DNA of 43,435 bases from a virus. Location: positions 1 to 43,435 of the IMG/VR virus record IMGVR_UViG_3300044997_000784, one strand, 5' to 3'. The translations under genes and the position numbers were made by a program. The notes under the pieces were generated by a model, which was not told the DNA's origin, did not search any database, and saw only the letters and a program-made list of their open reading frames with translations. Positions within the stretch are counted from its first letter, which is position 1. Each line of letters opens with the position of its first letter. Positions 1-43,435 of this stretch are shown here, in pieces.

Positions 1-51
1 GTCGCGTGAACGGTCCGGCCAATTTCCGCGCGAAGGGCGAGGTGACGAGCT

Positions 52-726
52 GTGAACGCTTCGCGTGAACGCACGGTCACACCGTCGACCACGTCCGCCA
101 CTACTGGCGCGGCTCAGACGGCGTCATCCCACGCGTCACCTCCGCAGACCGAGGGTCAGCGCCTACTGCGGCAGCTGCACCACACAGGCGGCGAGGTGGG
201 CGCCCGTGTGGGCGCGACGAGGCAGACCGTGCACTGCTGGCGCTCCGGCACAAAGGTCCCGGCGCGTCCGATGCGCGAGACGCTCGAGCGCGAGTTCGGC
301 ATCCCAGCTGCCTCGTGGGAGCGCGCACCCGTCGACCGACCCGCGACCGCGACCCGCGCCCCCAAGGGCGACCTCCCATCACGCCCCGACCGCGCCTTGC
401 CGGCCCACGCGCCGCAGCCGACCACTCGGCCCGCGGGGCGGCCCTCGACGCTCGACGAGGTCACGCAGCTCCTCGAGGAGCTCGACGAGGACGCCGCGGC
501 CGACGGCATCATGCCGAGCGAGCTCGCGCGCATCCGCGACACCAAGACGAAGGCGCTCGCGCTCAAGGCGCGCATCGAGGCGGCCGACGCGCTCTTCGAG
601 GCGCAGGCCATCCTCAAGCATCCGTCGTGGCGTCGCATCCGCGGCGCGATGCTCGACGCGCTGCGACCGTTCCCCGACGCGGCGCGCGCGGTCGCGGAGG
701 CGCTACAGGAAGCGGGGGCCGCGTGA
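52..726 (+). CDS. Terminase small subunit candidate with N-terminal HTH
   Basis: This 224-residue protein is probably the DNA-recognition subunit of the packaging terminase. Residues about 40-90 form a helix-turn-helix (VGARVGATRQTVHCWRSG, then a short tail ending in GIPAASW). A Pro/Arg-rich linker follows, then a helical C-terminal half rich in Glu/Arg, as in small terminases that pair with a large subunit. The GTG start at 52 has a GAGG-type ribosome site upstream. The stop overlaps the GTG of the large subunit by four bases (GTGA). The call rests mostly on position directly before terL and on the HTH plus oligomerisation-helix layout; a transcriptional regulator is the alternative. Confidence 0.6.
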   Translation: MNASRERTVTPSTTSATTGAAQTASSHASPPQTEGQRLLRQLHHTGGEVGARVGATRQTVHCWRSGTKVPARPMRETLEREFGIPAASWERAPVDRPATATRAPKGDLPSRPDRALPAHAPQPTTRPAGRPSTLDEVTQLLEELDEDAAADGIMPSELARIRDTKTKALALKARIEAADALFEAQAILKHPSWRRIRGAMLDALRPFPDAARAVAEALQEAGAA

Positions 727-2474
727 CCACGTCGCGCGCCACCGAGGTCGCGAAGCGCCGCGCGGCCGCCGCGCCCACGACCTTCTCGGAGGACCTCGCG
801 AGCGCACTGCTCGCGATGGTCTCGGCCGAGACGCGCATCTCGTTTCCCTCGACGCGCTACCGCGACGACCCGGCCGCGTTCTGCCGCGAGGTGCTCGGCT
901 TTGAACCGTGGAGCAAGCAGGTCGAGATCCTCGAGGCAGTGCGCGACCACCGCCGCGTCGCGGTGCGCTCTGGCCACAAGGTCGGCAAGAGCAGCGGCGC
1001 GGCGGCGCTCGCGCTCTGGTACTGGGCGAGCTATCCGGACGCGCGCGTCGTGATGACGAGCACGACGTCGAGGCAGGTCGACCAGATCCTCTGGCGCGAG
1101 CTGCGCATGCGCGTCGCGCGTGCGGGCCGCTGCCTCGCGTGCATCTCGCAGGACCCTGACGGGCGCCGCATCCCGCGTCCGTGCCCGCACTCGGCGATCA
1201 TCGTCGACGACGTCCACGTCGTGTGCGGCGAGCTCGCACGCACCGGGCTCAAGAGCGACGACTTCCGCGAGATCGTCGGCTTCACGGCGCGTGAGGCCGA
1301 GGCCGTGGCGGGCGTCTCGGGCAAGCACCTGCTCTACATCGTCGACGAGGCCTCGGGCGTGCCCGACGTCATCTACGAGGCCATCGAGGGCAACCGCGCG
1401 GGCGGCGCGAGCATCCTGCTCATCGGCAACCCGACGAAGACGAGCGGCGAGCACTACGAGGCCTTCACGAAGAAGAAGCACCTCTACCACTGCATCACGG
1501 TCTCGAGCGAAGAGACGCCGAACGCGGTCTCCGGTGAGTGCCTCGTGCCCGGGCTCGCGGAGCGCGAGTGGATCGAGGAAAAGAAGCTCGAGTGGGGCGA
1601 GGAGTCGCCGCAGTACAAGATCCGCGTGAAGGGCGTGCACGCGGAGAGCGAGGACGGCTGCATCTTCTCGGTGCACGCCATCGTCTCGGCCGAGCAGCGC
1701 TGGTACGAGCTCGAGCTCGAGGCGTCTGAGCGACGCGTCTACCGCGGCCGCCTCTGGCTCGGGATCGACCCCGCGGGCGCGACGGGCACGGGCGACGAGA
1801 GCGCCTTCTGCGCGCGTCGCGGGCCGCAGGCGATGCGGCTCGTCACGATGCGCGGGCTCACCGCAGACGCGCACAAGGCGCACGCGCTCGGCATGCTCGC
1901 AGACCTCGAAGAGCCTGAGGACCGCGTCCTCGAGAGGTGCCCGGTGATCGTGATCGACCGGTCCGGCAGCGTCGGTGCCGAGCTCTACGGCACGCTGCGC
2001 GCACACCTCGGAACCTTCGAGGCCGTCGGCGCGCCGCCCCCGTTCGCGCTCGTCGGCGTCCGCTCGAGCGACAAGCCGGAGCGCAAGCCCGACCACTACG
2101 GGACGCTGCGCGACGAGCTCGCGGCCTCGGTCGAGGCGTGGCTGCGTGAAGGGGGAGCGATCCCCGAAGACACGAAGCTCGCCGCCGAGATGCACGCGCT
2201 TCGGTGGCACGAGGACGTGCGACAGAAGCTCAAGGTCACGCCGAAAGACGAGCTGCGGAAGGTGCTCGACAGATCGCCGGATCGGTACGACGCGCTCGCG
2301 CTCGCGTGCTGGGAGCCCGCGTGGTTGCGGCCAGGCTTCCTGCGCCCCCAGGCACCCCCAACCGCGTCGAGCGAGCCCACGGCGACAGGACGCGCGGCTG
2401 TACTGCACGACGAGCACGATCGCACCGAGCGCGGTCTCGACCCGTACTCCGCGGAGGACGCGTGGCGGGGATGA
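723..2474 (+). CDS. Terminase large subunit (packaging ATPase-nuclease)
   Basis: This 583-residue protein drives DNA into the prohead and cuts it. A Walker A loop is visible at residues 82-91 (RSGHKVGKSS) and a Walker B strand ends in D208-E209 (LLYIVDEASG). The C-terminal RNase H-like nuclease has acidic residues in the expected order: D349 (LWLGIDPAG), D412 (VIVIDRSG) and D523 (RYDALALA). Length is normal for the family. The reading frame is open further upstream, but the GTG at 723 overlaps the small-subunit stop and begins just before the conserved domain, so it was chosen. Confidence 0.92.
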   Translation: MTTSRATEVAKRRAAAAPTTFSEDLASALLAMVSAETRISFPSTRYRDDPAAFCREVLGFEPWSKQVEILEAVRDHRRVAVRSGHKVGKSSGAAALALWYWASYPDARVVMTSTTSRQVDQILWRELRMRVARAGRCLACISQDPDGRRIPRPCPHSAIIVDDVHVVCGELARTGLKSDDFREIVGFTAREAEAVAGVSGKHLLYIVDEASGVPDVIYEAIEGNRAGGASILLIGNPTKTSGEHYEAFTKKKHLYHCITVSSEETPNAVSGECLVPGLAEREWIEEKKLEWGEESPQYKIRVKGVHAESEDGCIFSVHAIVSAEQRWYELELEASERRVYRGRLWLGIDPAGATGTGDESAFCARRGPQAMRLVTMRGLTADAHKAHALGMLADLEEPEDRVLERCPVIVIDRSGSVGAELYGTLRAHLGTFEAVGAPPPFALVGVRSSDKPERKPDHYGTLRDELAASVEAWLREGGAIPEDTKLAAEMHALRWHEDVRQKLKVTPKDELRKVLDRSPDRYDALALACWEPAWLRPGFLRPQAPPTASSEPTATGRAAVLHDEHDRTERGLDPYSAEDAWRG

Positions 2475-2650
2475 CCGCAGGACGTCGAGCGCTGCTCGCG
2501 GTGCTCCAGCGCACGACGGCGACCTACGTTGCCGCTCGGTGCGGGGTGACGACGTCTCGCGTCTCTCGGTGGGCGTCTGGCGACGGGCGACCGTCGGCGC
2601 GAGCTCGCGCGCGGCTCCGCGACATCTACGGCGTTCCCGACGCGTGGTGA
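2471..2650 (+). CDS. Small stand-alone HTH protein
   Basis: A 59-residue protein consisting almost entirely of a helix-turn-helix (VAARCGVTTSRVSRWASG), ending in YGVPDAW. Its start overlaps the terL stop (ATGA). The HTH aligns without gaps to residues about 49-90 of the terminase small subunit (pattern V.AR.G.T...V..W.SG, later G.P..W), so the two look like paralogues flanking terL. It could bind the same packaging site or autoregulate the late genes; both are inference. Confidence 0.7.
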   Translation: MTAGRRALLAVLQRTTATYVAARCGVTTSRVSRWASGDGRPSARARARLRDIYGVPDAW

Positions 2651-2747
2651 CGCGCGTTGACGTCACCCGACGCGTCACCGGGTGACGGTCGGGTGTTGCG
2701 TGCGGAGCTGTGTTCGGAACCGACATCCTCGACGTGTGAACCGGGCC

Positions 2748-4079
2748 ATGCGAGCGATCGCGGCGCTGCTGGGGATCTCCGCATACGCCGGGGGTCCTCC
2801 GGCTCTGCCGTCGCCCGGTGCGCGCGACGTCGAGGACGCTCGCGAGCGCTTCGGCGGCCAACTCGCTCCCCTGCCGACCACGCGCACGCGCTGGTACATG
2901 GCGGACCTCGAGGAGGCTGAGCACGCGGCCGACCGCGGCCAGCTTGGCCTCGCCGCTCAGCTCATGCGCGCGACGATGCGTGACGGCGTCGTGAGCGGCG
3001 CGATGTCGACGCGCACCGGCGGGCTCGTGCGGCTGCCGAAGAAGTTCCGCGGCAAGCGCGAGTACGTCCAGGCGCTCGAGACGGGCGTCGAGGAAGCGCG
3101 AAGCGTCTTCGACGAGATGTTGCCCCCGAGCGAGCTTGAGAAGCTCGCCGCGGACTGGGTGATGTTGGGCGTGGGCGTCGGCGAGTTCCAGCGTGTGATC
3201 GGTCGCGACTACCCGGTCTTCGTGCGGCTCAACCCCGAGTTCCTCGTCTACTACTGGAACGAGAACCGCTGGTACTACAAGAGCCTCATCGGTCTCCTGC
3301 CGATCACGCCCGGTGACGGGCGATGGGTGCTGCACACGTGTGGACGCAGCGCACCGTGGCAGTGGGGTCTCTGGCGTGCCGTGGGCCGCGCGTACATCCG
3401 CAAGGACCACGCGGGCCTGCACGAGGACAACTGGATCGCAAAGCTCGCGAACCCGGCGCGCGTCGCCATCTCGCCACAGGGCGCGACCGAGGACGACCGC
3501 AACAGCTTCTTCCGCAAGCTCATGGCGTGGGGCATCAACACGGTCTTCGCCCTCACGCCCGGCTGGGACGTGAAGCTCCTCGAGAGCAACGGCCGCGGGC
3601 ACGAGAGCTTCGCGGAGCGCGAGGAGCGATCGAACCGCGAGATCATCATCGCGATCTGCGGCCAGACCGTCACGACCGACGGCGGCACGGGCTTCGCGAA
3701 CGCGGACGTGCACAAGAGCATCCGTGCGGACCTCACGCAGGCCACCGCTGACGCGCTCGCGCACACCGTCAACACGCAGTGCATCCCGCAGTTCCTTCTC
3801 GCGCGGTTCGGCGAGGAGGCGCTCTACGACGGCGTCGTCGTCGAGTGGGACGTCACGCCGCCGAAGGACAAGACGAGCGAGGCGAACGCGATGCAGACGG
3901 TCGCGAACGCGATCAAGAGCCTCGACGAGGCGCTCGCGACACGCGGCCTCGAAGTCGACGCCGAGCTCGTGCTCGCACGCTTCGGCATCCCGACGAAGAC
4001 GCGCACGGTCGACGCAGAGCCGGAGCAGGCCGCGCAGCCTTCCAACGTGGTGCCGATTCGGCGCGCGGAGGCCGCATGA
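2748..4079 (+). CDS. Portal protein, DUF935 / Mu gp29-like
   Basis: About 443 residues, a good match to the DUF935 portal family of Mu-like phages. The portal dodecamer sits at the capsid vertex as the docking ring for terminase and tail. Family-like segments include the GVGVGEFQRVIGRDYPVF region, the NENRWYYKS region and NREIIIAICGQTVTTDGGTG. The ATG at 2748 is used; a GTG at 2736 in the same frame is almost as plausible, and the frame is open back to 2682. Neither start has a strong ribosome site. The stop overlaps the protease start (ATGA). Neighbours (protease/scaffold, gpT capsid) support a Mu-type head. Confidence 0.88.
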   Translation: MRAIAALLGISAYAGGPPALPSPGARDVEDARERFGGQLAPLPTTRTRWYMADLEEAEHAADRGQLGLAAQLMRATMRDGVVSGAMSTRTGGLVRLPKKFRGKREYVQALETGVEEARSVFDEMLPPSELEKLAADWVMLGVGVGEFQRVIGRDYPVFVRLNPEFLVYYWNENRWYYKSLIGLLPITPGDGRWVLHTCGRSAPWQWGLWRAVGRAYIRKDHAGLHEDNWIAKLANPARVAISPQGATEDDRNSFFRKLMAWGINTVFALTPGWDVKLLESNGRGHESFAEREERSNREIIIAICGQTVTTDGGTGFANADVHKSIRADLTQATADALAHTVNTQCIPQFLLARFGEEALYDGVVVEWDVTPPKDKTSEANAMQTVANAIKSLDEALATRGLEVDAELVLARFGIPTKTRTVDAEPEQAAQPSNVVPIRRAEAA

Positions 4080-5464
4080 AGCTTGAGCGCTTCGAACCTC
4101 GCGGCCGCGGTCCGCTCGCGCTCGAGCCCAGCGCGTTCGGTGGCCTCTTCCCTGTGATGACGGCACCAACCACCGAGCAGATCGCGGGCGACGTTGCCGT
4201 CGTGTCCGTGCGCGGCCCGCTGGTGCACCACGCGGACTGGTGGTGCGACAGCTACGATGGCGTCAAGGGGCGCGTGCTCGCGGCGCTCGAGGCGAAGCCG
4301 AAGGCGATCGTGCTCGCCGTCGACTCGCCCGGCGGGCTCGTGAGCGGGTGCTTCGACACCGCGCTCGAGATCGCTGCGGCGTGCGAGTCGGCCGGCGTGC
4401 CGCTACACACCTACATCGACGGGCTTGCCGCGTCGGCGGGCTATGCGCTTGCCTGCGTCGGCAAGAGCGTGACGATCCCCGTCGCTGGCATCGCCGGCTC
4501 GGTCGGCGTGATCGACGGCATCGTCGACGCGACTGCACAGAACACCGCGATGGGCCTCGTCGTCGAGCTCGTCGCGAGCGGCGCGCGCAAGACCGACCAG
4601 AACCCAGACACGAAGATCACCGACGGCGCGCGCGCCGCGGTGAAGGCGCGTGTCGAGGAGCTCGCGAGCGTGTTCTTCGAGCACGTCGCGACGTTCCGCC
4701 CGCTGAACGCCGAGCAGGTGCGAGCGCTCGAAGCGGGCCTGTTCACCGGGGCTGGCGCAGTGCGAGCAGGGCTCGCCGACCGCGTCGGCTCCCTCGATGA
4801 CCTCGTCGCGATGCTCGCGAGCGAGAGCGCTGCGCCGCGTGCGCAGGGAGGACCCATGACCGAAGATGAGAAGGCGCGCGCGGCGCTCAAGGCCATCCTC
4901 GACGACGAGAAGTCGGACGAGAAGGCGAAGAACCGCGCGAAGGCTGCCCTCGCCGCGATGGACGGCGAGGACGAGAAGAAGAGCGACGAGCCAACCGGCG
5001 ACGAGGCGAAGTCGAAGGCGGCAGCGGCGAGTGCGAAGGCAGCGGCCGCGGTCGCGCCGATCGCGAAGTCGCACGCCGACATCGAGGCACGCCTCGCGGC
5101 GCTCGAGGCCGAGCGCGAGGACGAGCGCAAGGCCTCGCTGTTCGCGGCGCGCCCTGATGTCGGCGCCGAGACCCGCAAGGCTCTCGCGCACCTGCCGAGC
5201 GCGCAGGTGCGGACGATCCTCGACTCGATGCCGAAGCGTGTGCCGAACCCGGCCGCGACGGCGACCGTGCCCGCGACGCAGGGCGCGACGCAGACGAGCG
5301 GCGCCAGCACGCCGACCGCCATCCAACCGAGCAGCGATGGCGACGCGATGGACATCGCGCTCGGCCGCGCCTCGGTCTCTTCCACCGGCGTCGTCCGCAG
5401 CGCGGACGGCCGTTCGATCACCCTCGGGGCCGACGTCGTCGAGCTTCCGAAGAAGGGGGCGTGA
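4076..5464 (+). CDS. Prohead protease (S49 family) fused to scaffold
   Basis: 462 residues. Residues 1-250 are an S49/ClpP-fold serine protease: SPGG oxyanion loop at 84-87, nucleophile Ser120 in LAASAGYAL, candidate general base Lys172 (GARKTDQNP). Residues 260-462 are Ala/Lys/Glu-rich and coiled-coil-like, typical of scaffold. This is the layout of lambda C/Nu3 and Mu I/Z: the protease domain cuts scaffold and itself during head maturation. The start overlaps the portal stop. A second in-frame start at 4856 probably makes free scaffold and is listed separately. Confidence 0.9.
   Translation: MKLERFEPRGRGPLALEPSAFGGLFPVMTAPTTEQIAGDVAVVSVRGPLVHHADWWCDSYDGVKGRVLAALEAKPKAIVLAVDSPGGLVSGCFDTALEIAAACESAGVPLHTYIDGLAASAGYALACVGKSVTIPVAGIAGSVGVIDGIVDATAQNTAMGLVVELVASGARKTDQNPDTKITDGARAAVKARVEELASVFFEHVATFRPLNAEQVRALEAGLFTGAGAVRAGLADRVGSLDDLVAMLASESAAPRAQGGPMTEDEKARAALKAILDDEKSDEKAKNRAKAALAAMDGEDEKKSDEPTGDEAKSKAAAASAKAAAAVAPIAKSHADIEARLAALEAEREDERKASLFAARPDVGAETRKALAHLPSAQVRTILDSMPKRVPNPAATATVPATQGATQTSGASTPTAIQPSSDGDAMDIALGRASVSSTGVVRSADGRSITLGADVVELPKKGA
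4856..5464 (+). CDS. Nested scaffold protein (in-frame internal start)
   Basis: Inside the protease gene, an ATG at 4856 is preceded three bases upstream by a near-perfect ribosome site, AGGGAGGA at 4845-4852, much stronger than that of the full-length gene. Translation from here gives a 202-residue Ala/Lys/Glu-rich helical protein without the protease domain. Lambda Nu3 and Mu gpZ are made this way from the 3' part of their protease genes and form the internal scaffold of the prohead. Two-product expression is inferred from the ribosome site and the domain boundary. Confidence 0.75.
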   Translation: MTEDEKARAALKAILDDEKSDEKAKNRAKAALAAMDGEDEKKSDEPTGDEAKSKAAAASAKAAAAVAPIAKSHADIEARLAALEAEREDERKASLFAARPDVGAETRKALAHLPSAQVRTILDSMPKRVPNPAATATVPATQGATQTSGASTPTAIQPSSDGDAMDIALGRASVSSTGVVRSADGRSITLGADVVELPKKGA

Positions 5465-5467
5465 GCC

Positions 5468-6184
5468 ATGGCCGAGCGCATCACCCAGCTCAAGGAGCAC
5501 AGCTACGTTGGCCTGCCGCTGACGAACCTTGCCGTCGCCGAGAAGGGCAAGCGTGCCTACCTCGACGTCACGACCGGCAAGATCGTGGTCGCAGCGACGA
5601 GCTCGAGCATCGACCTCGGCGAGTTCGCAGAGACGCGCACCGGCAACGGCACGCAGGGCGTCATGGTGCGGCTGCACCGCGAACTCGTCTCGCGCCGCTG
5701 GGCCAACGACGGCGTCGCGCCGCTCGCCGCGGCGGATGTCGGGCGCATCTGCTTCGTCAAGGACGACTCGACGGTGTCGAAGTCCTCGACGGGCGGCCGC
5801 ATGCGGGCCGGCATGGTCATCGGCGTCGACACGATCGGCGTGCTGGTCGTGTCGCTCATGGACGCGCCGATGCCGTCGCACACGGGCCCGACGCTCGCGT
5901 TCGTCTCGAACGACGCCGTCGTGCCGGACTTCCCGCGTCCAGGAGCGATCTACGACATCCCGACGTCAGCGGGCGTGAGCACAGTGACGCTGCCCGCGAA
6001 CACGCTGGAGGGGACGGAGGTCACCTTCGTCGCTGACGGCACGAAGAACGGCCACACGGTCCAGTACCGCGACGCGACCGGCCCCACGAACCTCACCACG
6101 GCGCTGACGGCAAGCAAGCGCCACCTCGTTCGCTGCGCCTTCCTCAACGGCAGGTGGGTGGCGAACGCCTACGTCGCGCCCTGA
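5468..6184 (+). CDS. Head decoration / capsid cement protein candidate
   Basis: 238 residues between scaffold and major capsid, where Mu-like and lambda-like phages encode a decoration protein. The N-terminal half (LTNLAVAEKGKRAYLDVTTG, later GQ-like turns and a GRMRAGMVIG segment) resembles capsid-cement (DUF2190-type) proteins that take a beta fold. The C-terminal 80 residues (IYDIPTSAGVSTVTLPANT to VANAYVAP) read as an extra beta-sandwich, perhaps displayed on the capsid surface. The family match is by pattern only. No strong ribosome site is seen, so translation may be coupled to the scaffold gene four bases upstream. Confidence 0.6.
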   Translation: MAERITQLKEHSYVGLPLTNLAVAEKGKRAYLDVTTGKIVVAATSSSIDLGEFAETRTGNGTQGVMVRLHRELVSRRWANDGVAPLAAADVGRICFVKDDSTVSKSSTGGRMRAGMVIGVDTIGVLVVSLMDAPMPSHTGPTLAFVSNDAVVPDFPRPGAIYDIPTSAGVSTVTLPANTLEGTEVTFVADGTKNGHTVQYRDATGPTNLTTALTASKRHLVRCAFLNGRWVANAYVAP

Positions 6185-6212
6185 TGCGCGCTGAGAAGGA
6201 AGGGCCACGACG

Positions 6213-7301
6213 ATGACCAGTATCATCACCCCCACGTTCGTCTCGGACCTCAAGACACGCGTCCAGGACATCGCGAACGAGGACTACCAGCGCCTGAAGC
6301 AGGACATCTGGTGGAACAAGATCGCGACCACCCTCAACTCGACGACGAAGAAGGAGCGCCTCACCTGGCTCCTTTCGACTGGCCTGCTCGAGGAGGTCGC
6401 GCACGACGGTGGCGAGGTCGCCTACGACACGCTGCTCCGCGCCTCGACGGAGTTCGAGAACCGGTTCGTCCGCAAGGGCCTCAAGGTCAAGTTCGAGGAG
6501 TTCGAGGACCTCGACGGCGGTGCTGTGATGCTCTCGGGCGGACGCGTCGCTGGCCGCGCGGGCTTCGACGCGATCTCGAAGTGGACGCGCGACATCGCAG
6601 CGCACGCGGCCTACTGGCCACAGCAGAAGCTGGCCGAGGCGATCATCGCGAACCCCGTCGCGTACGACGCGAAGGCTTTCTTCGCGACGGACCATCCGGT
6701 GAACCCCCTCGACGCGAGCTTCGGTGCGTTCGCGAACGACTTCACGGGCGCCGCAAGCGGCGCCTACCCCGGCGCGCTGCCGATCCACGAGACCGGTGCT
6801 GGTTCCGTGACGGCCGAGGTCGCGCTCCAGAATCTCGCGAAGGCGATCGCCTACATCCGCGGGTTCATCAAGATGCCGAACGGCGTGCTGCTCCGGAAGC
6901 TGCGCGTCACGGGCATCATGGTCCCGCCCGAGCTCGCCGCGCGCGCGACGCTGCTCACGAGCGCAAAGTTCATCGCGCAGTCGGCCGCGAGCGGCGCGCT
7001 CTCCGGCGACATCCAGGCCGTGGTCAGCTACCTGAACCTCGGCGTGCCGATCATCGCCGACGAGCTCGGCGCTGCAATGGGCGGGTCGGCAACGACCTAT
7101 TACCTCATCGTGCAGGAGCTCAGCTCTCCGCAGATGGGCGCGTTCATCTACTCGAACCGCGAACCCATCACGATCACCTACGTCGGTCCCGAGACCGACG
7201 CCGAGCTCGCGCGCGCCCGTGAGCTCCAGTGGATCGCCCAGGGCCGCAACACGGTGGCCCCCGGCCACCCGTTCCAGCTCTTTCGCTGCCGCGGAGCCTG
7301 A
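6213..7301 (+). CDS. Major capsid protein, Mu gpT-like
   Basis: 362 residues resembling the Mu gpT major head subunit family: an N-terminal helix with QDIWWNKIATTLNSTTKKE, a central FFATDHPVNP segment, and a C-terminal domain ending near EPITITYVGPETDAELAR. It would form the HK97-fold capsid shell. A good ribosome site (AAGGAAGG) lies 10-15 bases before the ATG. It is followed immediately by a very stable hairpin (7307-7336), as often found after highly expressed capsid genes. Confidence 0.88.
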   Translation: MTSIITPTFVSDLKTRVQDIANEDYQRLKQDIWWNKIATTLNSTTKKERLTWLLSTGLLEEVAHDGGEVAYDTLLRASTEFENRFVRKGLKVKFEEFEDLDGGAVMLSGGRVAGRAGFDAISKWTRDIAAHAAYWPQQKLAEAIIANPVAYDAKAFFATDHPVNPLDASFGAFANDFTGAASGAYPGALPIHETGAGSVTAEVALQNLAKAIAYIRGFIKMPNGVLLRKLRVTGIMVPPELAARATLLTSAKFIAQSAASGALSGDIQAVVSYLNLGVPIIADELGAAMGGSATTYYLIVQELSSPQMGAFIYSNREPITITYVGPETDAELARARELQWIAQGRNTVAPGHPFQLFRCRGA

Positions 7302-7306
7302 CCCAT

Positions 7307-7336
7307 CGCTCCCCTCGGCCGACGTCGAGGGGAGCG
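7307..7336 (+). terminator. Strong hairpin after the capsid gene (terminator or mRNA stabiliser)
   Basis: Perfect 11-bp inverted repeat (CGCTCCCCTCG at 7307-7317 and CGAGGGGAGCG at 7326-7336) with an 8-base loop, six bases after the capsid stop. No U-run follows, so it may be a partial terminator, an mRNA-stabilising structure, or a processing boundary for the tRNA that starts at 7342. Confidence 0.55.
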
Positions 7337-7341
7337 CTCAT

Positions 7342-7415
7342 CGCGACGTAGAGGAGCAGTCGTCCTCGCCGGCCTCATAAGCCGGAGATCGCTGGTGCGA
7401 ATCCAGTCGTCGCTA
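7342..7415 (+). tRNA. tRNA-Met (CAT), initiator-like
   Basis: A complete 74-base cloverleaf can be folded by eye. Acceptor 7342-7348 pairs with 7408-7414 (six pairs, first position C-T unpaired). D stem GAGG/CCTC is perfect. The anticodon arm has CCGGC/GCCGG and loop CTCATAA with anticodon CAT at 7376-7378. Variable loop is AGATC. T stem GCTGG/CCAGT encloses loop TGCGAAT. The discriminator is A7415 and CCA is not encoded. The unpaired 1-72 position, the A11-T24 pair and the CTCATAA loop are features of bacterial initiator tRNA. The D loop lacks the GG pair and T-loop position 55 is G, so the elbow is divergent. Confidence 0.78.
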
Positions 7416-7425
7416 TCGCAGCATC

Positions 7426-7917
7426 ATGCCGACCTCGTACCTCACCCTCGCGGAGTTCCGCGCGCTCTCGCTCATGCCGGCGTCCGACGTCGACGAGCTC
7501 GAGGCGCGCGTGCCCGGCTTCATCGCCGGGCAGTGCGAGGTTGTGACCGCGGACCTCGATGCGCTCCTCCGCAAGCGTTACGCGGTGCCGTTCTCCGTGC
7601 CGTACCCCATCAAGGTCAAGGCGTGGTGCGCGCGCATCGTGACGCGCATCTGCTACCTCAAGCGCGGCATCGATCCGACCGACCAGCAGTGGTCGGCGTA
7701 CGACGAGGACGCGAAGACCGCGCTCGCAGAGGCGAAGGAGGCCGCCGACTCCGTCACGGGCCTCTACGATCTCCCTCTGCGCGCCGACACCACGACCACC
7801 GGCCTGCGTGCGCCGGTGCCGTTGGGATACACCGAGACATCGCCGTACGTGCAACAGGACGTGCAGGCGTCGCGCGCGTACGACGAGGACGCCGCTGGTG
7901 AGGGCACCTATGGCTGA
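7426..7917 (+). CDS. Head-tail joining protein, DUF1320 / Mu gp36-like
   Basis: 163 residues matching the gp36-like family: a helical N-terminus (YLTLAEFRALSLMPASDVDE), a central LRKRYAVPFSVPYPIKVKAW segment and an acidic C-terminal tail. In Mu-like phages this gene follows the capsid genes and is thought to be a head completion or connector protein. It begins 11 bases after the tRNA and overlaps the next gene by eight bases. Confidence 0.75.
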   Translation: MPTSYLTLAEFRALSLMPASDVDELEARVPGFIAGQCEVVTADLDALLRKRYAVPFSVPYPIKVKAWCARIVTRICYLKRGIDPTDQQWSAYDEDAKTALAEAKEAADSVTGLYDLPLRADTTTTGLRAPVPLGYTETSPYVQQDVQASRAYDEDAAGEGTYG

Positions 7918-8290
7918 CGGGATGCGTCAGCTCGACGGCATGATCCGTCGCGTCGACCTGCTCTCCGGCATGGCCGAGCGCGTCGCCCCGCGCGTTGGCG
8001 AGGTGCTGCGCAGCGAGGTGAACGCCGCGGTCGCAGGCCAGCGCTCTCCCGGCGGCTCGCCGTGGACACCCTCGAAGACCGGGGGGCGCGTCCTCGAGCG
8101 CGCTGCATCGAAGGCGCAGGTGAGCGTCGACGGGTCGCGCGTGAGCATCTCCCTCGACGGCCCCGAGGCGCTCCACAACGACGGTCGCGCACGCGGTGGC
8201 GTGCGCCGGCAGATCCTCCCCACGCGCACTCCCGCCTCAGTCGGCGACGTCGTCGTCGACGAGTGGCGCCGCACGATGGAGGGCGCATGA
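7910..8290 (+). CDS. Tail completion / minor tail protein (Mu gp37- or HK97 gp10-like)
   Basis: 126 residues. N-terminal helices are followed by a mixed beta segment with SPGGSPWTPSK and VSVDGSRVSISLDGP, resembling small virion-morphogenesis proteins of the gpG / gp10 type that sit at the head-tail interface. The ATG at 7910 was preferred to upstream in-frame codons because it has normal late-operon overlap with the preceding gene. Its stop overlaps the next start (ATGA). Assignment is by position plus weak pattern. Confidence 0.55.
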   Translation: MADGMRQLDGMIRRVDLLSGMAERVAPRVGEVLRSEVNAAVAGQRSPGGSPWTPSKTGGRVLERAASKAQVSVDGSRVSISLDGPEALHNDGRARGGVRRQILPTRTPASVGDVVVDEWRRTMEGA

Positions 8291-8835
8291 GCTACGTCCT
8301 CGCGCTGACGTCGCTCTACGACGGCGTCGTGTCCCGCATGGAGGCTGCCGGCTACACCGGCGAGCAGCCGTTCGGCTGGCGCGAGCCGGCCAAACGCCTC
8401 GCGGGACGCCGCATCGTGTGGGTGCCGGGCGACGACGACGACGTCGGCGAGATCGGCGCGCCCAAGAAGCCCGGCCGCCTCCCCGCACGGCCCCTCTGGA
8501 CGCTCTTCGAGCTCTGCACGGTCTACGTCGAGGCCTTCGACGAGGCCGCCGCAGAGGACGAGCGCGCGCAGTACCAGGCAGTTCGCGAGCTGCTCGATGC
8601 GTGGCTTCGCGCCGTCTACCTCGAGGCGCACGGCACGGTCGCCATCACCGACATGCGGTGGGTGAACGACAAGAACCTGCGCCGCGCTGGAGCGGCGATC
8701 CGCGTCGTGTTGAGCGTCGAGGCGATGGTGCCGGACACGGCCGACACGACCCTCACCGCCGCATCCACCACTACCGCGTCGAGCACCGACGCGGGCACTG
8801 ACCCCGACACCGTCGACACCACCGAGGAGCCATGA
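8287..8835 (+). CDS. Tail terminator / neck protein candidate
   Basis: 182 residues directly before the sheath gene, where contractile phages encode the tail terminator. The body (residues 1-150) is mixed alpha/beta, with ARPLWTLFELCTVYVEAF and VLSVEAMV resembling tail-terminator strands. The last 30 residues are a Thr/Ser/Asp-rich low-complexity tail (TTLTAASTTTASSTDAGT). The start overlaps the previous stop by four bases, and its own stop overlaps the sheath start. Confidence 0.5.
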   Translation: MSYVLALTSLYDGVVSRMEAAGYTGEQPFGWREPAKRLAGRRIVWVPGDDDDVGEIGAPKKPGRLPARPLWTLFELCTVYVEAFDEAAAEDERAQYQAVRELLDAWLRAVYLEAHGTVAITDMRWVNDKNLRRAGAAIRVVLSVEAMVPDTADTTLTAASTTTASSTDAGTDPDTVDTTEEP

Positions 8836-10283
8836 GCCAGCCTGCCGTCACCCTCACCGAGCTCGATGGATCGCTCGGAGTCCTGCCCCCGAGCTCGGGC
8901 AAGCTCCTCGCGGTCGTCGGCGTCTCGTCCACCGGCACCACCAACGCGCCCGCGACCTACGCGCGCATCACCGACCTCGTCGCCGCGTTCGGCGCGGGCC
9001 CGATGGTGGAGGCCGCGGCTCATCACATCCGCGTGACGGGTCGGCCCGTCGTGGTCGTGAAGACGGGGGCCACGACAGCCGCCACCGCGAGCGCGGTGAC
9101 CTTCGTGGGCACCGGCACGAGCGTCGGCACCGTCTCGAGCGCGAACCTCGCGAACGACGACTACGAGGTCTCGGTCAAGATCGTCACCGGCGGCACGCGC
9201 GGCACTCCTGGCGTGACCTACCAGGTCTCGCTCGATGGCGGACGCACCTACGGCCCCGTCACGGCGCTCGGCGTCGACATCTCGATCACGCCATCGGGAG
9301 CGGGCGGCGTGATCCTCGCGCTCGCCGCGGGCACCTTCGTCGCGGGCGACGTCTACTCGTTCCGCACGGTCGCTGCGGCACCGAATGGCTCCGAGGTGAC
9401 CACGGCGCTCACGGCGCTCCAGAACTGGATTGGCAGCTGGGGCATCGTGCTCTGCGCCTTCCCTGTCGATGCCACGCTCTTCGACGCGATCGACACGGCG
9501 ATCACTGCGATGCGCGCGCTCGGCAAGTACCGCGCGTGGGTGGGCAACGCTCGCGTGCCGAACATCGCCGAGACCGAGAGCGCCTACAAGACGGCGCTCG
9601 ACGCGATCTTCGCGAGCAAGGCGAGCAAGACGGGCGCGCTCTGCGCAGGCGCTGTGAAGCACACGAGCGCGGTCAGCGGGCGCAAGTACAAGCGCCCGGT
9701 GAGCTTCATCGCGGCCTCGCTCGAGGCGAACGTCGAGGAGCACATCAACACGGCCGACGTGAACCTCGGTCCGCTCACCGCCGTGAGCATCAAGACCGCG
9801 AACGGCAACGCCGACGAGCACGACGAGTCGATCAACCCGGGCCTCGACGATTCGCGCTTCTACGTGCTGCGCACGTGGGAGGGCATCGAGGGAACCTACG
9901 TGAACATCCCGCGCACGTTCGCGGCGACCGGCTCGGACTTCCGGCTGCTCACGCACCGGCGCGTGATGAACCTCGCGTGCGAGACGCTCAAGCCTTACCT
10001 GCAGACCCGGCTGAACAAGCCGATCCGCATCGATCCGAAGACCGGCTTCATCCTCGAAAGCGAGGCGCTCGAGATCGAGACGGGCGCGCGCCGCATCCTC
10101 GAGTCCGCCCTCCTCGGCGTGCCGAAGGCGAGCGCGGTCTCCTACGTGCTCTCGCGCACGGACAACCTGCTCTCGACGCGGCGGCTCAACGGCCAGGCCC
10201 GCATCGTCCCGCTCGCGTACGCGGAGGAGCTCGTCACCGAGATCGGCTTCTCGAACCCCGCGCTCACCACCGTCTCGGCGTGA
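8832..10283 (+). CDS. Contractile tail sheath protein
   Basis: 483 residues with sheath hallmarks: an N-terminal GKLLAVVGVSSTGTTNAP-type strand followed by a YARITDLVAAFGAGP helix, an inserted beta domain (residues 85-190), a central NWIGSWGIVLCAFPVD region and a C-terminal domain (TRLNKPIRIDPKTGF to LAYAEELVTEIGF). The sheath polymer contracts to drive the tube through the cell envelope. It resembles Mu-like/DUF2586-type sheaths. With the tube, gp25/W and J genes it shows that the tail is contractile. Confidence 0.87.
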   Translation: MSQPAVTLTELDGSLGVLPPSSGKLLAVVGVSSTGTTNAPATYARITDLVAAFGAGPMVEAAAHHIRVTGRPVVVVKTGATTAATASAVTFVGTGTSVGTVSSANLANDDYEVSVKIVTGGTRGTPGVTYQVSLDGGRTYGPVTALGVDISITPSGAGGVILALAAGTFVAGDVYSFRTVAAAPNGSEVTTALTALQNWIGSWGIVLCAFPVDATLFDAIDTAITAMRALGKYRAWVGNARVPNIAETESAYKTALDAIFASKASKTGALCAGAVKHTSAVSGRKYKRPVSFIAASLEANVEEHINTADVNLGPLTAVSIKTANGNADEHDESINPGLDDSRFYVLRTWEGIEGTYVNIPRTFAATGSDFRLLTHRRVMNLACETLKPYLQTRLNKPIRIDPKTGFILESEALEIETGARRILESALLGVPKASAVSYVLSRTDNLLSTRRLNGQARIVPLAYAEELVTEIGFSNPALTTVSA

Positions 10284-10294
10284 AGGGCTGAACC

Positions 10295-10768
10295 ATGAGC
10301 GACCAGGTCAACGTCAACGGCAACCTCTTCTCGTGGGGATCGATCCGCGTGAAGTGCGGCGGCGAGGAGTTCACGGGCTTCTCGAAGATCGCCTACGCCG
10401 ACAAGCGCCCGCGCACCAAGGGCTACGGCATGGGCCGGCACCAGGCTCCGCGCGGGCGCTCGCGCGGCAAGTACGAGGTCGATCCGGTGACGATCACCGC
10501 GCACCGCGACTCGGCCGAGGCCTTCCGCGACTTCCTCGCGAGCAAGGCCACGGACGGAAAGAGCTTCGGCAACGTCTCCTTCGAGGTCGTCGTGCAGTAC
10601 GTCGACGAGGGCGAGACGCCGGTCACCGACACGCTCGAGGCGTGCGTGTGGTCCGGAAACACGGTGTCGAACGAAGAGGGGCCCGACCCGCTCACCGTCG
10701 ACATCGAGCTCGACTGCATGCGCATCAACTGGAACGGCAAGACCCTCTACGACGGGACGGCGGCGTGA
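10295..10768 (+). CDS. Tail tube protein
   Basis: 157 residues right after the sheath, the standard place for the tube gene. The sequence is beta-rich (VNGNLFSWGSIRVKCGG, KYEVDPVTITAHRDSAE, EVVVQYVDEGETPVTDT, LTVDIELDCMRI), consistent with the tube beta-barrel that stacks as hexamers. A ribosome site AAGGG lies before the ATG. The stop shares one base with the ATG of the chaperone gene. Confidence 0.75.
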   Translation: MSDQVNVNGNLFSWGSIRVKCGGEEFTGFSKIAYADKRPRTKGYGMGRHQAPRGRSRGKYEVDPVTITAHRDSAEAFRDFLASKATDGKSFGNVSFEVVVQYVDEGETPVTDTLEACVWSGNTVSNEEGPDPLTVDIELDCMRINWNGKTLYDGTAA

Positions 10769-11103
10769 TGTCGAGCATCGACCGAGAGAACCTCGACGTG
10801 ACCGCGCGCGTCGCCCTCGAGGCAGCCGAGAAGGAGCACGGCGAGCGGCGCGTGGCGCTCGTCATGACCGACGAGGGTGCGGTCATCGTGCGCCGGCCGC
10901 ACCGACTGAACGTCCAGAAGTTCATGGACGCGGAGAAGATCACGAGCGCCGCGATGATGGCGCTCGTGAAGAGCTGCGTGGTCTACCCGGACAAGGACGG
11001 CTTCGAACGCCTCCTCGACGAGCAGCCCGCCGCGCTCGCACCGATCACGAACGTGGCCCTCGGGCTCGCGGGCTCAGGGGCGAAGGCCCTCGCGGGAAAA
11101 TAG
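10768..11103 (+). CDS. Tail assembly chaperone, short product (G-like)
   Basis: 111 residues, between tube and tape measure, the constant location of tail assembly chaperones. The sequence is helical and acidic/basic mixed (NVQKFMDAEKITSAAMMALV) and ends in ALAGK before TAG at 11101. The last two sense codons, GGA AAA, form with the preceding G the slippery heptamer GGGAAAA. A longer frameshifted product is described separately. The ATG overlaps the tube stop. Confidence 0.72.
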   Translation: MSSIDRENLDVTARVALEAAEKEHGERRVALVMTDEGAVIVRRPHRLNVQKFMDAEKITSAAMMALVKSCVVYPDKDGFERLLDEQPAALAPITNVALGLAGSGAKALAGK

Positions 11104-11291
11104 CCGCGCTGCGCGCCGGAGCTCGCGCCGACCACGGGCGCGGCGCTGAGCTCCTCCTCGCAGCGCTCGGACGCACCCAGTTCGACGATGACGACGAGTA
11201 CGCGCGCGCGTTCGCGGGCGCGATGGTGCTCGCCGAGGCGATCCACGACATCCGACTCATCCGCCAAGCCCTCACCACGGCATCGAAGTGA
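10768..11291 (+). CDS. Tail assembly chaperone, -1 frameshift product (GT-like)
   Basis: If ribosomes slip back one base on GGGAAAA (11094-11100), reading continues in the -1 frame for 63 codons (IAALRAGARADHGRG to LTTASK) and stops at 11289-11291. That stop overlaps the GTG start of the tape measure by four bases, the same coupling used throughout the operon, so this otherwise unexplained 185-base stretch is accounted for. The predicted total is 174 residues. The extension is acidic with a DDDDEYAR stretch, as in T-type domains that bind the tape measure. Efficiency cannot be judged from sequence. Confidence 0.75.
11094..11100 (+). promoter_or_regulatory. Programmed -1 frameshift site GGGAAAA
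   Basis: The heptamer is in the correct register (G GGA AAA, then TAG) immediately before the short chaperone stop. It fits the X XXY YYZ rule and is one base from the lambda G/T heptamer GGGAAAG. Confidence 0.75.
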
Positions 11292-13090
11292 GCACCGAAC
11301 GCGCCACCTTCACGCTCGAGCTCCGCGACGGCATCTCCGCCCCCGCGCAGGATGCCGTCGCCGAGCTCGCGCGCCTTAAGGAGGCCATGGGAGCGGGCGT
11401 CGCGCGCCTGCGCGAGATGCAGGCGGCGATGCAGCGCCTTAGGGCGGGCGGCGTGAGCCCCGCGAACGAGTCGTTTCAGCGCCTGCGGAGCGAGATCGAG
11501 GCCCAGAAGGGCGCGAACGCGGCCCTCCAGCAGGGCATCCTGGCCCTCGGAGGCTCCTTCGAGGGTGCCGCCGGCGGCTCTGTACGCGCGAAGAGCGGTT
11601 TCGAGCGCCTCATCCTCTCGATGAAGGCCATGGGCGGCCCGACCGGCGCCCTCGGCGAGAGCTTCGAGCGTCTCGGGCGCGGAATCTCTGCCGCGCCGCT
11701 GCTCGTGGGAGGCGTCGCGCTCGCCGTGGTGCTCGCGGCAGTCGCCGCGGCGGCGATCGCGGTCGGAATCGCGGCCGCGAGGGCCGCGGTGCAGCTCGCG
11801 CAGTACGCGATCACGTCCGCGGACGCTCGCCGCACGGAGATGTTGCGCATCGAGGGGCTCATGACCCTCCGCGAGTACCAACGCGGTGCCGCGGGGAGCG
11901 CGGTGGAGCTCATCGGAGCGATCGATCGCGTCGCTGCCTCGAGCGCGGCGGGTCGCGACGACGTCACGCGCTACGGCGAGCAGCTCTACCGCGCCGGACT
12001 GCGCGGGGCCGAGCTCACCGAGGCGCTCGAGGCGGTCACGGACGCATCGAGCGTCCAGGGCGAAGAGTCGGCACGTCGCCTGCTCGGCACAATGCGCGCA
12101 GCGCACGCTGCTGGGCGCTCGGTGCGTGGCCTCGCGGAGGATGTGCGCTCGCGGCTCGGCGGCGTCGCACGGCGACAGGCTCTCGGGCTCGATGTGCAGA
12201 TGAGGCACCTGCGCGAGAACGTCGCGCACATCTTCGACGGGCTTGGGCTCGACAGGTTCCTCCGCGGCATGCGCGAGGTGCTCCAGATCTTCGACCAGCA
12301 GCACGCCGTCGGTCGCGCGCTCGCGGCCATCGCTCGTGTCGTGTTCCAGCCGATGCTGGACGGTGCCGGCGACGCGGGACCGGCGCTTCGCGCGTTCTTC
12401 GAGCAGCTCACCATCCACGCGCTCGACTTCGCGATCGTCGTTCTGCGAGTCCGCAACGGCATCTTGCGCACGTTCGGCCGTCCGACCGTCACGCAGGTCG
12501 AGGCCGTGCGCGCCGCAATGCTGGCCGCGACCGTGACCGCGGTGGCCCTGGGCATCGCGTTGGTGCCGGTGGCGATCGGCGTGATCGCGCTCGTTGCCGC
12601 GCTCGCCCTCCTCGCAGCGCCGCTCGCGATCGCGATCCGCGGCATCATGCAGGCCGACGAGACGCTGCGCGCCGCGGGCCTGACGTGGACTGACGCGGGC
12701 CGGCTTCTCGTCGACGGCTTCACGAACGGCATCACGAGCCGCATCGAGGCCGCGCGCACCGCCGTGACCACGCTCGCCACGCAGGCGACCGACGCGCTGC
12801 GTTCCGCACTGGCCATCCACAGCCCGTCACGTGTCTTCGCGGCGCTCGGCGCGGAGATCCCCGCAGGCCTCGCCGTCGGCGTCGAGCAGGGCACGCCCGA
12901 GGCGCGCGCCGCCGTCAACGGCGTCGCGACTCTGCCATCGCGCTCGCAGGCAGCCTCGCGCGGGCCGGTGATCGGCGCCCTGCACATCCACATCGACGGA
13001 GCCTTCGAGGGCGCGCGCGAGGCCGCGGAGGGCATCCACGACGAGCTCGTGCGCCTACTCGCGGGCGCGGGCGCGGAGGTGGGCGCGTGA
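11288..13090 (+). CDS. Tape measure protein
   Basis: 600 residues, the longest tail gene. It sets tail length and lies inside the tube. It begins with helical coiled-coil-prone sequence (residues 10-125), then has two long hydrophobic stretches, about 132-165 and 415-455, with a helical middle. The end includes the IHSPSRVFAALG and IPAGLAVGVEQG motifs common near the C-terminus of phage tape measures. The GTG start overlaps the frameshifted chaperone stop. At 600 residues it predicts a short tail, about 90 nm if 1.5 angstrom per residue applies. Confidence 0.85.
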   Translation: MSTERATFTLELRDGISAPAQDAVAELARLKEAMGAGVARLREMQAAMQRLRAGGVSPANESFQRLRSEIEAQKGANAALQQGILALGGSFEGAAGGSVRAKSGFERLILSMKAMGGPTGALGESFERLGRGISAAPLLVGGVALAVVLAAVAAAAIAVGIAAARAAVQLAQYAITSADARRTEMLRIEGLMTLREYQRGAAGSAVELIGAIDRVAASSAAGRDDVTRYGEQLYRAGLRGAELTEALEAVTDASSVQGEESARRLLGTMRAAHAAGRSVRGLAEDVRSRLGGVARRQALGLDVQMRHLRENVAHIFDGLGLDRFLRGMREVLQIFDQQHAVGRALAAIARVVFQPMLDGAGDAGPALRAFFEQLTIHALDFAIVVLRVRNGILRTFGRPTVTQVEAVRAAMLAATVTAVALGIALVPVAIGVIALVAALALLAAPLAIAIRGIMQADETLRAAGLTWTDAGRLLVDGFTNGITSRIEAARTAVTTLATQATDALRSALAIHSPSRVFAALGAEIPAGLAVGVEQGTPEARAAVNGVATLPSRSQAASRGPVIGALHIHIDGAFEGAREAAEGIHDELVRLLAGAGAEVGA

Positions 13091-13626
13091 CCTGGACGCC
13101 CCTCGACCAGCCCATCGACTACGCGATCGTCGCGGGCCGACGCACGCCGGGTCTCTGCGAGATCCAGCGCGCGGGCTCGCCGCGGCAATGGGACGAGCGC
13201 CGCGGCTACGGCGTGAGCGGCGCGACGCTGGTCTACCGCGGCCTGCGGTTGGCCACCTTCACCATGCTCCTGCGCCTCTACGAGGAGTCCGACTGGACGG
13301 CGTGGGAGGAGTTCCGCCCGACCGTCGCCCGCCCACCCACGGGCGAGCGCGCGCAGGCGCTTGACATCGTGCACCCGCTCCTCGAGGACGCTGGCATCCG
13401 TTCCGCAGTGGTCGAGGACGTGCTCGCGCCGCAGCAGACGGGCGACGGCGAGTGGACGGTTGAGATCCACTGGAGAGAGTTCCGCGCGCCCGTCGTGACG
13501 ACGACGCCCGTGCAGTCGTCCTCGACGTCGACCGTCGTCGAGGGCAACGCGGCGCTCGCGCGCGAGCACGCGATCGACCAGCGCATCGCCACGATGAACG
13601 CACTCGCCGCAGAGGGGGCGCTGTGA
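13087..13626 (+). CDS. Tail hub-associated / baseplate protein
   Basis: 179 residues between tape measure and hub. The sequence contains YGVSGATLVYRGLRLATFT and DWTAWEEFRPTVARPP, reading as a compact beta domain that may cap or line the tube-hub junction. In Mu-like phages this slot holds the gp43-type protein, but no clear family match could be made. GTG start overlaps the tape-measure stop (GTGA), and the stop overlaps the hub gene. Confidence 0.5.
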   Translation: MTWTPLDQPIDYAIVAGRRTPGLCEIQRAGSPRQWDERRGYGVSGATLVYRGLRLATFTMLLRLYEESDWTAWEEFRPTVARPPTGERAQALDIVHPLLEDAGIRSAVVEDVLAPQQTGDGEWTVEIHWREFRAPVVTTTPVQSSSTSTVVEGNAALAREHAIDQRIATMNALAAEGAL

Positions 13627-14861
13627 CGTCGTCGTACGCCACGCTCGCGGGCCAGCCTGTCACACGCGCCACGATCGTCGTGCCCGCGTCCGGCGCGTGG
13701 TGGGCCGACGTCGACTTCGAGCTCGCGCCCGACGTGTCCGGGCGCGTGAGCCTCGAGGTCGGCGGCATCACCCTCAGCGGCACCGTCGACCCGACGCGTG
13801 CGGGCACGTACGGCCAGCGGCGCACGGTTCGGATCGTGGCGGGCGCGGGCGCGTGGGCGTCAATGCTCGCCGCGCGCCACTACCACAACGACCTCGGCGT
13901 GCGCGCGAGCCTCGTACTCGAGGACGCGGCACGAGAGGTCGGCGAGAGCATCGTCGTCGACGCGGACGTCGGCACGCGCAGCCTGGGCGTCGACTTCGTC
14001 CGCGAGGCAGGCCCGGCCTCGCGCGCACTGCGTGCCGCGATGGGCTCGGCGCTCTGGTGGGTCGAGCTCGATGGCACAACGCGCGTCGCCACCGCTCGCG
14101 CGGAGTCGGACGCTCGCACGGGCTCGTACGAGGTGCTCGCCCACGACCCGCGCAAGCGGATGGTCACGCTCGCTGCAGACGACCTCTCAGCCATCGGCAT
14201 CGGGTCGCGGCTCGTCGACCGACTCGACGAGGCGCAGACCGTGCGTGAGCTGACGGTCCACGTCGCCGAGGGCGGCGTGCGTCTCGTGGCTCGCTGCGGG
14301 GAACAGGCTGCGCAGAGCCAGCTGACGCGGGCCATCTCCGGCCTCATGCGTCAGGTCGCCAGCGAGCGCCTCTTCGGCCGATGGCGGTACCGCGTCGTGC
14401 GCATCTCGGTCGACCGCCTCGAGCTTCAGCCTGTGCGGCGCGACGCGGGATTGCCGGAGATGCTTCCGATCTCGATGTGGCCCGGCGTGGCTGGGGCGCA
14501 CGCGAAGCCGCAGCTCGGTGCCGAGGTCCTCGTCGAGTTCATCGAGGGCGACAGGACCCAGCCCATCGTCACGGGCTTCGCGGGCAAGGACGGCATTGGG
14601 CACGCGCCCGACGAGCTCACGCTCTCGGTGGGCACGGTACTGCGACTCGGGGGCTCCGCAGCCTCCGACGCGGTCGCACTCGCGCCCGACGTGAACAGCA
14701 GGCTCAACGACCTCACGACCGCGATCAACGCCTACATCGGCGCGACGCCGGTGCCGAACGACGGCGGCGCAGCCTTGCAGACGGCAGTGAAGACCCTGGG
14801 CGGATGGGGCACGCCGAAGACGAGCGTCGACGTCGCCGCGTCGAAGGTGGTGGCGCAGTGA
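13623..14861 (+). CDS. Tail hub fused to gpV-type spike (OB-fold) domain
   Basis: 412 residues. Residues 1-260 look like a tail hub (gpD / Mu gp44-like), with a GTYGQRRTVRIVAG strand and a VDADVGTRSLGVDFV region. Residues about 275-330 carry the gpV/VgrG OB-fold signature (GVAGAHAKPQLGAEVLVEFI, then GDRTQPIVTGF). The last 80 residues (NSRLNDLTTAINAYIGA onward) are helical and Thr/Gly-rich. In P2 and Mu the hub and gpV are separate genes; here they appear as one polypeptide, as in T4 gp5-like and VgrG proteins. GTG start and stop both overlap neighbours. Confidence 0.68.
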   Translation: MTSSYATLAGQPVTRATIVVPASGAWWADVDFELAPDVSGRVSLEVGGITLSGTVDPTRAGTYGQRRTVRIVAGAGAWASMLAARHYHNDLGVRASLVLEDAAREVGESIVVDADVGTRSLGVDFVREAGPASRALRAAMGSALWWVELDGTTRVATARAESDARTGSYEVLAHDPRKRMVTLAADDLSAIGIGSRLVDRLDEAQTVRELTVHVAEGGVRLVARCGEQAAQSQLTRAISGLMRQVASERLFGRWRYRVVRISVDRLELQPVRRDAGLPEMLPISMWPGVAGAHAKPQLGAEVLVEFIEGDRTQPIVTGFAGKDGIGHAPDELTLSVGTVLRLGGSAASDAVALAPDVNSRLNDLTTAINAYIGATPVPNDGGAALQTAVKTLGGWGTPKTSVDVAASKVVAQ

Positions 14862-15334
14862 ACGCCGTCGTCGCAGACGCGATCGCGACTGAGACAGCCG
14901 CGCTCACGCGCACGACGGCGACGCCCTCGGCCCCGTTCGGCTACGGCGCCGACATCTCGTGCACGCGCGACCTCGACGAGTCCATGCCCGAGGTGTCTGG
15001 TCAGACCGCACTCGCGCAGGCCCTCGCGCGCCGGCTCGACTGCCCGCGTGGAGGCGTGCCCGATGACGGCGACTACGGCATCGACCTCCGCGGCTATCTC
15101 AATCGTGGGCTCACGACCGACGAGGTCCGCGGGCTCGCGGGGGCGATCCGCAGCGAGCTCACCAAGGACGACCGCGTCGACACGCTACGCGTGACCGTCA
15201 CGCCGACGCCGACGGGCGAGTCGATCCGCGTCTCGATCCAGGTCGTGCCACGCGACCCGACGCTCGGCGGACCATTCACTCTGACCCTCGCGCTCACCGA
15301 CGGCGGGGCGCTCGTCGAGGAGATGACCCGATGA
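14858..15334 (+). CDS. Baseplate wedge protein, gp25 / gpW-like
   Basis: 158 residues. The N-terminal half contains FGYGADISCTRDLDE and the second half a beta-alpha domain typical of the gp25/W family (IRSELTKDDRVDTLRVTVTP, later SIQVVPRDPTLGGPF). These proteins start sheath polymerisation and join the wedge to the hub. It lies between hub and baseplate J, the conserved order. GTG start overlaps the hub stop; the stop overlaps the J start. Confidence 0.72.
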   Translation: MNAVVADAIATETAALTRTTATPSAPFGYGADISCTRDLDESMPEVSGQTALAQALARRLDCPRGGVPDDGDYGIDLRGYLNRGLTTDEVRGLAGAIRSELTKDDRVDTLRVTVTPTPTGESIRVSIQVVPRDPTLGGPFTLTLALTDGGALVEEMTR

Positions 15335-16476
15335 CGCTCGACGAGCTCACCACTCCCATGACCGTCGAGGAGGCCAAGACGGCCATCTACGACGCGCTCG
15401 CCGCCAAGGGCGTGACGACGACGACGTGGAAGCCCGGAGCAGTCGTGCGCACCATCATCGCGTGCGTCGCGATCGTGCTCGCGGCCTTCTCGCGCCTTCA
15501 GGCGCTCATCGCGAAGGGCGGCTTCCTCGAAACCGCCGAGGACGTGTGGCTCGATCAGGTCGCGCTCTACGTCTACGGCGTGACGCGCTCGCCGGGCTCC
15601 TTCGCATCCGGGACGCTCACCTTCGACAACGCGGGTGGCGGCGTCTACTCGGGCGGCATCGGCGACCTCACCGTCCGCTCGAGCGCGACGAACAAGACGT
15701 ACCGGAACACGGCGGCGTTCACGATCGGGGCGCTCGCGACGGGGGTCGAGATCCCGTTCGCAGCCACCGAGCTCGGTGCCGACTCGACGGCACCCGCGGG
15801 CACCATCGACACGCTCGTCACGACGATGTCGGGCGTGACCGTCACCAACGCGATCGCGCTCGTCGGCACTGACGAAGAGACCGACCCGGACCTCAAGGTC
15901 CGATGCCGCGCCAAGCTCGGCACGCTCTCGCCCAACGGCGCGCGCGCCGCCTACGAGTACATCGCGCGGTCGGCCGTCGCGTCGGACGGTCACCCCATCG
16001 GCGTCACGCGCGTGCGCACCATCCCCGACGGAGTCGGCGGCGTCGACGTGTACGTGGCGACGGCTACGGGCGGTGTCACCGGCACCGACACCGACCCGCT
16101 CACCGACCTCGGCGCCGTGGCCGACGCCATCTGGACGCAGTGCGAGCCCCTCTGCATCGAGGCCACCGTGCAGAGCGCGACGGCAGCGACCATCGCGGTC
16201 ACGTACGAGCTCTGGGTGCGCGGCCTCGATGGTGTGCGCTCTTCGGACATCGAGCCGCTCGTGCAGACCGCGCTCGCGACGTACCTTTCCCAGGTGCCGA
16301 TTGGCGGTGACGGGGGCTACGTCCGCAAGAGCGCGCTCGAGGCAGTGATCGGCTCGGTGCGGAGCGACACGACCCGAGTCGTCGTGACGGTCCCTGCGGC
16401 CGACGTCGTCGTCACGACGGCCCAAGCACCGGTGAGCGACACCGTGACCGCGACTGCCATCCACGTGGGGAGCTGA
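15331..16476 (+). CDS. Baseplate J protein (gpJ / Mu gp47-like)
   Basis: 381 residues matching the baseplate J family: N-terminal KTAIYDALAAKGVTTTTWKPG, a conserved central part (FAATELGADSTAPAGTIDTL, then EETDPDLKVRCRAKLGTLSP) and a C-terminal IPDGVGGVDVYVATATGGVT domain. J is the main wedge subunit of the baseplate periphery. The ATG overlaps the gp25-like stop (ATGA). Confidence 0.88.
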   Translation: MTLDELTTPMTVEEAKTAIYDALAAKGVTTTTWKPGAVVRTIIACVAIVLAAFSRLQALIAKGGFLETAEDVWLDQVALYVYGVTRSPGSFASGTLTFDNAGGGVYSGGIGDLTVRSSATNKTYRNTAAFTIGALATGVEIPFAATELGADSTAPAGTIDTLVTTMSGVTVTNAIALVGTDEETDPDLKVRCRAKLGTLSPNGARAAYEYIARSAVASDGHPIGVTRVRTIPDGVGGVDVYVATATGGVTGTDTDPLTDLGAVADAIWTQCEPLCIEATVQSATAATIAVTYELWVRGLDGVRSSDIEPLVQTALATYLSQVPIGGDGGYVRKSALEAVIGSVRSDTTRVVVTVPAADVVVTTAQAPVSDTVTATAIHVGS

Positions 16477-16479
16477 GCC

Positions 16480-17406
16480 ATGGTGACCGCACTTTCGAAG
16501 ACCGACGGATCTCTGGGCAGGGTGAAGAACACCCTGCCAGACTCAAACCCCTCTCCCGACCTCGACTACTACGAGACCGCGGCCGAGCACGAGCGACAGA
16601 AGGACGCGCTCATTGAGCACGCCAATGCGCTCAACGAGCAGGCGATCGCAATCACCGATCTCGAGGCGAGTCTCGGCTCGGTCTCAGGAGCGGTCCTCTA
16701 CGACATGCCCATCTCCACCGCGAGCGTGGGCACGCCGCGGCGGTTGAACACGGCTGGAGGAGCCTTCACGGACACATCGAAGAGCGCGTCGGTGGTCGCT
16801 TCTCGGTCGATGCCGGGACGCAACGTCCTGCGCCTCGCCGCGACCGTCCAGGGCGGTTGGATGTGGCCACTCCAGGGCCTGCCTGCCTTGCCCGCTGAGG
16901 GGTACATCCTCGATGTCGAGATCGATGAGGCTGGAAACTCGGGTGGAGGCATTCCGGTGCCGTCGATAGGGTTCGTCGACCTTGTCAGCCCTGGCGGCAG
17001 CGACACTGTCGCAGGACTGCAACTGATGACTGGAGCGATTGGCTTCATCCAGCCGAGCGTCATTCCTCTCGGCGCAGGATTCAGCAATCCCTCTTCTCCG
17101 TTCGTGACGCTGAGTCCCTGGGCAACGTCGCCGACTCCCACAGAACTCAACAAGGCCACCGTGCGCCTGGTGGTCGAGTTCCGCCGGCAGGCGTCGCAGA
17201 CGCCTGCCCAGTGGAGCGTTGCGGCAACTTGCTACCCAACCGACAGCCAGGTGAGGCGAGTGGCCGTGTCCGGCGTCTCACACCCGCAAGCGGCACTCAA
17301 CGGACGCCCACTGTCCACCATCGCACTGGGCATGTGGAACGACTCTGGAAGCGCAGGGGCAGCGAACCTCTCGATTGCACGCCTACTCGTGAAGTCGCTG
17401 ACGTAA
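16480..17406 (+). CDS. Baseplate / fibre protein of unknown family
   Basis: 308 residues with no recognised family. Residues 20-70 are a predicted helical coiled coil (YYETAAEHERQKDALIEHAN). The rest is beta-rich and Gly/Ser/Pro-rich (for example LRLAATVQGGWMWPLQGLP), as in receptor-binding or fibre-attachment proteins. The gene is inserted between J and an I-like gene, which are normally adjacent. By eye its base composition is less extreme than its neighbours, suggesting recent exchange. Confidence 0.5.
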   Translation: MVTALSKTDGSLGRVKNTLPDSNPSPDLDYYETAAEHERQKDALIEHANALNEQAIAITDLEASLGSVSGAVLYDMPISTASVGTPRRLNTAGGAFTDTSKSASVVASRSMPGRNVLRLAATVQGGWMWPLQGLPALPAEGYILDVEIDEAGNSGGGIPVPSIGFVDLVSPGGSDTVAGLQLMTGAIGFIQPSVIPLGAGFSNPSSPFVTLSPWATSPTPTELNKATVRLVVEFRRQASQTPAQWSVAATCYPTDSQVRRVAVSGVSHPQAALNGRPLSTIALGMWNDSGSAGAANLSIARLLVKSLT

Positions 17407-17407
17407 C

Positions 17408-18166
17408 ATGACCTACACCCCTTCATTCCCGCACGGATTTCCGCACCCCTTCGGCGATGCGGAAGAGAGCGCGCCGATTGAGGGCGGGTTCGCGGAGCTC
17501 GTGTGGCGCATCGGGCCACCGTGGCTCCAGCGCACGTGGTCGAAGAAGATCCTCGCCGGCATCGCGACTCCCATCGACACTCTCGCAAGACGTATGTCCC
17601 TCGGTGTGCGCGCGCGCTTCCCGCGGTGGGACCAAAGCGAAGCTCTAGCCCTCATCGGACAGGAGCGTGGCATACGACGCGGTCCGGCCGAGCTCGCGCA
17701 TGTCTTTTCGTCGCGTGTCATCCGGTGGTGGGACGACCATCGAGGGCGAGCTGGCGCGTACGCCCTCATCGCGCAGGCACGCGCGTTCTGGACCGGTACC
17801 GGTGTGACGGACATCGAGGTTGTCTCGCACCGCGGTGTCCGCCACTCGACGTCGGTCGGCAGCGAGACCGTCACTCGCGACCTGATCGCCTGGGGTGCCG
17901 ACGGGACCACGACTTGGGCCCAGTTCTGGCTGTTCCTGCACGTGCCCTCCGATCCGCGGCCCATCGACGACGCTACCTATCTCGCGGTGCCCGTGGACTG
18001 GACTGCGGCTCACGTGCTTCGAGAGCACGTCGTCATCCTGTGGGGCTATGGACGTCTGTGGGACTACCCGCCTCCGAGCGGCGACTGGGACGACTGGGAG
18101 ACCGGGCTGACCTGGGATGCCTGGGACGCAGAGGCGCCGATCACCATCACGCACGAGGAGACCTGA
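17408..18166 (+). CDS. Tail protein I-like baseplate protein (tentative)
   Basis: 252 residues. Residues 25-130 are helical, including the IDTLARRMSLGVRARFPRWD and GQERGIRRGP segments. The C-terminus is Trp/Asp-rich (WDDWETGLTWDAWDAEAP), reminiscent of P2 gpI/Mu gp48 proteins that bind J and carry the fibres. No firm family match was possible; the location after J and before fibre genes is the main support. Ribosome site is weak, and the start is two bases after the previous stop. Confidence 0.45.
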   Translation: MTYTPSFPHGFPHPFGDAEESAPIEGGFAELVWRIGPPWLQRTWSKKILAGIATPIDTLARRMSLGVRARFPRWDQSEALALIGQERGIRRGPAELAHVFSSRVIRWWDDHRGRAGAYALIAQARAFWTGTGVTDIEVVSHRGVRHSTSVGSETVTRDLIAWGADGTTTWAQFWLFLHVPSDPRPIDDATYLAVPVDWTAAHVLREHVVILWGYGRLWDYPPPSGDWDDWETGLTWDAWDAEAPITITHEET

Positions 18167-18168
18167 GC

Positions 18169-18834
18169 ATGCCTATCCCGACGCCCGGAGACCCGGCGAG
18201 CTACCCTGTGAACATCGCGCTGCCTGCCGGCACAGACGCGCAGAACCGCGCGAGTTTCTCAACGCCAATGAGTGAACTCGGCGACCGCACCGCGTATCTG
18301 CGAGCGCGCTTGAATGCGGGTGGCGACGAGTTCATCTACGCGGCAACGAAGACGCGCAAGCTCACGATCACGCCGGCATCGATGCTTCCATGCATCGCGC
18401 CGACCACCTACATCGGGCGGTGGTTTCCGAGCCGCGTGGGAGGCGCGCTCACACTGCAGCCGCTCGTGGACGCGGCCGAGGTCTTCGTGCCGATCGATCT
18501 GCCGAGCGGATGCACCATCTCCGCGGTCGAGGTTCTCGTGCAGAGCGCTGCGGTGCGCACCGGTTCGAACCGATGGACGGTTCGTGTCTACGAAGAGAGC
18601 CAGCCGTGGAGCTCACCGGGCGCGCCGGTTGCGACCCAGCAGGGCAGCACAACCGAGGGCGGCGGCTCGTCTGGGTACTCTGTGATCACGGTCGGGTCGC
18701 TCACGCCGTTCATTCGGGTGAACGAGTACACGGCCCACCTTGTGATCACGGGGCCAACGGGATCACTGGGCCTCAACGATCAGCTGCTGGCGGCTCGCAT
18801 CAGCTTCACCGACGGGGGGCCGCGTAATGCCTGA
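18169..18834 (+). CDS. Tail fibre / baseplate-attached protein, unknown
   Basis: 221 residues, beta-rich. It opens with a Pro-rich PIPTPGDPASYPVNI segment, followed by a short helix and a likely beta-sandwich (LPSGCTISAVEVLVQSAAV, RWTVRVYEESQPWSSPG). The gene has GAGGAG-type pairing before the ATG and overlaps the next gene by eight bases. Function in host recognition or fibre attachment is inferred from location only. Confidence 0.5.
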   Translation: MPIPTPGDPASYPVNIALPAGTDAQNRASFSTPMSELGDRTAYLRARLNAGGDEFIYAATKTRKLTITPASMLPCIAPTTYIGRWFPSRVGGALTLQPLVDAAEVFVPIDLPSGCTISAVEVLVQSAAVRTGSNRWTVRVYEESQPWSSPGAPVATQQGSTTEGGGSSGYSVITVGSLTPFIRVNEYTAHLVITGPTGSLGLNDQLLAARISFTDGGPRNA

Positions 18835-19243
18835 CCTTTCGCACCTCGGCCTCTCTGCCGAGAGCGCCGGCACGATCGCTCTCGCGCTCGCCGCGCTCGT
18901 GAACAGCGTTGCCTACGTGATGCGTCGCCGCGCCGACGCGAGCGCGCAGCTCGTGCAGTCGCTGCTCGGGCGCGTCCAGCTCCAAGACGACCGCATCGTG
19001 CGCCTCGAGGCGCGCATCGCCGAGCTCGAGGCGAGCCTGCGCCTCTCCGAAGGACGCGAGCGCGCGCTCATCGACGAGAACGAGGAGCTCCGCGACGCGA
19101 TCGACTCGGGACGCGTCATCCCAGGCAACGTCCGAATCGGAGCGAGCCGCCGGGAGAACACCGGACGCCACGCGTCCCTCACGCAGGAGCTGCTCGCCGA
19201 GCGCGGGCACCACGACCACCACGACACCGGAGAGACGTCATGA
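18827..19243 (+). CDS. Membrane-anchored coiled-coil protein (inner-membrane spanin candidate)
   Basis: 138 residues. A single hydrophobic segment at about 12-31 (AGTIALALAALVNSVAYVM) ends in RRR, the positive-inside signal. It is followed by a long amphipathic coiled coil (residues 42-92, QLQDDRIVRLEARIAELEAS). This is the architecture of an Rz-type inner-membrane spanin, although a holin or tail-associated membrane protein is possible. The next gene has membrane segments and a lipobox, so together they could make a lysis unit. Confidence 0.5.
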   Translation: MPDLSHLGLSAESAGTIALALAALVNSVAYVMRRRADASAQLVQSLLGRVQLQDDRIVRLEARIAELEASLRLSEGRERALIDENEELRDAIDSGRVIPGNVRIGASRRENTGRHASLTQELLAERGHHDHHDTGETS

Positions 19244-20226
19244 CCGCACCTCCCCCGATCCCGAAGATCCGCGCACCTCACATCGAGTGGCCCACGGCGC
19301 TCGTGCTCTGCGTCATGCTCGCGGCGCTCGTCGGCGTCTGGGCACTCGCGTCCCCCGAGCAGCGCGCGGACATGCTCACCGGAATCGCTGCGGTCGGCGG
19401 TGTCGCGCTGGCGCTGATGCGCGCCATGCTGCGCGAACAGCGGCCCGAGCCTCCCGAGGCCAATGGCCTTGACCGCGAGCCGCCGTGGAACCAGGACGCG
19501 TTCGGTCGCCCGCGACCGTGGCGCGGCCCACCGGCGCCGCCTCCTCCGCCGAGCGCGTCCGCTGTCGACGATGACGACGACGACACGCGCACGCACCGCA
19601 TTCGTCGTCTGGCGCCCGGCGCTCTTCGTGCGTTTTCCCTGTGTTTCCCCGTGATCGAGCGCCCGATCGCGCCGATCTCGAGCCCGACGCTCTTCATGCT
19701 CTTCGGCCCAGATGTCCCGATGCGCGCGCACTTCCGTGCGTCCTTCTGGGATGGGTACCGCCAGGGGTGTCGACTCTTCGCGTTGCCGGCACTGGCCGCG
19801 TCCATCGCAGTCCTCGTCATCGCCGGCTGCTCACCCTCCGCGCTGCGCACGCACTCGACGATCGCGACCGTGGCGCGCGTGGGTGTCGTTGCCGCGCATC
19901 CTGCCATCGTGCGCGCCTGCGAGGGCGCGCTGGCCACGTGCACGGACGACGCGTGCCTCGAGCGCGTGGGCGCCGACTGTCGTACCGCCGCCGCCGCACG
20001 CGACACCGCACACGAGGCAGTGGCCGCGTACGTCGACGCCATCGAGATCGCAGCGCACGCCGACGAGGGCGCCGTCGGTCCCGCGCTGTCGAGCGCGCTC
20101 GATCTCGTCGTGCACGCGTACGAAGCCGCGCGCGTCGCGATCCGCGCGGCGACCGGCTACGACCTGCCCGCGTTGCCCGCGGGCGCGATCGCGATCGTGC
20201 GCGCGCTGATCGGCGGTGCGTCGTGA
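19240..20226 (+). CDS. Holin-like membrane protein with internal lipobox region
   Basis: 328-codon frame with two hydrophobic segments near the N-terminus (about 18-38 and 46-63), a Pro-rich and Asp-rich linker (residues 85-125), and a third hydrophobic segment at about 180-196 ending in the lipobox VLVIAGCS. The first 75 residues look like a two-helix holin. The later part looks like a lipoprotein signal with its own possible starts (ATG at 19696 and 19720). Either two functions are read from one frame or the polypeptide spans both membranes. The C-terminal 110 residues are helical with four cysteines. The ATG overlaps the previous stop. Confidence 0.55.
   Translation: MTAPPPIPKIRAPHIEWPTALVLCVMLAALVGVWALASPEQRADMLTGIAAVGGVALALMRAMLREQRPEPPEANGLDREPPWNQDAFGRPRPWRGPPAPPPPPSASAVDDDDDDTRTHRIRRLAPGALRAFSLCFPVIERPIAPISSPTLFMLFGPDVPMRAHFRASFWDGYRQGCRLFALPALAASIAVLVIAGCSPSALRTHSTIATVARVGVVAAHPAIVRACEGALATCTDDACLERVGADCRTAAAARDTAHEAVAAYVDAIEIAAHADEGAVGPALSSALDLVVHAYEAARVAIRAATGYDLPALPAGAIAIVRALIGGAS
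19720..20226 (+). CDS. Possible nested lipoprotein (outer-membrane spanin-like)
   Basis: Starting at the internal in-frame ATG at 19720 gives a 168-residue protein with a basic N-terminus, a hydrophobic core (LFALPALAASIAVLVIAG) and a lipobox cysteine about 33 residues in: a reasonable lipoprotein signal. No strong ribosome site was identified, so expression from this start is uncertain. The alternative is that the segment is just a third membrane helix of the longer protein. Confidence 0.35.
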   Translation: MRAHFRASFWDGYRQGCRLFALPALAASIAVLVIAGCSPSALRTHSTIATVARVGVVAAHPAIVRACEGALATCTDDACLERVGADCRTAAAARDTAHEAVAAYVDAIEIAAHADEGAVGPALSSALDLVVHAYEAARVAIRAATGYDLPALPAGAIAIVRALIGGAS

Positions 20227-20396
20227 CGTTCGCGTGGACGCTCGAGGTGCTCCGGAAGGAGCGATACGACTGTGCCGACCAGGCCAGGACGGTCAGCGAC
20301 GAAGACGCAGCGCGGTCGCTCCGTGCCACGGCGGCTGAGCTAGACGCGGCGATTGAGTTGCTCGAGCGCGAGGCCGCGATCGGCGGCGCGTCATGA
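20223..20396 (+). CDS. Small hypothetical protein
   Basis: 57 residues, helical and charged (ERYDCADQARTVSDEDAARS), starting at a GTG that overlaps the previous stop and ending in an ATGA overlap with the next gene. No family recognised. The strict coupling on both sides is the reason for calling it. Confidence 0.55.
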   Translation: MTFAWTLEVLRKERYDCADQARTVSDEDAARSLRATAAELDAAIELLEREAAIGGAS

Positions 20397-20812
20397 TCCC
20401 CGCCGAGATCATCACCGTCCTCGTCGCAGCCGCACGCGCGGCAGGCGAGGCGCTCCCGGCGCTCCTCGAGGCACTCACCGACGATGGCCGAGAGGCCGTG
20501 CTCGACGCGCTTGCGCGCGACCGCGATGCGCTGGACACGGTGCCGTCAACGACCGCCACGATCGAGGCCGCGATCGCAGAGCACACGAGCCGCGTGCGAG
20601 CGCACCGACAGGCGCGCGCCGAGACGGTGCGCGGGCGGTACGGCCTCGGCGACACGGCGCGCCTCGCGCTCGCTCGCGCGATGCAGCACGCCGAGGGTTC
20701 CGAGACCGCGGACCTCGCGGCCGTGACGCGCCTCGTCGACGCGAGCCTCCGCGGCGAGCTCGTGAGCGTCGTTCCGCACTCGCTCGACGCGCTGCCGTCG
20801 AAGGGGACGTGA
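20393..20812 (+). CDS. Hypothetical helical protein
   Basis: 139 residues, Ala/Arg/Glu-rich and predicted helical throughout, with AAGEALPALLEALTDDGREA and RYGLGDTARLALARAMQ segments. No domain was recognised. It sits between the membrane/lysis candidates and the fibre genes and is translationally coupled to both neighbours (starts in ATGA, stop shares a base with the next ATG). Confidence 0.6.
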   Translation: MIPAEIITVLVAAARAAGEALPALLEALTDDGREAVLDALARDRDALDTVPSTTATIEAAIAEHTSRVRAHRQARAETVRGRYGLGDTARLALARAMQHAEGSETADLAAVTRLVDASLRGELVSVVPHSLDALPSKGT

Positions 20813-21144
20813 TGCCCACGATCACGATCCGGCACAAGCGCGGGGCCACGCTGAGCTACGCCGGGCTCGTCGCCGACAGCTCCGACGTGCCCATCGATCT
20901 CACCGGCTACACGGTGACGTGCGAGTTGCGTGATGCGTCGCTGACGCTCGCGTCCGCGGCCACCGTCACGATGCTCGACCAGGTCACGGACCCAGGGCGG
21001 TTCACGATCACCGTGCCGGCTGCGTCGACCGAGACGTGGACCGCTGGCAGAGCGCTCCGCATGGACGTGCGGATCGAGTCGCCGTCGCGAGTGGACTACA
21101 CCGATACCTGGCTGATCGACGTGGTCGAGAGGATCACGGAATGA
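20812..21144 (+). CDS. Baseplate upper protein (BppU-N-like) / fibre adaptor
   Basis: 110 residues, all-beta. The opening ([17 protein letters not shown]) followed by [20 protein letters not shown] matches the pattern of N-terminal BppU domains in phage baseplates, which connect receptor-binding proteins to the baseplate. The collagen-like fibre gene begins in an ATGA overlap at its end, consistent with an adaptor-fibre pair. The family call is from pattern recognition and is moderate. Confidence 0.55.
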
Positions 21145-21989
21145 AGATCACGCTCACCACGTCGCGCACGATCGGGGTGTCGCTCGCCTCCGATACGCTG
21201 ACGCTCGCGCTGGGTGGCACGGGCCCGCAGGGCGCAACAGGACCCGCGGGCCCGCCGGGCCCCGCAGGTGCGACCGGACCAGCCGGGGCAACGGGTCCGG
21301 CCGGACCGACCGGGTCCGCCGGGCCCACAGGATCGGCCGGCGCGAGCGCGTACGAGGTCGCGGTCGCCGAGGGGTTCATTGGTGACGAGGCAGCGTGGCT
21401 CGCTTCGCTCGTCGGAGCGACGGGCGCGACAGGACCGCAGGGACCGGCGGGCGCGACCGGTCCTACCGGTGCGACGGGCTCGCAGGGTGCGACGGGTCCG
21501 GCGGGCGCGCAGGGGCCACAAGGCGATTCCGGTGCCACTGGCGCAACCGGTGCGCAGGGGCCACAAGGCCCGCAGGGCAGCCAAGGGCCCGCTGGTGCCA
21601 CGGGTGCCACAGGTGCGACCGGCCCCGCGGGTCCGGGCGTGGCTGCCGGCGGAAGCGCGGGCCAGGTGCTCACGAAGGCAAGCGGCGCCGACTACGACGC
21701 CGCGTGGGCGAATCCTCCGACGCGCGGACGCGCGCTCGTCGACTTCGGTGCGGGCGGGACGGATGCGTCCGTGGCGGTCTCGAGCCCGACCGTCACGGGG
21801 AGCTCGCGCGTGATCGCGCAGGTCGCGGCCGTCGCGACTGTGGACCACAGCGCAGACGAGGCGCTGCTTGAGGCGCTGAGCGTCCGCGTCGGGCCTGTGA
21901 CCGCCGGTGTCGGCTTCAGCCTGCGCGCGGTGTGCACGCGAGGCCGCGCGGCCGGTCAGTACGCAATCGATTGGATCCAGATCACCTGA
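21141..21989 (+). CDS. Collagen-like tail fibre protein
   Basis: 282 residues. Two runs of Gly-X-Y triplets, residues 26-67 and 92-166 (for example [16 protein letters not shown]), are separated by a conserved-type insert ([20 protein letters not shown]) common in phage collagen-like fibres. A C-terminal beta domain of about 115 residues probably trimerises or contacts the receptor. The triplets predict a thin triple-helical shaft. The repeat makes the DNA itself low in complexity (about 21218-21640). Confidence 0.85.
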
Positions 21990-21999
21990 GGAGCACAGC

Positions 22000-23442
22000 A
22001 TGGGAATCGGCATCCTTCCGACAGACGACAACATCGAGATCAAGGGCACAAGCGGGTCGCTTCACGCGCTACTCACCGACACGGCAGGCGACCCCGCGAT
22101 CACCGCGGCAGGCGCGCTCGTCACGACGCAGAGCGGCCTGCCGATCGGCGGCTTCCAGAAGAAGGTCTTCCGCGCGCTGCGTGCTGGTCATCTCGGCGGG
22201 CTCTCGCTCTTGCGCGCCAACGGCCTGCTCTTCCACGACCCTGTCGATGGCACTGCGGTGAACACTCAGCAGTGGGCGCAGACGCTCACGACGATGACCG
22301 TGACGCAGGCAGCGCCCGGCGTCGTGACGCTGAACGCCGGCAACAGCGTCGCGGCGACCGTTGTCGCCGCGCACACGTCGCTCGCGCGCTTCATCAAGCC
22401 GCGCGAAGGAGCACTGCGCCTCAGCGCGCGCGTGCGCTTCGACTGGACGGCGTCGGGCACCACGATCCAGATCGGCTTCGGCACCGCGTCTGCGACCACC
22501 GAGCAACTCGTCGACGGCGTGTGCCTGCGCGTGACCACGAGCGGCGCCATCGAGCTCGTTTACGCGACGAGCAGCGCAGACACGGTGACGTTGTCGACCG
22601 GCGTCTCCATGGGTACCGCACCTGGCAACGTCCGCCCGACGTTCTGGTACGACCTCGACCTCTACTGGATGGACGACTCCGTCCGGGTGATCTTGTGGGA
22701 GTCGAACGGGACGACTGCCACTGCGCCGATCCTCGACACGACGCTGAGCTACTCGCTCGCGCAGATCCGGCACACATCGCAGCGTGCGCTTCCTGTGCTG
22801 CTGCGCATCCTCAACGTGACCGTCCCTGCGACCGCGAACCGCCTCCTCTACAGCGAGGTCGCGGTCATGCAGCACGACATCGACGAGGGCCGGACACTGC
22901 CGCAGGCGATGGCTCGCGCGGGCCGCAACACGCTGCTTCACGCGAGCACCGGGGCGCAGCACGCCAACTACGCGAACAGCGCGGCGCCCGCGTCGGCGAC
23001 GCTCTCCAACACGGCAGCGGGCTACACGACGCTCGGTGGCCAGTGGCAGTTCACCGCGGTGGCCGGTGGCGAGACGGACTACGCCCTCTTCGCGTTCACG
23101 GTGCCCACGGGGCAGACGCTCCACGTCTCGGGCGTGCGCATCGAGACGTTCGTGATGGGCGCTGCGGTCGCGACCACGCCGACGCTCCTGCAGTGGTTCA
23201 TCGGCCGTGCGACCGCGGCGACGCTCGCGAGCAACAGCTTCCGCAAGACGCTCGGTGTGCAGTCGTTGCCGGTCGGCGCCGCGATCGGTGCAGCGGCGAG
23301 TCCCATCGACTGGAGCGCTGACACGCCCCTCGTGGTGGAGTCGGGCCAGATCCTCCACATCGGGCTCAAGATGCCGGTCGGGACCGCGACACCGTCTTCG
23401 ATCATCCGTGGAGTCATCACGGTGGAAGGGTGGTTCGAATGA
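22000..23442 (+). CDS. Tail fibre / receptor-binding protein
   Basis: 480 residues, beta-rich, with concanavalin-like segments (LRLSARVRFDWTASGTTIQI, FWYDLDLYWMDDSVRVILW) followed by a C-terminal module (TLGGQWQFTAVAGGETDYAL). It has the best ribosome site in this part of the operon (GAGGAG before the ATG), suggesting high expression. Position after the collagen-like shaft suggests a distal fibre or spike domain that binds a surface glycan. No enzymatic motif was seen. Confidence 0.6.
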   Translation: MGIGILPTDDNIEIKGTSGSLHALLTDTAGDPAITAAGALVTTQSGLPIGGFQKKVFRALRAGHLGGLSLLRANGLLFHDPVDGTAVNTQQWAQTLTTMTVTQAAPGVVTLNAGNSVAATVVAAHTSLARFIKPREGALRLSARVRFDWTASGTTIQIGFGTASATTEQLVDGVCLRVTTSGAIELVYATSSADTVTLSTGVSMGTAPGNVRPTFWYDLDLYWMDDSVRVILWESNGTTATAPILDTTLSYSLAQIRHTSQRALPVLLRILNVTVPATANRLLYSEVAVMQHDIDEGRTLPQAMARAGRNTLLHASTGAQHANYANSAAPASATLSNTAAGYTTLGGQWQFTAVAGGETDYALFAFTVPTGQTLHVSGVRIETFVMGAAVATTPTLLQWFIGRATAATLASNSFRKTLGVQSLPVGAAIGAAASPIDWSADTPLVVESGQILHIGLKMPVGTATPSSIIRGVITVEGWFE

Positions 23443-23627
23443 ATACGATCACGCTCACGGGCGGAGAATTCGGTGGCGAGACCGCCGAGGTGGCGAACGT
23501 CGGCAGCGAGGTGCGCATCGCGCGCGGTGCGCGTGTCTACGTGTACGAGGCTCGCGAGGTCGAAGACGAGGACGGCACCGTGCGCCTTGTCGGCGTCTTC
23601 GTGCGCTCGGAGCGGGCGCGGCCGTGA
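23439..23627 (+). CDS. Small hypothetical protein
   Basis: 62 residues, beta-rich (TLTGGEFGGETAEVANVGSE, RGARVYVYEARE). Start overlaps the fibre stop (ATGA) and stop overlaps the next GTG. It may be a small fibre chaperone or accessory protein; nothing in the sequence decides this. Confidence 0.55.
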   Translation: MNTITLTGGEFGGETAEVANVGSEVRIARGARVYVYEAREVEDEDGTVRLVGVFVRSERARP

Positions 23628-23737
23628 CCATCGTGCTCGTCGCGCTCGGCTCCCTCGCGCCGGGCGCGCTCGGGGCGTGCTTCGCGCTCGGTCTCGACCT
23701 CGTCTACCTCGCGCTCGCGGGAGGACTTCGGCGATGA
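23624..23737 (+). CDS. Tiny membrane protein
   Basis: 37 residues, almost entirely hydrophobic (TIVLVALGSLAPGALGACFA, then LGLDLVYLALAGG), ending in basic residues. It is called because it is overlapped by four bases at both ends (GTGA with the previous stop, ATGA with the next start). It could be a holin-like or other small membrane peptide. Confidence 0.5.
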   Translation: MTIVLVALGSLAPGALGACFALGLDLVYLALAGGLRR

Positions 23738-24030
23738 CAGACGGGCGGAAGGACGACCGCGGCAAGGCTCGATACGACCTCGTGCCGCCGCATGCGCTCG
23801 ACGCGATCGCCCGCGTTCTCGAGATCGGCGCGCGCAAGTATGCGCCGGACAACTGGCGCTTCGTCGAGGGTCGACGCTGGCGCTACTTCGCCGCCGCCAT
23901 GCGCCACATGTGGGCGTGGCAGCGCGGAGAAGCCGTCGACCCGGAGACGGGTGAACACCACCTCGCGCACGCCGCATGCTGCGTCCTCTTTCTGCTCGAT
24001 GAGGAGGAGGCTGCTCGTGCGAGCGCGTGA
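23734..24030 (+). CDS. dATP/dGTP diphosphohydrolase N-terminal domain-like protein (DUF5664)
   Basis: 98 residues matching the phage family named dATP/dGTP diphosphohydrolase, N-terminal: a KDDRGKARYDLVPPHALDAI start, then VLEIGARKYAPDNW, then a helical RHMWAWQRGEAVDPETGEHH segment that resembles MazG-type pyrophosphohydrolase metal-binding helices. Members are thought to act on deoxynucleotides, but activity has been shown for few of them. No PurZ-like gene was found, so a 2-aminoadenine genome is not suggested. Confidence 0.65.
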   Translation: MTDGRKDDRGKARYDLVPPHALDAIARVLEIGARKYAPDNWRFVEGRRWRYFAAAMRHMWAWQRGEAVDPETGEHHLAHAACCVLFLLDEEEAARASA

Positions 24031-24361
24031 GCGTGCTCGCGTCGAGAAGTACGCGTCTCGGACGCTCGGGCTCGTCGCGCCGCATATCACGAGAAGGCTC
24101 CATGTGATCTGGTGTCGACGTCTCCCCGAGGGGGATGCGTGGCACACGCACGCGTGTGTTGATGCGGATGTGCCGTGGATGTTCATCGACGAGTACGTCT
24201 TCGAGATGAGCACGCCCGATGAACGCGAAGACACCATTCGCCATGAGCTCGCGCACCTCATCGCCTACGACCGGCACGGACGCGACGTGTCGGATCACGG
24301 GCCCGAGTTCCAGCGTGCGCGTCGTGATCTGGAGCGCGCAATCGAGGAGGAGCACGCATGA
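24017..24361 (+). CDS. SprT-like zinc metallopeptidase
   Basis: 114 residues. The HELAH motif (H76, E77, H80) is followed by a third likely zinc ligand at H94 in SDHGPEF, the spacing of SprT-like proteins. The GTG at 24017 was chosen because a GAGGAGGAGG ribosome site ends six bases upstream; it lies inside the previous gene by 14 bases. SprT/Spartan relatives cleave proteins on or near DNA. A role in clearing DNA-protein crosslinks or in processing virion proteins is inference. Confidence 0.72.
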   Translation: MRARERARVEKYASRTLGLVAPHITRRLHVIWCRRLPEGDAWHTHACVDADVPWMFIDEYVFEMSTPDEREDTIRHELAHLIAYDRHGRDVSDHGPEFQRARRDLERAIEEEHA

Positions 24362-25713
24362 AGAAGCCCTCTCCAGGCACTCCGCAGCGCGTCGAGTGGA
24401 TGGCGCATGCGATCCTCACTGTCGCGCGCATTCTCGGTAGACCTCCGCGCGAGGTGTCGCGCCGAGACATGCAGGAGCAAGGTCACCACGTGCCGATGTT
24501 CGTTCGCAGCGACGTCGACATCGGCGGATTCGTAGATGCGCGCGAGCGCGCACACATCCTCGCCGGATCGCCTGCTGCGTCGCCGTGGACCGGGCACACC
24601 GTTGCCGTTTCTGCGCCCATTCCGGCATCGCCGCCGCCAGATCCGATCGGCGCGATGATCGAACGCGACCGTCTGCGCGAGGCCGGCGAGCGCGAGCGCG
24701 AGCTCATGCGGGAGATCGCGCGGCTACGCGCGGACCTCGAGACGTCTCGCTCGATCGCCGCGAATGCGCCGCCCCCGAGCGTGCAGCCTCGAGAGCGCCT
24801 GTATGGCGTGCGCGAGGCCGCGCTTCTCGTGTGTGCGAGTGATTGGCACGTTGAAGAGTACGTCGACCCCGCGAAGATCGGCGGAGTGAACGCCTACGAT
24901 CTCGCGATCGCAGAGCGCTCCGCACAGCGCTTCTTCAACGCGGTCGTGTGGCTCCTCGATCACCATCACGGGCATTTCGCAGTGCGCGATCTCGTCCTGT
25001 GGCTCGGCGGCGATCTCATCGGCGGCTACATCCATGACGAGCTCGTCGAGACGAACCAGCTTGCGCCGCTGCCAGCTACTCGCTTCGCGCACGAGCTCAT
25101 TGCGAGCGGGATTCGCATGCTGCTCGCGGAGACCTCGCTCGAGCGCATCGTCGTCCCGTGCAGCTACGGAAATCACGGCCGCACGACGGTCAAGCCGCGC
25201 GTCTCGAGCGGCGCAGAGAACAGCTACGAGCAGCACCTCTACCACGCGCTCGCATCAGACTTCGCCGACGAGCCGCGCGTCGTCTTCCACGTCGCGCGTG
25301 GGCCGCTGCTGTACCTCGACGTCTACGACTGGACGGTGCGATTCACGCACGGCGATGCGGTGAAGTACTCGGGCGGTGTCGGGGGCATCAGCATTCCGAT
25401 CAACAAGGCGATCGCCGGCTGGGACACGACACGTCGTGCGCACCTCACCGTGATGGGCCATTGGCATCAGTACCTCTCGGCGCAGCGCGCACTCGTGAAC
25501 GGCAGCTTGATCGGCCATGCCCCTTTCAGCGACTGGATCAAGGCTCAGCATGAGCCCGCGCGGCAGGCCGCGTGCCTCATCGACCGCCGTCGTGGCGTGT
25601 GCATGTCGACGCCGATCTGGGTGCGCGACGACGATCACGATCACGTCCTGCGTCCCGCAGAGAGCGACGCGATCCGACAGCGCGTGCTCGGCGGCAGGAG
25701 CGAAGCGGCGTGA
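24358..25713 (+). CDS. Calcineurin-like metallophosphoesterase
   Basis: 451 residues. The metal-binding motifs are in order: D162-x-H164 (CASDWHVEEY), GGD at 217-219, GNH at 271-273 (YGNHGRTT), then THGDAV and MGHWHQ. The N-terminal 140 residues contain a probable small helical domain and a charged coiled region. Related phage proteins are often annotated as DNA repair or exonuclease-like phosphoesterases. It overlaps the SprT-like gene by four bases, so the two are translationally coupled. Confidence 0.78.
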   Translation: MKKPSPGTPQRVEWMAHAILTVARILGRPPREVSRRDMQEQGHHVPMFVRSDVDIGGFVDARERAHILAGSPAASPWTGHTVAVSAPIPASPPPDPIGAMIERDRLREAGERERELMREIARLRADLETSRSIAANAPPPSVQPRERLYGVREAALLVCASDWHVEEYVDPAKIGGVNAYDLAIAERSAQRFFNAVVWLLDHHHGHFAVRDLVLWLGGDLIGGYIHDELVETNQLAPLPATRFAHELIASGIRMLLAETSLERIVVPCSYGNHGRTTVKPRVSSGAENSYEQHLYHALASDFADEPRVVFHVARGPLLYLDVYDWTVRFTHGDAVKYSGGVGGISIPINKAIAGWDTTRRAHLTVMGHWHQYLSAQRALVNGSLIGHAPFSDWIKAQHEPARQAACLIDRRRGVCMSTPIWVRDDDHDHVLRPAESDAIRQRVLGGRSEAA

Positions 25714-25883
25714 CCTCGAGGCGCCAGATCGCGGCAGTGCGTCGGCGCATGCGCGAGGAGCCGCGCACCGCGCGCGAACTGCTGATCTCGACTCTCACGG
25801 AGAGTGACGAGATCGAGATGTCCGAATTGCAGGCGATCGCGCTGTTGTGGTGGATGGAAGCGCAAGGGGAGGTGCACGCATGA
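25710..25883 (+). CDS. Small hypothetical protein
   Basis: 57 residues; helical, with RRRMREEPRTARELLISTLT and SELQAIALLWWMEAQGEVHA. The layout resembles a small winged-helix fragment, but no family was recognised. GTGA overlap with the phosphoesterase stop and ATGA overlap with the following gene support it as real. Confidence 0.55.
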   Translation: MTSRRQIAAVRRRMREEPRTARELLISTLTESDEIEMSELQAIALLWWMEAQGEVHA

Positions 25884-26635
25884 GCGACGGAGCCGCGACA
25901 CACGGGATCCACGTCTACCTCGGACGCGGTGGCCTCACGGCATCGCGTGCGCGCACCCTGCGTGCCCACGGTGTGCGCGGCGTCGTCGTCTGCGCGGAGG
26001 CCGTGGACGGCTGGATCGCCCCCACCGTTCGCGCCACCGAGTGGGGCCGCGCTGCGGCCGGCGAGGGCCTCGAGGTGCGCGCCTTCTCCTTCCCCGGCAT
26101 CACGCGCACGCGCGTGCCTCGCGCCGTGGCTGGCGACCTGCTGCGCGTTCTGCGCGCCGCGGGCGGCGTCGGTCCCATCCCAGACGTCGAGGCGCCCTAC
26201 GCGAGGCGCGGCGAGCTGCTCCGAGTGCTCCTCGACGCAGTGCACGAGCTCGCGACACCCGAGGAGCGCCGGCACATGGGCGTGACGACGCTAGGCCTCC
26301 CCAGCGCGCCGGGCGCGTGGCCGTGGCCCACGCTGATCGCGTGGATGCGCGAGCACCCCGAGTGCGAGCTGTGGTGGCAGTGCTACCAGCGGGCCCGCGA
26401 GGACCGGCGCGTCGATGCCGGTGTCCGCGAGCTCGTGAGCGCGATCGGCCCGCGCGTCGTGCCGCACGTGCGTGCGTACGAGACGACGGCCGCCGACCTC
26501 GTGGCTGACCTCGATCGCGCGTGCTCGCGTGACGGGCGAGTGGACGTCGAGGCCGCGGCCATCTGGTCGGACGCATCGCTCGAGCGCGACGAGCTCCAGG
26601 CGCTACGCGGCTGGACGCAGCGCATCGGGTGGTGA
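25880..26635 (+). CDS. TIM-barrel glycoside-hydrolase-like protein, endolysin candidate
   Basis: 251 residues with the strand rhythm of a GH25/DUF1906-like barrel: GIHVYLGRGGLT, VRGVVVCAEAVDGWI, LEVRAFSFPG, then IPDVEAPY (an acidic D-x-E motif in the expected catalytic position), GVTTLGLPS, CELWWQCYQR and VVPHVRAY. Such barrels in phages are often peptidoglycan hydrolases. No signal peptide is present, as for holin-dependent endolysins. No other muramidase or amidase was recognised in the window, which raises the odds that this is the lysin. The fold call is inference from pattern. Confidence 0.45.
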   Translation: MSDGAATHGIHVYLGRGGLTASRARTLRAHGVRGVVVCAEAVDGWIAPTVRATEWGRAAAGEGLEVRAFSFPGITRTRVPRAVAGDLLRVLRAAGGVGPIPDVEAPYARRGELLRVLLDAVHELATPEERRHMGVTTLGLPSAPGAWPWPTLIAWMREHPECELWWQCYQRAREDRRVDAGVRELVSAIGPRVVPHVRAYETTAADLVADLDRACSRDGRVDVEAAAIWSDASLERDELQALRGWTQRIGW

Positions 26636-26675
26636 GCGCGCGTCAGTCCGCGGGTCCCGCGCCCGTCGATCGGAC

Positions 26676-27086
26676 ATGACCGCCTGGTCGTCGCTCGCTC
26701 GCCACACCCCTCCGGTCCCGCCGCTGCCCCGCCCGAAGCTCCTGCGCCCCGCGCCGGTGCGTGACTCCCGAGCGGACGCACGCGAGGTCGCCGCGGCGTG
26801 GGCGGCGTACGCGTGCGGGGCCGCGACCGCGACGAAGATCCGCACCGTCGACGGCCCCCGGCGCGCCCGCGTCCTCTGGCGGGAAGGCTCGTGGGCTGTG
26901 ACGCTGCACGCCGGCCACGAGGCGCTCACGCTCGGTCCGCTCGGGCTCGCGGTGCCAGGTGTCTCGGGCCGCGAGGCCTGCGTAGAGCTCGCGGAGGCAC
27001 TCCTCGATGCCGGGCTGGGGCACGTCGAGGAGCCGGTGCCAGAGGTCGGCGTGATCGTCGAGGCGTGGCGGTCACGTGCCGGGTAG
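26676..27086 (+). CDS. Hypothetical protein, last late gene
   Basis: 136 residues, with a Pro-rich start (PPVPPLPRPKLLRPAPVR) and a small alpha/beta body (ARVLWREGSWAVTLHAGHEA). No family recognised. It ends the rightward late operon and overlaps the stop of the convergent HTH gene by 15 bases; no intrinsic terminator is visible between them. Confidence 0.55.
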   Translation: MTAWSSLARHTPPVPPLPRPKLLRPAPVRDSRADAREVAAAWAAYACGAATATKIRTVDGPRRARVLWREGSWAVTLHAGHEALTLGPLGLAVPGVSGREACVELAEALLDAGLGHVEEPVPEVGVIVEAWRSRAG

Positions 27087-27416
27087 CCGATGCCACCGCA
27101 TGGCCACGCCGTCCTCGACGGCCATCTCCGTCTCGATCAGCACGCCAGCTCGGCGCAGCGCCTCGAGATCGCGGTCGACCGTCGCACGCGACACGCCGAG
27201 CTGCTCCGCGATCTCCACCGAGCGCATCCCGTCCGCCGTCTCCGCCAGCGCTGCGACGAGCGCGAGGCAGCGAGACACGATGTGATCGCCGGGTCGGCTC
27301 GCGCGCACGTCCGTGAGCCACGCGTCACGCTCCCACCGCTCGGCTGCCCCGCGCACCGCGGCGACGATCCGGCGGTCTGGGCGCGACAGGCGGCGGCGAT
27401 CGGATGGTCTGCTCAC
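27072..27416 (-). CDS. Winged-helix transcriptional regulator (HTH_11-like)
   Basis: 114 residues. The C-terminal 60 residues form a clear winged helix (RSVEIAEQLGVSRATVDRDL, then EALRRAGVLIE), like the DNA-binding domain of DeoR/WYL-type regulators, but there is no effector domain. The GTG at 27416 overlaps the stop of the upstream gene (GTGA). It could regulate its own small operon or late genes; targets are unknown. Confidence 0.7.
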   Translation of the reverse strand: MSRPSDRRRLSRPDRRIVAAVRGAAERWERDAWLTDVRASRPGDHIVSRCLALVAALAETADGMRSVEIAEQLGVSRATVDRDLEALRRAGVLIETEMAVEDGVAMRWHRLPGT

Positions 27417-27847
27417 CGCGCCCGCCACCCACGTCCCGCGTCGATCGCTGCGACGGTAGCGGCCTCGCCGCTCCAGTACGCGTCCGCGAGCTCGCAGAGC
27501 GCCGGGCCCGCGAGCGGGTCGGCTGCGACGCGCGCGCAGAGCGCGGGCCACGTGTCGCCGAGGCCGCGATCGCGCACGATCTCGAGCGCGTCGTGCATCT
27601 CGCCCGCGACCGCTGCCGAGGAGCGCGCCATCGGATGGTCGAGCGATGCGCCGAGGAGCGCCGCTAGGGCGGCCTGCGCTTCCTCGCGCGACATGATGCC
27701 CGCGACGTAGCCTCGCGCCTGGTACGCGCGTCTGTGCGTCAGGAGCACGAGCCTCGAGAGGTACGCGCTGCCCGTCCGCGGCGGCTGCGCATCGAGAAGC
27801 GACGCGGCGTCGGCGTCGAGCGTGACCTGCACGCGGATGGCGGTCAT
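27413..27847 (-). CDS. Hypothetical protein, possible ribbon-helix-helix N-terminus
   Basis: 144 residues. The N-terminus (TAIRVQVTLDADAASLLDAQ followed by two helices) resembles a ribbon-helix-helix DNA-binding or antitoxin-type domain. The rest is helical (REEAQAALAALLGASLDH). The ATG at 27847 has a strong AGGAGA ribosome site. It is co-transcribed with the winged-helix gene downstream. Function not determinable. Confidence 0.6.
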   Translation of the reverse strand: MTAIRVQVTLDADAASLLDAQPPRTGSAYLSRLVLLTHRRAYQARGYVAGIMSREEAQAALAALLGASLDHPMARSSAAVAGEMHDALEIVRDRGLGDTWPALCARVAADPLAGPALCELADAYWSGEAATVAAIDAGRGWRAR

Positions 27848-27945
27848 TCGGGTGGTCTCCTGTCTCCGCGGCGCGTCCATGCGCCGCGTGATGCGCCCTG
27901 CCGGTAGCGAGCCGGTCCCGATCCTCTCGGGGCGCTGTGGTGCGA

Positions 27946-28233
27946 TCAGGCCTCGACGGTCACGCGGACGCGACCGGTGATGCAGTCCGCGGCCCACGTC
28001 GTGCCGCTCGCGCGGCGGCGGCGATCGGACTCGGACAGCGTGCGGACGATCTGCCCGTAGCCGCGCGGGAGGCCGCTGTCCTGTGCAAGCGAACAGCGTG
28101 CGCCGTACGCCTTCACGATGCCTCGGCCCATCGCCTCGGACTCGTCAGCGGCGCGGACGCGAACCTCGCGCTCCTCGTGCGAGCCGTAGCACTGGCGGAT
28201 GGTGACGGTGTAGATGCGGGTCGTGGTCGTCAT
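27946..28233 (-). CDS. Small hypothetical protein, first gene of accessory operon
   Basis: 95 residues, mixed alpha/beta (TRIYTVTIRQCYGSHEEREV, RVRAADESEAMGRG). The ATG at 28233 was chosen because a GGGAGA ribosome site lies 8-10 bases upstream. A good sigma-70-like promoter with an internal palindrome lies just upstream (28282-28310). No family recognised. Confidence 0.6.
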   Translation of the reverse strand: MTTTTRIYTVTIRQCYGSHEEREVRVRAADESEAMGRGIVKAYGARCSLAQDSGLPRGYGQIVRTLSESDRRRRASGTTWAADCITGRVRVTVEA

Positions 28234-28281
28234 GTCTCTGTCTCCCGTTTCGTCGCCGGGGTCCATCCCGTCGACTGCCTA

Positions 28282-28310
28282 GATATACATCCCCACGGTG
28301 TATGACGCAA
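28282..28310 (-). promoter_or_regulatory. Minus-strand promoter (TTGCGT-17-TATATC)
   Basis: On the minus strand, -35 TTGCGT (28310-28305) and -10 TATATC (28287-28282) are separated by exactly 17 bases in a local AT-rich patch. It would drive the 28233 to 27072 genes. Confidence 0.55.
28285..28303. promoter_or_regulatory. Operator-like dyad inside the promoter
   Basis: ATACA and TGTAT form a perfect 5-bp inverted repeat with a 9-base spacer, plus one further symmetric pair, lying across the promoter spacer and -10. Placement suggests repression, possibly autoregulation by the winged-helix or ribbon-helix-helix product of the operon. It does not match the GTGCC-N4-GGC operators elsewhere. Confidence 0.4.
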
Positions 28311-28353
28311 GGGCTGCCATGTCAATTTTCACGATCGCCAACAAAACACGGCG

Positions 28354-28391
28354 AAAAAAGATGCTCCCGCGCCGATGGACCGGCCGGGAGC
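28354..28391 (-). terminator. Intrinsic terminator (minus strand)
   Basis: Read on the minus strand, GCTCCCG and CGGGAGC form a 7-bp stem (28391-28385 with 28369-28363), followed within three bases by six T residues. It terminates transcription arriving from the 28810 gene or from the integrase side. Confidence 0.7.
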
Positions 28392-28507
28392 GTGGCTGCC
28401 GCGTGCCCGCGCGAGGAGATCACGCGCGGGCGGTGCGTCAGCGACGGTGAGGGTAGCACCAGCCGTCGATGTCGGCCGATACCGCGCGCATGACCGACCT
28501 ATCGTGC

Positions 28508-28810
28508 TCACGTCTCGTGCATCTGTGGTGGCCTCGCGCCCGCTGCGGGCTCCTCGTCGACGCCAGCGGTGCCGCGTGGCTCCTCGGCGGGCGACTCGTG
28601 CTCGTGAGCGTCGGGCGGTGCTGAGCGCCACACGTACGCGATCACCGCGTCCACCTCGCGCTGCGTCACCGCGTCGAGCGCCCACTGTGCAGCGTGGTGC
28701 ACGAGCCACGCGTCTGGCGCGGTGCCGTGGCGCGCAGCGTGGCGGGCGGACTCGAAGAGCTCGGCGCGTGCGGCGCGCGTGAGCTCGAGCGCGAAGGGGT
28801 CGGCAGTCAT
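28508..28810 (-). CDS. Hypothetical protein next to attP
   Basis: 100 residues from the ATG at 28810; an upstream in-frame ATG at 28849 would add 13 residues. The first 60 residues are helical (FALELTRAARAELFESARHA, later LDAVTQREVDAVIAYVWRSA). The C-terminal 35 are a Pro/Glu-rich disordered tail. It is followed by an intrinsic terminator. No family recognised. Confidence 0.55.
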   Translation of the reverse strand: MTADPFALELTRAARAELFESARHAARHGTAPDAWLVHHAAQWALDAVTQREVDAVIAYVWRSAPPDAHEHESPAEEPRGTAGVDEEPAAGARPPQMHET

Positions 28811-28841
28811 CCCGCGGCCTCCTCGGCGGCCCTCTGCGAAA

Positions 28842-28860
28842 GGCCACATTTTGGGCCACA
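28842..28860 (+). repeat. Integrase arm-type direct repeats, left arm
   Basis: GGCCACA occurs twice (28842-28848 and 28854-28860), exactly 12 bases apart. The same RGCCACA pair with the same period and orientation lies on the other side of the tRNA-like core, so these look like arm-type integrase sites. Confidence 0.55.
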
Positions 28861-28890
28861 GCTAGAGGGCGACGGGCGCGCGATCGACCA

Positions 28891-28937
28891 AGCGGGACAA
28901 GGGATTCGAACCCTCGACTTCAACCTTGGCAAGGTAG
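28891..28937 (-). pseudogene. tRNA-Gly (GCC) 3' half within attP
   Basis: On the minus strand the sequence has an anticodon loop TTGCCAA (anticodon GCC), the T arm GAGGG-TTCGAAT-CCCTT and a 3' acceptor strand GTCCCGC plus discriminator T, the canonical 3' half of tRNA-Gly. There is no D arm or 5' acceptor strand upstream, and the anticodon stem has a mismatch at position 28, so it is not a full tRNA. On integration it would rebuild the host gene's 3' end. Confidence 0.72.
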
Positions 28938-29026
28938 CCCGCACTGTGCGGCCGATCAGGGTTTCGCGCGTTTTCCTCGACGATCGCGCGTCACCGCGGG
29001 ACCGCGCGGGGCCATCCGAGACAAAG

Positions 29027-29048
29027 AAAGCCACAGGAAAAGCCACAG
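29027..29048 (+). repeat. Integrase arm-type direct repeats, right arm
   Basis: AAAGCCACAG occurs at 29027-29036 and again at 29039-29048, a 12-base period, matching the pair on the left arm in core sequence, spacing and orientation. Confidence 0.58.
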
Positions 29049-29057
29049 CACCGCCCA

Positions 29058-30164
29058 TCACGCGCCGCCCTTCACCAGCCGCAGCGCGCCAAGCGCCGCG
29101 GCTGCCTTCTCGTCCGCGTCGACGTGCGAGTAGTGCTCGCGCATCGCCTCGGTGACGTGCCCGGTGATGGCCTTCTGTACGTCTGTCGACGTGACCCTCC
29201 GCAGGAGGTCGTTCCACGTGTGCCGAAGCCCGTGCGGCGTCACCCGACGCACCTCGGCCGCCACGATCGCGCGCTGGAGGGCCTTGCTCGCCCAGGTGCG
29301 CGAGCGCGGCTTACTCGCCTCGGTGCACCACACGAGCTGGCATGCGACCGAGCGGCGGCGCATCTCGCGGGCACGGTGCTGCTCGAGGATGGCGCGGAGT
29401 TCCGGCACGCACGGCACGGTGCGCGACCGCTTGCTCTTCGTGATGTCGCGCGCGCGCCCCCGCCACTGCGAGCGCCGGATCCGGATCTCTGTCTCGCCGA
29501 GGTCGTGCCACTGCAGTGCGCTCGCCTCGCTCCAGCGCATTCCCGTGAGCGCGAGCGTCAGCAGCATCGCGTAGACGCCCAGGTCGAGTTCGCGCATCGC
29601 GAGGAGCACGCGCCCGAGCTCGTCGGCTGAGAGAGCCTTGCCGTCGGACCGCGGCAACTCCGCGACCTGACGCACGCGCGCGGCCGGATTCGGGAGCTGC
29701 AGCTCGGCCGCAGCGTCGGCGAGGATCTCTCGCAGCACGCGGAGATGGCTGTTCGTCGTCGCGGGCGCGGAGACCTTCGCGATCGTGTCGCGCCACGTCA
29801 CGATGTCGACGGGCTGGAGCGCATCGAGGAAGAGGTCGCCGAGCCTCGGGAGGATGTGCAGGAGGATCGTGCGCCCGTACCGATCCACGGTGCTCGGCGC
29901 GAGCTCAGCGCCCTTTCGCGTCAGCCATGAGGCGGCGTACTCGCTCAGCCGCATCCGTTGTGGCCGCAGTCCGGCCAGCTCGAGCTCGAGCGCGCGCAGG
30001 CGCAGCGTCGCCGCGTGGGCTGGCGTCGGCGCGTCCGCCGTCGACCACGTGTCCACCTTCCGCTTCCGTAGGCCCGTGCGCGGGTCGCGGAAGGCGCTGA
30101 TCGTGCGGAAGCGTCCGTCGGGCAGCCTGTAGACGCCGGGGTGCTTCGTTCGCTGCATGGTCAT
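29058..30164 (-). CDS. int: Tyrosine-family integrase
   Basis: 368 residues. An N-terminal arm-binding domain (about 8-45), a SAM-like core-binding domain (70-165) and the catalytic domain are present. Catalytic residues: R210 (GMRWSEA), a Lys around 243-245, H311-x-x-R314 (HGLRHTW), H336 (ITGHVTEAM) and nucleophile Y345 (HYSHV). It would recombine attP (adjacent, 28842-29048) with a host tRNA-Gly gene. The ATG at 30164 is used; MTMQ offers a second ATG at 30158. The frame overlaps the excisionase frame heavily. Confidence 0.9.
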   Translation of the reverse strand: MTMQRTKHPGVYRLPDGRFRTISAFRDPRTGLRKRKVDTWSTADAPTPAHAATLRLRALELELAGLRPQRMRLSEYAASWLTRKGAELAPSTVDRYGRTILLHILPRLGDLFLDALQPVDIVTWRDTIAKVSAPATTNSHLRVLREILADAAAELQLPNPAARVRQVAELPRSDGKALSADELGRVLLAMRELDLGVYAMLLTLALTGMRWSEASALQWHDLGETEIRIRRSQWRGRARDITKSKRSRTVPCVPELRAILEQHRAREMRRRSVACQLVWCTEASKPRSRTWASKALQRAIVAAEVRRVTPHGLRHTWNDLLRRVTSTDVQKAITGHVTEAMREHYSHVDADEKAAAALGALRLVKGGA

Positions 30165-30360
30165 GGAGACGGGCCCTCGTCGAGATGAACGCGTCAAGCG
30201 TGGCAGGTCGGAACAGCGCGATGCCGTGAGGCCCACGCCCGTCGGGCACGAGCAGACCGCGCGCGATGGCCTTCCGCACACCCGACGCCGAGCGATACCG
30301 CAGGTAGGCCGCGGCCTCCTCAGTCGTGAGGTACGGTGACGTGCGCGCGGGCTCGGTCAC
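29905..30360 (-). CDS. Excisionase-like HTH_17 protein
   Basis: The first 60 residues (PYLTTEEAAAYLRYRSASGV, then RKAIARGLLVPDGRG and LFRPATLDAFI) are a clear HTH_17/MerR-like excisionase domain. The GTG at 30360 overlaps the upstream stop (GTGA). After residue about 66 the frame runs on to 29905, overlapping the integrase coding sequence by 260 bases with low-complexity Arg/Ala/Pro-rich sequence. Either the protein really carries that tail, or a sequencing or indel difference hides an earlier stop. It would direct excision with the integrase. Confidence 0.6.
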   Translation of the reverse strand: MTEPARTSPYLTTEEAAAYLRYRSASGVRKAIARGLLVPDGRGPHGIALFRPATLDAFISTRARLHDHAANEAPRRLQAARRTLPHDQRLPRPAHGPTEAEGGHVVDGGRADASPRGDAAPARARARAGRTAATTDAAERVRRLMADAKGR

Positions 30361-30566
30361 GGCTTGCCTCGCAGCGGGCACCACTCGGGCGGCTCGGCGT
30401 CGCGCTCCACAGCGCGCGATCGCGGGTCTCTCTCGCACCAGATCCCGCTAGACCGCTCTGCCTCGCACCACCCACACTCACCGCACGTGGCGATCACAGA
30501 CAGCGCGCGCACGGCGCCGGCGATGTTGGTACACGCGTCACCGTCCGCGAGATCGTCGCGCGTCAT
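30357..30566 (-). CDS. Small zinc-ribbon-like protein
   Basis: 69 residues with cysteines arranged CGECGWC, later GIWCERD and WCPLR, likely binding zinc. The ATG at 30566 overlaps the upstream stop (ATGA) and its stop overlaps the excisionase GTG. Short cysteine-rich proteins are common in phage early operons; function unknown. Confidence 0.6.
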   Translation of the reverse strand: MTRDDLADGDACTNIAGAVRALSVIATCGECGWCEAERSSGIWCERDPRSRAVERDAEPPEWCPLRGKP

Positions 30567-31378
30567 CGCGCACCCCGCTTCTCTGCCGCGCGACCGCGGA
30601 GCCAGTCGGCCCACTGGCGGTACCCTGGGATCGGCGCGCATGCGCGCGGGTCGTCAGCGTCTCGCGCCGCCTCCTCGAGCGCCCTCGCCTCCACCTCGCG
30701 ATCGTGCGCTGCCGCGAGGTCTTCGGGGTCCGCGGCGAGCGCGCGTTCCCACGCAATACGCGGCTCCGGGTCATGCCACCGCGTGAGCGCGAGCGATCGG
30801 TCGTAGTTCCGACAAACCTCCCGCAACTCCGCGAGCGCTGCCGCGAGCGTGTCGCGCTCGCGCCCGTAGCGTAGCGCGTCCTCGCGAGCGTCATCGCACT
30901 GAGCGCGCCACGATTCCGCATCGGCGCGCGCCTCGTCACGCTCCTGCGTGCGCGCTGCGATCTCATCGTCGGCGACCTCGTCGCCATCGTCGCGATCTGC
31001 GTGCTCACGCTCCAGGTCGGCAAGCTTGCCGCGAACCTCGTCGCGCTCCGACGTGCGCGCAGCGATCTCCGCGCGCGCCTCGCGCAACGCCTGCTCGACG
31101 CGCGCAGCAAGCCACGTCAGCGACGGCTCGTACCTGGCCTCGTCGCCGTCGTGCTCGATGATCGCGGCGTCGATGCGCATCACGCACGCTTGCAGCGCCG
31201 CCAGCCGCGCCGTGTCCTCGCGCATGTCACGCGCCTCGCGCTCGGCCTCATCGACTCGCGCGAGCAGCGCGGCGTGAGCGCGGCGCGCCTCGTCGTCACG
31301 TCGTGCGGTGCGCGCCATGCGTTCGCTGCATGCGCGAGCGGTGCGGACCGCGAGCTCGCGGAGATCGTCGGCGGTCAT
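30563..31378 (-). CDS. Long coiled-coil protein
   Basis: 271 residues, highly charged. Residues 15-190 are predicted coiled coil (for example RVDEAEREARDMREDTARLA and ERDEARADAESWRAQCDDAR) with repeated AARTSERDE / AARTQERDE segments. The C-terminal 60 residues are Trp- and Arg-containing and probably globular. The ATG at 31378 is favoured over 31396 since it starts the conserved-looking TADDLRELA segment. It lies in the recombination operon between ParB-like and zinc proteins. Confidence 0.6.
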   Translation of the reverse strand: MTADDLRELAVRTARACSERMARTARRDDEARRAHAALLARVDEAEREARDMREDTARLAALQACVMRIDAAIIEHDGDEARYEPSLTWLAARVEQALREARAEIAARTSERDEVRGKLADLEREHADRDDGDEVADDEIAARTQERDEARADAESWRAQCDDAREDALRYGRERDTLAAALAELREVCRNYDRSLALTRWHDPEPRIAWERALAADPEDLAAAHDREVEARALEEAARDADDPRACAPIPGYRQWADWLRGRAAEKRGAR

Positions 31379-31396
31379 CGCGTCACCTCCGGCCAC

Positions 31397-33169
31397 TCAC
31401 GCCCCATCGCGCACCTCGCGGGCCGCGCGGGCCTTCTTCGTCGCCTTCTTCGCCTCGCTGGCCTTCGCCTTCACGGCGGCCTTCTCGGCCGCGCGCTCCT
31501 CGTCGGCAATCCGCTTCCGCGCGCGGGCCAGCACCTGACCAGGGTTCGTGCCGATGGCGTCGAGCAGCCGATCGATCCCGAGCGGTCCGTGCTGCTGTGA
31601 TGGGTGTTCCTCGAAGAGCCACTGCGACCGGAGCGCGGGTGTGGCGACGATCTCGAAGAGCAGCCCGCGGAGGTCGGCCGTCGACTCGGTGGCGATGACC
31701 CACGTCGCGAGAGCGCGCGCGTGATCTGTGTCCATCAGCTCGCGCCTGAGCTTGATTGCCTGGAGGTGCGCGGGGTCGGCGCGCGCAATCGCGACACGCA
31801 CGATCGCGCGCCACACGTCCACGGTCGTGCGCTCGTCGGTGGTGGCGGCGACGATCGCGGCGGCGAGGTCGTCCGCGGCTGCCCTCCGCGCGCGTTCCTC
31901 GCGCGCTTGCTTCTCGCGCTGCGCCTGGCGCTCGGCCTCTTGCTTCTCGCGCGCCCCATCGTCCTCCACGGCCTTCGCCGAGGGCGCGTTCGGAGCCGTC
32001 GCGCGAGCAGGCTCCTCCTCCTCGCGCTGGCTCCACGCACGCTCTCGCAGGTGGAGCACGCGCGCGGCCTCCGGCCAGTGGTCCTCGACGAGGTCTGCAA
32101 GGTGCGCCGCGCTCACCAGCCGCCCAACGTCGCCGTGATGGTCGACCGCGAGCGTCCACTCGGAGGGCTCCTCGCCGACCCGCGTGAGCGCCTCGCGCCA
32201 CGTCTCGGCGTGGGCCACGTCCTCGAGCACGTCCTCGAAGTCCTGGTCGTCGACGTCGCTGTCGAGGTCGAAGAACGCGCCCGTGTCGAGCGCTCGGTCG
32301 AAGAGAGGGCCCGCGAGCACGAGCGCGCCGCGCTTCTGCGCTGCGTCGACGGCCGCGCGCGCCTTGGTCGACCAGCACTCGGCGTCGAGGCACTGGTCCT
32401 CGCCCTCCATCTCGGCGAGCAGCGCGCGCTGGCTACCGCTCCGGCGCGGGCACGTCGTGCACGGGCCCGCGGACGGCACGAGGTTCTCGTCGTCGAGCGA
32501 CCATACGGCGAGCGAGACGCGACGCTGTGTGTCGCGCAGGAGCGCCGAGACGTCCGTGCTCGACCACGGGTCGTCGACGGCCTTCCGCGGCCGGTAGACG
32601 CCCTTCGCGATGCGCTCGGCGAGCTCGCGCTGTTGCTTCTCGTGCACCTGGGCAAGGAGCAGCGCCGAGCCCACGTGGATGCGGCCCGACTCCAGGAGCG
32701 AGCGCACCTCGGGCACGAGCTCGAGGAGTCGGAGACGCGACCGCACGTAGCCCGGCGTGCGGCCGATCCGGTCCGCGATGTTGTGGACCTCGCGGCCGAG
32801 CTCCATGAGGCGCGCGAACGCGGTCGCCTCGTCGAGCGGCGTCACGTCCTCGCGGTGGGCGTTCTCGACGAGGGCGGCCTCGAGGGCCTGGGCGTCGTCG
32901 AGCTCGCGCACGATGCACGGCACCTCGCGGAGGCCTGCCTTGCGCGCGCCGCGCAGGCGGCGATGTCCCGCGACGAGCTCGAACGGGAGGAACACGCCGG
33001 GCGGGCGCGGGTCCTGCGCGCGCGGTCGCACGAGCAGCGGCTCGAGGACGCCCTGCTCGCGGATCGAGTCCGCCAGCTCCTCGAGCGCGGCCTCGTCGTA
33101 GACGCGTCTGGGGTTGTGGGGGCTCTCGGCGATCTCCTCGATCGCGATGTCTCTCAGCGTCGTCTTCAC
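31397..33169 (-). CDS. Large ParB-like protein
   Basis: 590 residues. Residues 1-105 are a ParB/Srx N-domain (NPRRVYDEAALEELADSIRE, the phosphate-binding box AGHRRLRGARKAGL, NAHREDVTPLDEA), followed by a ParB-type HTH (NIADRIGRTPGYVRSRLRLL). A four-cysteine cluster (CTTCPRR then CLDAECW) follows at about 230-260. The C-terminal 200 residues are helical, Lys/Ala-rich. The GTG at 33169 has a strong AGGAGAAG ribosome site. No ParA partner was found, so plasmid-like partition is not implied. A CTP-binding clamp or DNA-organising role in the early operon is inference. Confidence 0.8.
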   Translation of the reverse strand: MKTTLRDIAIEEIAESPHNPRRVYDEAALEELADSIREQGVLEPLLVRPRAQDPRPPGVFLPFELVAGHRRLRGARKAGLREVPCIVRELDDAQALEAALVENAHREDVTPLDEATAFARLMELGREVHNIADRIGRTPGYVRSRLRLLELVPEVRSLLESGRIHVGSALLLAQVHEKQQRELAERIAKGVYRPRKAVDDPWSSTDVSALLRDTQRRVSLAVWSLDDENLVPSAGPCTTCPRRSGSQRALLAEMEGEDQCLDAECWSTKARAAVDAAQKRGALVLAGPLFDRALDTGAFFDLDSDVDDQDFEDVLEDVAHAETWREALTRVGEEPSEWTLAVDHHGDVGRLVSAAHLADLVEDHWPEAARVLHLRERAWSQREEEEPARATAPNAPSAKAVEDDGAREKQEAERQAQREKQAREERARRAAADDLAAAIVAATTDERTTVDVWRAIVRVAIARADPAHLQAIKLRRELMDTDHARALATWVIATESTADLRGLLFEIVATPALRSQWLFEEHPSQQHGPLGIDRLLDAIGTNPGQVLARARKRIADEERAAEKAAVKAKASEAKKATKKARAAREVRDGA

Positions 33170-33356
33170 GGTCTTCTCCTTCGCCGGAATCCCCACGCAC
33201 CGAATCGAACGGAAAGCTCCAGCGCGTCGTCGGTGGATGTGGCGAGGGAGGCCCGCCGACGCGCCCGCTGTGGGGGTAGGGTCGGCCGACGCGCAGCACG
33301 CACGACGGGCGTGTCGTGGTGCCGCGCGCCGACCTGCTCGGGTCATCCGAGCGTGA

Positions 33357-34136
33357 TCAGGCGTCCGGGTCCTCGCCTCGGGCGATGGCCTCGGCGCGGC
33401 CCACCTCTTCGCCGTAGGCGCGGAGGCGCGCGAGGTCGTCAGCCGTCCAGGCGCTGATCGGCCTCCCAACGTGCGACTCGGCCGCCTCACGCGAGATCTT
33501 GCGGTCTGCGAGCCAGCGCATCGCGCGCATGTTCCGATCCGCGTCGATCGCGTCCTTCGGCGCGTCTTGCACGGTCGCGCCGTCCTCGGGCATGTCGGCC
33601 GTAGCGATGCCGAGTAGCGCGAGCGCCGTGTACCTGGACAGCAGCGTGATCGTGCTCGCGATGGCCTGCGGCGCGCTCTTGCTGCCGCTCGTGTCGGCGC
33701 CGGCCTCGAGCGCGCACTCCTCGTGGTGGCCGTCCTGGTGCGTCAGGCGGCACGTCACGCGCACGCCTCCGCGCTCGCCGGTAGACGGGACCCACGCGAG
33801 CGAGAAGCCGTGCGCCGTGAGCGGCTGGGTGATCGCGTCCATGATGCCCGCGAGCGACGCGTGCTTGTAGAACGTGCGCCCCTTGGCGCTCTGGTAGTCC
33901 ACGGTCGAGTCCTTGCGAATCACCGTCGGAAGGTCGCGCTTGAGCGCAGCGAGCGCGCGCGAGTAGCTCTTGCGCGCCTCGCCCGCTTCCCACTCGCGCT
34001 GCACGGAAAGCAGCTCTCGCATCGTGGCAGGATCGGCAAGGGCGCCGCTCGCCATCGCGGCCTGCACGAGCGGGTGCATCCGCTCCACGGTCTCTCTCGG
34101 CGCCGTCACGATCGCGGCCTTGTGCGAGTCACTCAT
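33357..34136 (-). CDS. ERF-family single-strand annealing protein
   Basis: 259 residues matching the ERF superfamily: the typical KSYSRALAALKRDLPTV start of the core, then FYKHASLAGIMDAITQPLTA, HGFSLAWVPSTGERGGVRV, and APQAIASTITLLSRYTALAL with the downstream LLGIATADMPEDG. ERF proteins anneal complementary strands during phage recombination. The ATG at 34136 has GGGAGGA six bases before it; an ATG at 34142 is too close to that site. Directly downstream of a RecE-like exonuclease, forming a RecET-type pair. Confidence 0.88.
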   Translation of the reverse strand: MSDSHKAAIVTAPRETVERMHPLVQAAMASGALADPATMRELLSVQREWEAGEARKSYSRALAALKRDLPTVIRKDSTVDYQSAKGRTFYKHASLAGIMDAITQPLTAHGFSLAWVPSTGERGGVRVTCRLTHQDGHHEECALEAGADTSGSKSAPQAIASTITLLSRYTALALLGIATADMPEDGATVQDAPKDAIDADRNMRAMRWLADRKISREAAESHVGRPISAWTADDLARLRAYGEEVGRAEAIARGEDPDA

Positions 34137-35044
34137 CACCATTCCTCCCGGTTGCTGTCATCACCGCCGGCTGCCCACGGCGGCACCCACAGGTCCACGA
34201 CGCCAGGCGCGAGGCCTGGCCACCATCCGGCCGCCTGGCAGTCGGCGTAGCGGCGCAAGAGACCTCGGTAGAAAGAGCGCCCACGCTCGATCCACTCGGA
34301 CCCCAGACGCGCGGGGATCACGTCGTACGGCTCCACCGTCTGCACGCCGATGATGAGAGCCTGCGACGAGAGGTCGTGGAGGCGCTTCGTTGCGATGGCC
34401 CCGTCGAGGTAGAACGCGAGCTGCCCGTGGTACAGGCGTCCGGCCACCTCGCGCACAAGCGCCGCGACGGTCTCGGCGCTCGTGCTCTTGACGTCGAGCA
34501 GGTAGGACGGTGCGAGGTAGTCGAGGCGACCCTTGCACCGGAGCCCGGTCTCCTCGTCGGTCCATGTGACGACCTCCTCCGCGTGCCCGCCGCGGAGCAT
34601 GTCGCGCACGGCCGGATGGGCGCGCGCCGACTCCGCGCAACGCGTGACGAGCTCGTACTCGTCAGCGTCGAGTACGATCGCGTTCGGATCGCGCGAGGCG
34701 TTCCACGTCGCGCGCCGGATTCTCCCGGCCTTCGTGCGCCCGTCTCCGAGGTCGGGCTTCGTGATGTACGCGGTCGAGAACCTCTCGGGCTCGAGGATGG
34801 CGCAGTGGATGGCGTTGCCGACGCGCAGCGCCCTCGTCTCATCGCGCGGATGCGTGCGCCGCCACTCGAGGAGCTTTGCGCTCGTGGCGAGGTGCACGAG
34901 CGACGACCAGTTCACCGCGTCGATCGCGTCGTAGCGGTCGGCGGCCTCGTCGCTGCGACGTGGTGCGCGAGACGGTTCTGCTCGCGGCGCGGGCAGCGAC
35001 TGCCACGCCTCCGCATCGAGCATCGCGAGGTCGAGGTCACTCAC
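34136..35044 (-). CDS. RecE-like exonuclease (PD-(D/E)XK, YqaJ/DUF3799 type)
   Basis: 302 residues. The nuclease motifs are visible: His80 (GNAIHCAI), acidic E156-E157 in HAEEVVTW, D175 (CKGRLDYL) and D184-x-K186 (LLDVKST). This is the active-site pattern of RecE and lambda-exonuclease relatives, which resect double-stranded ends to give 3' tails for the annealing protein. The GTG at 35044 is used; it overlaps the upstream stop by eight bases, and an ATG at 35080 is an alternative. Confidence 0.83.
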   Translation of the reverse strand: MSDLDLAMLDAEAWQSLPAPRAEPSRAPRRSDEAADRYDAIDAVNWSSLVHLATSAKLLEWRRTHPRDETRALRVGNAIHCAILEPERFSTAYITKPDLGDGRTKAGRIRRATWNASRDPNAIVLDADEYELVTRCAESARAHPAVRDMLRGGHAEEVVTWTDEETGLRCKGRLDYLAPSYLLDVKSTSAETVAALVREVAGRLYHGQLAFYLDGAIATKRLHDLSSQALIIGVQTVEPYDVIPARLGSEWIERGRSFYRGLLRRYADCQAAGWWPGLAPGVVDLWVPPWAAGGDDSNREEW

Positions 35045-35321
35045 CAGCGGCCTCGGCGCGAAGGGCCATGCCGATGGCACGTGCGCGCGCCCTCGCGATG
35101 CGCCAGGCCTCGCTCTCGAGCCACCCCGGCTCGTCGATGGTGCCGAGATGGACGCAATGGATCTCGCGCTCCGTCACGTCCGGGAAGACCCGGCGGAGCA
35201 GGGTCAGCGCGAGCGCCCACGCCTCGGACTCCATCACGACGCGACCCTGCTCGCGCACGCGGGCCATCGAGCGCGCGAGCTGCTCTTCGGTGTCGTGCCA
35301 AGGCGTGAGGCGCGGGCTCAC
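35037..35321 (-). CDS. Small hypothetical protein in recombination operon
   Basis: 94 residues; helical (HDTEEQLARSMARVREQGRV, SEAWRIARARARAIGMALRA) with a central FPDVTEREIHCVHLGTIDEP segment. GTG start overlaps the upstream stop (GTGA). No family recognised. Confidence 0.55.
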   Translation of the reverse strand: MSPRLTPWHDTEEQLARSMARVREQGRVVMESEAWALALTLLRRVFPDVTEREIHCVHLGTIDEPGWLESEAWRIARARARAIGMALRAEAAGE

Positions 35322-35890
35322 GACGCCACCCGCCCCGCCATGAGCATCGTGAGCGCGTCCTGCGGATCGGGCGCGACGGCCTCGGTGACACGCAGCATGT
35401 CCGAGCCGTGCGGGATGACGTACAGCGCGACGTGCCACCCCTCGCTGTCGCGCCACTGGTGCACGCGCGGCGCGCCGTCGCGGTCCTGCGCGGAGGCCCA
35501 GGCGGCGAACTGCCGCGCCGTCACCTCGCCAGCGAGATGCGAGCGAGCCTCGTCGAGCTCCGCGACGATGGCCTGGGCGGCCTGCGCCATGCGCTCGCGC
35601 ACGACCGCGGCGAGGTGCTCGCGGCCGCTGTCGGTCACCAAGAGCGTTCCGCGCTCGCCGAAGGGTTCTGCCTCGACGCGCGCAACGGCCTGGAGCGCGA
35701 CGCGCACAAGGTGGTCGACCAGACGCTGGGGGTCAGCGGTGATCGGCGCGTCGAGGTCCGGCACGGACGCGCTCACGAGCCCGCGGCCCCCGCAGCGCTC
35801 GCAACCCTCGCCCCCGCAGAACTCGCAGGCCTCGTCATGTTCCCCGCTGTCGATGTGGTCCGCCTCGTAGCGGCTCACCTGCGTCCTCAT
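35318..35890 (-). CDS. DnaJ-type zinc-motif protein, first gene of leftward operon
   Basis: 190 residues. Residues about 22-38 have CEFCGGEGCERCGGRG, two CXXC(G)XG motifs as in DnaJ central zinc domains. The rest is helical then beta (DGAPRVHQWRDSEGWHVALY). It has a GGAGG ribosome site before the ATG at 35890 and is the first gene transcribed from the leftward promoter at 35946-35974. Confidence 0.6.
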   Translation of the reverse strand: MRTQVSRYEADHIDSGEHDEACEFCGGEGCERCGGRGLVSASVPDLDAPITADPQRLVDHLVRVALQAVARVEAEPFGERGTLLVTDSGREHLAAVVRERMAQAAQAIVAELDEARSHLAGEVTARQFAAWASAQDRDGAPRVHQWRDSEGWHVALYVIPHGSDMLRVTEAVAPDPQDALTMLMAGRVAS

Positions 35891-35944
35891 CCGGGACCTC
35901 CATCGCCGCGCATCGCGTCGTGCGGTGCGTCGTGGCAATGGAGG

Positions 35945-35990
35945 AGTTATGCCCTATGGCACTTCTTCGTGCAAGACTTCAGGCATAACT
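35945..35990. promoter_or_regulatory. Left operator region (two tandem operators)
   Basis: The outer repeats AGTTATGCC (35945-35953) and GGCATAACT (35982-35990) are perfect 9-bp inverted copies. OL1 reads TTATGCC-CTAT-GGCAC (centre 35955.5), or on the minus strand GTGCC-ATAG-GGCATAACT. OL2 is a weaker copy centred at 35979.5, exactly 24 bp away. OL1 matches the right operator OR2 at every consensus base outside the 4-bp spacer. Confidence 0.68.
35946..35974 (-). promoter_or_regulatory. Leftward early promoter PL (TTGCAC-17-CATAAC)
   Basis: On the minus strand, -35 TTGCAC (35974-35969) and -10 CATAAC (35951-35946) have a 17-base spacer, giving a start near 35939 and a leader of about 50 bases. 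OL1 is centred four bases upstream of the -10, the same geometry as at PR. Confidence 0.62.
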
Positions 35991-36041
35991 GGAGTGCGTA
36001 AACTCACTCTGAGAGGTCGGCTGCAATAGGACCATGGAGCC

Positions 36042-36593
36042 ATGGACAAGAAGCGCATGGGGTACGCGTTCCTGGTGGGCGCAGGGCTGGCTGCGTGCTC
36101 GAGCGACGTCACTGGCGCCGTGGGCGACGCTATGATCGAGGTCGGAGCCGCGATGACCGATGGGTCCGTTGTCTCAGCTGATGACGCAGATGTGGACGCG
36201 GATTTAGATGCCTGGATCTACACGCCTACCATTCGGACGGAGATCGCGCGGTGTGAGCCATACGACACCGACTACGGCGGTTCGGCCGGGATCGGTCGGG
36301 AATGGTTCGCCCGGACCTCCGCTTCGTACAATCCGGACGACGTGAGGTCCGTGTCGGTTCGGCTCTCCGCGCCCGTCGCGATTGGCGACGGGACGACACT
36401 GCGGTGTCTCGATGCGAGGTGTCCACCGGATGGTGCCCCGCCGCTGGTTGCGAACGCAGTCATCAGCGCCGTGGGCCAGTTCGACGAGAGCGGTCGTCTA
36501 TTCGTGTCCTGTGGCCGCTCGACCATTCGCGGAGAGCCTGCTGCGGAGAGGGGATACCGGTACGACGAGGTCAGTTTCGAGATCACCGAGTGA
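36042..36593 (+). CDS. Lipoprotein in immunity region (possible conversion or exclusion factor)
   Basis: 183 residues. A classic lipoprotein signal: basic MDKKR, a hydrophobic stretch and lipobox LAAC at residues 16-19. The mature part is Asp-rich at first (DDADVDADLDAWIY), then a compact beta-like domain with four cysteines (RCEPYD, RCLDARCPPD, VSCGR). It lies divergent to the leftward operon; a CATAAC -10 copy at 35984-35989 faces it, though without a good -35. Phage lipoproteins near immunity genes often block superinfecting phage or change the host surface; this role is inference. A lysis (spanin) role is less likely here. Confidence 0.65.
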   Translation: MDKKRMGYAFLVGAGLAACSSDVTGAVGDAMIEVGAAMTDGSVVSADDADVDADLDAWIYTPTIRTEIARCEPYDTDYGGSAGIGREWFARTSASYNPDDVRSVSVRLSAPVAIGDGTTLRCLDARCPPDGAPPLVANAVISAVGQFDESGRLFVSCGRSTIRGEPAAERGYRYDEVSFEITE

Positions 36594-36633
36594 CCTGTCA
36601 GTCCACTCCCCCGCGGACCGACGATCGATCCGC

Positions 36634-37296
36634 ATGGCAGGACCAGAGGATTGGGAAGGGGCCGCGGCAGAGCTGCTCGATGCGACGTGCACGACCGCCC
36701 CCGTCGACGCGCTCTCGCTCGCGGGCGCATGCGGCCTCGAGGTGCGGACGAGACGACGCGCCGGCGCGCAGCTCGACCGTGATGTTCTCTGGGTCGAGGA
36801 GGGCGCCCGCCCGGAGCGCCTCCAGGGCCTCGTCGCGCATGAGCTCGGCCACGTCGCCCTCGATCGCGCGGGCCTCGAGCAGAGCGAGCGCGGGGCGACC
36901 TACGTGGGCGGCGCGCTGCGGTTGCCGCGGCGTGAGCTACTGCGCGACCTGCGCGAGACCGCGTGGTCGCTCGATGCGCTCCGCGCGCGCCACCCGCACG
37001 CGAGCGCGACCGCGATCGGCGTGCGCATCACGCAGCTCCGCACCGCGTGCGTCGCGCTCTTCGATGTGCACGGACGCGTGAGGCCCTGGCGCGTCGCGGG
37101 CGAGGGCATCGGGCGCGACCTCGCGGCGCGGCCGACCGTGCTCGAGCACGAGCTCGCGCTCGAGGCGTGGCAGGCGGGCCGGGAGGTGCGCCACGGCGAG
37201 CTCGTGATCGCACACCCGCTGCCTGACTACGCGCCGGGCGAGCACCGCGTGCTCGTCGTGGGGCATGCGGCGGAGTTGCGTGGTGCGCCGGGCTAA
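36634..37296 (+). CDS. ImmA/IrrE-family metallopeptidase
   Basis: 220 residues. Residues 1-115 are an ImmA/IrrE-type domain: LSLAGACGLEVRTRRRA, DVLWVEEGARPERL, and the zinc motif HELGH (H69, E70, H73). Relatives cleave phage or mobile-element repressors on a DNA-damage or quorum signal. The C-terminal 100 residues add a beta-rich domain. The likely target is the repressor at 38629-39174. The gene follows the lipoprotein in the same direction and converges on the DprA-like gene, overlapping its end by four bases. Confidence 0.8.
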   Translation: MAGPEDWEGAAAELLDATCTTAPVDALSLAGACGLEVRTRRRAGAQLDRDVLWVEEGARPERLQGLVAHELGHVALDRAGLEQSERGATYVGGALRLPRRELLRDLRETAWSLDALRARHPHASATAIGVRITQLRTACVALFDVHGRVRPWRVAGEGIGRDLAARPTVLEHELALEAWQAGREVRHGELVIAHPLPDYAPGEHRVLVVGHAAELRGAPG

Positions 37297-37970
37297 GCGC
37301 CGATCGAGTCCACGATCTGCCGGACGCTCTCGACCACCTGCGCGCCAGCCGACCTGAATCGTTCAGGCCACGCGAGCCCCTTGCCCAGGTTGCCCTTCAT
37401 GAAGAACAGCGGCTTTCCAAGCTCCATCGTCTCAGAAGCCTGCGAGAGGCTGCCACTCGTGTCACTGGCCTCGACGATGACCGATGCATGCGTCAGGACG
37501 GCCATCGTGCGGTTCCGCTTGATGAAGTTGGACGGGAACACCTCCGAGCCGCGAGCAAATTGCGAAACGAGAAGGTGCTCAAGCGCGATCTTTCGTTGCA
37601 TCGACGAGTTCGCAGCCGGGTAGGCGCGGTCGGTCGCCGTGCCGATCACAGCAATCGTTCGCCCACCAGCAGCAATCGCGCCGGCGTGCGCCATCGTGTC
37701 GACACCCTCCGCGAGCCCGCTGACCACCACCACACCGTGGGCGACCAGCTCTGTCGCGAGATTTCGCGCAAGTTCGAGCCCCTCAGCCGACGCCTTCCGT
37801 GCGCCGACAATCGCTACCCGTGGGACTCCGTTCAACAAGTGCAGGTCGCCCGAAACGAACACTGGGCGCGGCAGTTTCAGGAGCTCACGCTCGCTGAACG
37901 GACGCACGCGAGAGAGGTCCACCTCGCGTTCCTCGGGTGCGTCGTACCGAACTCTCTTCCGCGTGGCCAC
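37293..37970 (-). CDS. DprA/Smf-like Rossmann-fold protein (SLOG superfamily)
   Basis: 225 residues carrying a full DprA core: VGARKASAEG (55-64), the signature SGLAEGVDTMAH (84-95), GRTIAVIGTATDRAYPA, FIKRNR (149-154) and EASDTSGSLSQA (167-178). It lacks the N-terminal SAM and C-terminal winged-helix domains of bacterial competence DprA, so only the nucleotide/ssDNA-binding fold remains. GTG start, eight bases after the phosphoribosyltransferase stop. Last gene of the repressor operon. SLOG proteins have been proposed as nucleotide-signal sensors in biological conflict systems. A RecA-loading role is the alternative. Confidence 0.82.
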   Translation of the reverse strand: MATRKRVRYDAPEEREVDLSRVRPFSERELLKLPRPVFVSGDLHLLNGVPRVAIVGARKASAEGLELARNLATELVAHGVVVVSGLAEGVDTMAHAGAIAAGGRTIAVIGTATDRAYPAANSSMQRKIALEHLLVSQFARGSEVFPSNFIKRNRTMAVLTHASVIVEASDTSGSLSQASETMELGKPLFFMKGNLGKGLAWPERFRSAGAQVVESVRQIVDSIGA

Positions 37971-37978
37971 GTCTCAAC

Positions 37979-38611
37979 CTACCAGTGCCCATGGGGGTCG
38001 TTCAACGCCTGCTCCGATCCTTCGGTCCACGAGATGCGCCGGATCTGCCAGTCGGAACGATCTGACTCGGGAAAAACCGTGAACCCAGCTGTGAAGATCG
38101 TCGGCTGGCAACCGCCGCCCTCAATCTCGATGATCGAAGCGATGGAGGTGGACCCACGCGTAAGGACATCATCGACAAGAACGACGCGCCCGCTTGGCAC
38201 AGGCCGAACCATCTCGATCGTTTCGTGATGACGCTTCACCGTCACGCGTTCCGCCGCGGGGCTTCGTGACGAGGATGGGATCGTCTCCGTCCGCTCGAGC
38301 GCAAGAACCACGTCACCCCCGAGTCCGGCGCGCACGAGAGACTCTGCGAGTCGCCTTGGAGCGGAAGTTGCGGCCGGGGGGCCCTGCTTGCTCGTGGGGA
38401 TCGGAACCAACGTGACGTCGGAGCCGAGGGCCGGGCACTTGTGTTGAGCGACGATCGCGGCGAAGTAGTCGGCCGCGGTCAGCCCCTGGATTCGTCGGTC
38501 ATCCTTGAGATCGAAGATCAGATTCGTCCGTTCCCGCTGAGCTGGATCCGGGGCCAGCTTCGGCTTGATGTACGGGAACACGCTGTACGCGTACCGGGTC
38601 CAGACAATCAT
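37979..38611 (-). CDS. ComF-like phosphoribosyltransferase
   Basis: 210 residues with a type I phosphoribosyltransferase PRPP-binding loop, VVLVDDVLTRGST at 143-155, a preceding VTLVPIPTSKQGPP segment (67-80) and flanking Rossmann strands. The overall pattern fits ComF-type amidophosphoribosyltransferase-related proteins, but the N-terminal zinc finger of ComF is absent. The ATG at 38611 has a GGAGG ribosome site; a GTG overlapping the repressor stop at 38632 is an alternative start. It is sandwiched between repressor and DprA-like genes, and ComF and DprA are both competence-linked families. A signalling, NAD/nucleotide-modifying or effector role is inference. Confidence 0.75.
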   Translation of the reverse strand: MIVWTRYAYSVFPYIKPKLAPDPAQRERTNLIFDLKDDRRIQGLTAADYFAAIVAQHKCPALGSDVTLVPIPTSKQGPPAATSAPRRLAESLVRAGLGGDVVLALERTETIPSSSRSPAAERVTVKRHHETIEMVRPVPSGRVVLVDDVLTRGSTSIASIIEIEGGGCQPTIFTAGFTVFPESDRSDWQIRRISWTEGSEQALNDPHGHW

Positions 38612-38628
38612 CCCGCCCCCTCCGCTTG

Positions 38629-39174
38629 TCACCGGCCCCGCTTCTTCACGGGCTCGAGCCTCCGCTGCCCGCGCGCCTCGTCGATCTTCGTCTCGATGGG
38701 CGCGCCACGCGCGACGACCTTGCCAGCGTCCTCGGCGATCCAGCCGCGGTGCGCGGCCTCGAAGGCGCCGATCGGCATGTCGCCGGTGCTGAGGCGGATG
38801 CCGCGCAGGCGCTTCGCGTGCTCGGCGCTCGGTGGCTTGCCGATCGCCTCGAGGCTCGCGATGTACGCCTCCGCGCTCGGCGTGCCGCGCTCGTCGTCGC
38901 GCTCGACACGGGTGCCCACGAAGTCGCGGTAGTCGGGCGCGTCGCCGAGGGACGCGTCGTAGAAGAAGCGTTCGTTGACGCCGAGTTCGCTCACGATCGC
39001 GGTCACGTCGTCGAGGCCGGGCCCACGCTCGCCCTTCGCCATCCGCCCGAGATGCGTCTGGTGCCGCCCCGTCAGCTGCGCGAGCCGCGTCTGCCACCCG
39101 TAGCCGAACTCCTGCTCGTACTGCGCGAGAAAGAGCCGCAATCGCTGCGCAGGAAGCGTGGAGTTCTCGGCCAT
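38629..39174 (-). CDS. Phage repressor (CI-like), HTH only
   Basis: 181 residues. An N-terminal lambda-repressor-type HTH lies at about 27-65 (TRLAQLTGRHQTHLGRMAKG, then PGLDDVTAIVSELGV). The C-terminal half has no LexA/S24 peptidase motifs; it ends basic (GQRRLEPVKKRGR). It is divergent from a Cro-like gene and preceded by two operators, so it is the likely prophage repressor. The absent self-cleavage domain fits control by the ImmA-like peptidase. The ATG at 39174 has no clear ribosome site. Confidence 0.78.
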   Translation of the reverse strand: MAENSTLPAQRLRLFLAQYEQEFGYGWQTRLAQLTGRHQTHLGRMAKGERGPGLDDVTAIVSELGVNERFFYDASLGDAPDYRDFVGTRVERDDERGTPSAEAYIASLEAIGKPPSAEHAKRLRGIRLSTGDMPIGAFEAAHRGWIAEDAGKVVARGAPIETKIDEARGQRRLEPVKKRGR

Positions 39175-39204
39175 GCCGAAAGGCTTGCACACTCGGGTCG
39201 GAAG

Positions 39205-39249
39205 ATTGTGCCGTTGGGCTTGACCGCGTTCGTGCCGATAGGCATAACT
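39205..39249. promoter_or_regulatory. Right operator region (OR1, OR2)
   Basis: Two copies of GTGCC-N4-GGC are arranged in tandem: GTGCC-GTTG-GGCTTGAC centred at 39214.5 and GTGCC-GATA-GGCATAACT centred at 39238.5, exactly 24 bp apart. OR2 overlaps the PR spacer and -10; OR1 covers the PR -35 and a possible weak minus-strand -10 (CACAAT, 39210-39205) for the repressor. Confidence 0.68.
39220..39248 (+). promoter_or_regulatory. Rightward early promoter PR (TTGACC-17-CATAAC)
   Basis: -35 TTGACC at 39220-39225, 17-base spacer, -10 CATAAC at 39243-39248. The predicted start, near 39255, is within about two bases of the Cro-like ATG, implying a leaderless transcript. Confidence 0.68.
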
Positions 39250-39256
39250 CCCCATC

Positions 39257-39538
39257 ATGGCATCACAGCGCCTAGCCGCATTCATGGCGTGGGCGAACCT
39301 GACCCAATCGGGCTTCGCCGCGCGCATCCACGTTCACCAGACGTTCGTGGGTCGCCTCCTCTCCGGGTCTCGCGCCCCCGGCCTCGACGCTGCGCTCGCG
39401 ATCGAGCGCGTCACCGCCGAACCGCGCGACGACGGCGAGACCTGGCCCTCCGGTCCGATCCGTGTCGCGGAGTGGGTGCGTGACGACGAGCATGCTCCAA
39501 CCGTAGCTGCTCCCCGTGCGACCACGGAGTGCGCATGA
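39257..39538 (+). CDS. Cro-like HTH regulator
   Basis: 93 residues, small HTH (LTQSGFAARIHVHQTFVGRL, then LSGSRAPGLDAALAIERVTA) divergent from the repressor, the position of lambda cro. It would shut off repressor synthesis and tune the early operons. No ribosome site precedes the ATG (the upstream bases are ACTCCCCATC), consistent with leaderless translation from PR. The stop overlaps the next ATG. Confidence 0.75.
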   Translation: MASQRLAAFMAWANLTQSGFAARIHVHQTFVGRLLSGSRAPGLDAALAIERVTAEPRDDGETWPSGPIRVAEWVRDDEHAPTVAAPRATTECA

Positions 39539-40053
39539 CCAGCGCGCCTCGCACTGCTCGCGTGCTCAGGGAAGAGCGTCGCGCCGCATGGGCGGTCTTC
39601 CTCCACAGCCTGTTCTCTCCGACCGGCGGCACATCGCAGGCCGAGGCGGCCCGCCTCGCAGGCGCGGGCGCAACGAAGGTCGCGCAGTGGTGTGACCCTG
39701 AGCACGAGTCGCAGATGCCCGTGAGCGACGTCGAGGCGCTGCCGGCCGACGTCCGTGTCGCGATCGTCGAGCGCATCCTCGGGCCGGGCTTCCGTGTCGC
39801 GCGGGTCGATGGTGCGGCGCGCGTCGAGGACGACCTTCGTGCGATGTCGAGCATCGCATCGCAGGCCGGCGACGTCGTCGCGCGCTACGCGACCGCGCTC
39901 GCTGACGGTGACGTCACGCCCGACGAGGCTGCCGGCATGCTGCCCGTCGTGCGCGAGCTCGCGCGCACGCTCGCCACGCTTGAGCACGACCTCGCGAGCA
40001 CGGTGAAGGCGCGCGGGCGGCGCCTGCGCTCGATGGCCGGAGGGCGGACGTGA
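39535..40053 (+). CDS. Early regulatory protein, CII-like position
   Basis: 172 residues, mainly helical. Residues about 15-65 contain an HTH-like segment (SQAEAARLAGAGATKVAQWC). A central helical region (DDLRAMSSIASQAGDVVARY) and a C-terminal coiled segment follow. In lambda-like phages the gene after cro is the activator cII; the domain layout (N-terminal HTH, oligomerising tail) fits, but no family match is claimed. The ATG at 39535 overlaps the Cro stop; GTG at 39529 is an alternative. Confidence 0.5.
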   Translation: MTSAPRTARVLREERRAAWAVFLHSLFSPTGGTSQAEAARLAGAGATKVAQWCDPEHESQMPVSDVEALPADVRVAIVERILGPGFRVARVDGAARVEDDLRAMSSIASQAGDVVARYATALADGDVTPDEAAGMLPVVRELARTLATLEHDLASTVKARGRRLRSMAGGRT

Positions 40054-40571
40054 GCGTGAGGACCCCGACGGTCGAACGCGCTCGTGAGATCTGGCGCGAA
40101 GCGATCGCGGCGCGTGCAGCTCGTCTCGGGCCCGCGTGCCCGCCGCGCATGCTGGACTGGCTCGACGCGGCAACGCTCGAGAGAGCGCCGCGCAAGAAAC
40201 GCGTGACGCGGGGGAATCCAGACTCACGCGAGGCGAAGCGGAAACGCGCCTGGCGCGCGAACCCCCTCAACCACGCGCTCGAGCTCGAGCGCGCCGCGGA
40301 GCTTCGCAGGGCCCGGGGCATCCCAACGCGTGAGGAGCACAACGCCGCGATGCGCGCGGAGCGAGAGTCGACTCGCGAGGAGCGCGAGGCGGCGAGAAAT
40401 GCGAAGCGGCGCACGCCCGAAGCGCGAGCAAAGAGCCGCGAGAAGCAGGCTCGCCGGATCGCGTCGATGACGGTGCAGGAACGTCGTGACGCGTGGAACC
40501 GGTACCAGCGGGCCAAGCGTGAGCGCGACCGTGCAGTGCGTGAGGCGCAGGCCGCGGAGGCTGCTGAATGA
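40050..40571 (+). CDS. Highly charged helical protein, possible nucleic-acid binding
   Basis: 173 residues, with about 40 percent Arg/Lys/Glu by eye. It has long uninterrupted charged helix (STREEREAARNAKRRTPEAR, RRDAWNRYQRAKRERDRAVR) and an SREAKRKRAWRANP segment resembling small basic phage DNA-associated proteins. No family recognised. Coupled by four-base overlaps at both ends. Confidence 0.55.
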   Translation: MSVRTPTVERAREIWREAIAARAARLGPACPPRMLDWLDAATLERAPRKKRVTRGNPDSREAKRKRAWRANPLNHALELERAAELRRARGIPTREEHNAAMRAERESTREEREAARNAKRRTPEARAKSREKQARRIASMTVQERRDAWNRYQRAKRERDRAVREAQAAEAAE

Positions 40572-40834
40572 GCTCGCCCCCCGCCCATCTCACGCACGGC
40601 GGCGTCTGGCGCACCGCCGGCGTCATCCACGTCGGCGCGCCCCACATCCGCGCACGCGCCTACGTGCGCGACGCGCGCGGCTACTCACACGGACTCATGG
40701 TCGAGCACCACCTCGCCGAGGCGCGACGCGCCGTCGCCGAGGGCGACGAGTGCCAGCGCCGCAGCTGGGTCGCAGCGGTCGCCGACCTCGCGCGGTGGAT
40801 GAACGACGACGCCTCGACGGGTGGTGCACCGTGA
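40568..40834 (+). CDS. Small hypothetical protein
   Basis: 88 residues; a short beta-rich N-terminus (GGVWRTAGVIHVGAPHIRAR) and a helical C-terminal part (AEARRAVAEGDECQRRSWVA). No family recognised. ATGA overlap with the previous gene, GTGA with the next. Confidence 0.55.
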   Translation: MSSPPAHLTHGGVWRTAGVIHVGAPHIRARAYVRDARGYSHGLMVEHHLAEARRAVAEGDECQRRSWVAAVADLARWMNDDASTGGAP

Positions 40835-41409
40835 GCTTACCGCAGGTGTTCCGGTGCATCCCGCTGGGATGCAGTCTCACGCGCCGCTCGTGCGGGCAGA
40901 GGCACCAGCGGGCAAACCGTCCGGGCTCTGCCGGCGTGGAGCGCTTCGTGGCCAGCGCGTGCCGCGACTGCGCAATCGGCGCGGCACACGCGCGCGGCGA
41001 GCGTCCGGACGTGGATGTGGTGGCGCTGGTGCGCCGCGAGGAGGTCGAGGTGCCGAAGGTCACGATGGTCGAGCACGAGGGCGTCACGAAGCCCCTCGGG
41101 CAGTGGGCGCGCGAGGCAGGCATGGACACCGAGACGCTGCGCTGCCGCGTCAAGGCCGGATGGAGCTTCGCGAAGGCGCTCTCGACGCCCGTCATGTCCC
41201 CACGCGAATCGGGTGCGCTCTCGAGCGGTCCGGGCAAGACGCGCCGGACGAGGGCCTCGAAGGCACCCGTTCCCACACCCGCGGAAGCTGTCCGTGACGT
41301 GCTCGCGAGCGTGCCCGTCGTCGAGCTCCTCACGCGCCTGGGCTACAGCGCCGAGGACGCGGGCCTCGTGCCTGCAGGGCGTCTCCTGCTCATCCGAGGC
41401 GCGACGTGA
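40831..41409 (+). CDS. Cysteine-rich early protein with possible HTH segment
   Basis: 192 residues. Four or more cysteines in the first 55 residues (RCIPLGC, RRSCGQR, SACRDCAIG) suggest a zinc-binding domain. The middle (LGQWAREAGMDTETLRCRVK, then AGWSFAKALSTP) resembles a short HTH domain often found in phage host-like adaptor proteins. GTG start overlaps the previous stop. Function unknown. Confidence 0.55.
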   Translation: MSLPQVFRCIPLGCSLTRRSCGQRHQRANRPGSAGVERFVASACRDCAIGAAHARGERPDVDVVALVRREEVEVPKVTMVEHEGVTKPLGQWAREAGMDTETLRCRVKAGWSFAKALSTPVMSPRESGALSSGPGKTRRTRASKAPVPTPAEAVRDVLASVPVVELLTRLGYSAEDAGLVPAGRLLLIRGAT

Positions 41410-41543
41410 ACGGCGGCGTGTGGTGGGTGCACCCGTCGATCGGCGCGGTCGAGCGCGAGCGACTCGCTCGAGCCGGCGCACGCGTCGTCGAGAGCTGGTG
41501 GGTGCGGTCGCCGTACTGGACCGCGAGCGAGGTGACGGGATGA
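41406..41543 (+). CDS. Small hypothetical protein
   Basis: 45 residues from a GTG that overlaps the previous stop (GVWWVHPSIGAVERERLARA, ending SPYWTASEVTG). Its stop overlaps the next ATG. Rich in Trp. The four-base overlaps at both ends are the reason for calling it. Confidence 0.5.
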   Translation: MNGGVWWVHPSIGAVERERLARAGARVVESWWVRSPYWTASEVTG

Positions 41544-42457
41544 CGTGGCTCCGCATCGACGATGGGATGGTCGACCACCGCAAGTGGGCGGCGCTCGAGG
41601 AGGACCCGAGGGTGTGGGCCGAGTGCCTGGCCGTGTGGATGGCGCTCGCGTCCTACTGCCAGCGGACCCTGTCCGATGGGCACGTTCCGGAGGCTCGGGT
41701 GGGCCGACTAACACCGCTCGGAGCGCGCGCGAAGGTTCGATGCGACGACCTCGTGCGCGTGGGTCTCATGGAGCGCGTGGCCGATGGCTACCTATTTCAC
41801 GACTGGCTCGTCTACCAGTCGTCTCGTCGTCAGGTCGAAGAGCAGCGAGAACAGAAGTCCCAGCGTCAGGCCCGATGGCGCAAGGGTGGCGGGTCAGGAG
41901 GCGGGTCTACGGGTGCGCCTCCTACGTCGTCGGTCGACGGTCATGTAGACGCGTCTACAGAGCGTCGCCGAGACGCACCTGTAGAGCCTGCCCCATCCCA
42001 TCCCATCCCATCCCATCCTACTCTCGCTGCGCGAGAGTCGCGCGCGCGCGCCCCCGAGGCGGCGGTTGGCCGGTTGGCGGACCCGACGACCGATGCCGTG
42101 GAGGCCGCGCTGCGCCGCGGCTACCAGGCCCGCTACCAGCGCGAGGCCCGTGACGCCTGGATGACCCACGTCCGCGACAACGAGCACATCGAGCGGGCCG
42201 CGGCGTGGTGTCGCATGCAGCCACGTCCGCTCGAGGCCGCGGAGCGGCTCCTCGATGGCGCGTTCTCGCACGAGCCGTGGCGAGCCAAGCGCTGGCCATG
42301 GAAGTGGCTCTCTGAGGACCCGAGCCTCACCGCGTCGCGCTCGTCGCTGCCCACGGGCGTGCTGGGTGACCACACCAGCATCGACGACGCGGTGCGCGAG
42401 CGCATGGCGGCGATTCCGACGATGGACCTCACGCCGGTGGAGGGCGAGACATGGTGA
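41540..42457 (+). CDS. Replication initiator, lambda O / winged-helix type
   Basis: 305 residues. Residues 1-95 form a DnaD/O-like winged-helix domain (DHRKWAALEEDPRVWAECLA, then LVRVGLMERVADGYLFHDWL). A disordered Gly/Ser/Pro/His linker follows at about 115-175. The C-terminal half is helical and ends near the start of a DnaC-like loader, which it likely recruits. The linker DNA carries inverted TCTAC/GTAGA motifs and CCCAT repeats (41906-42016), just as the lambda origin lies inside O. Confidence 0.7.
   Translation: MTWLRIDDGMVDHRKWAALEEDPRVWAECLAVWMALASYCQRTLSDGHVPEARVGRLTPLGARAKVRCDDLVRVGLMERVADGYLFHDWLVYQSSRRQVEEQREQKSQRQARWRKGGGSGGGSTGAPPTSSVDGHVDASTERRRDAPVEPAPSHPIPSHPTLAARESRARAPEAAVGRLADPTTDAVEAALRRGYQARYQREARDAWMTHVRDNEHIERAAAWCRMQPRPLEAAERLLDGAFSHEPWRAKRWPWKWLSEDPSLTASRSSLPTGVLGDHTSIDDAVRERMAAIPTMDLTPVEGETW
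41906..42016. other. Candidate replication origin inside the initiator gene
   Basis: TCTAC occurs at 41906-41910 and 41954-41958, GTAGA at 41945-41949 and 41981-41985. The middle pair forms the perfect 14-bp palindrome GTAGACGCGTCTAC (41945-41958), and TCTACAG (41954-41960) is mirrored by CTGTAGA (41979-41985). Five tandem CCCAT units follow. Placement in the linker of an O-like gene is the main support; there is no strongly AT-rich unwinding stretch. Confidence 0.42.
41992..42016 (+). repeat. Five tandem CCCAT repeats
   Basis: Five perfect 5-bp units encode a Pro/Ser/His/Ile-rich linker (PSHPIPSHP). Because five is not a multiple of three, the unit reads in changing frames; changes in copy number would shift the frame of the initiator. 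Confidence 0.7.
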
Positions 42458-43197
42458 CCGACATCCGACGAGGCACGGGCGGCGCGCTGATGCCGATGTC
42501 GCAGATGCGCCTCGAGCTCGAGGCGCTCTGCCGCCGCGGGATGGAGACGGCCGCTACTCCGGAGACCATCGCTCGACACGAGGCGAGCGTGCGCGAGGCG
42601 TCCGAGCGCGAAGCGCGAGAACGCTACGGCGCGGCCGCGCTTGAGGCGCGAAGGCTCATCCCCGTTCCCCGCGTCCACCAGGACGCGGTCGTCCGCCACT
42701 GTCGCCCCGGACGCACGGAGCCCGCGCTCGAGCGCACCGAGGCGCTCGTGGTGACCGCGCGATGGCACCAGCCCGAGAGCGCTGGCCGCACGGTGCTCGC
42801 GCTGCTGGGCGACATGGGCACCGGCAAGACGACAGCAGCGATGGTGGCCGCACTACGCGCGCTCCAGGCCGGCGAGAGCGTCGCGTACGTGAAAGAGCCG
42901 ACTCTCCTGCGGTGGCGCAGGTACGTCTCGCAAACGTCGCAGCTCGAGCGGGCGATGAGCGTCGGGCTGCTCATCGTCGACGAACTCGGCACCGCAGAGA
43001 CGCGAGACGCGGAACAGGCGCGGGCGGCTGTCCTCGAGGTGGTGGACGACCGGCTGAGCGTCGGGCGAACGATGCTCATCGGCAACCTGTCGAGGCAGGC
43101 CTTCGGCGCTCGCTACGACGCGCGGCTCGCCGACCGCATGCGCGAGGTGGGCATCATCGCCGAGTGCCGTGGGCCGAGCATGCGAGGCGCAGCGTGA
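42451..43197 (+). CDS. DnaC-like helicase loader AAA+ ATPase
   Basis: 248 residues. Walker A GDMGTGKT at 120-127, Walker B LLIVDELG at 173-180, a sensor-like TMLIGNLSRQAF at 207-218 and an arginine finger region (YDARLADRMRE) are in order, as in DnaC/IstB-type loaders. The N-terminal 100 residues are charged helices that would contact the replicative helicase. No phage helicase was found, so it probably loads host DnaB. ATG overlaps the initiator stop by seven bases. Confidence 0.85.
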   Translation: MVTDIRRGTGGALMPMSQMRLELEALCRRGMETAATPETIARHEASVREASEREARERYGAAALEARRLIPVPRVHQDAVVRHCRPGRTEPALERTEALVVTARWHQPESAGRTVLALLGDMGTGKTTAAMVAALRALQAGESVAYVKEPTLLRWRRYVSQTSQLERAMSVGLLIVDELGTAETRDAEQARAAVLEVVDDRLSVGRTMLIGNLSRQAFGARYDARLADRMREVGIIAECRGPSMRGAA

Positions 43198-43376
43198 CGC
43201 CGAAGCGCCAGCAGCCCCCCGCTCCGCCACCCACCGTCGAGCTCGACGCGGACCCGCCCGTGTACGAGCCGGGCCACCCGTGGCACGGGCTCCAGCTGCG
43301 GCCCGCGTACGTGCGCTCGCGCGACGAGGACGGTGTCATGCGCTGGGTTTACCGGCCGCACGTGGAGAACGCATGA
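43194..43376 (+). CDS. Small hypothetical protein
   Basis: 60 residues, Pro-rich start (KRQQPPAPPPTVELDADPPV) and a short WHGLQLRPAYVRSR segment. GTGA overlap with the loader stop. No family recognised. Confidence 0.5.
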   Translation: MTPKRQQPPAPPPTVELDADPPVYEPGHPWHGLQLRPAYVRSRDEDGVMRWVYRPHVENA

Positions 43377-43435
43377 TGGCCTCGGTCGAACAGCGCCGGG
43401 CACCCCCCCGGTCCTACAGTGCAGGGGGTCTGAAG
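43373..43435 (+). CDS. Short partial reading frame at window end
   Basis: Starts in an ATGA overlap with the previous gene and runs open to the window end (21 codons: MMASVEQRRAPPRSYSAGGL then K). If the end is joined to base 1 the frame stops after two more codons (GTC GCG TGA), making a 23-residue peptide. If the molecule is not circular at this point it is a truncated gene. Confidence 0.35.
   Translation, partial: MMASVEQRRAPPRSYSAGGLK
43402..43429 (+). other. Inverted repeat near the end (possible cos-region or weak terminator)
   Basis: ACCCCC (43402-43407) and GGGGGT (43424-43429) are inverted copies with a 16-base loop. It lies about 80 bases before the terminase small subunit if circularised, where a packaging site would be expected. 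No T-run follows. Confidence 0.3.

Follow-up and report, generated by a model that had tools for sequence, protein, structure and literature searches.

The reason for the presence of tRNA genes in phages has long been discussed, and evasion of host anticodon nucleases is the leading recent proposal. In the same work, tRNA-fMet genes were noted to be generally avoided by phages if the nuclease is VapC (PMC10264068). The enteric VapC cleaves tRNA-fMet between A38 and C39 (PMC4105405).

Among 4,438 bacterial initiators, 2,762 elongator Met and 2,717 Ile2 tRNAs, C-U at position 1:72 was found in 626 initiators and A:U at 11:24 in 4,430 initiators, while both counts are zero for elongator Met and for Ile2 (PMC5143459). 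The features described for formylation are the 1:72 mismatch, G2:C71, C3:G70 and A11:U24 (PMC7949028).

Here, a tRNA gene was analyzed in a linear IMG/VR virus record, a metagenome contig of 43,435 bases with a G+C content of about 70% (the window; Table 1). A second contig carries the same tRNA and is identical to the window where compared. With E. coli metZ, a bacterial tRNA-fMet, the window tRNA shares the unpaired 1:72 position, A11:U24, G2:C71, C3:G70, the CUCAUAA loop, G29:C41 and G30:C40. It differs in C31:G39, A18, G55, the lack of an encoded CCA, and in having C1xU72 instead of CxA; among Bacteria, C-U ranks second in frequency at this position.

The closest named relatives are tRNAs of the Straboviridae and of Pseudomonas phage D3. 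The Straboviridae tRNA-Met(CAU), e.g., of Aeromonas phage 31/44RR, is 84.5% identical over 71 nt and has the same D-arm type and A11:U24, but U1:A72, a GGG/CCC stem, a normal elbow and an encoded CCA, and it sits in a tRNA array, not beside a capsid gene. The D3 tRNA-Met shares C1xU72 and A11:U24, whereas its stem is GGG/CCC and its CCA is encoded; it lies near other tRNAs, before holin genes.

TABLE 1. Positions of the tRNA, its neighboring genes and the integrase region in the window.
Feature	Position	Strand	Evidence
Major capsid protein gene, Mu gpT-like	6213..7301	+	PF10124 Mu-like_gpT, E=5e-12; phrog_371 major head protein
13-bp G+C-rich hairpin between capsid stop codon and tRNA	7307..7336	+	RNA fold z=-3.56 for 7306-7420
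Initiator-type tRNA (CAU), positions 1-73, CCA not encoded	7342..7415	+	RF00005, ARAGORN, R1, position parse
A18, partner of position 55; homologues have G	7358..7358	+	Alignment
C31, pairs with G39 at 7381; third 3GC-motif pair reversed, still G-C	7373..7373	+	
CAT anticodon, inside loop CTCATAA (7374-7380)	7376..7378	+	
G55; T in 16/16 other distinct aligned homologues	7397..7397	+	Alignment
Neck gene, gp36-like	7426..7917	+	PF07030 Phage_Mu_Gp36, E=8e-4, under curated cut-off
tRNA-Gly(GCC) 3′ half: anticodon arm, T-arm, acceptor 3′ strand	28899-28952	-	
Tyrosine integrase	29058-30281	-	Adjoins tRNA-Gly 3′ half

Detection and Classification of the tRNA

The tRNA was placed by cmscan with RF00005 at exactly the position given in the preliminary description (51.5 bits, E=2.6e-8; gathering score 29), and ARAGORN called a tRNA-Met(CAT) at 7341-7417. 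For the classification, a covariance model (R1) was built from 13 phage initiator-type tRNAs and E. coli metZ, with the window tRNA left out of training. The window tRNA reached 81.1 bits (E=7e-22), which is within the range of 80-92 found for the phage initiator-type class. The tested elongator CAU tRNAs scored 40-65 bits (E. coli ileX 65, metT 62, three phage elongator-type CAU tRNAs 40-61).

The position parse (C1xU72, G2:C71, C3:G70, A11:U24, CUCAUAA loop, A73) bears out the unpaired 1-72 position and the A11-T24 pair that had been read from the sequence, and all four formylation determinants are present. The CTCATAA loop had also been listed as an initiator feature; it is present, but E. 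coli metT and ileX carry it as well, and it is thus not initiator-specific. The anticodon stem consists of G29:C41, G30:C40 and C31:G39. Two of the three initiator G-C pairs are therefore kept, as described before, and the third is flipped (GGC/GCC instead of GGG/CCC).

These features support an assignment of the window tRNA as initiator-type, neither elongator Met nor Ile2. The anticodon CAU is common to initiator, elongator Met and Ile2 tRNAs, and tRNA genes are frequent integration sites of phages, so that an elongator tRNA or an attachment site could be considered. Paired 1:72 together with C11:G24, expected of elongator Met and Ile2, is absent; the 1:72 and 11:24 types of the window count zero in both elongator groups (PMC5143459), and metT and ileX stay well below the window tRNA on R1. 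The integrase lies 21 kb away and adjoins the 3′ half of a tRNA-Gly, which is likely the attP; a tRNA-Gly gene of the host is therefore the probable integration site. An elongator or attachment-site function of the capsid-proximal tRNA is thus very improbable. GTDB genomes were searched for exact matches to the tRNA-Gly attP core and also with the capsid protein, but neither search yielded a host. No second full tRNA was found in the window.

Location Behind the Major Capsid Gene

The tRNA lies directly downstream of the major capsid gene, and the ATG of the gp36-like gene follows 10 bases 3′ of it. The three genes are on one strand, and the gp36-like gene is kept 3′ of the capsid gene in relatives. 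The hairpin upstream of the tRNA lacks a T-run and is therefore no standard intrinsic terminator. Promoter-like or terminator-like sites were looked for in the capsid-gp36 spacer of the window and none was called, which makes co-transcription of the tRNA with the capsid gene likely.

Relatives were gathered via tail sheath, capsid and gp36, resulting in 93 distinct capsid-gp36 spacers with constant gene order around them. An initiator-type tRNA was found in three of these, namely the window and the IMG/VR contigs L129 and L146. When R1 was run on the loci of 92 further relatives, no other tRNA was detected (best E 1.2). The three tRNAs share their gene neighbors, CAT, A11:U24, G2:C71, C3:G70 and, at position 1:72, a weak pair or a mismatch, while the stems differ. 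L129 has C1xA72, GCG/CGC and a normal elbow; L146 has U1:A72, a UGG/CCA stem, an encoded CCA and a normal elbow. Protein identity between L146 and the window is 34% for the capsid protein and 48% for gp36. Thus, three well-separated lineages carry a predicted initiator-type tRNA in this spacer.

The main role of the element might also be structural, with the folded RNA serving the late transcript as an RNase P/Z processing point or a 3′ stabilizer between the capsid mRNA and the neck genes, and with decoding secondary or absent. The constant gene order would agree with this, as would the medium-length spacers of relatives, of which 33 of 49 fold better than shuffles (z<-2). The spacer of the close relative L006 retains sequence of the acceptor and the T-arm but no anticodon, and it matches R1 with 21.4 bits (E=5e-4). 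A folded tRNA-like minihelix in L006 was considered and weakened, since an extended hairpin (-29.3 kcal/mol) is about 9 kcal/mol better than the tRNA-like fold (-20.5 kcal/mol), and the spacer of L012, another close relative, no longer scores as a tRNA on R1. Moreover, structure alone would not need CAT, A11:U24, G2:C71 and C3:G70 to be kept in the window, L129 and L146; identity features that are kept while stems vary point to initiator use rather than mere transcript structure. A mainly structural role is therefore considered rather improbable.

The remaining spacers mostly contain a strong hairpin or are short. In about 50 relatives (e.g., L022, L025, L029 and L046), the capsid gene is directly followed by a very long G+C-rich hairpin; these hairpins are perfect or nearly so, and their sequences are unrelated to each other.

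Remnants in Close Relatives and State of the Fold

In the capsid plus gp36 tree, the window, L006 and L012 form one clade (support 100), and L129 and L146 are placed elsewhere. L006 and L012 have tRNA-derived remnants in the spacer instead of a tRNA. Spacer similarity was significant in the shuffle test (0/1000 for L006-L129, 3/1000 for L006-L146 and 2/1000 for window-L012). Because the remnants resemble tRNA-bearing spacers, the tRNA predates the split of the three phages: it was present in their ancestor and was lost in L006 and L012. Loss is thus tolerated in this clade. In L024, next of kin to L146, no significant tRNA remnant was found.

One ancestral tRNA within a single clade of all five phages was rejected (AU p=0.00016; three changes on the capsid plus gp36 tree), a test whose group was chosen with the tree already known and that includes the long branch of L146. 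The counts fit three gains, or one gain and many losses, alike.

In the L006 phages, gp36 begins with a TTG (L006 5176) that abuts the tRNA remnant with zero spacer, and cleavage there would yield a leaderless mRNA. L180, a contig of L006, carries a tRNA-Arg(TCT) elsewhere in the genome.

The preliminary description had regarded the G18G19 and T55 elbow of the window tRNA as broken. G18 is indeed replaced by A18 and the T-loop reads TGC instead of TTC, but G19 and C56 are kept, so the elbow is down one contact (18-55), not both. TGC at 54-56 was found in none of the 109 phage tRNAs surveyed below and in no other distinct aligned homologue. At the 3′ end, A73 is followed by TCG.

A decaying copy had been suggested as well. 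In this case, the tRNA gene would be at an early stage of decay without present function, with the elbow mutations as first damage and L006 and L012 as later stages. The degraded tRNA sequences of L006 and L012, the closest relatives, agree with this suggestion, as do the unencoded CCA and the loss of a contact that every other aligned homologue keeps. The stems of the window tRNA, however, are intact: all 20 pairs other than 1:72 in the acceptor, D, anticodon and T stems are standard, as are the anticodon and the formylation determinants, and the tRNA family shows covariation at 15 of 21 pairs. By a rough count, if neutral change had reached two of the roughly twelve invariant bases of the loops, several stem pairs should have been broken as well, which disfavors simple decay. 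Moreover, the two altered bases contact each other, a coincidence not expected of random mutation, although this argument is post hoc. Decay is accordingly regarded as unlikely, albeit less so than a mainly structural role.

Survey of Phage Initiator-Type tRNAs and the VapC Cleavage Site

The window tRNA belongs to a widespread phage class. A single exact pattern of phage initiator-type tRNA was found in at least 120 stretches in IMG/VR; the earlier statement that phage initiator tRNAs are much rarer than elongator tRNAs is thus not supported. The survey pattern comprised D-arm and loop and left 1:72 and the 3GC motif free to vary; the matches listed contained 109 distinct phage tRNAs.

Among the matches listed, G2:C71 was found in 101, C3:G70 in 98 and G30:C40 in 99 of the 109 phage tRNAs. 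GGG/CCC occurred in 22 of the 109 listed (20%) compared to 3,849 of 4,438 bacterial initiators (87%), and U1:A72 in 50 (46%) compared to 1.4% in Bacteria. C39 was present in 60 of these 109 listed tRNAs (55%) compared to 98.5% in Bacteria (Table 4, PMC5143459), and the dinucleotide A38-C39 in 37 of them. Fisher p values for these contrasts are very small and overstate the evidence, since the phage rows are mutually related.

In three unrelated phage initiator-type tRNAs, the tRNA-Met of L004, L166 and L168, the 3′ strand of the acceptor stem is longer by a single base, which bulges out. Such a bulge was the best fit for 20 of the 109 surveyed tRNAs among the matches listed.

The window tRNA has A38-G39, and thus a G at position 39, on one side of the bond that VapC cuts in E. 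coli tRNA-fMet. C31:G39 is absent from the types of anticodon stem tabulated for initiators of Bacteria (PMC5143459). Escape from host tRNA damage, named in the preliminary description, may thereby gain a concrete and testable form, as base 39 beside the cut is G here and often changed class-wide. The class-wide change fits, and might reflect, an extension of the nuclease-evasion idea. The same survey numbers would, however, be expected if selection on the 3GC check were relaxed.

A wider proposal, which we put forward tentatively and with considerable doubt, is that phage initiator tRNAs are a class of their own. Formylation determinants would be kept, whereas the bacterial G31:C39 pair and often A38 would be dropped, bases 38 and 39 being those that flank the VapC-cut bond. 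Initiation on phage mRNAs could then continue once the initiator of the host has been destroyed. The window tRNA, with A38-G39 and a compensating C31, may be one escape form encoded in a capsid operon.

Proposed Role in Late Gene Expression

On balance, the tRNA is probably a phage-type initiator tRNA gene inside the late operon that is used as an extra formylatable initiator. It would be transcribed together with the capsid gene and cut from the late transcript by RNase P and host 3′ processing, and CCA would be added by the host enzyme. Met would be charged via CAU, and the charged tRNA could be formylated through its four determinants, which may provide extra initiator supply during bulk structural protein synthesis. 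The loss of the 18-55 contact in the window tRNA only, the unlisted C31:G39, the unencoded CCA and the loss of the tRNA in the two closest relatives speak against use as an extra initiator. A preference for late genes starting with GTG, as suggested earlier, is not supported by the ORF list, where ATG is the start codon of most late genes (capsid, gp36, sheath and tube among them).

New here is the placement of the tRNA behind the capsid gene; initiator tRNAs of phages may already have been described in subscription journals. The initiator tRNA is a known VapC target, and a phage class with an altered cut site gives the evasion proposal a direct test. The recurrence behind the capsid gene in well-separated lineages ties initiator supply to late gene expression.
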